DNA of 64,000 bases from Diphasiastrum complanatum (taxonomy: Eukaryota > Streptophyta > Lycopodiopsida > Lycopodiales > Lycopodiaceae): contig CM055108.1 of assembly GCA_029204225.1 (NCBI GenBank), positions 26,527,303 through 26,591,302 of the forward strand, read 5' to 3'. Under the pieces are notes generated by a model. The model did no database searches. It worked only from the letters and a program-made list of their open reading frames with translations, and was not told the origin of the DNA. Of the stretch, positions 1 to 64,000 are shown piece after piece (the first letter of the stretch is position 1; every line of letters starts with the position of its first letter). The translations under genes and the position numbers were made by a program.

Positions 1-600
1 TGTATGGGGAAAAGCGTGCATGGCCCTCCTCCCCGTGCATGCATCTAATGGGCCCACAGCCCACTCCAAATTCAAATTACCCTCCTTTCTCCATTGATGC
101 TCTTTCATCATCCAAATCGATGCCCCTGGCATCCCTCTTGCCATCCATCGGCGGCCTCATTCTTGCCCTCTATTGTTGCATTGCTAAAGAACGTTGTCCA
201 TGCTGTAATTATGTTTGCTTTCAAGGTATGTTAGAGCCAAAATTTAATGAGTTAAGCTTCTTGAAATGGTCTTTTGTTGAACATTCCAGCACTCCCACAA
301 AGTGAGAAACTACATGATATTCGTGGTAGATCCTGGAACTGTATGTGCATTTTTAACATGTAAAACACCATGTAAATATATATATAATAGTAAAGAGTGC
401 CCATCGTCAACGGGCGAGCAGCGACAGTTTAGGAGGAAAGCCGATGGTCGTTGACGAGTGGTCGATGTATGTGTGTCCATATGTACGTGGCCGAAGTACG
501 ACGGGTGGATGTCTTATTTTGGGTATCAAAAAAGTCTAATTTTGGGAAAAACAATTATGATTTTGGGTAGCAAAAAATTTTGATTTTGGGTTAAGGGCTT
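1..600. other. No supported gene
   Basis: Mixed-composition DNA. One 88-codon open frame on the + strand (39-305) has no recognisable motif and no neighbouring support, so it is not called. The stretch ends in T/G-rich repeated phrases (around 515-600) leading into the minisatellite that follows. Confidence 0.5.
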
Positions 601-639
601 TGGGTATCGAAAAATCCTTCTTTGCCAAGCTCAACGTTG

Positions 640-950
640 GGTCGGAAAAATTCAAGTCTTCTGACAAATTCGAGTCCTCCGAGAAATTTGAGTCCTCCGA
701 GAAATTCAAGTCTTGGAGAAATTCGAGTCTTTTGAGAAATTTGAGTCCTCCAAAAAATTCGAGTCTTGGAAAAATTCAAGTTTTCCAAGAAATTTGTGTC
801 TCTAAAAAAATTCGAGTGTAAAAATTTGAGTCTTTTGAAAAATTCCAGTCCTCTAAAAAATTTGAGTCTCTGAAAAATTCAAGTCCTCCGATAAATTCAA
901 GAAAAATTTGGGTCTTCCGAGAAATTCAAGTCTTTGGAGAATTGGAAGGT
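640..950. repeat. Degenerate 18-bp minisatellite
   Basis: About fifteen imperfect copies of an 18-bp unit close to AAATTYRAGTCYTCCGAG run through this stretch, with single-base and short indel variation toward the 3' end. Because 18 is divisible by three, both strands stay open: + reads as repeated S-S-E-K-F-E and - as repeated L-E-F-L-G-G. These reading frames are by-products of the repeat and are not called as genes. Confidence 0.8.
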
Positions 951-1095
951 CCAAAAATTGTGAAATGTGCGAAGTCCAAAAATTGCAAGATTTGTGGCCC
1001 AGCCAAGCTGGTGAGTGACATGATGGGTCTGCAGCGAGGATCCTCATGCTACCCGCGTCGGACGATGCTCCTGTGATGGAAAGAGACACGCACAA

Positions 1096-1097
<2 letters not shown>

Positions 1098-1160
<63 letters not shown>
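1098..1160. repeat. (GA)n microsatellite
   Basis: Uninterrupted GA/AG dinucleotide tract of about 62 bp. It creates artificial Arg-Glu and Ser-Leu open frames on the two strands. Confidence 0.97.
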
Positions 1161-1162
<2 letters not shown>

Positions 1163-1270
1163 CCCTGTCTCAAAGCACTCACTCTCAGAGCCAACGATGG
1201 GCTGGTCTCCATAGCCTCACTCATGCTTGGCGTGAACACTGGGTATGAGCGCAAGGCCTCCAAAACGACC

Positions 1271-2077
<807 letters not shown>

Positions 2078-2199
2078 CAATCATGTTCTTGTAAGCCACA
2101 TAGAAGAGATTGCACTCTTCTACTATGAGATGGAGTAGCAATCACATTCTTGTAAGCCACATAGAAGAGATTGTGCTCTTCTACTGTGAGATGGAATAG
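2078..2199. repeat. 61-bp tandem duplication
   Basis: Two head-to-tail copies of a 61-bp unit (2078-2138 and 2139-2199) begin CAATCA and end with GAGATGGARTAG. They differ at only a few positions, for example GCACTC versus GTGCTC. The duplication sits just upstream of the long AG tract. Confidence 0.9.
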
Positions 2200-2271
2200 G
2201 AGGGAGAGAGAGATGGAGATGGGAGGGCTAGAGAGATGAGCAGGAGGGGGCGATGGAGGCAGGCAGGAGGG

Positions 2272-2426
<155 letters not shown>

Positions 2427-2650
2427 TTGAATTTAGAGGGAGGAAAGGAGTGGGGCAGGATGCATACATGCATGGGGAGAAGGATGTATGCATGGGGCAT
2501 CCTCCGCCCATGCATGCATGTAAAAAATTTTAGTACATTTTTTTTAAAAGCACAACGGGGTAGGAAGAGGCACCCATGCTACCATGGGTGCATCCTCCTA
2601 CCCCATACATAGGCACCAATGTGACACACAGATATCTTCATATATATAGA

Positions 2651-2732
2651 TGTGTGTGTGTGTGTGTGTGTGTGTGCGCACACACACACACCCATTCAAT
2701 TTGTCGGGAGAAGCTCTCACACACACACATAG

Positions 2733-2768
<36 letters not shown>

Positions 2769-2816
2769 GGACGCACGCACGTGTGTGCGCGCACACACAC
2801 GTGTGTTCCAAATCTC
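2651..2816. repeat. Compound (TG)n/(CA)n microsatellite
   Basis: A TG tract (2651-2676) turns directly into a CA tract (2677-2691), making a self-complementary TG-GCGC-CA palindrome. A second CA tract follows at 2718-2764, then alternating CACGCACGTGTGTGCGCGC near 2771-2800. Alternating purine-pyrimidine DNA of this kind can adopt cruciform or Z-DNA conformations. Confidence 0.95.
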
Positions 2817-3424
2817 CCCTCCCCCTATTTTTCTCTTTTTATTGTCTATTTTGTCCTTTTTTTTCAACTGTACAATTTTTGGCCCATGGATAAAAGCTTG
2901 TGGGTAACGATTTAGGAGTTAAAGCTAGTGAGTTTGGCCTTGTGGTTAAACATTCTTGAAAATGGGGGGCCAAGATAGGGATTCGAAGGATTGAAAAAAA
3001 AAATAGAAGTAGTTTAAGGTAGTCAAGAAAATTTTATGTTCATAATTTATGGTAAAACTTTGATAATCTAAAATAAATAAGAAAGCCATGTAATAAAGAT
3101 TATTGGCTTAAGTTTAAAGCACATTGAAGTGTGTAAAAAAAATAAAACCTTAACTTCAAACTCCACATATTTGAATTTAGAGAAAGATATCTGAATTTAG
3201 TGAGTGGGAGGGGGTGGGGAATCTTTTTGGGGCCCACCCCTCAATTCACACAATGTGCAAATGTATGGGGATATGCACTTCTCCCATACATGCTTCCCCC
3301 TCCCCATCACTTTTACTTAAGAGAGTGTGTATGCATGAGTGAGGAGAGGAGGATGCATGGGTGCACCCATACACATGCACATCACATGCGCACAAATATC
3401 TTTATATATATAGATATATATATT

Positions 3425-3487
<63 letters not shown>

Positions 3488-3488
3488 C
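3425..3488. repeat. (CA)n-(TA)n compound microsatellite
   Basis: A CA tract of about 42 bp passes into a TA tract of about 22 bp. It is preceded by ATATCTTTATATATATAG, which resembles the DNA before the first TG/CA block near 2630, suggesting the two blocks descend from one duplicated module. Confidence 0.93.
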
Positions 3489-3729
3489 AGGTGCATTAAA
3501 TGAGTTTCTTTGATTTTTTGAGTGCATGTTGAAGTTGAGAGAGATATTGCCAAAAATCATAGATTGAGTGATTTTGCAAGATTGAGACTAGAATCTAAAT
3601 TTGGCATCATTCTAGATTGGTTCATGAGTGATAGGATTGTGTATATAAGCTTTCGAATTGCTAGAAGACTTTAGGTTCAGATCTCTTAGAGAAACCATAA
3701 GAGTTTCTAGTGCTTTTTCACATTCAAAA

Positions 3730-5040
3730 ATGGCATCAATGGGTGGATTTTCGCTTGAAGCTAGTGAAAGGCTCACATCCACTAATTATGCTGCTTAGGA
3801 ATCAAATTCTTCAAAGCATGAAATGAAGTAGTGAAAGTGCCCAAAATTATGTCTTTGGGATCAAATCTTTGAATAACGAGTTGTCTTCTATAGATGATAA
3901 AATCAAAGATGATGAGTTAGTTCAAATCATTTTGAATGGATTAGGAGATGATTATTCTAATCTTGTTCAAACCTTTGCTATTTAAGATTCACTTCCTAGT
4001 ATTGAAAAACTTCAAAGTGTGCTTGTAAGTGAGGAGAGTAGAATGCTTCACATCAAAAGTAGGATGAGTTCCTTATCTTTGAATGATGGTGATGAAAAAG
4101 CTAACTTTTCCTTGAAAGCCAAGAAGAAAAAGTTTCCATCCAAGAATACTCAAGACATGGAGATGGAGAGCAAGGATGGAGCATCAAGTTCCAAAGGAAA
4201 GAGCAAGAAGGACAAGAAGAAGCTGAAGTGTTTCTTTTGTAGTTAAAAGGGACATTTTGCATCCGAGTGCTACAAGATGAAGAATGCCCAAGAGAAGGAC
4301 AATCAAGGCAGGAAGAATGCAGTCTATCTTTGATGGTATCCTCACCACAAATATCTAATCAAGACACTTGGTGGATTGATAGTGGAGCAAGCTCCCACAT
4401 GACTCACCAAAAAGACTACTTTTCTAATCTACTTTCTTACAATAATTTTAAGAGATTTATGTTCACTACAAGTGATCAAGAATGTGAGATTGTAGGTGTT
4501 GGATCCATTCCTTTATGTCTAGGATCATAGTGTGAACATGGCAAGGGAAGAGCTAACTCAAGTGGAACTATGGCACAAAAGGTTAGGCCATCATAACTAC
4601 AAAGCTATGGAGACCATGGTGACAAAGGAGCTAGCAAGTGGACTTTCCAAAACCATATCCAAGTGTGACAAGCTTTGTGAAGCTTGTGGACTCTCCAAAT
4701 CTCATAAGCTACCTTTCAAGAGATCTTTGACAAGATCTAACTCTCCTCTTGACCTTATACACTCGGATGTTCATTCATTTTCACATGAATCTAATGGTGG
4801 AGCTATTATGTATGTCACTTTTATTGATGATAGATCAAGATACTCTTGGGTTTATCTCTTGTCTAAGAAAAGTGAAGTTTTTGAGTCCTTTGTAAGTTCA
4901 AAACTCTTGTGGAAAAGCAACTTAATACTAGCTTGAAGTATTAAGAAGTAATAATGGAGGGGAGTACATCTCCAATAGGATGAAAGAGTTTTGTAAAACT
5001 AATGGCATTAGGAGAGAGTTTATTTGCACATATACTCCAT
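3730..5040 (+). pseudogene. Decayed Ty1/copia gag-protease-integrase fragment
   Basis: Scattered frames spell out the front of a copia polyprotein. A gag start at 3730 has the S-L-E-A-S-E-R-L and T-N-Y-A phrases; gag continues to about 4250 and ends in a zinc knuckle C-F-F-C-(S-stop)-K-G-H-F-A-S-E-C. The aspartic protease motif W-W-I-D-S-G-A-S-S-H-M lies near 4372-4400. A GAG-pre-integrase HHCC segment (E-L-W-H-K-R-L-G-H to C-E-A-C, 4560-4690) precedes the integrase start (D-L-I-H-S-D-V, Y-V-T-F-I-D-D-R-S-R-Y, 4750-4850). Integrase breaks off near 5040, where a Y-T-P phrase diverges. Stops and frameshifts occur throughout, there is no RT or RNase H, and no LTR was found. The gag resembles element B at 28.5 kb, so this is probably a relative that kept integrase. 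Confidence 0.85.
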
Positions 5041-5505
5041 ATGGCATATCCTTGTACCAAGTTAGAATAATCTACACAAAGGGTCATTCAAGATCAGTTC
5101 TCAAAAGCTCATATTCCTTTATAGGCTCTCCTGTAAAGGCAAGTTCTTTGTTCTTTACCCTCAAAACATATGAATGAGCACCTTCCCCTTTCATTAGAGG
5201 AGTTACAAACATCAAAAGGGCCGTCTAAGAAATGCCATGTAGGACCAAAAAAAACACCGGATTTTAAAACTCAGACGGACTTTCAGGTCTAGTTTAGCTG
5301 AACCTTACTAATAATGTGTAGTTAACATGAGACGATTATGACGTATGCAACTGCGACTTCAAGAACCTATGACGCTCATTAACTAACTTTTTCAAATTTG
5401 AAAATGAGATTGTGTCCCTCGTTTTAACTAGCGAGAGAATAAACATAGAATCTCAGGTACGCCATGGATGAATAATAGTGTCTATTTTTTTTTTGGTCTG
5501 TCAGC

Positions 5506-8144
5506 TGATGTTTGCGGAGATGTCTCAGTTTCATCTACACATTGTTCTCCCTGCCGAGAATGCTCCGATAGCTAAAAGAGGAGTAGTGAAAGAATCCACA
5601 GTTTCTCCACTTGATATGATCGCTCACAGAATCAACCAAAGAAAGAATTACGATTTGTGGATTGACGGCAGTTTGTATGCATTGCATCTGAGCTCGATGC
5701 AAGCTCCACAATTCCAATCCATCACACAATTAATAAAGTTTTTGTGTGACGGAGAAAACGGTTTATTGGGTTATTGTAAAAGATTGACGACTTATGGTGT
5801 TGCAAACTAGGTTCAAAAAATTCCATGTTTAGAATGTATGTTAAATGGTTTGCTTGCTGACTATAGAGAAAAAGAGACCGCATTATTACAAACAAAAGAA
5901 GATAATGCACATTTACATAATATTATGTTAAATTTGAATGCAAGTGATGATCAATTCTGACAAGTTGTTCAGACATTACGTATATCAAATGACCATTTAA
6001 AAGAAGAAACTCGCATACTAGATAAGAAATTAAAAAGAAGCAAGCGAAAAAGAATTCTAAAGGACATTGATGAGCTTTCGCTAAATGGAGGCCAACGGAG
6101 AAAAAGGATTCAAGCATTCAAGTAAGGATTTGATTTGAATCAGTTTTATTTTAGTTTTGTGAAGTAGCATAACATTTATTATGTGTCCTATTTGGGTCTC
6201 TTGATTTTTATAATCATTTGCAGATCAGCATTGGTTGCAAATGAGCATCTGAAGGACAATGACCTGATCGGAAAATCATTGAGTTCGGTATTGACAACCA
6301 AGTCCACAAAGTCTTTATTGGACAATAATCGGTATTCTCGAATCAAGTCCAAGATCACTGAGGATTTGATGAACGAGGTCAGTAAGGTAATCGACCGAAC
6401 GTTAATTCAGGGAGCATGTGATTTCTCAGGTATTAGCAGGAAGGCATATGCCAGTATATTTAAAATTATTAAAGAGGCTTTTGGACAATTGCATGTAAGA
6501 AAATTTCTCATTCCTCGCCCTTTTCAGATAAGATTGGAGAGAGATGTATTGAATAAGGGTATGCAAAATGTCATTGGAATTCCTTTTCACATCAATGAGA
6601 TTTACAATTCAAAGTCTGGCAATTTGTCATATAATTCTACCAACAACTTATTTGTGGATTTGAATCATTTATTGAGATTTATAGTAAAATTCTATAATAT
6701 TACAAGTGTTAGTATGAGCAAACTTATTCTGGTGGTCAAGCTAGATGAATCGGAAGTTATAAAAGGACAAAAGTTGGAAAGAGTAAGTATTACTCTTATG
6801 AATGGAGCATTGAGCAATGCAACAAACTCAAGGGATCTCAACTTCAGTGTGCAATCAGAAAACAGCATACGGTGGCTAGCATATTTTCAGGTAAAAAATG
6901 GTTGTTATTCATGTGCAATTTCTTTTGGTAATTGTTTTGAATACATAAAAACTTGTGATTCCATATGTTGAACAGGTTATTAAGGAGGATCACGATGTTC
7001 TTTCCTGGATTTTTAGCAGAACAAGTTATCCCGATATCATAAAGGATCATATTAATGGCAAAGCACTTAGTGTTCTTGAAAGAGGTGAATTTTTGGTGGA
7101 ATGGCATTTAGCTGGAGATTTGAAGTCATTGAAATGTATGTTCAATGTATCTCATGGAGCAAATTTGAAACATCCATGTCTATATTGTATGAAATCATCA
7201 AATGACATTTCAAGGAACACAAGAGTTTCAAGAGATATTGAAGATCCCAACTGGAAACCAATACTACCAATCCCTTTACAAAATGTGCATATTTGCACAC
7301 TTCATGGAGGTGAGGATCATAGAGAAATTAATATATCTTCATATCTTGTTTGCATGGAATATCAAGCCAGAGTCAGCATCAAAACAAGCAATCGCTCGAT
7401 TAGAGGAAGTGTTGTCAAAAGCAGGCCTTCATAAAGGCCATGTTAAAATACAAAAAGATGAAAAGCTTTCGGGAAAAACAGGAAACGTACCCAATAAACC
7501 TAGCATAGGAGTCAAAGCTCGTCGATTTTTATCAAATCATTCTAAAGAGTCGTCTAAGATCCAATACTTGGTCTGGAAAGATGTTATTTCTGCAACAGAA
7601 GACTTTGAAGATAAAGGAACAAGGGTAAAGAAGGTTGAAGTTTGGAAAAAGCTCGATAATATGATTGAAGTGCTTAGAAAAGACACAATTTCATATGCAG
7701 ATGCACTTCTATTGGAGAAAACAACAATAGAGTTTGTAGATGCAGTTCGGGTGGCTTGGGGCTCATATCACATCACCCACTACATGGTAAGATACATTTG
7801 AACAGTGTCTTACAATTTTATAATTTTAGTATAACTTGCTTGATAGATTCTAACTAATGCATAAATCTTTGATATTGCAGCACATACTAAGGCATCATGC
7901 ATCATTTTTTGCAAAAAAGTATGGCAGTTTGAGTATATGGTCCTCACAAGGAATGGAGAAATCACATTTGCAGGCAAGAGCAGCATTTTATCGAAATACG
8001 CAACATGGTGGAACATCCTCAAAAAATAGTTACATCATTCAGCTATTCCAATGGTTTTATAGACGAGCTCAAGTTCAATACACAACAAGATCAACTGAAT
8101 ATCAAAGATTCAAAAAAGCATGTAAATTTATAAGCCAAAATTAG
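5506..8144 (+). pseudogene. RAG1/Transib-like recombinase, four exons, recently broken
   Basis: Exons by eye: about 5506-6121, 6224-6890, 6976-7786 and 7881-8144, with GT-AG introns of 102, 85 and 94 bp. The first exon seems to follow an acceptor (CTGTCAG) at 5505, so the true start is upstream and unseen. It encodes a coiled-coil-like region with C-L-E-C and holds two in-frame stops (TAG 5808, TGA about 5958). One extra G near 7307 shifts the frame. The rest is open and carries, in order, Asp (codon 6744, context V-V-K-L-D-E-S), Asp (7117, A-G-D-L-K-S-L), C-L-Y-C (7177-7188), H-I-L-R-H-H (7881-7898) and Glu (7956, Q-G-M-E-K). Spacings are 96, 20, 200, 5 and 20 residues. Mouse RAG1, from memory, has D600, D708, C727/C730, H937/H942, E962: 108, 19, 207, 5, 20. 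The C-terminal exon also resembles the RAG1 core (Y-G-S-L-S-I-W-S-S-Q-G). RAG1/Transib membership is a strong inference; function and terminal repeats are not shown. Confidence 0.75.
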
Positions 8145-8225
8145 ATTGATGGCATTCAATAAAGATCAAATGCGTGTGATAAAAAATTCTCAAATTCCAA
8201 ATACATTAAATGAAAAAGAGTACAA

Positions 8226-8498
8226 TCATTTTTTTTCATTGTCTCTAAGGACAATTTTTGTTGTGTGGTCATGAAGGAACTTTTTCCTATCATACAGATC
8301 CAAAAATCGAGTGGATTGCCTTTTGCTCAAATCTATATATCTAGATAGAATTGCCAAAGCAGAGGATCTCATAGGAACATTTTCTGGCACATAATTAAAC
8401 ACTTTAAGAGCAACATCTCTTTTGAAAAAAATGATTCTATATGTACTTTTTGAGTATTTATGCCCTTGGGCAAAATAAGATAGGGCCTTGATGGCCAT
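8226..8498 (-). CDS. Unrecognised 90-codon ORF
   Basis: A short minus-strand frame lies between the two convergent genes, 82 bp beyond the RAG1-like stop and 96 bp downstream of the acidic gene's stop. It is basic (many Lys/Arg, ending R-D-N-E-K-K) with no motif I recognise. It could be a further 3' exon of the acidic gene or chance. Confidence 0.25.
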   Translation of the reverse strand: MAIKALSYFAQGHKYSKSTYRIIFFKRDVALKVFNYVPENVPMRSSALAILSRYIDLSKRQSTRFLDLYDRKKFLHDHTTKIVLRDNEKK

Positions 8499-8593
8499 GA
8501 TTAAATTCCCGCATTCACAAAAAACCTTTCATGAAAAGCACAAATTTTGTTATTCAAAAAATGTTTCAAATAATGAGCCAATGAGGCATCCTT

Positions 8594-9757
8594 CTATCTC
8601 CCACCTTGTCTCTCTCTCAATCCTCCATGTCTGCTAGCAAAGGCATCAACTTCAATGATATCCTACAACACATAATCAAGTGTTAGTCAAACTAGCAGAT
8701 CAATCATCAGTTACACATTAAATAGTAAATGATTTTCGTGAGAAGGTGTACTTACCAAATCTTCCTCGTCAGCTTGGATCATACCAGCAGCTTCTAAATT
8801 GTGACCAGCAATAATGGTGGATTGTTGATCAGCTGGAATAGTATATATGGGAGGTGGCAGATACTTTTTCTGAAAAGCCAAAAACTCCTCCTCACTCAAC
8901 ATATTAGCCTCATATGCCCTGCTCTCAGATAGCATCCTTTAAAAGGCATCTGTGCCACTTGCCCGTTCAAACTGGTCCTCATAGTCGATGCCATCTATGA
9001 GGTCGTCATCATCAAAGTCAATAAAATCATTAAATTTAGAAATCATCCTTGACATAAGAGATAATATCTCATCTTCTCTGAGATCCATTACGTCTCCGAT
9101 GTCGCTAATGGATAAGAATGCAATATCGTCCATATGGTACACAGGGTGGTCCATCAGGGTTCTGCTCTGGTCAATCTCGCTCATGGTAGATAAGGGAGAG
9201 ATAGACAGATAACGAGCCTTGGCAGGATCATATTGATGTGCTTGCCCGGCCTCCTCTACATCTCCTAAAACCTCATCAGTAATGGAAACCTCTAAAGCCA
9301 CATGAGTGGTAGGGGCAGGCAAACCAATCATGGACGACCCAGAAGATTTTGCCTCATCAGGGATAAGAGCAGATAAGAAAAATACGAAGGCCATACCCTC
9401 CTGAACAAAGTGACACACTCGATTGTGTTCCTCACAAGGTATGACACGTTTAAACGGATCGATAAGTTTGGTAAACTTATGATCATGCCTTTTCTTGGCA
9501 CTAGGCTAAGCATGAGTCAAATCTATGAAATGCACAAATCTCAGGCCGTCCATCAGAAGGGTACCCTGTTGCAAGCACTCATAAAAATCCTTGTACAATT
9601 TAGAAAAAATTTCCCTGTGCTCAATAACAAATCTCTCTATGTCAAACTGAAAATCGAAATAGGACAAAAAATGGGCCTGTCTGTCGCTAACCTCAGCATC
9701 AACAAGGAAAGAACTAAGAGCTTTATAATAGATCGAACTAGTAGAAGAGGAGGCCAT
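8594..9757 (-). pseudogene. Unrecognised acidic protein gene, two exons
   Basis: On the minus strand an ATG at 9757 opens a frame running to a GT donor after 8756. A 93-bp intron (8663-8755, GTAAGT to TGTTGTAG) leads to a second exon ending in TAG at 8594. Exon 1 is one continuous frame of 334 codons broken by two in-frame stops, TAG at 9506-9508 and TAA at 8939-8941; coding-like sequence continues on both sides of each. The product would be about 356 residues. The N-terminal third is alpha-helical and aromatic (Y-F-D-F-Q-F-D-I-E-R-F). The centre is strongly acidic, including D-F-D-D-D-D-L-I-D, and the C-terminal part contains E-E-E-F-L-A-F-Q-K-K-Y. No domain is recognised, and no Kelch repeats are visible, so it is not an obvious RAG2 analogue. 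It converges on the RAG1-like gene and diverges from the H3-like gene. Confidence 0.5.
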
Positions 9758-10109
9758 ATCGATATGATGCACCGGTTAGCAAGGGGACATAAACGGTGTA
9801 ATCGTGGGCGCATGATGGTAATATGCATTGTACACGAATCCGAATATCGGAACCACGCGCCAGGGGATCAGTGCAACTATAGAACTCTCTGCTGGGCGTG
9901 TGGTAGCGATATTGTACACACAGATTTGGAGCAGGTCAGTTTCCTGGACTCAATATGCAAAACTAAATTCCAGAAATGACACTTATATATATAGTCTAAT
10001 ATAGAGCATCTGAACCGTACACGTGTCTCAGTAATGTGCGGTCAAAATTGCCACACATGTGAAAACGATGGCGAAATCATTTTGAATGACACGCGTACAC
10101 TTCGGATCC

Positions 10110-10262
10110 TGAAACGTGTCCTCGCACGTGCATGCCAACTGTACGATCGTACGACCCAGTTGTCTTGTGATGCGTGTGTGGTCCAGATGTCACCACGTGT
10201 CCTTGCACATGCGTGCCAGTCGTATGATTGTACGAACCACTGATGTCCTGACACGTGACAGC
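10110..10262. repeat. Imperfect tandem repeat, about 82-bp period
   Basis: Two related units begin at about 10112 and 10193. Each contains an ACGTGTCC box, a GCACRTGCRTGCCA box, a near-palindrome built on GTACGATCGTACGA, and a TGATG end. ACGTG cores (G-box-like) recur through 10110-10320. The array sits 85-235 bp upstream of the TATA box of the H3-like gene and may be its upstream regulatory region. Confidence 0.6.
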
Positions 10263-10346
10263 TCCATGTGATGACACGTGTGACCACACGTGTGGGGAGT
10301 GGAGGTGTCACATCACACGTGTGAATATGATGGGACGTTCTACAGA

Positions 10347-10355
10347 TATAAAAGG
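10347..10355 (+). promoter_or_regulatory. TATA box of the H3-like gene
   Basis: TATAAAAGG lies 258 bp before the H3-like ATG, downstream of the ACGTG-rich repeat array and upstream of a pyrimidine-rich leader (CTTTCTCTGGCTTTCTTCG), an arrangement typical of a plant core promoter. Confidence 0.55.
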
Positions 10356-10604
10356 ACGTTTTCGGCTCATATTTCAGTTTTGAATTTTTTCTTTCTCTGG
10401 CTTTCTTCGTTCACTTCCGCTCCTCGTTAGACGCATATCGCTACCACACGCCCAAGGACCCACATACCAGTATAGCTGGGGGGGCCCCCCCCCCCCCGCG
10501 TGTCGTGGCGATACGCCATCTCTCATATTGCCATCACGCGCCTCCCCTGTTGGATATCTGCTTTTCCTTCTCGTTGGCACGTCATATCGATACCCTAGCT
10601 TGAA

Positions 10605-10979
10605 ATGGCCCGTACCAAACAAACAGCACGCCTTACCACATTTGCCCTGCCTCCTCGCCCTCCTGTACAAAGGGCAGTGGGCACTAGTAGGAGAGTATGT
10701 TGGCCCAGAAGACCATGGTTAAGAGATATCAGGAGACTTCAGAGGACAACAAATCTTCTGATTCTTCGTGCTCCTTTCTACAGGTTTGTGAGATTAGTAA
10801 CAAGGTCACTCTCACATGATGTTTTCTGGAACATAACAACCCTGGAAGCCCTCCATACTGCCTATGAGGACTTTCGAGTCAAATTCTTTGAGGACTCCAC
10901 GCTTTGCACAGTGCACGCTAAGAGAGTTACCCTCATGGCTCAGGACATGCATCTTGTCATGAGGCTGAGGAGTACATAA
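10605..10979 (+). CDS. Highly divergent histone H3-like protein
   Basis: An uninterrupted 124-residue frame starts M-A-R-T-K-Q-T-A-R, identical to canonical H3. It ends with an H3 fold carrying diagnostic phrases: L-R-D-I-R-R-L-Q in the alphaN helix, P-F-Y-R-F-V-R in alpha1, and F-E-D-S-T-L-C-T-V-H-A-K-R-V-T-L-M in alpha2/loop2/alpha3. Against canonical H3 (known to me) the fold core aligns without gaps, including loop 1. The tail is about 10 residues shorter, K4 is kept, K9 becomes Leu, and the K27/K36 surroundings are replaced by a Pro/Arg-rich stretch. CENH3 usually has a longer loop 1, so a centromeric role is not obvious. The frame after the stop stays open for about 70 codons and is basic. 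It has its own TATA box and divergent neighbour, and it is intact while nearby genes carry stops. Confidence 0.85.
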   Translation: MARTKQTARLTTFALPPRPPVQRAVGTSRRVCWPRRPWLRDIRRLQRTTNLLILRAPFYRFVRLVTRSLSHDVFWNITTLEALHTAYEDFRVKFFEDSTLCTVHAKRVTLMAQDMHLVMRLRST

Positions 10980-11100
10980 GATCAGGTCTTTAAGAGTGGC
11001 TTCACCTCTAGGCCACCACCTACAAAGAGAGGTCTTGTTCCTCAACGAAGAATGAGGAAGCAGACCAAGCCCACCAGGCCTGCAAAGCAAAGGGTGGTAC

Positions 11101-11703
11101 TTGGCGAATCACCATCCCCCCCATCACATCTCTCGTCCTTTGGTTGGACCATCACACCAGTCTGCAGTGCCTTCTTCTCGTCCCACCACCCCTAACTATT
11201 CAAGTAGTTCCTCTCCCATTCCCTCCATTCCATCCCACAATAACGAGGATATGAACTCGACTATAGATAAAATAATATCGGATCTAGATTTAAGTTTAAT
11301 AGGTGATTTTTATAAGGATCTTTGTGTAAGATCTCATGTTGATCCCAAAGATTCATTTTTGGATTCTGAGAGGTATATAATTTCTGATGAGTATGTTGCC
11401 AAAGAAATTGATAAGCTAGGAGGTCAATTTTCTTTTTGTCTAAGTTCACTTGATTATGTAAATCACATAAATAAAGACTTTTGTGATGCCCTGAAGGAGA
11501 AGACCTCAGATATATCAGATCCAGTTGTGGAGGCTGGTTTGATGTATTTTGTAAATAGATGTAAATCCGATTATAGTAAGGACATTGGAGTTGTGTTGTC
11601 CTTTTTTGCACACAGCCTTCATAGTCCAACTAAGGCGACAAGATATCTTCTCCTTACAACCTCAGAGACCAAAGTCTTTATTATTCCATACTGCTATTAC
11701 TAG
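11101..11703 (+). CDS. Unrecognised Ser/Pro-rich N-terminus plus helical domain
   Basis: An open frame of 200 codons begins 122 bp after the H3-like stop; its first ATG is at 11251 and the frame is open from 11101. The upstream part is rich in Ser, Pro and His. From about 11250 it is helical and acidic, with D-K-L-G-G-Q-F-S-F-C and Y-F-V-N-R-C-K-S phrases. No family is recognised. It lies one base out of frame with the readthrough of the H3-like ORF, so it could be a C-terminal extension of that gene separated by a stop and a frameshift, or a separate exon. Composition looks coding-like. Confidence 0.35.
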   Translation: MANHHPPHHISRPLVGPSHQSAVPSSRPTTPNYSSSSSPIPSIPSHNNEDMNSTIDKIISDLDLSLIGDFYKDLCVRSHVDPKDSFLDSERYIISDEYVAKEIDKLGGQFSFCLSSLDYVNHINKDFCDALKEKTSDISDPVVEAGLMYFVNRCKSDYSKDIGVVLSFFAHSLHSPTKATRYLLLTTSETKVFIIPYCYY

Positions 11704-12640
11704 AATATATTCTAGTAATATTTTTAATAGGTATTGTAATTCCTTTAGTTTAACTACTTATCTTTTGTTTGCAGTAAGCATTGGAGTATGCATATAATCT
11801 CCCTTAGGGAAGATTCAGATGGGATCATTAATCTCATCTGTTTAAAGATGAACTCCTAGAAATTATAGAAGTAGATAAGATTGCTTCATCGCATCACACA
11901 GCTGAGCTGATATAACTAACCGAGGAAGAGGGCTGTTCAAAACATTTACAGACGTAGTGATTTGAAACATCGCACAGAGGAAAAGAGGTCGTGATTCTTC
12001 CTTAAGGCAGCTATAGTAGTCAGCTTAAGCTAATCCTTAACATGGTTAAGGTTTGGATTATCTTCTAAAAGGCCTTGCGTGGTGAAAATGCAGATGTGGC
12101 CCATGTCTCAACAGAGTATTTAAAAGAACATGTAAAGCAAGTCGATTATGTCAACAGAAGTCTGACAGTGTGAAAAGATGTGAAAAGAAGCCTGACACAG
12201 AAGCAAGCTATTTTTTAAAGAAAAGTGACATCAAACTTTTTGTATATTCAATTCCAAACATGAGTCATTGTTCCGAGATGTAATGCCATTTGAGCTGACA
12301 GTTCACTGCAACTGTCTTATCCTGTCGTAGATCAACATGCAGGGCTTCAACTGAGCTACATCCACATGAACGAACTTAAACTCCAAGAAAACATTCCTCA
12401 GCCTGGCAAAGTGAAAGAAGCGCTAGTTATTCTTATAACATATGATTGATCATATATTGATGCCTATTGGTGTTAGTAACAACGTAGCAGGCCAGGTGGA
12501 CCTGATCAGCGTGCTTGAGAAGGCTGGCAAGTTCAATACTCTTGTGAGGTAACCGTAAACAAAAGGATTCAAGCTTCTTAAGTTACAAACCTTACCTTGT
12601 AGCATGGATATGGATATGGATATTGCAGTTGGTGGATACA
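11704..12640. other. No clear gene; possible exon relic
   Basis: A plausible acceptor TTTGCAG occurs near 11775. A plus-strand stretch near 12085-12170 reads E-N-A-D-V-A-H-V-S-T-E-Y-L, coding-like, but it is flanked by stops. I see no recognisable domain. This may be the decayed 3' part of the ORF before it. Confidence 0.3.
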
Positions 12641-12679
12641 ATCAAAAAGAAGAGAGCAAGAAGATGAAGGAGGCCTGAT

Positions 12680-12781
12680 GGAGAGAGAGGCCCGCATCCT
12701 GCCTGCTCACAATTGAGAGAGAGAGAGAAAAAACCGATCGAGAGAAAGAGAGAGCGCGCGCGCTCTGGGGGGGGGGGGGGA
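12680..12781. repeat. GA-rich, (GC)n and poly-G simple repeats
   Basis: GAGAGA tracts (12680-12755) pass into an alternating GCGCGCGCGC core (about 12754-12764) and then a run of about 15 G. The alternating GC plus G-run is prone to non-B DNA structure. Confidence 0.85.
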
Positions 12782-13089
12782 TTTTGAAATTGTGTGCATA
12801 CATTGTGTTGGAGAAAGATGATGTGTTGTGTGTGAGAAACGAAAAATAGCTCGAAAAGAAAACAAAAAAAAAACGAACGAGAAATGAACTCGAACGGAAA
12901 GTGTTCATGCGCAATGGAATGAGCTATATGACTCTTTCCCTAAGTATGACTATGCCTATCAGAAACGAACAGAACGTTAGTGATAGAAATCATGGTCATT
13001 CTAATTACATAGCCAAACGTTAATAAAACACCAGAAGAATAATTTGTCGCAAACAACTAGACAAATTACCTATCGCGAATGATTTGCGA

Positions 13090-13984
13090 CGAGCTAGACT
13101 GAGCTCGACTGCTAATCAGTCGCAAATGATTCAAGAAAGACAAGACTAAATATTAGTCGTCAACAGCTAGACTAATATTAACTCACTTAAAACAGATTGC
13201 CAGATTGAGCAACTAGAAAGTCAGAGAGAATGAAAAGTAAGCATAGCAATATTGACGCAAATCTGAACACAGAACAAAAGAGTTGTTATTAGATTAAGTA
13301 TAGCAAAATATACATGTCAATAATGCGGTAGAGCACAAGACAATAGCGAACAAAACCGCGTGCTCTACAAAGCTAATTCGATCTGTAAGAGGAATGAACA
13401 TGTTACTAACAAATAAATAATCAATGCACAAGGCATCTATTTGTCTATCTCTGATAAGCCTCTGATGCTATTATATTACACACACTTGATTTTCAATCTC
13501 TTAATCAATATGAATACACAAATGGTAATCAGTATATGTATACACAATGTTACAGGTGTGCAAATGAAGAAAGTACAAAGTGGATGTGTTGTATGTAGGA
13601 GGTCATGGGTGGCTGCAGTCGTTGTCAAGTCTGTTAGCACAATTGCATGGGGTGAGCAAGAAAAGGGTGCGACGTCAGCCTTTGCTGAAGTGAACGTTGG
13701 TGAAGATGAAAAAATGCGTCACTCTGATGAAATGCCTTAGGATTTAATTTACAGGGTGCATTTGCTTCCTAGGGCACCTTTGGCATTTTGTAAGGCAGTG
13801 TCGCCTTTTTCACCTGTCACAAAAACACGTGTAAAAATACAGTGTCACGTTTTGTTCGTCTTTTCTTCGCCTGTGAGAATCTAGATGTAAATATGCAGAC
13901 TGCATGACGACGTGAGTAAAAATGCAACATAAATGGAGGCAGATTAAAATGGGATTTAGGAGAGGAGAGGAGATAAATCCAACA
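13090..13984 (-). mobile_element. 3' LTR of copia element C
   Basis: Read on the minus strand the LTR begins TGTTGGATTT at 13984, directly after a purine tract (GATTAAGAGGGG, 13985-13996). The left limit is approximate. About 500 bp (13090-13620) aligns in the same orientation with 50296-50700, the LTR of element D, placing both in one family. No matching copy was recognised beside the primer binding site at 18184. Confidence 0.6.
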
Positions 13985-14017
13985 CCCCTCTTAATCTAAA
14001 TCCATGAATGCCTTGAT

Positions 14018-15440
14018 CTACAGACTAAGCAATGCCCAAAATTTGTTGTGTGCATTAACACTTAATTCTTTCGTGAATATATTTGCAACCATGTCCTGCC
14101 TTATGTAGTACGTCAAGCTTACCTCCTTGTTGAGAACCTTGCCCCTGATGTAGTGATATCTGATTTCAATGTGCTTACTCCTAGAGTAAAATCTAGGGTT
14201 GGTTGATAAGGCAATAGCACTCTGATTATCATAGAATAAAATTGTAGGGTTGTACTGATGCAGATTAACGTCTGACAATAAATTTCTCAACCAAAACTCT
14301 TCCTTAATAGATTAAATAGCAGCAATGTATTTTGCTTCTGTAGAAGAAAGTGTGATAGAGGTTTGCTTATAACTGTTCCATGAGATAGGAGCGCCGTTGA
14401 AGAAGAATGTAAATCCAGATGTGGACTTACGATTGTCTACATCTCCTCCCCAGCTTGCATCAGAATACCCACTGAGCTGATGAAGATTGTCGTTGCTGAC
14501 ATCTCCATAGCAGATGCACTGGTCCATGATAGCTCAAATATACCTCATGACTCTTATGAGAGCCTTCCAATGGGTAATGCCTGGACTAGCCATGTATTGG
14601 ATGAGTAAGCTTACTGCAAAAGAGATATATGGTCTTGTATAGACCATTGTGTACATGAGAGATCCAAGTATCGATCGATAAGGATACTCATTCATCTGCT
14701 CCTCTTCCTGCTTGGTCTAGGGACATTGGTCCTTTGGTGAGTGAGCTAATTTACAATTCATTAGATTTTATATGTTAAGAACATTGTGAAGATATCTTTG
14801 TTGAGTGATGTAAATCAGTCATTTTGCTCTGTCTCTGTGGATTTGAATGCCCAGACATAAATGAGCTTTGCCCAACAGTCATATCGAACTCTGAAAACAG
14901 CATCTGCTTGGAATCCTTGACCAAATTGGTATTGTTGCTGAAGAGCAACGTATCATCCACGTATAAGGTGATGATAATGAAGGATTGCTGCACTGACTTG
15001 GAATAGACGTTGTAATCAGCAATGCTAGGTTTAAATCCTTGTTCGATGAGGAATGTGTTGATCTTCTGAAACCAAGCTCTAGTAGACTGTTTCTAGCCGT
15101 ACAGTGCTTTGTGGAGTTTACAGACATGATTTTTTATACCTTCCAGAATGTATCCTTCGGGTTGGATCATGTAGATATCTTCTTGTATAACTCCATTCAG
15201 ATAAGTTGTTTGTACATCAAGTTGATGTACTTTGAGATCGGCAGTTGCAGCATAAGACATGAGCATTCAGATCAACAAATGTTTGACTACTGGACTGAAA
15301 GTCTCGCTGTAGTCGACGTTCAGGATCTGAGTGAATCCTCGTGCTACCAGTCTTGCCTTCCTTCGATCAATTGCTCCGTTGGGATTGTATTTAATCTTAA
15401 AGATCCATTTGTCCTTCTCTAGACTGTCAATTGCTTCCTC
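14018..15440 (-). pseudogene. Copia element C: reverse transcriptase and RNase H
   Basis: Minus-strand frames give the C-terminal polyprotein. RNase H includes S-G-Y-S-D-A-S-W-G-G-D, T-L-S-S-T-E-A-K-Y-I-A and D-N-Q-S-A-I-A-L-S (14018-14527). The reverse transcriptase palm is at 14560-15430, with T-L-Y-V-D-D-T-L-L-F near 14965 and a Y-T-R-P-Y-I-S-F-A type phrase near 14620. Several frameshifts and stops break it. The final residues before the purine tract, H-N-K-F-W-A-L, are typical of the copia end. Confidence 0.85.
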
Positions 15441-15446
15441 GAAAGT

Positions 15447-16996
15447 CTATGGTTCGCCACTAAATCCGCAGAACTCTTCTGATTTGAAAGTTGAGCTGTC
15501 TAGCACATATCTTGCTGGTGCTCTTTGTGGACTTGTCAACCTTATGGAAGATCCTCCTGGGACAGCTTTGCCTTTGCTTTTGTCTACTCTGCTCGGTCCA
15601 GAACCATCTTGGTTTACAGAAACTGCGGCGGCAGGTTGCCTCTCGAATCTTTCTTTGTCAAATTCGTCGCTCAAATGGGAGACAATTCGAAAATCTTTAT
15701 TTTTGTGTTCGTCCTCTGATCCCTCTGTCATTGGCGGTAGGTCATAGTACTGTCTCTCCATAACTTCGTAGTTGACAGGATTGTCATTGGCTTTTGTCCT
15801 GCTCTCATCGAATCTGACATCTCTCACTGTTTTCACAATGTTCGTGTCTGGCATGTAGACTCTGTAGTATGACGAATTGTTGTCATAACCTACCAAAAAT
15901 CCCTGCTCGGCTTTCTCATCAAGCTTCTTTCGAAGCTTATCAGGAATATGTGCATAAGCTGCATAGCCAAAGATTCTGACGTGAGACAGATTGGGCTTTC
16001 TACCCCACCATAGCTTATGTGATGTCGTGTGAGGGCCACCAGACTTGCCTGTTCTGTTCTGGATGTATGCGGCTGTAGCTACTGCTTCAGCCCACAGAGC
16101 CCTTGGAGCCTTCGAGTAGGCCATCATGCATCTGGCTGCTTCCATCAAGGTCATGTTCTTTCGTTTAGCAACAGCATTGTGCTATGGTGTGTAGGCTGCA
16201 GTTCTTCTGTGAATGATGTCACGATCATTGCAGAAGTCAGTGAAGCGATTTGAGATGTATTCACCACCTCGATCTGTTCTGATCTGCTTCACTTTACTGC
16301 CTGTACATCTCTCATTCCAATTCACATATTCTATGAATTTATCAAGTGCTTCAGATTTATTATGAATAAAATACACTCTGGAAAATTTGCTATGAAGGTT
16401 ATCTAGTATTTTAAACCTCCTACTGATATCACGTTGAATGGTCCACAGATGTCAGAATGCACTAGCTCCAGAATCGTAGTCGTTCTGTAGGAGTCTTTGA
16501 CGAATGGTGTGCGTGACATCTTGCCCTTCAAACATGCATCACAGGTGGTCGAACTGGTTGCATTCAAGATGCTGACCCCTGTTATTTCTCCATGATGGCT
16601 TGTTTGGTAAAGTGCCATTGAGTTCATGTGGCAGAGTCTCCTGTGCCACAGAGTGTCTGGCTGGTCATCATGAGTCTGATGCACCTGATTTACAGGTAGG
16701 CATACTTTCAGATGATATAGGTTTTCTTTCCTTCTACCTTGAGTGATCAAAGTATTGGTACTGGCATCAATCACATTGCATGCTTCGTCAGAAAACATCA
16801 CACGCATCCTTGCATCTGCTATTCTTGCTACAGAGAGCAAGTCTTGTTGCAGAGTAGGCACAAGCAGAACATCTTCGAGTCGTTTGTCTCTACCGTTGGT
16901 GTTGAGCCATAGTGAACCAATACCGTTCACTTGATGTCTAGATCCATCTCCAAGAACTATGAATCTTGAGGGATCTGCACTTCTGAAATCAGACAT
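15447..16996 (-). pseudogene. Copia element C: protease/pre-integrase and integrase
   Basis: The protease end and GAG-pre-integrase zinc region are visible (L-W-H-R-R-L-C-H-M ... C-D-A-C-L-K-G-K, 16403-16996). The integrase catalytic core follows (H-S-D-I-C-G-P-F; T-D-R-G-G-E-Y-I, 16182-16440), then the C-terminal half (A-A-Y-I-Q-N-R-T-G-K; H-V-R-I-F-G-Y-A-A-Y-A; G-F-L-V-G-Y-D-N, 15447-16154). The 235-codon C-terminal frame is the longest intact piece of the element. Stops at 16180 and 16400 separate the fragments. Confidence 0.88.
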
Positions 16997-17043
16997 TATT
17001 CATCTTGATGTCATGAAGTGTGAGGTGGCCACTGAGTCTAGAA

Positions 17044-18080
17044 TCACCTCATGTGTGTCAGATGTTGATGTTGCACACACGTCTTCACAGATATAGGCAG
17101 TCGAACAGTTCTTGTTCGTTCTTTCTTCGCCCATTTTTGAGCTCTTGGGTTCCTCGACATAGGATGAACTATTGATGTTCTCCTGTCTGTTATGTGCTGA
17201 TTTGTTTCTCGGGTTCTAGTGACAATCCATGGCTGCGTGACCCTTCTTATGGCAATGGATACACTCAATCTTGGGATTGAGCCAGCATGTATCTACTATA
17301 TGCCCGTCTCTTCTGCATCTCAAGCAAGTTTTCTTGTCTGCACCTTGTTGTTTCGACCTCCCTTTGCTCTTCCAGTTGTCTTTGCTAGTTTCCTCTGCTT
17401 GCTGATCACGATTCTGCCTCTGATTCAGCTCCCTCTTAGGCTTGAATTGCTTCTTGGATTTTTTTTTGTCGCCGTAGAGGGCCTAGTCAGAACCATCTTT
17501 GTGATCAAGATGTTTTCTGGCCTCGACTTCCTCTTGAATCTCGACAATCGCCTTTTCGAGGTTCATTGCAGGATCTTTCGCGAGCAGGGTTATTGTCATC
17601 TCGAATGATCTAGGTAAGGCTCTCAACAGGTACGTGAGCTTTTTCTCAGCAGACACTGCGTTCTTTGCTCCAGAGTTATGTAGTGATAGAAACAAATCCT
17701 TCATTTTTCTCACGAAAGAGGTGAGGTCTTTTCCATCCCACTATAGATTGGTCAGCTGATCTTCCAACATTATGATTTGACTTCTTGACTTCGTCTAAAA
17801 TCTGGTGAATAATGCATCCCACATCTTCTTAGCTTAGGAGAGTGTAGCCAGATCAAGTGTGAGACTATCTTCGATGGAAGATAATAGCAAGGCTACTGCC
17901 TTGTCATTTTTCTCCCTCCATTCACGTTGTCGTAGGCATTTCTTCTGTGCCATCCACCCAGGGGAATAGTCCTTCGCCCTTGAGTATCAGTGATGTCTTA
18001 ACTTTCCAGGCTAGAAAGTTAGATCCTGAAGAATCAAGTATTGTGCAGATCTTACTCTGCATGCTGCTGATTGAAGTCAT
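17044..18080 (-). pseudogene. Copia element C: gag
   Basis: A minus-strand ATG at 18080 opens a gag reading S-G-S-N-F-L-A-W-K-V-K, the UBN2-like N-terminus. It continues through E-K-K-L-T-Y-L-L-R-A-L-P-R-S-F (near 17610) to a zinc-knuckle-like region (about 17240-17340). Frameshifts and stops are frequent between 17700 and 17950. Confidence 0.75.
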
Positions 18081-18183
18081 TGCTTCTTGGAGTCTGTTCC
18101 CTTATTGATGGCTGTTTGTTTGAATGCTTCGCCTCCTGGATATGCTAGCTTCTTGGCTATGTCAGAATACGACAAGATGATCG

Positions 18184-18195
18184 GCTCTGATACCA
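18184..18195 (-). other. Primer binding site of element C
   Basis: GCTCTGATACCA is the complement of TGGTATCAGAGC, the initiator-Met tRNA primer site. It lies 104 bp upstream of the element C gag ATG in minus-strand sense, and TG at 18197 marks the inner LTR edge. Confidence 0.85.
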
Positions 18196-18196
18196 C

Positions 18197-18850
18197 TGAT
18201 GAGAATGAGAGTTGCAGTCATGAAGCTTTTGAGAAGGAACCACGACTCTCTTGCGTTCGGATGGAGTTCAGATGCGATCGCTGGACACTGCCAGCTGAAT
18301 CACTCCTACAGTCCTCCAGAATGTAGTCAGGCACTGCTGATCTATGTTTATAAAATTAATGCAGCATTCAACATAGTTTCAACCAAGGTGCGGAATTCAA
18401 ATGGACAAGAAAAACTCAAGCACACGATTAACGGCAGACGCATTTGCATTCGAGATCAGACACAACGAGAAAAACATCTATATTGATCTTTCTTTGATTT
18501 CTTCAAGCACTGCATGCAAATCCACGCAATGCGTTGGTGTGGGAGAAACACAGTTCTCTCACGAGCAATCGTCTCGCTTTACTAGCGGACAGTTGGATCT
18601 ACATATCGTAGACAGAATTGTCTTCGCACGCAAGCGGACATGTATTCTGTATTTTTGTCTTGAATGCTTACTTGCATCAGACTACTACTTTACACTGTAT
18701 GTGTACTCTGTTGATCTGTATGTCAAATATCATCCAGTAAGTATAGTCGCTCTATGTAAATCTAAGATTAGAGTGATTAAGCATCTAAAACTAATCAGGG
18801 AATTACAAGAGTGGCAGATTAGCCATGACCTAAAATGTATCTGCTGATGT
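18197..18850 (-). mobile_element. Presumed 5' LTR remnant of element C
   Basis: By position this should be the 5' LTR. The expected outer start TGTTGGATTT was not found, and similarity to the 3' LTR is not evident by eye. The LTR is therefore truncated, replaced, or very diverged. Confidence 0.35.
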
Positions 18851-19199
18851 CATGCCATCAGATCATAAATTTGTACTTTTGGGTACTTGTGTGATCTTTG
18901 CTGGTACTCTTTGGAGCGTGAGGGCAAAACGGGTTTCGCGACATTTTTTGTGGCGCGTTGTTGGTTTTGTTTCCATCGTTGGTTCTGTTTCCATTGTTGG
19001 TTTCTTTTTGCTCGTCTACTTTTCTCTCGTACTGGACCGCAAAAGATTCTCATGCCATACCACAAAAGATTCTCGTTCGTGAACCTTTCGTGTTCGCGAA
19101 CCGTTCGTCTTCATCTCCTTTGACTGTGGTGTTCGCGAAACTTTTCATGTTTCGTGTCTCCTGACTTTCATGTTCACGAACATCTTCGTCAGGCCGAGG

Positions 19200-19535
19200 G
19201 CTGAAAGCTAGCAAGGCTTTGTAAACAGAAACGTTTTGTTTCTTCAAAGATGTAGCTTGGAAGCTATATCTTGCACTTTGTATAGTGTGCTCAAGATGTC
19301 CTAGACTTCTTTCGATGTCTAAGCCTCGGATACATGGCCGATCTGGGTATCCGTGATGTTGAGGATCTTCAGCGCAAAAGTCTTCCATCCTTCAACCTCC
19401 ATCTGGCGATTGTTGTGTTGTCTGCTTCGGGTTTTCCTTCTGCACCTGTGACAATGTCATACAACTATTTAGCCATTAGTATAGTTTTCATCTTAAATTT
19501 CCACAGATGGTTATTGGCTCCATCAAGCTTGTCCA
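19200..19535 (-). pseudogene. Copia gag relic, different family from C
   Basis: Minus-strand frames read M-D-K-L-D-G-A-N-N-H-L-W-K-F-K-M (near 19535) followed by D-I-V-T-G and later L-S-T-L-Y-K-V-Q-D-I-A-S, the classic UBN2 copia gag N-terminus. One in-frame stop follows the first 23 codons and others follow. Immediately downstream an 18-bp GTTGGTTYTGTTTCCATY unit repeats about three times (18959-19008). Confidence 0.7.
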
Positions 19536-19910
19536 TGATAGGACTGGCCTTCCCTTGGGAATCCATGTGGACCCAGCCTCAACGTCAAGGTGGGAGAATC
19601 TATGCCCCCCCCCCCCTTTGTTCTTTTGTGCATTTACAAATCTCATGTGTGAAGTCTAGGTGGCAGGGTGACATGACAATCATCTTGCTAACCCACTCTC
19701 CCTTTGTACTATGCTTTACAGTGACCAATTTGGTGTCTCGTAGTGGGCCTTGGCATTTTGCGAGTTTCTTTCTTGACATGATTCAACAAAAAGATAGCAC
19801 ATGGTTTGCTACATTGTTTATGCTATTACTTCAATGTTTATTATTAAGAATGTGGTTTGGTAATAGTTAAAAATCCCACAAAGTAAAAATTTCAAAATAA
19901 ATTTTTTGTT

Positions 19911-20113
19911 TGCAGCCTCCAAAGATAGCACACCGGCGTATTCAGCAGCACGTCAGAAAAAAAAAAAAATTTGAGCAGTCTCGCCTAGCACGCCGGCATG
20001 CTATCTTTGGAGGTTGCAAAAAAAAAACTTTCTCACTTCATATAGCACGCCGGTGTGCTACCTTTAAAGGATACAAAAAAAAGTTTTAGTTGTTTTACTT
20101 AGCACGTCGGCTT
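19911..20113. repeat. Cluster of AGCACGCCGGCATGCT-type palindromes
   Basis: Near-palindromic boxes built on TAGCACRCCGGYRTGCTA occur at about 19931, 19987, 20044 and 20099, with another at 21291. Two carry the adjoining phrase CTTTGGAGG in opposite orientations (19915-19930 and 20005-20020), forming an inverted repeat of about 30 bp. This suggests termini of a small DNA transposon family inserted several times. Confidence 0.55.
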
Positions 20114-21081
20114 CATTAGGAGAAATATGGGCTCAAAATGGGCCCTTTGAACAAGTTTGACTTTAGAGAGAGATAACATGGAGAGAGAAGACTATCAAGC
20201 AACATTTTGTATTTCCAGTGTTGCCCACCATTTAACCTATATTGCCATTCACCATCATGATTAGCTATAATTTTTAATTGGTACATAAAAATGTGGATGT
20301 CAAGAGATTTTTAACACATACCATATTGTTATAGTTGTACCAAGAAATAAGAAAGTTATAGCTGTTAGAAAATTGAGATACCTATTTAATGCGACCAAGT
20401 ACATTTGCAACTGTGCAAATGTACTCGGACGCACTGAATAGATATCCCATTCTTGATTAGCTATAACTTTTGATCAGTGCATCGAGATGTGAAACTGAGT
20501 ACATTATAAAAAAGAGTACATTATGTAGTTTGACTACATTTAGGGCCCGATCAAAACCAAGAAAGTTATGGCTGCTAGAAAAATGGGATATCTAATCAGC
20601 TCGAGTACATTTGCACAGTTGCAAATGTACTCGGGCACGCTGATTAGATATCCCATTTTTCTGACAACTATAACTTTCTTGTTTCTGGACAAAACTATGA
20701 CAATATGGTATGTGGTGGAAATCTCTTGACGTGCTCTTTCTTATGGTGTACTCAATTTTATACTTCAATACACTAATCAAAAGTTATAGCTAATCAGGAT
20801 ATGACTCCGTATAACTCAACACAATTTAACCATAGAAGTATGCTCTATGGACAGTGACGAAAACACATATGGGCAACAACTATTACTCAATAAAATGGTT
20901 TTTCATTGCCCGGTGTAAATTTCAAAATCACAAAACTATAGATGGCAAAGATTAAAAGTTTTCAGGCTATCAATCACTATAACAATACTTTACACACGGA
21001 TGAATGTTATTGGTCTATTTGAAAGATTAAAAGAAAGCATCATTACAAAGGGCCCATTTTGAGCCCATACTTCCCCTAATG
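20114..21081. mobile_element. 968-bp foldback element with 36-bp TIRs
   Basis: The left end CATTAGGAGAAATATGGGCT... (20114-20149) and right end (21046-21081) are inverted copies with two mismatches over 36 bp. The inside has no open frame but two long hairpins (20366-20455 and 20557-20682), whose centres are reverse complements of each other, and further inverted segments (about 20255-20345 versus 20690-20800). It sits immediately beside one of the AGCACG palindromes. No target-site duplication was recognised. This resembles a non-autonomous foldback or MITE-type transposon. Confidence 0.75.
20557..20682. repeat. Long hairpin inside the foldback element
   Basis: Arms of about 59-63 nt flank a CAGT loop: CAAGAAAGTTATGG...TACATTTGCA pairs with TGCAAATGTA...ACTATAACTTTCTTG with only a few mismatches. 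The transcript would form an almost complete double-stranded stem, a potential small-RNA source. Confidence 0.85.
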
Positions 21082-21309
21082 ACTATGTTTGTAGGTTGAA
21101 ACAAATATTCTAAAACGATAATATTACTCAAAATTTGATTCTCAAATATGTCAAAATAGTTTTCTATTTTATAATTTACTCGGCTAACTCACCAACATGT
21201 TAGTCAAATTAGCTCCAAAAAGAAATTTATTTTTCCAAAAAGTTCTTCAATTTATTTTTTTATCTTTTTGAAATAAAAAATTTACAAGCTAGCACGCCAA
21301 CATGCTAGC

Positions 21310-23280
21310 TTTTACAACTTTAATAACAATTTTTTTAATTATAAAAGTAAACCTATATTTATAGAGTAACAAAGTACTTTGTGATGGACCTATTTTAAAT
21401 TTGATGGATAGTCAAAGTTTTAAGTATGCATCAAATCACAATTCTTTCCCTCATTTTCACTGCCACCGTTGGCTCGATTTGGGGTCCTTCCACTAAATTA
21501 TGCATAGGGAGGCATACGGGCTGCACACCTCCCAACCTCCTCTCCCAGTTCCCGGCTATGGTAAAAGTCCTTATAAAGAGTTTATATTTTCTATATGAGT
21601 CTCATGTAAACCTACACAGAATGATGAACACTGTCTCTTTTCCCTCAAATTCAGACACTTCTAGCTTCTTAACACAATAGATACCTTCCTTCCCTTTCTT
21701 GGATTTCACGTGTGGATATGAAATTGAACTATGTCGAATGTTCATCTTCCACTTCGAAACATAGGTTAATATCATAGTTACTATGTACTTCTTCCAAACA
21801 TCTACTTCCATCCTTCTAGTCCATGTCAATAATTTGTCTTTAATTATCAATGTCATTTCCAAAAGGATTCTACATAAGCTTTACTTCAACATGATCAAGT
21901 TCAATGCATATTGTAAATGCTTGAGCAAATTCAATTTTTTATTCATGTAAATGAAGTTGGTCAAGGTTTAGAAAAAGGGCTCAACAATACCAGCATGAAG
22001 TATTTTTTGCTTCCAGTTGTAAAATCAACTCTTGTTCTATGGAGTTTGTTATTAAAGAGGATTGTTGTCAGGAAGTTACCTAGTAAGAACATCATTAAGA
22101 TGTTTTCCAAGAAGATCGTTTTGGAGTAACATTGGACTTGGTCCAAGGAAAAAGGAGTACCTTTGAACCATTCTAATAAAGCCATCCTCGGGATTTTATT
22201 GAACTCTTGCTTTTGTCCAGTTAGAAGAAGTAAGCACCTCTAATCTTACAGAGCATATTCATGTAAGAGACTACATTTGTCCTTGGAGTTTCTACTCTTA
22301 TTTCTTATCATTATCCCAAAAACCAATTGGCATTTTCAAAAGATGACAATTCTAAAAAACCATAAACTCTTGTTGTTTGTGATATTTCAAATCCAATCCT
22401 AACACAATACTAAATTCCTTGTATTTGAAAATCATTTCTTACCATGATACCTTATGACCTTCTTGTTGTGACGGGCCTTCTTTTTGTAATGGCCTTGCAT
22501 AGCTCAATGAGGTCACATATGAGTGATAGGTTGTCTCATCAAAGTCCCATCATCTAAAACATGCTAATATTCATTGGCATTTATAGGTCTTCAATGTAGA
22601 ACCACTAGTTCCCTTCATATTGCTACAATTTTACGCACATTGTCGCATAAATACTCTATTATTAGACAGGCAATAGAGAGACAGTCTGACTTGTCAAAGT
22701 CTCCCGACTTGTCGGACTACTCCAACTTATCAGGGAAACCTGACTTGTCCGACTTGTCGACCAACAACCCGTAAGTTAATTGTGACTATAAGGGGATTGA
22801 GGCCCTTATGTGTATATGGTCATAATTAACGGTTGTAGGCCTAAATACACGGTGGTGGAGTTGGTATGGGTCTATCAGTGAGTCATTAGGGAACTGGACG
22901 ACGTGGCCCAGATAGGCTGCAGAGGTGTTCAGTGAGGTTTCACAGTGCAATACTAGTGGTGCATGGGCCTTGGAGGGTATAAGTATACCTGCTGGGCTCT
23001 CACTAGTGTATGCTTCATTTGTGATGAGTAGCTACATGCTGCTGGTGTGACTCCTCTTTCCATGACTCTGATTGATCCATATCTTGGGGGCTAGATCCGT
23101 ACGATCTAGGTTTGGTTGGGTTGGGTTGGTTTAACCTCCACCGGGCCCCATCAGTTGTTGCTTTGTATGGTATGCTTAGACTAGAATCCTGAGTTGAGAA
23201 CTTTATAGTTACAGATGATACTGGAAGCAATTGGTATATAGCATCAATATCCATGCATGGATTTTCAGAGTGCCATTTGT
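21310..23280. other. No supported gene; possible solo-LTR-like stretch
   Basis: AT-rich DNA without coding evidence. At 22683-22763 CCYGACTTGTC is repeated about five times. Around 22780-23160 a TATA-like GGGTATAAGTATACC followed by GT-rich DNA resembles an LTR promoter, but no termini or duplicate copy were found. Confidence 0.35.
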
Positions 23281-23286
23281 GAGAAA

Positions 23287-23500
23287 TTGTCAACTAGTTT
23301 GATGCATTTTGGTCTACGTTGATTATTTGGCAATTTAGGACAATATGCATTTCATACTTAGAGATAAATTTTATGAAGTTGTTTTTATCCTAAGTATATT
23401 TGAAATAATCACTTTTAGAAAGTGAGAAAAAGTAGAAAGTCGAGTTTGGACACATTCAAATTTAAATGCTAGATACTTTGAATCTAGTTCATAAAGCCAA
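23287..23500 (+). repeat. Direct repeat, copy 1 (before RT fragment)
   Basis: About 213 bp starting TTGTCAACTAGTTTGAT and ending CTAGTTCAT is repeated at 24619-24829 with roughly 90% identity by eye. In the second copy this is the natural end of the RNase H frame and the DNA just beyond it. Copy 1 stands directly before the reverse-transcriptase fragment, in the wrong place for normal element order. Confidence 0.85.
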
Positions 23501-23507
23501 ATCATGT

Positions 23508-24654
23508 TTGTCTTCTACAAAAGAGTTTGTATGGTCTTAAGCAAGCACCAAGGAGTTGGTATGCTAAGCTTAACACATTTTTACTCTCTCAAAATTTTGT
23601 CATGAGTGATTATAATCATTCATTATATTTTAGATTTGCTGGAAGTGATGATACTATCTTGCTAATCTATGTGGATGATATCATCTTGAGTGGTGGAAAC
23701 AATCAAGATGTTAATGATTATCAAGAGTGCTCTCAAGAAGGAGTTTGAGGTGCATGATCTTGGTCATTTGCATTACATTTTAGGAATAGAAGTGATTAGA
23801 TCTTTTCAATCTACTTTTATTTGTCAAGAGAAGTATGCTAATTCTATTCTAAGAAGATTTCATATGGTAGATGCAAAATGTTGTGATATACCTATGAAGT
23901 CAAATGTAAAGCTAACTATAAGAGGTAATGAAAGATCCTTTGAGGACATTACTCTCTATAGAAAACTAGTCAGTTCACTTATATATCTAATCATCAACAG
24001 ACCAGATCTAAGCTATTGTGTTGGTAGATTAGGCCAATTTATGCAAGATCCTAGTGAGGGGCATGGGAAGATAGGGAAAAGAGTTTTGAGATACATCATG
24101 GGAACTCGAGATTTTGGCATATTGTATGAGGGATCATTACCTAACTTGTATGGTTCTTCAGATTCGACTTTGTTGGAAATCAAATGGATAGAAAATACAT
24201 AAGTGCACATTGTATTTTCATAGTTGATGGAGCTATATCATGGATGTCGAAGAAACAAGCCACTATCTCATTGTCATCTAGTGAGGCCGAGTACAAAGCC
24301 CTTACTCATTGCACAAAGGAGAGGATATGGATCGAGAGGATCATCAAGGATATTAATTTGCTGGATTTTTCAGAGAGGCCAATCATCTTTTGTGACAACC
24401 TATCATCCCAAAAGTTGGCAAGCAATCCTATCTTTCATGCTAGGAGCAAGCATATTGAGGTGGCATATCACTTTGTGAGAGAACAAGTCATGGCAAAGGA
24501 GGTGGAACTTCAACATGTGTCTTCAAAGGAATGTGTAGCTGATATCTTCACCAAAGCTCTTGGAAAAGACTTGTTTACAAAGCATAGAACTTCACTTGGA
24601 GTATTCTCAAAGTCTATATTGTCAACTAGTTTGATCTATTTTGGTCTATGCTGA
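23508..24654 (+). pseudogene. Copia reverse transcriptase C-half and RNase H
   Basis: The frame opens with S-L-Y-G-L-K-Q-A-P-R-S-W-Y and continues to L-L-I-Y-V-D-D-I-I-L-S-G (23660). After a frameshift near 23700 it reads F-E-V-H-D-L-G-H-L-H-Y-I-L-G-I-E and R-P-D-L-S-Y-C-V-G. After a second break near 24180 RNase H follows: I-S-L-S-S-S-E-A-E-Y, F-C-D-N, H-I-E-V-A-Y-H-F-V, and A-D-I-F-T-K-A-L near 24545. The N-terminal half of the RT, the integrase and gag are absent. Only two frameshifts over 1.1 kb suggests fairly recent decay. Confidence 0.9.
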
Positions 24655-24829
24655 TTATTTGGCAATTTAGGCCAATATGCATTTCATACTTAGAGATAAA
24701 CTTTATGAAATTATTTTTAGCCTAAGTACATTTGAGATTACCACTTTTAGAAAGTAAAGGAAAATAGAAAGTCGAGTTTGGACACATTCAAATTTGAAAG
24801 TTAGATACATTGAATCTAGTTCATATTGT
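24619..24829 (+). repeat. Direct repeat, copy 2 (after RNase H)
   Basis: Second copy of the segment at 23287-23500. It begins within the last codons of RNase H and runs up to the presumed LTR start near 24827. Confidence 0.85.
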
Positions 24830-25711
24830 GATAGGATTTTTGATCTAGAAGTTTCTATGGAGGGCAACCAAGCTCATTAATGAGGCATGGATCTGTTATG
24901 AATAGATGCACACTCGTGGGAAGAGGATGATCTTTTCTCTCTTATCTCACTTCATGCTTATGAATTCTCTTGGGTTCATCTATCCATTGGTGCACTATAT
25001 TGATGATATCTTGCAATTTTGTGTGTAAAATGCTTTGATTTATGGTTCATTGAGTTGACACGTGTGAGATATAGTAACCTACTATTTTTGTACGGACAGC
25101 AACTTCATTTTATGATATGTTTGATGTTTGATCAATATCTTGTTGAGTTTGCATCTCTTTCATTAAGTATATGTCGATTTTCTACATTGCCAATGGTGCT
25201 ATTTGTGTCGTCTTTCTAAACCGAAGATCAATAGATGTTTTTGAATCTTAGTGATTCATAAAATCTTCACACCATTTTAAACCTCTCTTGTAATGATTAG
25301 TTAATCAATCTTGTAATCTCACTTGGTGAGACATAAGTATAGGCTAGAACTTAGAATAGAAGTAATGAAGTTGTAGCAAAGAGTAGCAAGATCAAATAGA
25401 GATCTTTAAGAAGCAGAAATAGATTCCTACACTATTATGAGTCAAAATTGGTTTCTCTCTCTACTTGAGTTCTTGATTGTGAATTCTCTCTCTACTTGAG
25501 AGGAAGGCATTTTCATACCTAGTTTTGTGTTGTACAAGTCTCCACACGTGTGAATGTACAGGTATAGATGATTTATGCATGGTAGAAAGTGCTCTTTCCT
25601 TAGATTGATGGAATAGATCTGGTTTTCAATCTATGTGTGATCTATGTGCAATCACCACATCTTAGGAGATCTATCATACTCTTTTGGGCACTCCTACACG
25701 TGCAAATTTCA
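24827..25711 (+). mobile_element. Probable copia LTR
   Basis: This starts TGTGATAGG about 175 bp after RNase H and ends TTTCA just before a primer binding site at 25715. Such a unit could be the 3' LTR of the RT/RNase H element and also the 5' LTR of the sequence to its right (a shared LTR). No second copy was seen, so the limits are inferred. Confidence 0.45.
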
Positions 25712-25714
25712 ACT

Positions 25715-25726
25715 TGGTATCAGAGC
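25715..25726 (+). other. Primer binding site (initiator-Met tRNA)
   Basis: TGGTATCAGAGC with a 3-bp spacer after the presumed LTR end at 25711. Confidence 0.8.
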
Positions 25727-25921
25727 TAACCTAAGATATCCATGCATATGTCAGTTTGATGTGAAAATTTGCTTGAAATCAAGATTTTGTGAGTGTAGAT
25801 TCATCTTCTTGTCTATCTTCATGATTTTAGGATCAAGAAGGATCATAATTATTGTGAATGGACCTGATCTAGTACTTTATGAAATTCAGTGCTTAGACAC
25901 GTGTGAAGGACATCCAACTTT

Positions 25922-26839
25922 GACCAAGTGGCTTAAGGAGGAGGCTTCTCCACACATGGTTTTAAGGAGATCTTCAAGAGGCAAGGACGAGTCTTTGGGG
26001 CTCACAATAAATGGAAAATAGGGGCAATTTTCAGGTTGTATCTACTTCAACACATTTACATTTGCTTCTCTTCCATTATTTGATGTACCATCTTGCTTTA
26101 TTGAGATTTCTACATCTCAAAGTTCAAGTAAGGCAATACTAGTTTTGTATGATGCCTATTGTATGGACATATTTCTAGTCATTGATGGCTTAGATATGTT
26201 TCTAAAACATTTTGAAAGCAAGAGGTTGTGTCATCAAATGTATGCCCTTGGATTTAGAAAGAGCAAGAATGAGTTTGTTACTCGTAGTTTGAAAAATCAT
26301 GTTTTTACATGTTATGAGACATTTTGTAAATTTCTCTTGAGATTAAGTGAATCATCCTTGAAGGAGAGTTACATACTTGAGCAAGTATTTTGCCTCAAGA
26401 AGATCAAGATAATGTTTGATTTCAAGATTAGATTCATCATGGAAAAAGTTCATAGTATGTGGACTAGTCAAGCTAGAATTGAAAATCTTGATAATCATCA
26501 CATTTGCTCATCTTATGATCTTGATATTTATAATCTTTATGAGGCATGGAAGCCTCGGATTTCTCACTTTATGATGCAGCCATCTTCATCGAAGTGGAGT
26601 TTACAAGTCAAATATTATCATCAAGCATGGAGAAAAATCAAAGATATGGTGGCAAATTGCTCTTCAAGGAAGGTTGCAAATGATTTCTACCAAAAAAATC
26701 TTATCATGGTTATGGTGAAGGTGCTCCTATGGAGGATCCCTCAGCTGGTTTTCATATCATGCATACCAAAGGATCCACTCAACAAGTTTCATAAGCTCCT
26801 TGGTTGATCTACTACCTTATCAAGCTAGTTTTTGAGGAG
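25922..26839 (+). mobile_element. Element A internal region, non-autonomous copia-like
   Basis: From about 25922 the DNA matches element J at 53026-53940 (opposite strand) almost base for base. It contains the 220-codon ORF listed separately and ends in a polypurine tract TTTTTGAGGAG (26829-26839) before the LTR start TGTGAAAAATTAGC at 26840. The gag found in J is missing here: the join near 25922 goes straight from leader-like DNA to the J-like 3' part, so A carries a large internal deletion. Confidence 0.75.
26145..26807 (+). CDS. 220-residue ORF of unknown function carried by element A
   Basis: An intact frame ends 32 bp before the 3' LTR. The product has alternating aromatic/basic composition, with phrases such as G-F-R-K-S-K-N-E-F-V-T-R and Y-N-L-Y-E-A-W-K-P-R, and no gag, protease, integrase, RT or RNase H motif. 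A copy with only about three residue differences lies in element J (53058-53720). Retention of an open frame in both copies is compatible with recent amplification or with a function; the sequence alone cannot separate these. Confidence 0.6.
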   Translation: MYDAYCMDIFLVIDGLDMFLKHFESKRLCHQMYALGFRKSKNEFVTRSLKNHVFTCYETFCKFLLRLSESSLKESYILEQVFCLKKIKIMFDFKIRFIMEKVHSMWTSQARIENLDNHHICSSYDLDIYNLYEAWKPRISHFMMQPSSSKWSLQVKYYHQAWRKIKDMVANCSSRKVANDFYQKNLIMVMVKVLLWRIPQLVFISCIPKDPLNKFHKLLG

Positions 26840-27036
26840 TGTGAAAAATTAGCAAAATCTAGCTTGGCTATTTTGTATTTCCTTGTTTATGGGTAAATCT
26901 CACACACGTATGTAGAAGTGCTATTTATAATTATACAAAACATATCAGCAGGAAACTCTATAGAGCTCCATAAGTAGCATGACGTGGTTTAGGTTAAGAA
27001 ATCACGTCTCCAAAACCTAAATCATATCGGCCTTTG
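26840..27036 (+). mobile_element. Element A 3' LTR, left part (split by element B)
   Basis: This begins TGTGAAAAATTAGCAAAATC right after the polypurine tract and matches the J LTR. It is interrupted at 27036/27037 by element B and resumes at 31576 (TGTAGGATTCAGAG...), continuing in step with J to about 31628. Confidence 0.85.
27032..27036. other. Target-site duplication of element B (left)
   Basis: CTTTG directly precedes the 5' LTR and is repeated at 31576-31580 after the 3' LTR: a 5-bp duplication as made by copia integrase. Confidence 0.93.
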
Positions 27037-27737
27037 TGTGAAGAATTGCCAAAAATTGGCAAATCTAGCTTGATCAAAAACCATGTAGAATAGTGTAAAT
27101 TGTGTACACAAGTGGGTCCCACACATGTGAGGCCATGATTCCACGTGGGAAACCCATCCTAATGTAGGTTAGATCAATTCAAGAGAGTTGGTCATGTCTA
27201 TTTGGTGGTCATCCCTACTTTATAGGACCTACACCTAAGTTTAAGGTGAAAATTTGACCAACTAGCTACCTACCAAGCATAACTCTAGGAAATAGACTAG
27301 GGTTTCATTTTAGGTCAAGGAGAGTGAGTTAACTTCCTTATTACATGCTAGAAATCCACCTAACTTCAAGAAGGAAGTCGAATTTGGTATGTATTCTCTC
27401 TCTCCATAGTGAGAAGATAGAAAATTTTTGGAGCTCATTGGCAATCTCAAGCTAGTTCACTATGTACATTGAGTTTTTGTGATCCAAATGAAACCAAATC
27501 AATTTCTACTTGTTTCTCAGGTTGAAGGCCGTACTACAGCCTGTAGTACACACGTGTGGGCTCTTATTTCAATGTTTATCAATGCTTTTGATTGTTAATG
27601 CTTGTTGTTTGTCAAATTGCCAATCTAGATCAACTTTTTTGTGTCTAGTTTTTTGATAGATTGTTAAGCAAGCATCCAATCACTCTTGTGGATCTTTTGT
27701 AGATCCATTTATGGTCCTAAAGTACAATACTTTCACA
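27037..27737 (+). repeat. Element B 5' LTR (701 bp)
   Basis: TGTGAAGAATTGCC ... ACTTTCACA, bounded by TG and CA. It is 21 bp longer than the 3' LTR, an indel near 27640-27665. Confidence 0.93.
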
Positions 27738-27749
27738 TGGTATCAGAGC
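27738..27749 (+). other. Element B primer binding site
   Basis: TGGTATCAGAGC abuts the 5' LTR with no spacer. Confidence 0.9.
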
Positions 27750-28163
27750 CAAGTATAAGATCATAAGCCATTGATCTAATGCAAATCCATTTTTAGCAAG
27801 TTTTGGTGCTAAAAACTAGTATTGAGAGGGCAAGCTAAAATCTTGATTTCGGTGAGGAGATTCATCCCAAACTTGGTAGGGGTCCAAATCCGTACTCTCC
27901 ACATGTGTGGGCACCTCTGAACCTACATTTAATTCATGGTATTCATTTGATCCAAAAAAATTCAATTTGTGATGGTGTAATTATTGGTGGAGATCCTAGG
28001 ATAATCTACCAAGATCATTTGCCATTGATTAGGTTTGAATTTGTTTCATGGAATCTAATTAATCTAGGCTGAGTTCAAGTCCTATTAAGGTTAAAAACAG
28101 GTCTTGAAAGTACACCAAGAAGGAAGAAAGGGATTAAGTCATTTTTTTGTCCAATAGCCAAAA

Positions 28164-28507
28164 TTGGCAAGATTTGATTGTAAGTAAATTTCACATCATC
28201 TTATCTTCATTCCAACTTTGTGAAGGAGTGCTAAAACTGAGATTATAAGTCCATTTTTTGGATTAGAAATCTAATTTGAGTGAAAAACTACAAGAGAGAG
28301 ACCTTAGTGAGTTTCTAGAGACAATCAAATCCATTTCTTGGCAAGATTTGTTTGAAAGTAGTTTTCACTTCATCTTATCTTCATTCCAGCTTTGTGAGGG
28401 AGTGATAGAACTGTTATTATAAGTCCATTTGTTGGATTAGAAATAAAATTTGAGTGAAACACTGCAAGTGTGAGACCTTTGTGAGTTTTGTCAATCAAAT
28501 CTATTTC
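28164..28507 (+). repeat. 174-bp tandem duplication in element B leader
   Basis: Two imperfect head-to-tail copies (28164-28337 and 28338-28507), each starting TTGGCAAGATTTG and containing CATCTTATCTTCATTCC and GTGAGACC-type phrases, occupy the untranslated leader just upstream of the gag ATG at 28532. Confidence 0.85.
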
Positions 28508-28531
28508 TTGTTTGTAGAAGTCACTAGTAAG

Positions 28532-29719
28532 ATGGGATCTGCTGGAGCATACCTTCTAGAAGCTAGTGAGAGATTGAATTTTACAAATTATGCTATTTGG
28601 AAGGCTAGGATGGAGTCACTCTTGGTGCTCCAAGACCTTCATGAGTTCTTGATTGAAGATGAAGATGAACCTCTAGGTGCACAAGAGTTAGCTAGATACA
28701 AGAAGAGATCTAGGCTTGCACTTCATTGTGTGAAGATGAATGTGAGCAATGATTTGTTGAGAGAAGTATCAGCATGTACTAGTGCTAAAGAGGCTTGGGA
28801 GTCTTTAAAATTAATCTATGAATCTAGTAACACTTCAAGAGTACTCATGCTTAGAAATCAGATTTTGCAAAGCATGAAGAGAAGTGAGGAGAGTGCACAA
28901 GATTATGTACTCAGAATCAAGTCTCTAAATAGGGAGTTGGCTTCCATTGGAGAGAAGATTCATGATGGAGAGCTTGTACAAATTGTTCTTAATGGTCTAG
29001 GAGATGACTTTGCAAATTTGGTCCAAATTTTTGCCATCCAAGACACTTTGCCAACTATAGAAAAACTTCACAGTGTATTAGTGGCTGAAGAGTGTAGGAT
29101 GCTCCATGCAAAATCTAGGATGAGTTCCTTGTCTTTGCAGGATGGTGATGAGAAAGCCAATTTCTCATTCAAGGGCAAAAAGAAGACCAATGGAAGGAAT
29201 AAGCATCCAAAGGAGGCCAAAGAAGAGGATGATGCATCAAGCTCAAAGGACAAGTCAAAGCAGAAATGCTTCTTTTGTGGAAAGAAGGGGCATTATGCAT
29301 CTGACTGCTACAAGAGGCTAAGTGCACAAGTGGAGGAGGACAAACAAGGAAACCTTGCAAAGGAGGAGGAGGAGGATAAAGTAGATGTATTCTTGATGGC
29401 ATCTACATCCTCACCAACAAGCAATAGCAATTCAAGAGACAATTGGTGGATCGACAGTGGGGCTAGCTCCCACATGTCTTGTGAAAAGGACTTTTTCTCA
29501 ACCTTACACTCTTTCAATGATTCTAAAAAGTTTGTCTTTACTGCAAATGATGAAGAGTGTAGGGTAGATGGTGTTGGCACCATCTCTTTGTATCTAGAAT
29601 CCTCAAAATGCATGGATCTAGAAAATGTCCTTTATGTACCATCAATCACCAAGAATATGCTTAGCGTTGGTCTACTCTTAGAAAGTGGTTTGGATGTCCA
29701 CTTTAAGCATGGTGTTTGA
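28532..29719 (+). CDS. Element B gag-protease
   Basis: From ATG 28532 a frame of about 395 codons encodes copia gag: N-F-T-N-Y-A-I-W-K-A-R-M near residue 20 and a UBN2 core to about residue 210. It is followed by a Lys/Glu-rich linker, zinc knuckle C-F-F-C-G-K-K-G-H-Y-A-S-D-C (29269-29310), and retroviral-type aspartic protease motif W-W-I-D-S-G-A-S-S-H-M (about 29443-29475). A TGA at 29717-29719 interrupts; the same frame continues for 64 codons with recognisable protease-tail sequence (F-K-H-G-R-L-F-K-L-E), stops once more (TAG 29909) and then runs to 30688. The virus-like-particle and maturation functions are therefore present; the polymerase is not. Confidence 0.88.
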   Translation: MGSAGAYLLEASERLNFTNYAIWKARMESLLVLQDLHEFLIEDEDEPLGAQELARYKKRSRLALHCVKMNVSNDLLREVSACTSAKEAWESLKLIYESSNTSRVLMLRNQILQSMKRSEESAQDYVLRIKSLNRELASIGEKIHDGELVQIVLNGLGDDFANLVQIFAIQDTLPTIEKLHSVLVAEECRMLHAKSRMSSLSLQDGDEKANFSFKGKKKTNGRNKHPKEAKEEDDASSSKDKSKQKCFFCGKKGHYASDCYKRLSAQVEEDKQGNLAKEEEEDKVDVFLMASTSSPTSNSNSRDNWWIDSGASSHMSCEKDFFSTLHSFNDSKKFVFTANDEECRVDGVGTISLYLESSKCMDLENVLYVPSITKNMLSVGLLLESGLDVHFKHGV

Positions 29720-29920
29720 TTCATCTTGAAGAATGATGTTTGCATTGCAAAGGGATTTAAACATGGAAGATTGTTCAAGTTGGAAGCTAGTGTTTCTTTT
29801 GAAAGAATGAGCTTGGCAAAGGAGGAGATCACTCAAGAGGAGATCTTGGCAAAGTGTGATCTTGCTTGCATTGAGGAGGAGCATCAAAAGGAGAAAGATC
29901 TTGAGGATTAGCCTCAAATC

Positions 29921-30688
29921 ATGAGAGTTCCAATGGAGTCCTCAATGACAATGGCCGAGTCATCAAATTGCATGCAAATTGTCCATTCAAGTGTGCATCT
30001 TGCAAGGGTGGTGAGCATTGGAGAGTCTACTATCTTTGAATACTTTTTGGAAAGTAGTAGTAGACATGAGGTGACTTGTTTCTTATCTTTAAGGTCCATG
30101 GTGTTTATTACTTTGTATGACAAGACAATGAAATGGGATGCTTTGAAATCTACATTTGTTGTTGATAAAGCAATTTCATTGGATAACTATTTTTGTAATA
30201 GTTTGAATAGAGTCATAAAAGATGAAACATCATTTGCTTTGGAAATCTTTGTGTCCACATGCTTTGTGCATGATCATTCCAATGTAAGGACCAAAGATTA
30301 TCCTATTTCAATGATAGGAATAATGGTAGTGTTTTGCTCTTCAAGTAGAGATTCTAGAATCTACTTGTTTTCAACCAAAGAATTTGTCAATGGTGGAAAT
30401 GTGATCTTTCAAGAGTGGAAGATTTGTAAACTTGAAGAAGCACCTTTGGATCAACACCTTATTCAATTCATTGATGTTTTGGAGTCAAGTCAAGTGGAGG
30501 ATCAAGCTCAAGATCCAAGGACTCCAAGAAGAATCTTGAGTATCAAGATGGAGCCATCAAGGCTCAATCATATGGATCAAGCAAGGCAAGTTGTCTTTGG
30601 CAACATTATTTATGCACTTAATATTTTAATTGATGTATCTTCAAGTGCACAAAATGCCTTGGAATCCATGGCTTGGCATGATGTTTAG
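29921..30688 (+). CDS. Element B C-terminal ORF, unknown function (255 aa)
   Basis: In frame with gag-protease after the two stops, this 255-codon frame takes the place where integrase and reverse transcriptase should be. It has no HHCC, DDE, YVDD or RNase H motif. Notable phrases are F-E-Y-F-L-E-S-S-S-R-H-E-V-T-C-F and D-Y-P-I-S-M-I-G-I. Like the 220-residue ORF in A/J it ends roughly 200 bp or less before the polypurine tract. It may be a degenerated remnant, a captured host segment or an element-specific protein. Confidence 0.5.
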   Translation: MRVPMESSMTMAESSNCMQIVHSSVHLARVVSIGESTIFEYFLESSSRHEVTCFLSLRSMVFITLYDKTMKWDALKSTFVVDKAISLDNYFCNSLNRVIKDETSFALEIFVSTCFVHDHSNVRTKDYPISMIGIMVVFCSSSRDSRIYLFSTKEFVNGGNVIFQEWKICKLEEAPLDQHLIQFIDVLESSQVEDQAQDPRTPRRILSIKMEPSRLNHMDQARQVVFGNIIYALNILIDVSSSAQNALESMAWHDV

Positions 30689-30895
30689 TTTTGAAGTGTG
30701 CTACATGTATATAGACACATTTATGGAACATCTTGTAAGGGATCCTCTAAGAGATGGTGAAAGACCTTTCATGGACATCATTCTCTATTGGAGTCTCAAA
30801 AGTTCCTTGTTTGTAGCTGGATTTTTTAGACACTTCTAAAAGCTTTCATTGATCTATCAAGAGAGTTGTAAATAGATCAAGCTAAATTTGAGGAG

Positions 30896-31575
30896 TGTGA
30901 AGAATTGCCAAAAATTGGCAAATCTAGCTTGATCAAAAACCATGTAGAATAGTGTAAATTGTGTACACAAGTGGGTCCCACACATGTGAGGCCATGATGC
31001 CACGTGGGAAACCCATCCTAATGTAGGTTAGGTCAAGTCAAGGGAGCTGGTCATGTCTATTTGGTGGTCATCCCTACTTTATAGGACCTACACCTAAGTT
31101 TAAGGTGAAAATTTGACCAACTAGCTACCTACCAAGCATAACTCTAGGAAATAGACTAGGGTTTCATTTTAGGTCAAGGAGAGTGAGTTAACTCCCTTAT
31201 TACATGCTGGAAATCCACCTAACTTCAAGAAGGAAGTCGAATTTGGTATGTATTCCCTCTCTCCATAGTGAGAAGATAGAAAATTTTTGGAGCTCATTGG
31301 CAATCTCAAGCTAGTTCACTATGTACATTGAGTTTTTGTGATCCAAATGAAACCAAATCAATTTCTACTTGTTTCTCAGGTTGAAGGCCGTACTATAGCC
31401 TGTAGTACACACATGTGGGCTGGGATTTCAATGTTTATCAATGCTTTTGATTGTTAATGCTTGTTGTTTGTCAAATTGCCAATCTAGATCAACTTTTTTG
31501 TTTAAGCAAGCATCCAATCACTCTTGTGGATCTTTTGTAGATCCATTTATGGTCCTAAAGTATAGTACTTTCACA
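30896..31575 (+). repeat. Element B 3' LTR (680 bp)
   Basis: It begins TGTGAAGAATTGCC directly after AAATTTGAGGAG and ends ACTTTCACA, followed by the second CTTTG duplication at 31576-31580. Confidence 0.93.
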
Positions 31576-31580
31576 CTTTG

Positions 31581-31628
31581 TGTAGGATTCAGAGATTACA
31601 ATACAAGAATATCACAAAGAACAAATCC
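31581..31628 (+). mobile_element. Element A 3' LTR, right part
   Basis: TGTAGGATTCAGAG...AACAAATC continues the A LTR where B interrupted it, matching J. Similarity to J stops at 31628, so the remaining roughly 350 bp of the LTR are deleted or replaced. Confidence 0.75.
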
Positions 31629-32806
<1,178 letters not shown>

Positions 32807-33019
32807 GTTCTAGTGATGAAATTACAAAAATATTCGATTAACTCGAGCAATGCCTCTGGGTATGGCTCCAACATGAGCTCTACTCGAGTAATCTAAGAAA
32901 ATTTCCACAACTATCCCAAAGGATTTGAAAAAGAATTTGTTGTAACTAGAGCACTGCTCGGGTTATCTAGTTCATTCTTGCAATAAGCTTCAGATTGTGA
33001 TAAGATGTAAATAGGATTC

Positions 33020-33355
33020 TAGCGCTCGTGACGAAGCTTTCAATTGGTTAAGTCCGATGTAAGTCAGACCGCTTGCTTGGAATGGATGTTACTCGTTTGT
33101 AACGAAGCTTTGAGTTGGTCAAGTTTGATGTATGTCGGGCGGCTTGCTTGGAGGGAAGTCACCCACATCGGGACCCCCGATCTGGCATGGCGCCAGGTTG
33201 GATCTCAATGTTGGTTTTCGGAACTTCAAGTTGGTTAAGTCTGATTGTTGTTGGCGAGTTGGCTGCTTGTATGTCAAGTGGGTTTGGATGGCAAGAGTTG
33301 AAGGCTGGGAAGCTAAGTCGTGGTTCCCGGCTCCCTTTGGGATGCCTGCGCTACA
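33020..33355 (+). mobile_element. Truncated LTR of family E (+)
   Basis: About 336 bp, from AGCGCTCGTGACGAAGC to CTGCGCTACA, match the 3' part of the full LTR at 40401-41286. A primer site follows at 33358, so this is the 3' portion of a 5' LTR whose first roughly 550 bp are missing. Confidence 0.85.
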
Positions 33356-33357
33356 TG

Positions 33358-33369
33358 TGGTATCAGAGC
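33358..33369 (+). other. Primer binding site of the family E remnant
   Basis: TGGTATCAGAGC two bases after the LTR end. The downstream 100 bp resemble the leader of elements H and G. Confidence 0.85.
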
Positions 33370-34354
33370 CGACTGGCCGATCAGCTATGCGGATCTCACG
33401 GAAATGGCCATGGTTTAGGGTTCATCAAGACAATTGTTGTCTATACATTTAAGCTACTTGGCATAGTACTCAGTTTACTGGCCACTTTTTATTAACATTG
33501 AAGCTGGCACACCACAAGTCGGAGGCTCAGCTCTTTGTACTGAAAAATTACATAACTTGAAAATATATCTTTGTCTGGGAAAAGCGTAGATTTGATATCG
33601 CTTTCGTAAAACCCGAGAACCTTATTAACTGGTGGCAGAGACCTTTCTTTGAGATGTTCGCCCCTGTCGCTTCTGACTTTCGACTTTGGAACTCCTTTGA
33701 GCTCCTGATTTGTCCTTGATGCACTTTGTGTTGAGCTCTTTGAGCTCCAGATTTGTTCAGTTCCGCACATGTATCAAGGCTCCCTGAGCTGAAGGATTTA
33801 TCGTTTGATTGCCCACTTTATGGTCCACTTCGTGCCTTGTTGCTTCTCCCCCTTGATTTCTCTCCTTGTCCCAGCCTGATCTTGATACTTTTCCATCTTG
33901 GCTCTTTAAGGTAGGCAAAGATTGAGTACTCCGCAATGCACCTCTCACTTAGCTTGAAGTAGCTCTTTGAATCAGCCCAAATGTAACCATTGACCTCGTG
34001 TAAAGCCAAAAAGTCGCACCAGTTTGATCCGCATCCGAACTATCTCTTCGCGTTTGTTTGAAACACCATGTCCATCGCGCAAAACTTGACTTTCACAATT
34101 CCATCACTGGTCAGTTGCCTCACAGTCAAAACAAGAAGTATACATCGAGCTTGGCTTCAAGTAGCTCTCTTTGAATCAGAAACATGCACCCAGAGTTTGC
34201 ACTAATCCGATCTCAACGCGAACTGTCCCTTAGCATCCGTTCAAAATACCAAGTCTCTCATGCAAGACTTAACTTTCACAGTTCCTTCATTGATCAGTTG
34301 CCTTACACGTAACACAAGCCAGCATACTCATATGTTTCCTCATCATTGCTGGTC
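33370..34354. other. Internal remnant of family E element; near 190-bp tandem duplication
   Basis: No retroelement protein motif is found. Minus-strand frames are short. Two related units start at about 33953 and 34153, each with CTTCAAGTAGCTCT, a CGCGTTTGTTTGAAACACC-like phrase, ACTTTCAC and GATCAGTTGCC-like boxes. Similar CCACAGGTCGGAGGCTCAG phrases occur here (33510) and inside the G LTRs. Confidence 0.5.
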
Positions 34355-35142
34355 CAGAGAAAGCCTATAACAAACTTTCCTTTCCACAACAAAAACTTGT
34401 CAACTTACTAGGTCCAAAGTTCGTCAGTCTCCTCGTGTGAGTATGGCTAGGTCACCTTGAATTTGCCCCCATTTTGATCAACTTTCATTCAAAATTTGCC
34501 CCAAGAGAGAGGTGTGTGTGATAGTTCCCCTCCACTTATAAAATCAGCTGATCGGACTTAGAGTAGAGTTCTTCGGACAAAAAGCTTTTCCAACACTTTG
34601 CTTCCCATCTGCTAGGATTATGGCTCGATCCAACTTGTTGCCAATCTCTGAAGTGGATCCTAGTCTTTTCCCCTTTGAGGAAAAACCCAACTGATACTGG
34701 ATATCTCCCATGCTCAGTGAGTTTCAGTTCCGAAGGTGGCCGTCCCAAAATGAAGACCAACTGCTATAGAAGATCTCCCCTGAAATTGCCCTTTCCAACT
34801 TTTGACTTCCTGCTTGCATCTGGTGGGCGTTGTCGCAAATGAAACTAACCCAAGAAACAGGCTAGCCATCCATCCTTTGCAAACATTGAGTCGTTTCGTT
34901 GTCGTTCACGTGTGAGTACTTGAACTGCAAATCCGCCCCACAGATTCTGTAGTCCTCTTTGTTTGATGGTATCAGCCTTCAAAAGAAAAGGTTCCTTCTC
35001 GAGCCATCAGCTCCTTGTATCACAAGCAATCATGCAAACCAGACAAAGCACGAGTACTAAGACTCACCACGAATACATACAAGTAAGAAACTCAGGCAGG
35101 TTTACTAACAAGTAACAAAGACAAGGTCCCTCTTTGAGATGG
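34355..35142. repeat. 790-bp segment duplicated at 41287-42064
   Basis: From GAAAGCCTATAAC to GACAAGGTCCC, this block is repeated in the same orientation 6.9 kb away with small indels. It lies directly before the LTR of G here and directly after the LTR of family E there. It has no recognisable coding content. Confidence 0.85.
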
Positions 35143-35147
35143 TCCTG

Positions 35148-36067
35148 TGTTGCGCCGGCACCTCAAAGGACGCTGGGACTTGAGCGGTTTCCCCAATACG
35201 CGCTTAAGTCTAACATTCATCCATCATGCACTTACGTAAAAGCCAACTCAGAAACGTAACAAGCTTAACCATTCAGACTTAAGAAAACTGGATTCCCAAC
35301 CAACTCGAAAGCCAACTCAGAATCCGTCCCCAAAAGGTAACCAAAGGCAAAGACAAGCCACACATGAAACCCGAGGTATAATGGTCGCCAAACTGACCAA
35401 CTGGCATAGCGGCAAGCCCCATGTCGATGACAGGGACCCTTAGGCGCCAGCGACGCAAAAAGGTTGTAGTAAGGGTCCTTCCACTTGGACCAGTCCCGGA
35501 GGCGAAACCGAAATGGTAATCATCCCCAAGGATCAACTTTATTAGATTTGGAAGAGGTTACATTCATACGTAGACTGACCGGTCTCGGGGCCACCAACAC
35601 GTGCTGGGCATTGTGCCTGGCTTGTGCTGGTAGAGGGAGCTGAGACCTGGCGACTGGATTCCTGGCGCTGGTTGAGCTGCCCAAGTTTCTGTCTGCCGGA
35701 CTCCCCCTATAGTTCTGCTGTGATTCGGTGCACCCCCTCTGGTTTGAAACATAGTGCTTTCTGGTAAAGCACGCTTTTTAGGACTTAGTTTTTATTTTGC
35801 TGATTAAGCCTGGCAAGCTTGGCAGAATCAGTCTGGCTCCCGGACATGGGTCCCGGGAGCCGTCTTGGCGGCCGAATCAACCTGCTTTCCTGACTAGGCC
35901 ATGACTCGAGCTCCAGAGCTAGCTCATGACTTTGTGACTACTTGACTAGCTCACCACAGGTCGGAGGCTCAGTCCTTGACGTTCTAACTTGCTCTGGGAC
36001 CTTAGAGAATGTCACCTCTTTGAGTCTTACAGGGCACGCTGGGTGCACCCGAGTCAGCTTTACAACA
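35148..36067 (-). repeat. Element G 3' LTR (920 bp)
   Basis: Direct repeat of 39480-40399. In minus-strand sense it holds an AATAAAGTTGATC polyadenylation-like signal near 35540. Confidence 0.9.
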
Positions 36068-36434
36068 TCCTACCCTCATTTGAGAAAGCTGATGTCCTCA
36101 TCAGGGCCAAACTAGAACCTAAGACTCATGGCACGGGCTTAATTCACCTGCCAGACTTTAGTCACATATACAAGGGCACGGGCTTGATTCACCGGCCAAA
36201 GGAAACCAACTGTAAAGCGGAGTAATGATATTGTGTTTTACACCCAGCACAGGAAAAGTGTGGATCTAGTTCACTTACGTAAAACCTGTGTGAAGCTGCT
36301 GCACTTAGACATTAAACTGAAGCTCACTCCTCAATGAGAAATGCGGCTTACTTTATTAACATGAAAGAAAAAGGTACTTAAGACTCCCTTATGCCTCAGA
36401 TATGTCGTTTTCGTCGCACATCTGGATGATTCCC

Positions 36435-38648
36435 CTAGGACTCTAGATATTTCGTTTGGTCGTCCAGGTTGAGCTCCTTGAGCTCTGCATCGGCACTTAG
36501 ATTCACCTTTGATGTAGAAACTGCAGGCAATGTTGGCTCCATTTGACCTCGCATCAGCTGGTTTGTCACTGTTGGATGTCCTTCGTTAAAGAAGTGAGCT
36601 TTCGCTTGGTCACACAAGGTGAGCTCCTTGAGCTCTACATCGGCACTTGAATTCACCTTTGATGTAGAGACTATAGGCAATGTTGGCTCCATTTGTTCCC
36701 GTGTCAGCTGGTCTGTCATTGTTGGCTGTCCTTCATTAAATAGGTGAATGAAATTGGGAGGAATGGTTGGATCAGGTTCATTTGTGTCGTTCTTTTCTAG
36801 TTGGTCCCCTGGCACAGCTCTGACGACACAAGGTCTCCTGCCATTATATAATAACACAAGGTTAATCCCTTTTGCCAAGAAGGCCACCACATGTTCGTTA
36901 AACCAGCTTAATCCCAAAATAGCGTCGAAGGCATCCATCTTCAAGATTGTGAACATTAGTCGATTCTTCCAGGCTCCCAGAGAGATTGGTAAGTTGGTTG
37001 CCAATCTACAAGTGGTCATTGTACCTTTCGCGGTCTCCACACAAATAGGAGTCACATTTTCTTCACATTGGATGTCCAATTCTCCTGTCAATTTTTCTGA
37101 CAAGTAGTTATGTGACGCCCCCAGGTCTACCATGAAGTAAATAATCCTACCTTGAATACAGCCTTTCAGGTACAATAACTTGGATCCTCTCGCAGGAGTC
37201 GCCATAAGATGTTCACGATACGCCGCAAGTGCCCCTATCTGTTGCAAGGCATTCAGGTCAGACTCCGTCAAATCCGTTTCTGGGTCCTCTTCATCATCTT
37301 GTTCACCATCTTCTTGATCAAATGCCTCTCTCTCCATCCTATCAAATCCTTCAATGGCAGCCATGATTTGCTTATTCAATGGTTTGGGGCATGACCTCCA
37401 AGAGTGACCTTGCTGATGACAGTTGAAGCAACGCATGGAACTGCCCACTGTTGGTGAGCTATTGCTGTGACTAACTGAAGGTCCAACATTGTTTCTTCTC
37501 TGGAACATGTTCCCTCCATTGTTGCCTTGGTTGCCAAACCCTGTTTTTGTTGGGAATTTGTTCACGCTACTCGAGGCTTGGTTGCCATTTGGAGCTGAGT
37601 CCCCCCTTGAAAAGAAGCTTGGACTCGGTCTGGATCCACTAAATACTCTTGTTGAGGTTGCGGGAGCAGCTGGTGCCAATGTGCTCTCATAATCACAAAC
37701 CATTTCAGCCGCTCGAATAGTTGAATTGAAATCATGGGGCATGTAGCTGTCTATCGCACGCCGGGTCCAAGATTGCATTCCAGACAATAGGTAATGAGTT
37801 TTGTCCGCCTCGGACATATCTTCAATAACCCATACACTCTGTCTGATTTTATTGAGGTACTCTCGCAATGACCCTTTCTGTTTGAGCCCCGATAATTTTG
37901 TCCTCAATCTCATGTGTGAATCCTTCGGTATGAACTCCTCTCATAACGCGGCTTTGAATGCGTCCCATGTTTGAAAATGCATTCCTGCCATCCGGTACCA
38001 ATTTGTAGTGTAGCCCTGAAAATATGCTTATGCCAAGTCAGTTCTTTCTTCCTTAGGAGTGTTCATCAGACGGAAGTAATGGTCCATGTGAAACAACCAA
38101 TCTTCCACAACTCGAATGTCACGCTCTCCTTTGAAAGTAGGTGGTGCTTTCACTTTGGCAGTCTTTCTTGGGCCCTCCGCGTTTCGCGCTCGTGGTTCTC
38201 TTGGTATCTGTGGAGGAGGCGCCACTGCATTCCCCCTAGTTGCTTCCAACTCTTCAAACCTGGCTTCGAGCTGTGTTAGCCCGTCTCTCATTTCTCTAGC
38301 AAGGTTAATTTGAGTAAGATTCATGGCTCGCAAGGATGTTTGCCATTCTTTCCTTTCGGTTTCTCTATCCTTCTTCACCTCGCTAAGCATAGTCGTCATT
38401 GCGCTTGATAAGTATTGCCGCATCTTCACTTCAAAGAGGTCTTGTTGCGCCTCTGGCAAGGGTTCATCTCTTGGTGTAGGTTCAGAAGGGCCACCCATCT
38501 CTTCTTGGAGGGGCGCCACTGTGGAGTGCATACGCTCTTTCTTTCTCGACTTGGACCTGGTGCCATCTCGATGCATGCGAGAGCTGTATTCTCGAGTCAG
38601 CTCTTCTTCGTTCGTCAATGCTCGTAACTCTTCAAGATGGTCCTCCAT
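36435..38648 (-). pseudogene. Element G gag-protease polyprotein
   Basis: One minus-strand frame of 738 codons starts at 38648 and is broken only by TAA (38028-38030) and TGA (about 37940). A charged N-terminus (R-S-K-S-R-K-K-E-R) and a coiled-coil-like helix precede a Retrotrans_gag-type region (V-E-D-W-L-F-H-M-D-H-Y-F ... W-Y-R-M-A-G). An Asn/Ser-rich linker, zinc knuckle C-F-N-C-H-Q-Q-G-H-S-W-R-S-C (near 37420) and aspartic protease follow. The protease motif reads F-M-V-D-L-G-A-S-H-N-Y (near 37110), Leu replacing the usual Thr/Ser after Asp, so activity is doubtful. The C-terminus holds a roughly 50-residue tandem duplication (36467-36617 and 36618-36760). No polymerase follows. Confidence 0.85.
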
Positions 38649-38999
38649 TATAGTCAGAGGTGTACTTCCAACAGATTATCGCCTCAATCTTTTTTATATT
38701 TGAAGCTCTCCCTTCTGTCGGCCGGGCCCCACAGCTCTCTTTTCTTCTTTATTAAATCAGCTTCAATGAAAATATCCCTTCCTCAAACTTAGCACGCCCA
38801 CATCACCTGAGAGCCAAGTAGGAACTAGGTCATTTGTGTCCAAGCAGGCACACAACAAACGGAACATACCAACCAAAGCAAACACAGAGGATCCCTCTCA
38901 AGCCACAAACCCCCCTGAGACCGGACGTAGGACCTTTGCCTAGTCGTGCCCACACAAATCTATCACAGAATTAGCCCACGAGGAAACATCCATCCAACC

Positions 39000-39400
39000 A
39001 TCTGTGCTTTCACCATTAAGCAGCACACTGCCTCAGTCACGCCCCACCACTTTTTGGTCGATAGCCCTTATAGCTAAACGATCGGCAACTATCCCGCACC
39101 GGCAGCTAACCACCCGTGCTTTACACCCGAATTCGAGCAGCATCTCTGTATCAATGGTTAACCCGTACAGTTCGAATATGTCGCCACGCACCCCACAAGG
39201 TACAGACCGTGCTTTCACCTACCTAGGCAGCACTTTGCCTCATCCGTCCTGTGTGCAGACAGCGCCAAGCCCGAACCGCGAGAACTGACCGTGCTTACAC
39301 CTCGAGGGCAGCACTTTGACTCATCAAGTCCCTCGTTCTGCCGACCACCCCGACCGTGGACGCACCCGTGCTTACACTGTGGGCAGCACCTTGCGCAACG
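39000..39400 (-). repeat. Leader repeats of element G, about 80-bp period
   Basis: A phrase like CCGTGCTTWCACC...GGCAGCACTTTGCCTCATC recurs at about 39020, 39207, 39287 and 39367. The same series appears in H at about 42150, 42350, 42436 and 42511. Repetition in an untranslated leader next to the primer site suggests a packaging or dimerisation role, which is inference. Confidence 0.6.
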
Positions 39401-39465
39401 GTTGTCCTGACAAATCCCAAAACGTGGCCATCCCTGTGAGGTTTGCGTAGCTGACCAGCTAGTCG

Positions 39466-39477
39466 GCTCTGATACCA
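39466..39477 (-). other. Element G primer binding site
   Basis: GCTCTGATACCA (complement of TGGTATCAGAGC), two bases inside the LTR at 39480. Confidence 0.9.
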
Positions 39478-39479
39478 CA

Positions 39480-40399
39480 TGTTGCGCCGGCGCCTCAAAG
39501 GGCGCTGGGACTTGAGCGGTTTCCCCAACACGCGCTTAAGTCTAACATTCATCCATCATGCACTTACGTAAAAGCCAACTCAGAAACGTAACAAGCTTAA
39601 CCATTCAGACTTAAGAAAACTGGAATCCCAACCAACCCGAAAGCCAACTCAGAATCCGTCCCCAAAGGGTAACCAAAGGCAAAGACAAGCCACACATGAA
39701 ACCCAAGGCATAGTGGTTGCCAAACTGACCAACTGGCATAGCGGCAAGCCCCATGTCGATGATAGGGACCCTTAGGCGCCAGCGACGCAAAAAGGTTGTA
39801 GTAAGGGTCCTTCCACTTGGACCAATCCCGGAGGCGAAACCGAAATGGTAATCATCCCCAAGGATCAACTTTATTAGATTTGGAAGAGGTTACATTCATA
39901 CGTAGACTGACCGGTCTCGGGGCCACCAACACGTGCTGGGCATTGTGCCTGGCTCGTGCTGGTCGAGGGGGCTGAGACCTGGCGACTGGATTCCTGGCGC
40001 TGGTTGAGCTGCCCAAGTTTCTATCTGCCGGACTCCCCCTATAGTTCTGCTGTGATTCGGCGCACCCCCTCTGGTTTGAAACATAGTGCTTTCTGGTAAA
40101 GCACGCTTTTTAGAAATTAGTTTTTATTTTGCTGATTAAGCTTGGCAAGCCTGGCAGAATCAGTCTGGCTCCCGGACATGGGTCCCGGGAGCCGTCCCGG
40201 CGGCCGAATCACCCTACTTTCCTGACTAGGCCATGACTCGAGCTCCAGAGCTAGCTCATGACTTTGTGACTACTTGACTAGCTCACCACAGGTCGGAGGC
40301 TCAGTCCTTGACGTTCTAACTTGCTCTGGGACCTTAGAGAGTGTCACCCCTTTGAGTCTTACAGGGCACGCTAAGTGCACCTGAGTCAGCTTTACAACA
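39480..40399 (-). repeat. Element G 5' LTR (920 bp)
   Basis: Same length as the other copy, with scattered substitutions. A family E LTR starts one base beyond it, at 40401. Confidence 0.9.
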
Positions 40400-40400
40400 G

Positions 40401-41286
40401 TGCCGAATCACACCAATACTATAGGGGAGTGCGGGTTGCAACTCATGGTGAGCTCCAACCAAGTCTCAGCCTCCCTTGCTGGAATGTTGTCATGGCTCTC
40501 GCCTTGGCATGCTAGCACCCCGGTGACTAGGGTCGGTCACACACTTGAAATGTAACCTTCTCAGATTTATCAATAAAGTGGGATTTTTCTCAAACTGACT
40601 CTGATTACCTTCTGGGTTTCAGTGTTTGGTAAAAGCGCCAGTTGTAAGGTCACTTTCAAAATTTTTAACTTGGCACATAGCTGAGGGTCGTATCCCGGGA
40701 CGCCAGCGGTATGCCGTCGGGACCATTCGGTTCGTGGCGCCAGCGGTATGCTGTCGGGACCATTTGGTTCAGGAACTGGTTGTTTCCATATTTGTCGCGG
40801 CTTGTGGTTCTGAGTGTTCCTTGCATGAACGTGAATGGGTTAAGCTCTTGGGGAACGGGCTCTAACTTGTCGGCTGAGTTGGATGGCTTGCTTGGGTGGA
40901 TGTTATCTGTTTATGGCTGTCCAGTCTGGCGTTGGCACCAAGTTGGCTTCCAGCGCTCGTGACGAAGCTTTCAGTTGGTTAAGTCTGATGTAAGTTAGAC
41001 CGCTTGCTTGGAATGGATGTTACTCGTTTGTAACGAAGCTTCGAGTTGGTTAAGTTTGATCTATGTCGGGCGGCTTGCTTGGAGGGAAGTCACCCACGTC
41101 GGGACCCCCGATCTGGCATGGCGCTAGGTTGGATCTCAATGTTGGTTTTCGGAACTTCAAGTTGGTTAAGTCTGATCGTTGTTGGCGAGTTGGATGCTTG
41201 TATGTCAAGTGGGTTTGGATGGCAAGAGTTGAAGGCTGGGAAGCTAAGTCGTGGTTCCCGGTTCCCTTTGGGATGCCTGCGCTACA
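40401..41286 (+). mobile_element. Full-length LTR of family E (+, 886 bp)
   Basis: It starts TGCCGAATCACACCAATAC and ends GCCTGCGCTACA. It contains TCAATAAAGTGGG (polyadenylation-like, about 40569-40582) and a duplicated GCCAGCGGTATGCYGTCGGGACCATT unit (40702 and 40739). No primer site follows: the next base begins the 790-bp duplicated block, so this is a solo or rearranged LTR. It is inverted relative to 42626-43508. Confidence 0.85.
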
Positions 41287-42064
41287 GAAAGCCTATGACA
41301 AGTTGTCCTTTCCACAACAGAAAACTTGTCAACTTATTAGGTTCAAAGTTCGCCAGTCTCCTCGTGTGAGTATGACTAGGTTGCCTTGATTTTGCCCTCA
41401 TTTTGATCAACTTTCATTCAACATTTGCACCAAGCGAGGGGTGTGTGTGATAGTTCTCCTCCACTTATAAAAATCAGCTGACCGGACTTAGAGTAGAGTT
41501 CTCAAACAAAAAGCCTTTCCAACACTTTGCTTTCCATCTGCTAGGATTATGGCTTGATCTAACTTGCTGCTAATGAAGAGGATCCTAGTCTTTCCCCTTT
41601 GAGGAAAAACCCAACTGATACTAGATATCACCCATGCTCAGTGAGTTTCAGTTCCGAAGGTGGTCGTCCCAAATGAAGACCAACTGCTCCATAGAAGATC
41701 TCCTCTAAAATTGCCCTTTCCAACTTTTACTTCCTGCTTGCATCTAGTGGGCGCTATTGCAAATGAAACTAACCCAAAAAAAAACAGGCTAGCCATCCAT
41801 CCTTTGCAAACATCGAGTCGTTTTGTTGTCGTTCACGTGCGAGTACTTGAACTGCGAATTCGCCCCACAGATTCTATAGTCCTCTTTGTTTGATGGTATC
41901 AGCCTTCAAAAGAAAGGTTCCTTCTCGAGCCATCAGCTCCTTGTATCACAAGCAATCATGCAAACCAGACAAAGCACGAGTACTAAGACTCGCCACGAAT
42001 ACATACAAGCAAGACACTCGGGCAGGTTTACTAACAGGTAAGCAAGACAAGGTCCCCCTTTGAG
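41287..42064. repeat. Second copy of the 790-bp segment
   Basis: Same orientation as 34355-35142, ending GACAAGGTCCCCCTTTGAGAT. It joins the leader of element H at about 42065. Confidence 0.85.
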
Positions 42065-42625
42065 ATACCCCTGCCAAAGGACCTTTGTCTGGCCACGCCC
42101 ATACAGATCGATCACAAAATCAGCCCACAGAGAACACCCATCCAACTATCCGTGCTTTCACCATTAAGCAGCACATTGCCTCAGTCACGCCCCACCAACT
42201 CTGGTCGATAGCCCTTATAGCTAAACGATCGGCATCTATCCCCCACCGGCAGCTAACCACCCATGCTTTACACCTGAATTCGAGCAGGATCTCTGTATCA
42301 ATGGTTAACCCGTACAATTCGAATATGTCGCTCCGCACCCGAGGCACAGACCGTGCATACACCAACCTAATGGCAGCAAACTGCCTCATCTGTCCTACGT
42401 GCAGACAGCGCCAGGCCCGAACCACGAGAACTAACCGTGCTTACACCTCAAGGACAACACCTTGACTCATCAAGTCCCCCGTTCTGCTGACAATCCCGAC
42501 CGTGGACGCACCCGTGCTTACACTGTGGGCAGCACCTTGCACAACAGTTGTCCTGATGAACCCCAAATCATGGCCATTTCCATGAGATCCGCATAGTTAA
42601 CCGGCCAGTCGGCTCTGATACCACA
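42065..42625 (-). mobile_element. Element H leader remnant and primer site
   Basis: Read on the minus strand from the primer site (42612-42623, complement of TGGTATCAGAGC), this 560-bp stretch aligns with the leader of element G (38920-39479), including the roughly 80-bp repeat series. The body of H is absent. Confidence 0.8.
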
Positions 42626-43508
42626 TGTAACGCAGGCCTCCCAAAGGGAGCCGGGAACCACGACTTAGCTTCCCAGCCTTCAACTCTTGTCGTCCAAACC
42701 CACTTGACATACAAGCAGCCAACTCGCCAACAACGATCAGACTTAACCAACTGGAAGTTCAGAAACCAACATTGAGATCCAACCTGGCGCCATGCCAGAT
42801 TGGGGGTCCCGATGTGGGTGACTTCCCTCCAAGCAAGCCGCCCGACATACATCAAACTTAACCAACTCGAAGCTTCGTTACAAACGAGTAACATCCATTC
42901 CAAGCAAGTGGTCAGACTTACATCAGACTTAACCAACTAGAAGCTTCATCACGAGTGCTAGAATCCAACCTGGCGCCACGCCAGACTGGACAGCCATAAA
43001 CAGCTAACTTCCACCCAAGCAAGCCATCCAACTCAGCCGACAGGTTAGAGCCTGTTCCCCAAGAGCTTAACCCATTCACGTTCATGCAAGGAACACTCAG
43101 AACCACAAGCCGCGACAGATATGGAGACAACCAGTTCCTGGACCAAATGGTCCCGACAGCATACTGTAGGCGTCACGGACCGAATGGTCCCGACGGCATA
43201 CCGTTAGTGTCCCGGGATACGACCCTTAGCTATGTGCAAAATTAAAAAGTTTGAAGCGGCCTTACAACTGGCGCTTTTACCGAACATTGAAACCCAGAAG
43301 GTAATCAGAGTCAGTTTGAGAAAAATCCCACTTTATTGATAAATCTGAGAAGGTTACATTTCAAGTGTGTGACCGACCCAGGTCTCCGGGGCGCTGGCAT
43401 GCCATGGCGAGTGCCACGACAACATTCCAGCAAGGGAGGCTGAGACTTGGTTGGAGCTCGCCCTGAGTCGCAACCCGCACTCCCCTATAGTATTGGTGGG
43501 ATTTGCCA
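42626..43508 (-). mobile_element. Family E LTR of element H (-, 883 bp)
   Basis: In minus sense it starts TGGCAAATCCCACCAATAC at 43508 and ends CCTGCGTTACA at 42626, matching the + copy at 40401-41286. With its primer site it is a genuine 5' LTR. Confidence 0.88.
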
Positions 43509-45740
43509 CCTCCCCTCATACCAAGTACTCTACCCAGGCACACATTTTCTCTCTCTAGGATTTTCTCTCTCTAGAAAGTCATTTTCTCTTTGTAGAATTT
43601 ATTGATCCCCAGGCTTCCTTTAATCATGCCTACATCGTGTGAGGTGATTGCACATCGATCTGAGCTCTCTGGACTTCGCTAGAACCGATCAAAGATTTTT
43701 AGCCATAGGAACTTGGTGTCGGCTGGATTCTGGTCACAGTGGCACCGGGAGTGGCACTGCTGGCGCCGGGGAAAATACTGGCGCCGGAAGGAAGGCTTGT
43801 ATAGGTAACTTTACAACACTCGAGAACCAACTCTAAGAGAGCCATCAACTAAGGGAAGGGGAAAACTGACAAACATTAGGAAAAGAAGAGCTTTTAGGGT
43901 GAGTTTTGATCCAGAAGGGGGTCATAAGCTAAGGAGAGATTATGCATTACGGACCCAAATAAGGGACATGGCTAACAACACTTCCAATCAATAGGAGGAT
44001 TTTCTGGGGTACAAGGGAAAATAACAAAAAGACGAGACAAGGGGGTTTTGAATGGGGAGGGGATCCCTAGTTGCACATAGTACTGAATGAGAGATAAGGA
44101 CATGTTATTGAGAGCTATATTTGGTTCTATAAGGACAATTTAGAGATGAGATACCACATTATGGAGGGACATCGATAGGACCATCATTCTAAGAGTCAAA
44201 CACAATGATAAATAAATGAGTACACAATAGAGAGTGGAATGTTCTAAAAGTTCAACAAGATCACTCTTGAAATGTTGACCCATTGTATATAAGCTCCTCC
44301 ACAAAGGTCTGCCTATCATCTCCCGCTAGTCATATCTTTGAGAGCTTGGAAAACTCTCATTGACCCGGGAGTACGGAGTAATCAGTGGTGCCTTTTGGGA
44401 TTGGAAGTGGTCAGACTCTGATTACTTGCGTAAGGACAATGTGGGTCCTTCCCTCACTAAGGCGTTTTGGCTGGACCAATCCTTAGTCAAAATTTGCCCG
44501 AACAGCTATCAAAGGAATATCCATGTAAAGACATTTCTAACTCTCTACAATAGCCATTTTTAAAATGAAAATATTGTTTTTTTTTTAAAATACAAAAAAG
44601 TAATTTTTGCTAGAAGATTCCAACATTCAGTATATTTTTCTCTAGATTACATTATAGTCTTTGATTCTTTGTAGGTTAGCTTGATATTTTATCTCAGATT
44701 CCACAATGTCCAAGATTTTTTTTTGGATATCTAGCAAGCCCCAAGGTGTCCCCATCAAGCACAAGAAAAAATTCATGTACTATCTTACAAAGGGCATAAA
44801 GAATAACATATTGATTGAGCAATTTATACATATGGCTTAAAAAGCTAGAATGTCGTAGTTGAGATCGCAGTCAAGTTGAGTTTCGTGTTGAGAAACGTGA
44901 AAAAATATATATTTAAGGATCCCTAGTTTAGCATAACTCACATCATTTGCAAACACGAGATCATATATGCTAGTAGAGCGATCAAAGCGAGCATTATATA
45001 TTTCTCTATTGAAACTTGAATACAAGTTACACACAACATTTTAATTCTAGTAAAATACTCATCTATTTCATTTCTTTACATTTATTTTTACTTTTAAAAA
45101 GTCTTTTTTTTATTTTTTGTGCTTAATTAATTTCGTTGGTTCACTATGCTTGGCAAGGCTAAGACTTTTACTATGTTGAGCATAGCAAACTAGTGCTCCC
45201 CACAAGTTATTTTGATATGCTCAGCATAGCAAACGTCATGTAGAGTTTTTCTTTTTGCTATGCTAAACATAAAAAACCATTTGTGCTCTTTCAGCCTTGC
45301 TATTATGTAGAGTCTATATTTTGTAAAACTAATATTTTATTTTATTATAAAACAATCCACTATAAATGAATAAATTACTTTAAAATAAACATGATTATAA
45401 AATTTGTCAAAAAATATACATTTTTTTGAAGAAAATTAGTTGTTAGTATTGTCGCAATGAATGTATATTATTTTATTAATATCTTTTTAGAAATAAAAAT
45501 AATAAAAATTTGACCAATTTCAATAATATTCACTATTTTCTCGAAGAGTATGAAGTTCAAAATTTTAAAGCATTCATAAAAATAAAAACACTATTTAATT
45601 TTAACATAAATAATTTATTGAAATATAAAATTATATTGGAGCTGTTCAAAATATTCTTTATTAAAAATTATGATTTTAGAAAATTTAAAATAATCATGAA
45701 TTTTCATGACTCAAATTTTTGGTAAATATAATGAATTAGA
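43509..45740. other. No supported gene; TATGCTSAGCATAGCAAAC motifs
   Basis: Unique-looking, increasingly AT-rich DNA. Tandem ATTTTCTCTCTCTAG phrases occur at 43543-43590. Between 45145 and 45285 a near-palindrome, TATGYTSAGCATAGCAAAC, occurs twice (about 45172 and 45218) with an inverted relative at 45262, suggesting a small inverted-repeat element. Confidence 0.4.
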
Positions 45741-45745
45741 GTACG

Positions 45746-46100
45746 TTAGACGACCCAAAAGCAATCAATATCATTGATGTCTTTTTGTTTCTCTGGAAGC
45801 ATCTCAGTAGAGGTAGTGATAACCTTTTCAACTATTTCGTCAACAATTAAAATATTATACTTCTGAACTAGGACATCTACAAAATACTCGATGTTACTAA
45901 GTTTCTCACTATCGGAATGGTGTAGTTCCTTTGATAGAGAAATAACAGAGTCTTTGTTATCTATACGCATTCCTACCTTTGTTAACTCATCTGGCAAAAT
46001 AAAGAGAGATTTCATTCGTAGTTTTATGAATGTTAGTAAACTAAAATCTAACTCTAAAACAACAATACCCCTATCTTTTTGAATAGCACATGCGTTGATA
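45746..46100 (-). CDS. Unrecognised protein fragment (possible exon)
   Basis: A minus-strand frame open from about 46100 to 45746 reads I-V-V-L-E-L-D-F-S and D-E-L-T-K-V-G-M-R-I. It is coding-like in composition but has no recognised domain. Together with 46445-46750 on the same strand it may be a 3' exon of one decayed gene, separated by an AT-rich intron-like stretch. Confidence 0.3.
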
Positions 46101-46444
46101 ATATAGCTACCATTAAATAAATTTAGTACTCAATCAGTTAGGCAAAAAAAAATTCAATCAAAAAATTCATTAACTATTGTGACTTTTTTTACAAGAACAA
46201 GCCACACTTTTTAGTAACTATTGGATATTAGAATAAGTTGCCAAAGCTTGTTAGTCTGGAGGTGTTATCTTACAACATTTAGTGTTTGTCAAACATTATT
46301 CTAGAAAACAAATAACAAATAATTATGATAATGCAAAACATAAAACTTATGTTGAGCATAGAATCTATCATAAATTTGAAAATAAAATAAATTGTTAATT
46401 ATAGCTGAAAACTTACAATATAGCATTTTATATCTCAACATTGT

Positions 46445-46750
46445 AGAATGCCAATAAGACTTTTTGAATCTCACAACGGATTGCCTACTTGAATGAAAAA
46501 CAACAACGGTCTTCAAAATAGGAGAAGTTGTGCACTCTATAATGCCTTCCATCACACTCTAAATTTTCTGTACTTCTTTCAATTGAAAATCATATGAGAT
46601 ATCGATTATACACAATGTATAAGGTCTTTTGTTCAAAAATTTGGCAATGTCTTTACAATCGTTTTCTTCTATGGTAACAAAAACATGTCTGATGATCGAC
46701 ACTTTTAGAAAAGTACTTCTTAGTTTCGTCCTCCTTTGCAACAGTCTCAC
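46445..46750 (-). pseudogene. Unrecognised protein fragment (possible upstream exon)
   Basis: Minus-strand frames read D-I-A-K-F-L-N-K-R-P-Y-T-L-C-I-I-D, then, after one stop at 46559, V-V-V-F-H-S-S-R-Q-S-V-V-R-F-K-K-S-Y-W. The conserved-looking mix of aromatic and charged residues suggests a real protein ancestry, possibly transposon-related, but I cannot name a family. Confidence 0.3.
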
Positions 46751-47249
46751 CCCATGCTAACTTTTTTCTATCATTTTTCTCTTGGTTTTTTAAATGTGTC
46801 TTTTAAATTGTTCTGGAAGAATTTTTTTTTTGTTTTTTTTTTCAATAATCTAAAAAATAAAAGAAAAAAATTCATAAAAAAAAAGTTATATAAATTTTAT
46901 GCTAGCCCAAGGCATGGTTAAAGTAAACACCATATTTCTAAATAATATCAAGAATGGAACAAGGGCCTCATTTCTACTACTCAGAGGATAAAGCACTCTT
47001 GAAAGTCTTGAAAATTTAGCTTCAACAAAATTGGTAGTGCATCTCTTTTGGGATGAGGGACAAATACAGAAGAGAGATTAACTTCAGGAGCAGGTTTATT
47101 TATGGGGACAATGGAGAAACCTGCCTCGTCTCATCTCAAAGGTAATAACTTCAAACTACGAGAAGAAAAAGATAGGGTCTTTTTTCTCATAAATGACATT
47201 CAAGAAATTAATACTCAAACATTGTCTCTAACATTTGTGGCCCAATGTA

Positions 47250-47930
47250 GAATCCTTCATTAAAGGATGCAAAGTACTTCATCACTTTCATTGATGAATT
47301 TTCCAAAAGGACGATGGTGTACTTTATTAAGAAGAAATTTAAAGCTTTCAACTGCTTCAAAATATTCAAGGAGCAATAAGAGAAAGAAACTGGTAAAAAG
47401 ATCATCAAAGCCCTGAGGTCCAACAATGTTGGAGAGTACATCTCTATTGAATTCAAGGACTACTGCTAGAGGCAAGGCATTGAACAGCTCACTCTCTATT
47501 CGCCTCAGTCAAATGGCTTAGCCAAGAGGAAGAATCATACCCTGGTCGAGTCAGCCAAATGCATGATGGCATACGCATCTTTGCTGCCAAATGCATGTTG
47601 GCACACGCATCTTTACCAAAGAGTTTCTGGGCTAAAGCTGTTTCCACTGTAGCTGTTTCCAGTACAACTTAATCCATAAAGATGTTTGACTAGGGCCCTA
47701 TCAAACAAAATGTCCCATGAGGTTTGGACATGATCTAAACCTTCATCAAAGAACCTACGAGTATTTGGTTGCATCACCTACGCAAAGCTCCCAAAGGATA
47801 CAAGGAAGAAATTGGACTTCCAAAGTCTAAAAACCATCATGATCGGTTACACCTCCTCCAACAAACACCTATAAACTGTATGACCCCGATAACCAACATA
47901 TTTTATTCAGCAAGGATATAGTCTTTACCG
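47250..47930 (+). pseudogene. Copia element I: integrase fragment
   Basis: Plus-strand pieces read F-I-D-E-F-S-K-R-T-M-V-Y, E-Y-I-S-I-E-F-K, Q-S-N-G-L-A-K-R-K-N-H-T-L (about 47505-47545) and R-V-F-G-C-I-T-Y-A-K-L-P. These are the integrase core and the region after it. Frameshifts and stops are dense, and an inexact 30-bp repeat of the AAATGCATG...GGCAYACGCATC phrase occurs at 47560-47612. Confidence 0.75.
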
Positions 47931-48158
47931 AGGATCAGTTCATCGACCTCAAAGGCAAAGATGAAGTTCCATGCAAACATTTGACACCTACCACCAACAC
48001 GACAATTCAAGCCTCAAGCTCCATCGTGTCGATAGTCAACCAACTACTCAAAAATGGATCAAAAGAAGAAATTGTTGTTACTCACAACATCCTGACCAAG
48101 GAATGGATCATCAGCCAATGCGGTCTCCAAGAAGATCGAGCCGAGTGCAGCACAGCCC

Positions 48159-49755
48159 ATGAGGTATATTCCCCAGTCTGTCTATCTTTTAATGCAGAAA
48201 CCGACTACTGTCGAAGCGGCACTTACCCAATCATACTTTGATATCTTGAGAGAAGCTATGGACAGAGAGTATTCCTCTCTGATCAAGAACCAGACATGGT
48301 CATTGGTCGAACTACCTATTGGCAGCAATCTTATCGATTGCAAATGGGTCTTCAAGATCAAATACAAAGCCGACAGGAGTATTGATCGAATGAAGGCTCG
48401 ACTAGTAGCCAGAGGATTTTCTCAGATCCCAAACATTGACTACAATGATACCTTCAGTCCAGTAGTCAAACATTCATTGATCCGAGTCCTCTTATCTTTT
48501 GCTACTGCGGCCAACTTCGAAGTACATTAACTCGATGTATAGACAACATATCTAAATGGAGTTATAGAAGAAGATATTTACATGATCCGGCCCGAAGGAT
48601 ACATGAAAAATCTCTAAGGTATGAAGAATCATGTTTATAAACTCCACAAGGAAATCTATGGCTTGAAACAATCAGCAAGAGTTTGGTTTCAGAGGATCAA
48701 CACATTCCTCATCCAACATGGCTCAAACCAAGCACTGTCGATTCTAATGTATATTTGAAGTCAGTGCAACATTCATTTATTATCATCACCTTGTATGTCG
48801 ATGATAAATTGCATTTCAACAACAGTATTGATTAGGTGAACGATTCTCAATAGATGTTGTCCTCCAAATTTGACATGACCGATTTGGACAAGGCTCACTA
48901 TTGTCTTGGAACTCAAATCCATTGAGATAGAGAGACACGACTGATTTACATCACTCAAAAAAGGTATCTTCATAATACTCTTGTCATATATGATCTGATG
49001 AATTGTCCAATGGATCCAGGCTTGCGATTGTCAAAGGACCAATGTCCTCATACAAGGTAGGAGAATGAGAAAATGAGAGAGTATCTATATCAATCGATAC
49101 TCAGCTCTCTCATGTAAGCGATGGTCTGTACAAGACCTGACATTGCTTTTGCAGTTAGCTCACTAAGCCAATTCATGGCTAATCTTGAAATCATACATTG
49201 GAAGGCTCTTATCAGAGTCATGAGATACATCCGAGCTACGACAGACCTTTGCATCGACTATGGAGAAGTCGATAACGACAATCTTCATCAACTAAGTGGA
49301 TATTGAGATGTAAGTTGGGGAGGAGATGTAGATACTCATAAATCTACATATGGATTTACATTCTTCTTCAATGACGGCCCTATCTCCTGGAACAGTCGTA
49401 AGAGACCCTCTATTGATGTTTCCTCTATAGAAGCAGAATACATTGCTTCTTTTCAAGCTATTAAAGAAGCAATTTGGTTGAGAAATTTACTGTCAGATAT
49501 TAATCTGAATCAATACACTCCTACAATTATGTTTTGTGATAATCAGAGTGCCATTGGATTATCGACCAACCTAGATTTCACTCTAGGAGTAAGCACATTG
49601 AGATTCAATATCACTATGTAAGGAGTAAGATTCTCGACAGAGAGGTAAGTTTCACATACTCGCGAACACAAAACATTATAGCAGATGTATTTACCAAGAC
49701 TTTGAGCATTGATGCACACAACAAATTTTGTGCATTGCTCACTTTAAAGATCTAG
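48159..49755 (+). pseudogene. Copia element I: reverse transcriptase and RNase H
   Basis: Reverse transcriptase opens with E-A-M-D-R-E-Y-S-S-L-I-K-N-Q-T-W (48250) and N-L-I-D-C-K-W-V-F-K-I-K. It runs through Y-G-L-K-Q-S-A-R-V-W-F (48660), T-L-Y-V-D-D (48790) and C-T-R-P-D-I-A-F-A-V (49124). RNase H reads S-G-Y plus W-G-G-D-V-D, S-S-I-E-A-E-Y-I-A-S and C-D-N-Q-S-A-I-G-L. Several stops occur after 48530. A purine tract AAGTGGGGG (49774-49783) ends the element. Confidence 0.88.
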
Positions 49756-49783
49756 GCATTCACGGATCCAGATTAAGTGGGGG

Positions 49784-50290
49784 TATTGGATTTATTTCCT
49801 CTACTCTCCTAAATCCCATGCTCATATGGTACGTCTATACTTTTGAAGGTTCCATGAGACATACACGATAGACTTAATCAACAACATTTAGGACAAAGCT
49901 TGCTAATAACAACCATAGTCACAACGAGGTGGAGTGTTGTACATTTGGTGAAGTATCTATTCATTGTAAGGTAGAGAGAGCGCACGTTTTTAAGAGTTAG
50001 GGCTTCTAGGATTAGGAATTTTTTAGAGTTTTGAAAGAAGTAATAGCCATAAAGAGAGATGTTGGAGGGAAGTTAGACAAAATGTGTTTTAAGCATTTTC
50101 ATTGGGCCACGTATGCCATAAAATTTAGGGATAACGGTCAATGCCTCGTCCTTTATTAGTATAGATAAGATTTTGCCCGACACTCTCATGCGTTCTCCCT
50201 GTGTTTGAAGACTCTCTTAGACTTTCAGCTCTAATAGATCGTGTTTGTTGTTGTCAGAGAATAATTGGGGGTCTGCGAATTGGACGGACT
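49784..50290 (+). mobile_element. Copia element I: 3' LTR (approximate)
   Basis: It follows the purine tract and starts TATTGGATTTATTTCC. The C element LTR starts TGTTGGATTTATC, so the first dinucleotide appears mutated (TG to TA). The right end is uncertain. Confidence 0.55.
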
Positions 50291-50295
50291 GGTCG

Positions 50296-50945
50296 AACAA
50301 TCAGATCAGAATGATCCTACTACTGCACAAAGGTAGTGGTTGACTAATTCCCTCAATGCGTGCACTACTACTATAGTAGGCGAACACAAAACAGAGTTTA
50401 ATTGCAAAAGTAGAAGAGTAGATAGTTAGCCAAAAAGCGGAAAGCATGCAACATTGACAAAATCTGAACGCAAAGCCAGACAATTGAATTTATTCAGATT
50501 GAATGTATAGGAATACAAGTCAGATGATGCTGGCGAGCACACGTCAATAGTGGGCGAAACCGCATGCTCACGAAGCTAACTATGATCTGTAATAGCTATG
50601 AGCTTATACTGACAATCAATCTGAAAGGAAAAGAATCAATGCTAGAAAGCAACAACTACGTCTATGTCTGATAAGTTGGTGTCTCAGCGACTATGGGCAC
50701 TCGAGTGTATATGTAATCAACTTACATTGGCGTGAACATGCGTTGTTAATTGATTACAATGAACAACTATATACACTTTACATTTGTGCAGATGTATGTA
50801 CAAAAAGATGGCATGGAGCCATTTATGCCATCTAGAATATATCGTGGCTATTGCTATCATTGTCCAAGAATTTGGATAGTACATGAAGTGGGCATGAGCA
50901 GGCTTTGACTATTCAGAGTCGAGCATCTCACTATCGATAGTCAAT
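50296..50945 (-). mobile_element. Copia element D: LTR-like region
   Basis: Aligns with the element C LTR (13090-13620) in the same orientation. Shared phrases include GTGCTC/GCATGCTC around GCGAAC/GGGCGAAACCGC and GATCTGTAA. The RNase H that should lie between it and the D reverse transcriptase is missing. Confidence 0.55.
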
Positions 50946-50949
50946 GGAG

Positions 50950-51840
50950 TCAGCATGGCCTTCGATGATAGTCGATTGAGGAGAATTGACTTAATGAGTA
51001 GACAAAGAACGATAGATCGGGTCTTGTGCATAATATTAAGTATAGTAGACTTTCAATCAGATTTTGATATGGTATCTGCTCCATCTTTTGTCTCTCTTCA
51101 TCTGTATTTGGACAATCTTGTTTCGACAATTTGCGTCGGCTATAATTGGTGTTGCCTTTTCTTTGCAGTCGATCATTCTGTATTGCTTCAATACTTTTTC
51201 TACATATTGTGATTGATTTACGTGCATGAGTCCTCTTCGTATCATTGATCACATTAGATAATTTCATATTTCAGAGAGTCATCTACAAATATTGTTAAAA
51301 TAACAAAAAAAAAATTCTATTCTTTTTATGTAGACATTACAGTCTGGTTGTGCAGGATTAAAGCCTAGAGAGTTCAGAAGAATGTCGATCTCTTATACCA
51401 AGCTTGTGATGCCTGCTTGAGACCATAGATACATTGATGTAGTTGGGTCTTCATATCCTTCAAGATGCTTCATGAAGATTTTTTCCTCTAGGTCTCTGTG
51501 GATTAAGACTATCTTCACATCAATCTGGTGTACTTCCAAATCGTACTTTCTTGCATAGGCAAGGAGTACTCGGATGCTCGATATCTTGGCCATTAGTGAG
51601 TATGTATCGAAGTAGTCGATACCATACCTTTATGTGTAGCCCTTGGCGAGAAGTCAAGATTTGTATCGTCCAAAACTTCCATCTAATCTTAGCTTCTCCT
51701 TGTATACCCATTTTCAGTCGATCTTTTTCTTTCTTTCGGGTAGTGGCTCTAATGTCCATGCCTGATTCTGCTTCAACAATTCAATCTCCTCCGACATTGC
51801 TTGCTTCCAAAATTCTCTCTCTGGACCCTGGATGGCTTCT
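50950..51840 (-). pseudogene. Copia element D: reverse transcriptase fragment
   Basis: Minus-strand pieces give the C-terminal palm (I-P-Y-Q-N-L-I-E-S-L-L-Y-L-I-L-C-T-R-P-D-L, about 50985-51060) and, after deletions, the N-terminal part (I-S-S-I-R-V-L-L-A-Y-A; L-E-V-H-Q-I-D-V-K, 51500-51593). The region with the YVDD motif is mostly lost near 51300. Confidence 0.75.
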
Positions 51841-52220
51841 AGATATGTCGTCGTCCTTCAGTGTGTCCTTCAGTGTAGCTGCAGTATTCCACATCTGCGT
51901 CTTCACTCCAATGAAGATTGTTGATGAATCGGTCAATTTGTCTTCTTACTCTTGTCGACCTTCTTGGTCCGATTTGTCACTGCTGGTTTGTATTTTCTTC
52001 ATTTTTTTCAACAGGTTGGTCTTTAGCTTCTGCTCTAGAGTCTGTGATTCGACATTCTTATTCAATGTCTGGCCTCGATTTTCCTCTTCAATTCACAGTA
52101 TTGTAAAGATTTCATGGCCTTTTGTTTCCTTCATTCCAAGAAAGGTCGATTCATTGAACTTCGCATCTCTACTCATCACCACTTCTTCAAGGTTGGATTG
52201 TTATAGTAGAGTCGCTAGAT

Positions 52221-52421
52221 CTATGAGTCGTTCGAATATCCAATGATGATTGTCGGTTCCGACTTTTCGTCAAGTTTGCTTCTTTTCTCCTTTGGTATGT
52301 GCATGTATGCTACACATCCGAACACTCGTACGTAGGATAAATCGGGCTTCTCTCTTGTCCACATTTCGTATGGCGTTTTGTCATCTAGCATTGTCATTGT
52401 CAATCTGTTATCTACTGGTTA
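52221..52421 (-). pseudogene. Copia element D: integrase C-terminal fragment
   Basis: Reads K-T-P-Y-E-M-W-T-R-E-K-P-D-L-S-Y-V-R-V-F-G-C and G-Y-S-N-D-S, the segment following the integrase core. It is cut off at 52421 by the LTR of element J. Confidence 0.8.
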
Positions 52422-53025
52422 TGTTGGAGAATAGGCACTTAGTTGAGATTATGTTAAAACCCTACGAAGTTTTGAGATTAGTTATAGATTTGGAAGTCAC
52501 TTGGTTATTGTGATTTCTCAACTTTTCAATAGACTAAGTTAAAAGGAAAGGCTTTATCAAGTTCTAATTTTTTTCTTAAAACTCGAACCAAGTTCGAGTT
52601 TTCAAGTTCCAAAATAATATTGCTAAATTGTCGTATAATAATGTGCTAAATTGCACTCTACTAATGATAATCTCTCAACTTGAACCAGGTTCGAGTTGTG
52701 AACTTTCTAATAAATTGTAGATCTTTCAAAGCCTTTGAAAGGGGTACAATCAAGCCTTTGAGCTTAGAATAATACACTACTGATTTGTTCTTTGTGATAT
52801 TCTTGTATTGTGATCTCTGAATCCTACACAAAGGCCAATATGATGTAGGTTTCGGAGATGTGATTTCTTAACCTAAACCACGTCATGCTACTTATGGAGC
52901 TCTATAGAGTTTCCTGCTAATATGTTTTGTATTATTATAAATAGCACTTCTACATACGTGTGTGACATTTACCCATAAACAAGGAAATACAAAATAGCCA
53001 AGCTAGATTTTGCTAATTTTTCACA
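52422..53025 (-). mobile_element. Element J 3' LTR (604 bp)
   Basis: In minus sense it starts TGTGAAAAATTAGC at 53025 after a purine tract (TTCTTGAGAAG) and ends TTCTCCAACA at 52422. Its first part matches the LTR of element A. Confidence 0.82.
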
Positions 53026-53057
53026 CTTCTCAAGAACTAGCTTGATAAGGTAGTAGA

Positions 53058-53720
53058 TCAACCAAGGAGCTTGTGAAACTTGTTGAGTGGATCCTTTGGT
53101 ATGCATGATATGAAAACCAGCTGAGGGATCCTCCATAGGAGCACCTTCACCATAACCATGATAAGATTTTTTTGGTAGAAATCATTTGCAACCTTCCTTG
53201 AAGAGCAATTTGCCACCATATCTTTGATTTTTCTCCATGCTTGATGATAATATTTGACTTGTAAACTCCACTTCGATGAAGATGGCTGCATCATAAAGTG
53301 AGAAATCCGAGGCTTCCATGCCTCATAAAGATTATAAATATCAAGATCATAAGATGAGCAAATGTGATGATTATCAAGATTTTCAATTCTAGCTTGACTA
53401 GTCCACATACTATGAGCTTTTTCCATGATGAATCTAATCTTGAAATCAAACATTATCTTGATCTTCCTGAGGCAAAATACTTGCTCAAGTATGTAACTCT
53501 TCTTCAAGGATGATTCACTTAATCTCAAGAGAAATTTACAAAATGTCTCATAACATGTAAAAACATGATTTTTCAAACTACGAGTAACAAACTCATTCTT
53601 GCTCTTTCTAAATCCAAGGGCATACATTTGATGACACAACCTCTTGCTTTCAAAATGTTTTAGAAACATATCTAAGCCATCAATGACTAGAAATATGTCC
53701 ATACAATAGGCATCATACAA
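53058..53720 (-). CDS. 220-residue ORF of unknown function carried by element J
   Basis: Intact and nearly identical to the ORF at 26145-26807, with about three differences (for example K-E-S versus K-K-S, and E-K-V-H versus E-K-A-H). It lies 33 bp before the 3' LTR. No known retroelement domain is present. It occupies the position of RT/RNase H. Confidence 0.6.
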   Translation of the reverse strand: MYDAYCMDIFLVIDGLDMFLKHFESKRLCHQMYALGFRKSKNEFVTRSLKNHVFTCYETFCKFLLRLSESSLKKSYILEQVFCLRKIKIMFDFKIRFIMEKAHSMWTSQARIENLDNHHICSSYDLDIYNLYEAWKPRISHFMMQPSSSKWSLQVKYYHQAWRKIKDMVANCSSRKVANDFYQKNLIMVMVKVLLWRIPQLVFISCIPKDPLNKFHKLLG

Positions 53721-53843
53721 AACTAGTATTGCCTTACTTGAACTTTGAGATGTAGAAATCTCAATAAAGCAAGATGGTACATCAAATAATGGAAGAGAAG
53801 CAAATGTAAATGTGTTGAAGTAGATACAACCTGAAAATTGCCC

Positions 53844-54863
53844 CTATTTTCCATTTATTGTGAGCCCCAAAGACTCGTCCTTGCCTCTTGAAGATCTCCT
53901 TAAAACCATGTGTGGAGAAGCCTCCTCCTTAAGCCTTGGCAAATCTCCATCATATACTTGAACTTTTGGTAGATTTGAGAATCCTACCATCATCCTCTTG
54001 ATTGACAAAGCATATGGACTAAAGATCCCCAAAGTATCAACTATTGCAATCTTCGTCAAGCACCATTGTAAGAGATACCGCCAATTAAAATCTTCAAATA
54101 AGAAGTCACATGAAATGGCACCATCTTTGCTTCTACGAGATGAAATAAGATCATCCAAATAAGAGAATTGAGAATTGAGAAGTAGACCTCCCTGGCAATA
54201 ACTCTTCATGTGCTTTTGCCAAAGCACCATCTTCATGAGCTTTACCTTTTTGGAACATAGGTTGAGGTAGATCACTTGCCTTCTCCTCCTTGAGATGATC
54301 CAAGCTCCTCTTCGCCACACTTCCACAAGGATTAGCATCTAGTCCCACTTGCTATTACATCGCCATCCTTCTTCTTGAAACAATTAGAAGCAAAATTCCC
54401 TTTCTTACTACAAAGGAAGCACTTCTTGTTGGATTTGCAACTTGTTGATGTTTGGGATGACTCATCATCACTCTCCTCCTTTGTCTTGTCCTTCTTGAAA
54501 TGTTGCTCTTTGCCCATTCCTCTTGGCTTGTACTTCTTGAAGTAAGCTTTTACCTCTCCATCATCCTTCAATGTGTTCTTTTTATAGATGGATTTCAATG
54601 TGTCCCAAGCCTCCTTGGATTGAGCCAATCTCCCACAACACTTCATTGAAAACATTTATTTTGATGATATGTAGGGCCATCCTTGCCCTCGTCTTGTACT
54701 TTTGGACCTCTTGGAGCACTTGAGGCTCCTCCTGAAGACCTAGCACAATCTCCATCACATATTGGAGCACCAAAATGGACTCCATCCTCACCTTCCAAAT
54801 AGCATAATTGGAGGTGTTCAATCTCTCTCTTGATTCCAATAGGAAAGAACTTATGGAAGCCAT
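53844..54863 (-). pseudogene. Element J gag and linker
   Basis: A minus-strand ATG at 54863 starts M-A-S-I-S-S-F-L-L-E-S-R-E-R-L-N-T-S-N-Y and continues A-I-W-K-V-R-M-E-S, a copia gag. A frameshift near 54640 leads to the middle of gag and a zinc knuckle C-F-L-C-S-K-K-G-N-F-A-S-N-C (about 54375-54420), where Asn replaces the usual His. After 54338 another frame runs to 53844 and ends in sequence shared with element A. Protease, integrase and polymerase are not visible. No 5' LTR or primer site was found upstream. Confidence 0.78.
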
Positions 54864-55589
54864 GAAAGGTGAGAAATATGTCTTGTAATGGATCAAAAGT
54901 TGTTCTCAATAATGGAACCTTAAAAGGTGTACTACCAACTCCAATATGAGATCTTGCAACTTGGTGTGAGACCTTAGTTCTACCAATCTCTCTCAAACTA
55001 GATCAAACTCTCATTCCAAGATGGAGCGAGGAAAAAGTTTGGGTCAACTTGACTCAAGTACACAAAGCCACTCAAAAACATCCACAAATGACTCAAATAC
55101 AATTGGATTGCATGAAACTATGTGGCTATGACCTCAAAAAATTGTCTAGATCTCAAATAGACAAGATTGGCAAGCTTTTTTCTAAGTTTTTTGATCAAAC
55201 AAGCAAAATATGGATCAAACCAAAAGTGTCCATACAGGTCTAGGTGCCCTACTTATTCATAGTAGGTGAAAGGAGGAGAGAAAAGAGATGAGATGAAGGT
55301 TAGCTCAGGTGCTCAAAAGCAAACACAACAAAAGCAAAAGCAAGAGTGATTAGCACATGAGGATTTGTTGGCAGATACTTTGAGGCCAACATTAACAATA
55401 AATTGTGAGGGTCGTGGCATCTTGCATGCGTAAGCCCATGGCCCAACACTTGTAAATAATCTATTTTGGAATAAACTAGACTTTGGGCCATGTAATTAAA
55501 ATAATATAAAAAGCCCAAAGTTTAAGTTAGACTTAAGTTCCAAAGTTTTTGTAGTTAGGTGGGGTGTGCTTCTTTGTACACCATAGATT

Positions 55590-55750
55590 AGTTTGTATTT
55601 GTCTGAACATACATCTGGTGAACGTCCAGATCTTCGACGGCTGTGATAGCAGGTAGTGATCGAATTGACTGGAGTCTTACTACTAGACTGAATGTCTCAG
55701 TGTAGTGAATCCCTTAAGTTTGTTCATATCCTTTGATGACTATTTTAATC
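55590..55750 (-). pseudogene. Copia reverse-transcriptase relic
   Basis: The minus strand reads G-I-H-Y-T-E-T-F-S and, after a gap, E-D-L-D-V-H-Q-M-Y-V-Q-T, both standard phrases of the copia RT N-terminal half. The fragment is isolated and no element structure surrounds it. Confidence 0.6.
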
Positions 55751-56737
55751 TTCACAAAAAGTTCTACTTATTATTCTTTTATTATGTCACAAATGCCTTC
55801 CCATAATGCTAAAATTGTTGGATTAACATAAAGTAAAAATATGACAATATGACACGGCAAGGCCTTGTAGTACAATACCACCTCATCACTCTTGTTTGGA
55901 AACATTTCCACTCATATCCAAATGGTCATAACACAATCCTAATAGATGACTCAACTTAACAAATCATATAACAATCCATACAATTGCATCTACCTAGAAA
56001 TGATTAATGTATTCAACGACAATGTTATCTCAATGATGTGTTGTGGACATACTTGGAGAGAATCAAGGTGACTCTTAGCATCCAAACATACATCAAACAA
56101 AATCATATTGGTCAATATATTTCTTTCAGTTACTCATTAGGGGGTTATTCAAGGGCTATAATTGAAATGGTGCCATGGAAATCCAAATTTCCACCCTTCA
56201 ATCAAAGTGAAACTCCACAAGGCAATATTATATTACTTGGTTCACATACAAGGATCTTGACACCAAAGAGTACATATACTCTATAGTTGCATTTGCCTAA
56301 GGCTTTCTCGCAATCAAGAAAAGTATCAAGAGGCAAATTATTTACATTTGCCAATCATTCCAGTTTGCAAAAAGAGAAATTTTTAAGATGAGTCTGCATG
56401 TTTATCCGGTAAAAGTTGATTTTCACAGGACACTTCGGTAATAGAACATAATAAAAGTATGTAGATGAGTAAGATCAATTTGATTGTCTATATTGCATTA
56501 TTTTTTGATTGGAAATTGGTACATCCAGCATATCACAGGAGAACTTAGAAAACACATATGTCATACATTCTGGCAGCTGCCATAAAGAATTCTTCAGTAT
56601 TGTGAACAATGTGAAGGGCTGCTTTATCCTCCTGAATGATCTGGTGCAGGTGCTAGTGTTGGTAGCATTACCACCATTGCTCCAGTAGTAGAGGAAACAG
56701 CGTCCTTCTTATGATGAATCTGCAGGAAAAGTTAAAA
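55751..56737. other. No supported gene
   Basis: AT-rich DNA with scattered stops on all frames. On the minus strand near 56640-56700 a short Pro/Ala/Thr phrase (L-P-T-L-A-P-A-P) follows the LRR gene's stop and could be a lost juxtamembrane piece. No kinase motifs are visible. Confidence 0.4.
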
Positions 56738-59476
56738 CTAGCTACCAACCAAAAAGGGATTGTTGGAAACATTGAAGGAAACAAGCGTAGTAGATTGGCT
56801 CAGAGACGTGGGTATCGTTCCAGAAAGATTGTTGAAGGAGAGGTTCACGAACTTCAGGCATGTTATATTTGCAAAATAAGACGGAATTGGCCCAGTAAAA
56901 CTGTTGCCTTGCAATTGTATTATACCAATCTCAGTTCTGTTGAATACCACAGGAATAACACCGGACAGATTGTTGTTTGACATGAAGAATGAGTCGACCT
57001 GGGATGCCTGACTCAAGCTCATGGGCAGGCTGCCATTGAACGTATTCATGGACAATTGAATGTAACCAGTTGAAGCAGTTTTTGGATCTTGTTCACAGAT
57101 AGGATTCACATTAGTTCCTCTCATGAGATAATTCCAAAATGTGGCGCATTTGTCACGATCCAATATAGGTGGGACTGCACTAAATGGAGAATCCATGTTG
57201 GGTAGCCAGCGTAAAAGAATATTGCACTCACCCAGCTGTTTAGGCAGGTATAAAAGACTACAACTGTTTGCTGTAAACGTTTGAACTGAAGTATTCCCAA
57301 TGTAACCAAAATTCTCCGGCATTGGGCCAGAAAGTAAATTGTTGAACAAATTCAGCCACATAAGGGCACTGCAGTTCGATATTACATCAGGAATTGTCCC
57401 GGTGAGCTGGTTATTAGCGAGTCGAAGCCACAGAAGATTATTGAATATGCCTATGGTGTTTGGTATTCCACCAGTAAGTTGATTGTCTCCAAGGTCCAGA
57501 AATTGCAGATATGGGAGGTAGCCCAGCTCTGGAGGAATAGATCCCGTATATAAACAGTTCGCGAGAATAAGGAACTGTAAGCTTGTCACGTTGCTGAGAA
57601 AACTTGGAATTGCTCCTCCAAATGGATTGTCACTCGCATCCAAATAGATTATATCTGAAAGTGTCGTGATTTCTGCTGGTAAAGGTCCACTAAAACTGTT
57701 ATTTTCTAAGAATAAATATTCTAAATATTTTAGTTGACTGATGCTTGAGGGTAACTGTCCCGAGAACTGATTGGCCCTCAAGTCTAAAATAGTAAGGTTA
57801 CTCAGCCCAGCTAGCTGAGAAGGGAATCCACCAACAAATTTGTTTTCTCCTAAAAATAACCAAATAAGGCTACTGAGCTGACCTAGCTGCACAGGAATTG
57901 AGGTGAAGCTGTTTTGACAAAGCATCAAAACAGACAAGGCTCTACAGTTTCCAATTGAGGCCGGGATACTGCCTGTTAAGAGATTTTGTGAGAGATCAAT
58001 GTATGATAGGGCTGAACAGCTGGAAAAGAGGCCATCAGGAAGTGTCCCTGTTAGATTATTGCTCCCTAGGTTCAGATACTGAAGATGTGGAATTTCTCCC
58101 AGCTCTGAGGGAATGCAGCCCTGCAAGTTGGTGATCTCAAGGTCAAGAACAGTCAAACTTTTGCAAGATTTAAATGCAGCAGAAAGTCCTCCACCAAAAC
58201 TTGGGTTATTTGAAATGTTGAGGGTTTTCAGATTGCCACACATTATAAATAGTGCCCCAGGAATCCCACCATTTAACTGATTGCTAGCGAGGTTTAGAAA
58301 CTGGAGCTTAGTCAAGCCATTGAAGCTTGCTGGAATTCCACCGGATAGGAAATTTTCAGAAAGATCTAAATATGTCAAGGATGACATGCTTCCAATCTGC
58401 GTGGGAATTGCACCAGTAAATAGATTTGAGTTCAAGGACAATGAAGCTAAAGCTGTAAGCAAGGATATCTCAGCTGGAATAGGACCTGTCAGATTGCTAG
58501 CGGATATGTTAAGACTTGTCACTCGGGTTATAGCCAATACTGTAGTGCACTGGACGAACTTCCATGTACATGGATTTAAAATATTTGGCTGCCAGGTGAC
58601 AAGCAAGCTTAATATTTGTGTATTGGCGAGCGTAAGTGCTGTCTTCAGAAGCATTAAAGCTTCAGCATCCAGGGTTAAAAGTGGAAGTAATGACAGCATA
58701 TCTGCAAAAAACATATTCAAAAACCAAAATTATTTCTAGATAAAGTTTAAGTTTCCCTTCAATACACACGTAATGACAATCATCAGTACACAAGGATGGG
58801 AATACACACGTAATGACAAATCACCAGTGGTTACACAAGCATGGGAAGGGCCTTACAAAGTCAATGAGCTATATGCAAGCAACGCTGTTCTGCAAGCTAG
58901 AAATTTCGAAGCCCATAACTTCGTTGTTAATGAACACCATATTGTAGAAAAAATATCAGCCGTCATCCTACGCTATGCAACATGCCATTTTAGAAACAAG
59001 TTATTTTGTACGATGTTGCTTATCTGGTTGGGATGAATGCATCTAATGGTAAGAATGCATAATTTGATGAACGGATTGCTGCTCTTGAGCGTTGTCTTTA
59101 TTCTTCCATCCGACTATTTCTTCGATTTTGTCCGCAATCATTTACAATCACATAAGAACTTCAAACTGGAATAGATTTCTATTGCTCCAGAAAGGTACTA
59201 GACTATCTCATAAAGAGTACTTTTGATTTCTTATTGAAAGATTAAAAAAGAAGAAGAAACATACGATGAGTACCTATAATTTTTTATTGCAAGATTTGGA
59301 AAGTAGAGGAAAGTTATAGAGTAACAAAAGTTCCTACCTCTGCCCTCTTGTCGACATTGGAGGCCGTGAATTTGGCCATTGGCGTGTGTCTGATTCGAAG
59401 TAGATTCTCCACAAGAAATCAGTAGTAAAATGAATGAAACAGTAAGCATAAAGCGAGAAGATTTGATCTTTGCCAT
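56738..59476 (-). CDS. LRR receptor-like protein, extracellular part only
   Basis: Two exons: 59476-59338 (ATG, hydrophobic signal F-M-L-T-V-S-F-I-L-L-L-I-S) and 58701-56738, with a 636-bp GT-AG intron (58702-59337) splitting an Asp codon. Total 700 residues. After the signal comes an LRRNT cap (D-A-E-A-L-M-L-L-K; N-P-C-T-W-K-F-V-Q-C), then about twenty LRRs of 24 residues with the plant L-x-G-x-I-P signature from residue ~90. A non-LRR island with several Cys lies at ~505-595, as in BRI1/PSKR-type receptors, followed by four more LRRs ending in F-N-V-S-N-N-P-F-L. It stops where a membrane helix and kinase would normally begin. It may be a secreted or truncated receptor. The frame is intact, so it is probably functional or only recently truncated. 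The ligand is unknown. Confidence 0.88.
58761..58846. repeat. About 40-bp tandem duplication in the LRR gene intron
   Basis: AATACACACGTAATGACAA starts both copies (58761 and 58801), each continuing with ATCA...ACACAAG-ATGGG. It lies in the first intron of the LRR gene, close to the acceptor. Confidence 0.8.
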
Positions 59477-59479
59477 CCT

Positions 59480-61048
59480 CGAGTAGTCGTATCATCCAAT
59501 GCAACAAGCAGCCTATCCCTTGTCAAATAGGCCCTCACTTGTTTTCCAGCACAATATAGTTATCCAAATTGGTTTCGATGAAGTACTTGTTCGGCCTGCA
59601 GAAGATTATCCTTTTATCTGTCACAAAGAACTTGTCTTCTTGCATTAGAGATTAACAAGAATGCCCAAGATGGATGTGAATAATTCGTGAGGCAATACTA
59701 CCCATGTTGCTTCACCAATACTGCACAATCGATATGAGTAGCAACTGGATGTAAACGTTTGGCTAGCAACAAAACCAGTTCCTTTATTTGGAGCTTGTTG
59801 CTCCATAACGTCCATTGTGTTGCAGCAGCTTGCTGTTTTTCTTATGAAGCCTTTCGCTCGAAGTATCTTAGCACCCAGAGCCTAACAATGGGAAGATACA
59901 GATTGCTGCTACGACCAGGCAAGGGCTGGCAGCTCCAGAATATTCACCGACCTTACTGGTTATAACTGCACAGAACCTACATCATATTCTATGATCAACC
60001 TTCAAAAAGTTCGAGTTACAGTTAACTGCTGAATACGCATACCCTCTATTTCAGACACATCCATCATCTGTTGTTACGAACACCCATGACAAAGAAATAT
60101 TTTAATTGTTGATACTGGAAGCTGCCCATATGATTAAAATAATGCAAGACGAAAAAGCGCTGATCATGCAATGTCAAGCTTACAAGGCAGTCACCAAATT
60201 TGTCCATTAGCAAGCTGCCCACGTCTTGAGAGCCTCCTTGCCTCGATAGGCTCCTGCAGTAGCTGCAATTTGCAACACAAAAGGAGGAGAAAAGAAACAA
60301 AGGCACGATGCAAGTGTGTGGAGGGAACAGTCGGCACATGTTTAAACTTTAGATTAGATACGTATGTACGCACACCATGCATACATACGTTTGGAAATAG
60401 GCACAACGGGAACGTTTGAACTTTAGAGCAACTTAAACTCAAGATAAGAGCTAATCTCCTAGGATACATGCCGTGATTCTTTTCGGCATTGCCTTGCAAA
60501 AAAGCATTTCTTTTGCATTCAACTTGGTCAATGAAGTTTTAGATCAATACTTTTTGTGGAAATACAACATCACACATGAGCATCAATATATTAAAAATAT
60601 ATATATTCAGCAATTTTACAAAAGACACTTATATGCTCATCAACATGCACATACATAGGTATCACACAACTTGGACTAAATGTGACTATTGGCACATCCA
60701 AAAAGTGTTGAGTTCTATTAAGCTCTTCAATCCATGCTTTTAGCCCCTTGAAATATGTTTTCAAAGAATTGAATCACATGAGTCATTTGTCGTGGCCAAG
60801 AGATCATGAAATAGACCCTCCTTGCACCAAAATATGCTTTGAGATGTTATACAAAAAAATCTTGTGGATTGGTTACATTCATAAAACAAGGTGATGACTG
60901 ACATCCCAACACACGACATGTGACCTACTAGACTGTTAAAATTAGTAAGCCCAATTTATTTCTCGAGCTTATGTACATTTTCAGTTTTAGTAGTTTTTAA
61001 ATTTCCGCTCATAAGTCTTTGTGTGTGTGCCTAGTGTGGACTATTGGA
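59480..61048. other. No supported gene
   Basis: Upstream region of the LRR gene and beyond. No conserved motif appears in the short open frames. The inverted phrase ACGTATGTACGCACACCATGCATACATACGT at 60360-60390 is near-palindromic, and ATATATATT is common at 60590-60610. Confidence 0.4.
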
Positions 61049-61432
61049 TCAAGCTCCATAGTGAAATTTGCATAAAATACATAACATTTCAATTGAAGGG
61101 CCCAAGGGGCAAAGGGCCGTCGGTAGCATGCCACTTGTGAACATTTGGGAATTTTCAGATAGACCATTCATTGCCATGTGAACTAGCTCAATGTTCTTCA
61201 TAGGTTCACCAATCACGATCAACTGGACTAGCAACTCCTTGATTCGCGTGAAATACGACTCTATTCTCTCATTTTTCTCCATGCGAACGCCTATAAATTT
61301 GGTTCTAAAAAACATCACTTGTGAGAGATTTTTTGTTTGAAATTGTTTTTTGAGTGCCTCCCAAATGCCTCTTGTAGTATTAGGTTGAATGATATGGGCA
61401 ATGACGTGGTCCTTCATGGCCAAATTGATCAA
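61049..61432 (-). pseudogene. Copia gag fragment (UBN2-type)
   Basis: A 127-codon minus-strand frame reads I-W-E-A-L-K-K-Q-F-Q-T-K-N, F-I-G-V-R-M-E-K-N-E-R-I-E-S-Y and L-V-Q-L-I-V-I-G-E-P, the middle of a copia gag. It is cut at both ends, and the DNA beyond 61432 shows no matching N-terminus. No LTR or primer site is seen nearby. Confidence 0.75.
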
Positions 61433-61977
61433 GGACGATGTTGGAAGTATTTCGAGTGTGTGTGATGGCTAGATCTACTTACGGGTGTAGTATAGGGATG
61501 TAGAGATTCGTCCACTTTTTAAGTTTCTACAGCAAGCTTCAACGGAAATACAAAAAGAATCAACAGGGATGAGAGCACTAAGGCTTACCCAACTAGTGCC
61601 CGAAACGGAAATAAAGATAATTAGAAACAATAATAAAAATCCTTGCTAAGGCAAACCCAACTAGCAAGATTGCTAAACTAAGACCTAGATTAACACCCAG
61701 AGGGTTTGAAAGATAAGTTGTGGCTAACTAAATAAACCAATAAAAACATGCCACAATAAGCCAATGAAAGGAGGCAAGAGGAGGCCAGAGCGCCTTCCCT
61801 CAAGCTATGCACCTTCGAATGGGAACACAAAGAAATAGAATGATAATCTCAATAGAGAGCAATTTTGCATAATCTCATAGTGTTGTTTACAAGGCAAATA
61901 CCTCTCCTTTTATAGCAAGGAGGGTCTTCCATAAGTATCTACTAGCTTATGGGACTAATCTGTTTCTAGCCTTTCTA

Positions 61978-62100
61978 GAACTTCTAACTTAGGATTTAGA
62001 ACTTCAAAATTTCTTAACCTAGGAAAACTTAAGATAAAATATTTCTAATCTTAAGTTTCCTAAGTCTAAGTTCTAAATCTAAGTTAAGCTATTTTATTAT
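61978..62100. repeat. Imperfect hairpin (about 45-nt arms)
   Basis: CTAGGAAAACTTAAGAT and ATCTTAAGTTTCCTAAG pair around the AAAATATTTCTA loop (62038-62050). Pairing extends outward with interruptions through AACTTAGGATTTAGAACTT versus AAGTTCTAAATCTAAGTT. It is a candidate small inverted-repeat element. Confidence 0.65.
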
Positions 62101-62599
62101 TATTTAAGCTTCTACTCATGGGCTTACAAAACACATGCCATGGTTGAAGTTTATTGACATATATTTATACAAGGACTTACAAAACACATGTCATGGAGTT
62201 TTATATCTTTCTTTTTATTTTCGCTGTGTTAGCACAATTGCTAACATTATCCCCCTCTTTATTGGATTGGTGGTCCCACACCAATCGACGCCTTTTTGTC
62301 CTGGATCTTTTGTGCTTCTTGGAGGCGAGACTGTTGTTGGGAGTGGTAGATTGTCGTGCCGATGCCCTCCATCATTTGCCACCGTAATTTGTTCAGGAAG
62401 GGCATGGGTTTGTAATAATGGAGCATACCCTGTGAAAATTAAAACCGAATAGTCGATTGGTAAGAAGGAGAATAATCCAACATAGAGTAGAGTCCTGTGC
62501 ACGAAACCATGCAATCCCCATGCAGGTCAACTATAAATAGATCACATCTCTTCATGCTACGCTGATATGGTCGTCTTGCATTCGCAGGGGTTTATTGAT

Positions 62600-63757
62600 A
62601 TCAAGGGCGATTGGGGGTAGCCCTCGATCCCAAAAATCTCTGAGTTCTGTCAGAAATGCCACCAGGCCGCAATCATCTGCAAAATATCTGACATCGCGAT
62701 CAAGATTGCCATGGTGCTTCTAGTAGAATACTTGGCAGTTGGTGACCATGTCTTCGGCAAAGTTGCCGGTATCGACGCATATGAGCTTGGGCCAAAATAT
62801 TCTATTCTTGACCTTAGTGGCAGGAAACGGTTCTTGTCTCGCTACTGGATAGTAATAAGGATTTGTGCGCATGTAGGAGGGAGCTTCAATATACCATGCC
62901 ATTGAGGTCTTACTCTACTGGAAGAGCTGATGATGCCAGATATATTGTGGATCCAGAAGTTTGACTGCTTCTTTATGTGTTTGACTCTGGTCCAAATCTG
63001 ACAGTTTGTAGCCACCTCGCTCTTTTGTTATTGGATATTTCTTGGCAAACTCCTGAGAGGCGCGCAACTCCTTGTTCGGTTCTATGGGCATGATTCTGTG
63101 CTGGATGGTTGGTGCTTCAGAGGCAATCTCGTGATGAATTTGGGGGTCGGGTTCACAGGAGAGAGGAGGCAAGGGGTTAGGTTCAACAATTCTTTGTGAC
63201 CTAGGAGAAAATTATCGTGGAATGAATGGGGGATTAGTGGTGTCAAGAGGGTTAGAAGTAGTGGAAGGAAAAAGATAATGTTGGGAGCTGGTACCCCCAG
63301 ATCCTGACGGATTGGTTGGTGCTTGAGCTCCTTGCCCTAGGGGTTGGCCTTGAAAAGAGGAGCCTTGAGTTGCAGGAGGAGGCTGCTAGAATCCTGCTCC
63401 ATCTCCACCATCTGGTCCACCAAAGTGGTATCATGGAATTGGGCGTGCTCTACATGAACCGACAGTGTTGACTGGACAACGACTTTGAAGCGTTCTTCCA
63501 GGGTGGCTATGTGCTGGTTCAAGGCCTCGACGGAAGCAAGGTATGATTGTTGTAATTTTGAGTGCTGCTCCTTTCAACTTTTGGGCCAGCATTTGATAGG
63601 CCACCACTGGAATGACAGTTCCCTCAAGAATAGCTGGTGGTGCGAAGTCGTCGAAGTCCACCAATTCCAACTGTTCCTTCATAGCGGAACGTGCGGCTTG
63701 TGCATCTGCTACAACCTCATCCCTTTCGGCTTTGAGGTTATCGATGGTATGCTGCAT
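62600..63757 (-). pseudogene. Decayed unrecognised coding region
   Basis: On the minus strand a helical, coiled-coil-like N-terminal part (63757-63431: K-A-E-R-D-E-V-V-A-D-A-Q; I-L-E-G-T-V-I-P) is followed after a frameshift by E-R-F-K-V-V-V-Q-S (about 63490). A further part (63172-62600) reads K-K-Y-P-I-T-K-E-R-G-G-Y-K-L, then after TAG (62915) Y-Y-Y-P-V-A-R-Q-E-P-F-P-A, and after another TAG (about 62720) D-V-R-Y-F-A-D-D-C-G. The last three segments share one frame. The order and composition look like a real protein, but I recognise no domain. It could be a transposon-associated ORF or a host pseudogene. Confidence 0.45.
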
Positions 63758-63829
63758 TGTTGGATACCTTCAGTTGGAGCTGGTTCTGGAGGTGGAGTAG
63801 CATTTGCTGCTATTGTTGATTATAATTTG

Positions 63830-64000
63830 TGAGGTCATTAGAGGAGTTCTAAATCTAGAAAAGACCCTTTGTAAAAATTCTTTTTATATTTTTTTCTCAA
63901 ATTTTTCTTACACATGCACCAATCAAAACACTCAAATTTGAAATCTACGTAACATAACTTTTTGAGTCCACATTTTGATTACATACTAAAAATGACATAA
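63830..64000. other. No supported gene
   Basis: AT-rich end of the window with a T-rich run (63878-63910) and no open frame of note. Confidence 0.5.

Follow-up and report, generated by a model that had tools for sequence, protein, structure and literature searches.

How does a gene with a catalytic core like that of RAG1 come to stand in the genome of a clubmoss, and to which group of mobile DNA does it belong? The stretch that we analysed, hereafter the window, consists of 64,000 nucleotides of Diphasiastrum complanatum DNA (contig CM055108.1), and a preliminary description had proposed that it contains a RAG1/Transib-type recombinase core spread over three exons. RAG1-like genes are described in Transib elements of protostomes, cnidarians, fungi and echinoderms, and RAG-like elements in animals (PMC7204232). 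Our answer is that the gene in the window is very probably the decayed transposase of a family of cut-and-paste DNA transposons whose enzyme has the fold of the RAG1 core. Beside the transposase, the element includes an accessory gene that faces it, a divergent histone H3 gene and, towards its right end, a further gene.

The transposase is read on the forward strand in four exons. Exon 1 (5508..6121), the N-terminal region, was delimited by its reading frame and donor site, with a putative start codon; it resembles by eye the N-terminal part of the homologous proteins P0001 and P0005, and it holds two in-frame stops in the window copy. Exon 2 (6224..6890) carries the first catalytic Asp (6744-6746), exon 3 (6976..7786) the second Asp (7117) and the C-x2-C pair (7177/7186), and exon 4 (7881..8144) the H-x4-H pair (7881/7896) and the catalytic Glu (7956-7958); canonical splice sites, read from the window, bound exons 2, 3 and 4. 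All codons of the three acidic residues and the four zinc ligands lie where the preliminary description had placed them, and the frame, for which it had proposed an extra base near 7307, does change within exon 3 near 7300. The order of the residues and most of the spacings it had given also hold, except for the gap from Cys to His, put at 200 and measured at 203. When stops are read as X, three other copies (L010, L009 and L011) have D-96-D-20-C-3-C-203-H-5-H-20-E. The same residues in the same order are spaced by 97, 20, 3, 231, 5 and 19 in P0001 and by 108, 19, 3, 207, 5 and 20 in mouse RAG1, whose D600, D708, C727, C730, H937, H942 and E962 had been given correctly, as judged against the PDB chain.

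This motif is above chance level because its Asp and Cys columns are conserved across the 70 aligned homologues: among those that have a letter in the column, the first Asp is kept in 58 of 61, the second in 55 of 56, and the two Cys in 53 of 55 and 52 of 54. Few of the 70 cover the last exon, where the second His is kept in 12 of 12 letters and the Glu in 5 of 5, and H is seen in only 2 of the 39 letters of the first-His column because most homologues read into the intron there. A search with the L010 core returned 34 proteins (E 2.6e-119 to 9.2e-66), and a profile search added 38 new ones among its 58 rows. Precomputed Pfam domains are absent from 70 of the 72 homologous proteins; the only two that have one, P0066 and P0068, belong to the fern Adiantum nelumboides and look by eye like fused gene models. 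Thirty-three of the 35 homologues that reach the exon 4 boundary show THYM or a like word followed by V, as a translated GT donor would give, at the very place of the intron before exon 4 in the window, and the two others continue straight into HIL. Since the same intron place is implied in so many of them, these sequences suggest that the intron is probably old. We also observed that many public predictions among P0002-P0046 seem to end or stray before the catalytic Glu by such splice-donor read-through. Pattern-based scans with tblastn confirmation found no relatives in IMG/VR or in 84,980 prokaryote species, so that, as far as these collections go, a viral or bacterial element is unlikely.

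Exon 2 matches at least 144 distinct places in the genome, with 74-100% identity; the search gave 145 rows, the last of which is a fragment beside another, and 144 of 11,624 first candidates were scored. These 144 places overstate the number of insertions, since some copies come in pairs with near-identical flanks. This is the case of L015/L016, L018/L020 and L021/L024, which are 99.4-99.9% identical over 7.4-9.8 kb, while L009 and L011 share 40 bases of left flank; all four pairs look like segmental duplications or duplicated pieces of the assembly. We fetched 20 copies with their flanks, and the window copy and 19 others were translated over the transposase stretch. Some damage is found in each of these 20 translated copies. 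L010 is the sole one of the 19 in which exons 2 and 3 are stop-free and exon 4 is reached, with one stop there; L009 has one stop in exon 3, and L011 one in exon 3 and another in exon 4.

The copies share defined ends. The left terminal inverted repeat (CATTAGAGGAGTTACA...) lies at 5192..5224 on the forward strand, and in 16 of the 20 fetched copies, with 12 different flanks, the left end falls at the base matching window 5192. The inverted right end is present in L014/L033 and in L019; compared with that of L014/L033, the left repeat matches at 24 of 33 bases, the left end reading CATTAGA and the right end CGTTATA. The L014 copy measures 7,574 bases and has internal deletions, and the overlap of the copies suggests an undeleted element of about 9 kb. 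In the window the right end is missing and the right part of L014/L033 is unmatched; similarity to other copies stops at 11857, up to which L023 and L028 match before sharing further sequence. Directly left of the element, at 3986-5177, we observed what appears from its translation, judged by eye, to be a Copia-like gag-pol remnant.

Small inverted-repeat elements are nested in two copies, at L017:2488-2862 (375 bases) and L022:3002-3379 (378 bases), and both ends of each match the first 13 bases of the transposon, exactly in L022 and with one mismatch per end in L017. A third one starts at window 63836 and shares nearly all of the same terminal bases. They are as expected for non-autonomous relatives, tied to the family by their ends alone; the one in L022 has CA..TG termini, and an inward reading of the L014 right end gives CG. 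At four sites, namely those of L014, of L019 and of the two nested small elements, we found no target-site duplication of 2-5 bp. The flanks of L014 have one shared T only. The empty sites of the nested elements can be read in other copies and indicate a 0 bp duplication in L017 and the loss of one A from a run of five in L022.

The other genes of the element are harder to name. Gene B, an accessory gene, lies tail-to-tail with the transposase on the reverse strand (8229..9757, inferred limits), with a first exon of about 340 aa, a short second exon and an acidic stretch. It is broken in the window copy, and its frame can be traced in 12 aligned copies, all of which contain internal stops, six of them a single one; its similarity in the copies was seen by tblastn. 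It has no passing Pfam or PDB match, kelch and PHD included, and its AF2 model has no confidence (pLDDT 31.6). We considered a RAG2-like propeller for this protein and set it aside, as there is no kelch or PHD match and the model is without confidence. An open reading frame at 11056..11703 on the forward strand, with no Pfam match up to E 1, has a similar reading, in pieces, in L028, L023 and L017. Finally, a further multi-exon gene, with no Pfam match, lies near the right end of the element (L019:2745-3800 on the + strand of L019, minus relative to the transposase; also in L014/L033) and is absent from the right-truncated window copy.

The cargo that can be named is a divergent histone H3 gene of one exon and 124 aa (10605..10979, forward strand). 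The window protein matches the Pfam Histone family (E 1.6e-22) and the copy in L017 matches PDB H3 (E 1.8e-25), in agreement with a histone fold of H3 type. Most CENH3 proteins have a longer loop 1. Here loop 1 has the same length as in H3.3, and the leading PDB rows, in the best 60 of 176, are H3.Y, H3mm15, H3.3 and H3.1; on these two grounds we set aside the CENH3 origin at which the RW and EDF residues hint. In the genome the gene is found at at least 150 places, some with stops (150 of 6,652 candidates were scored). It lies downstream of the transposase, on the same strand and within 12 kb, at 49 of the 144 transposase places, often near 3.6 kb. In total, there are 51 transposase-H3 pairs within 12 kb, against 0.3 expected; the two genes share the strand in 49 of them, and the H3 is downstream in 50. 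No scored transposase lies so close to the other 101 H3 places, the transposase list being a lower bound.

We read 11 of the 150 H3 places, including those of the window copy and of L017 and two with stops, and left out the partial copies in L014, L023 and L028. The pooled pN/pS of these 11 copies is 0.284 (median of pairs 0.289, range 0.085-1.701), a ratio biased downward by the fact that nine of them are the best protein matches to L017. The fold has a value of 0.20 and the tail one of 0.66; transposase exon 2 gives 0.57 (20 copies). The 11 copies are identical to H3.3 at 53-59 of 120-122 residues. In residues 1-37, K4 is the only lysine in 11 of 11, which suggests that this H3 would be unable to carry K9 or K27 methylation. 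Capture of a histone gene has a precedent in Pseudocercospora fijiensis and its relatives, where a hAT transposon captured histone H3 and multiplied it to hundreds of copies; in P. fijiensis truncation affects 90% of the H3 copies and only the original one has escaped inactivation, and Pyrenophora tritici-repentis is described as having putatively functional copies (PMC6710886). The family described here differs from that case by its transposase and by an H3 that is full-length and divergent, with a low pN/pS in the fold.

We will now consider what ties the transposase to RAG1. The comparison by predicted structure that had been proposed gave RAG1 and BbRAGL as best matches, the model being that of homologue P0001 and not of the window protein. 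The model is consistent with the RAG1 core fold, with an RNase H D-D-E site and ZnC2/ZnH2 regions, and with the Transib transposase fold. The family would share with RAG1 and ProtoRAG (BbRAGL) a core fold that runs from the pre-RNase H part to the zinc helices at the C-terminus, the D-D-E triad, the C-x2-C and H-x4-H pairs and their spacing. Searches with sequence only were blank, and the likeness came out in comparisons of structure and of profile with profile. The Pfam check put forward in the preliminary description was negative: the L010 core matched no family at all (E up to 10), P0001 matched no RAG1 family (E up to 1), and there was none among 25 of the 46 weak families listed for the other 33 members. 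RAG1 was not matched by PDB phmmer, no RAG1 chain by a PDB profile search, and BFVD gave nothing at E 0.001. In hhalign comparisons with nine RAG1/RAGL sequences, P was 0.0071 and 0.0015 for two uncurated alignments (probabilities 5 and 17%), and cutting out the intron read-through brought P to 1.2e-4, with a probability of 55% and a score of 46.2. As a control, the score of 120 column-shuffled RAG1 profiles never exceeded 25.7 (mean 17.6, s.d. 2.5), and that of the reversed profile was 20.2. The curated pairing aligned the ITPYMHILLVHGPYYATQ-GSLAIWSTQGMERSH stretch with a RAG1/RAGL stretch and put C-x2-C, the His pair and Glu in register, the second Asp being out of motif register. The sequence signal to RAG1 is therefore real but thin, and the family is recognisable in RAG1 only at the level of profile and fold. 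What the data show directly is the transposon structure, the copy number, the predicted fold of a homologue, the motif and the linkage to H3; the activity of the enzyme, the hairpin step and the part played by the cargo are proposed.

The family may be a sister of Transib/RAG1, a branch of CACTA, or a superfamily of its own. The first reading to weigh is that of a divergent branch of EnSpm/CACTA, or of Plavaka, ESTA or Lanisha, which would owe its RAG1-like look to the fact that, in the wider CMCT group, structures have been solved for RAG1 and Transib alone. CACTA elements are abundant in plants, and the start CATTAG is near CACTA. In EnSpm/CACTA, Plavaka, ESTA and Lanisha, too, C(2)C and H(3-4)H stand after the second D and before the E, and the 5' end has CA; the group as a whole shares these zinc ligands and mostly 5'-CA..TG-3' termini (PMC12730594, Kojima 2025). 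The D-D-C(2)C-H(3-4)H-E arrangement is found in our family too, and since it is common in the CMCT group, the motif put forward in the preliminary description marks this wider group and not RAG1. The RAG1/Transib reading of that description is supported in part. Against a CACTA branch, the CACTA family of Pfam (PF02992) is matched neither by the L010 core up to E 10 nor by P0001 up to E 1, and it is not among 25 of the 46 weak families listed for the 34 members, yet the RAG1 models are unmatched too. The element also starts with CATTA instead of CACTA, and neither a 3-bp duplication nor any other of 2-5 bp is seen at the four sites. We regard this reading as a serious one, and our judgment tilts slightly against it.

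A second reading, which we put forward tentatively and hold to be rather unlikely, is that of an undescribed superfamily, present in non-seed plants and in intron-bearing environmental genomes, with a RAG1-fold transposase sister to Transib/RAG and CACTA but outside both. It would make no target duplication and carry its own H3 that has K4 but no other tail lysine, K9, K27 and K36 being among those lost, so that the usual silencing marks would be missing and the chromatin of the element would stay open. More doubtful still is the horizontal transfer of a genuine Transib/RAG-like element into plants. RAG1 and BbRAGL are the best structural matches, and the family has in common with both a convergent second gene, placed tail-to-tail with the transposase as RAG2L is in RAGL elements (PMC7204232). 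However, no 5-bp duplication is seen at the four sites, the element begins with CATTAGA where a CAC heptamer would be expected, neither kelch nor PHD is matched by gene B, the PDB profile search gave no RAG1 chain, and the likeness to RAG1 appears at profile and fold level only. The element thus differs from RAG1/BbRAGL by the lack of a Pfam RAG1 match (L010 core, P0001), by its terminal sequence and target sites, by the lack of a recognised RAG2-like partner, by its histone cargo and by its plant host. It differs from Transib (HzTransib) in terminal sequence and target duplication, in its larger N-terminal region with one long predicted helix, and in having several genes per element. Last, a domesticated single-copy host recombinase, to which the multi-exon gene and its conserved intron place might point, is refuted for the window locus by the at least 144 places with shared ends and many stops, and we give it practically no credence.

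We thus return to a cut-and-paste transposon with the RAG1 core fold. Its core would consist of an RNase H domain with the D-D-E triad and a large helical insertion, flanked by a zinc site with C-x2-C before and H-x4-H after it. By analogy with RAG1, Transib and hAT enzymes, the transposase would most likely bind to the inverted repeats as a dimer, nick the DNA, leave hairpins on the flanks and insert the released ends. This nick-and-hairpin route of excision is the likeliest chemistry in view of what is established for these enzymes. In P0001 a long helix is predicted near the N-terminus (65-137); it is perhaps a coiled coil and may contribute to dimerisation. As for the H3 gene, it may shield the chromatin of the element from silencing.

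Among the open-access papers listed by our literature searches, none described a RAG1-like element from plants, and none a plant transposon that carries histone H3. Other transposons carry anti-silencing proteins, such as TET/JBP, SET and those of Vandal (PMC12730594). If our reading is right, a full-length divergent H3 that lacks the silencing lysines would add a new kind of cargo to this list. A large RAG1-core-fold family in a clubmoss provides an outgroup for the origin of the zinc-braced core, and it lets one ask which parts of RAG1 are ancient. It widens the range of RAG1-like enzymes, and it suggests a way for such elements to resist silencing.
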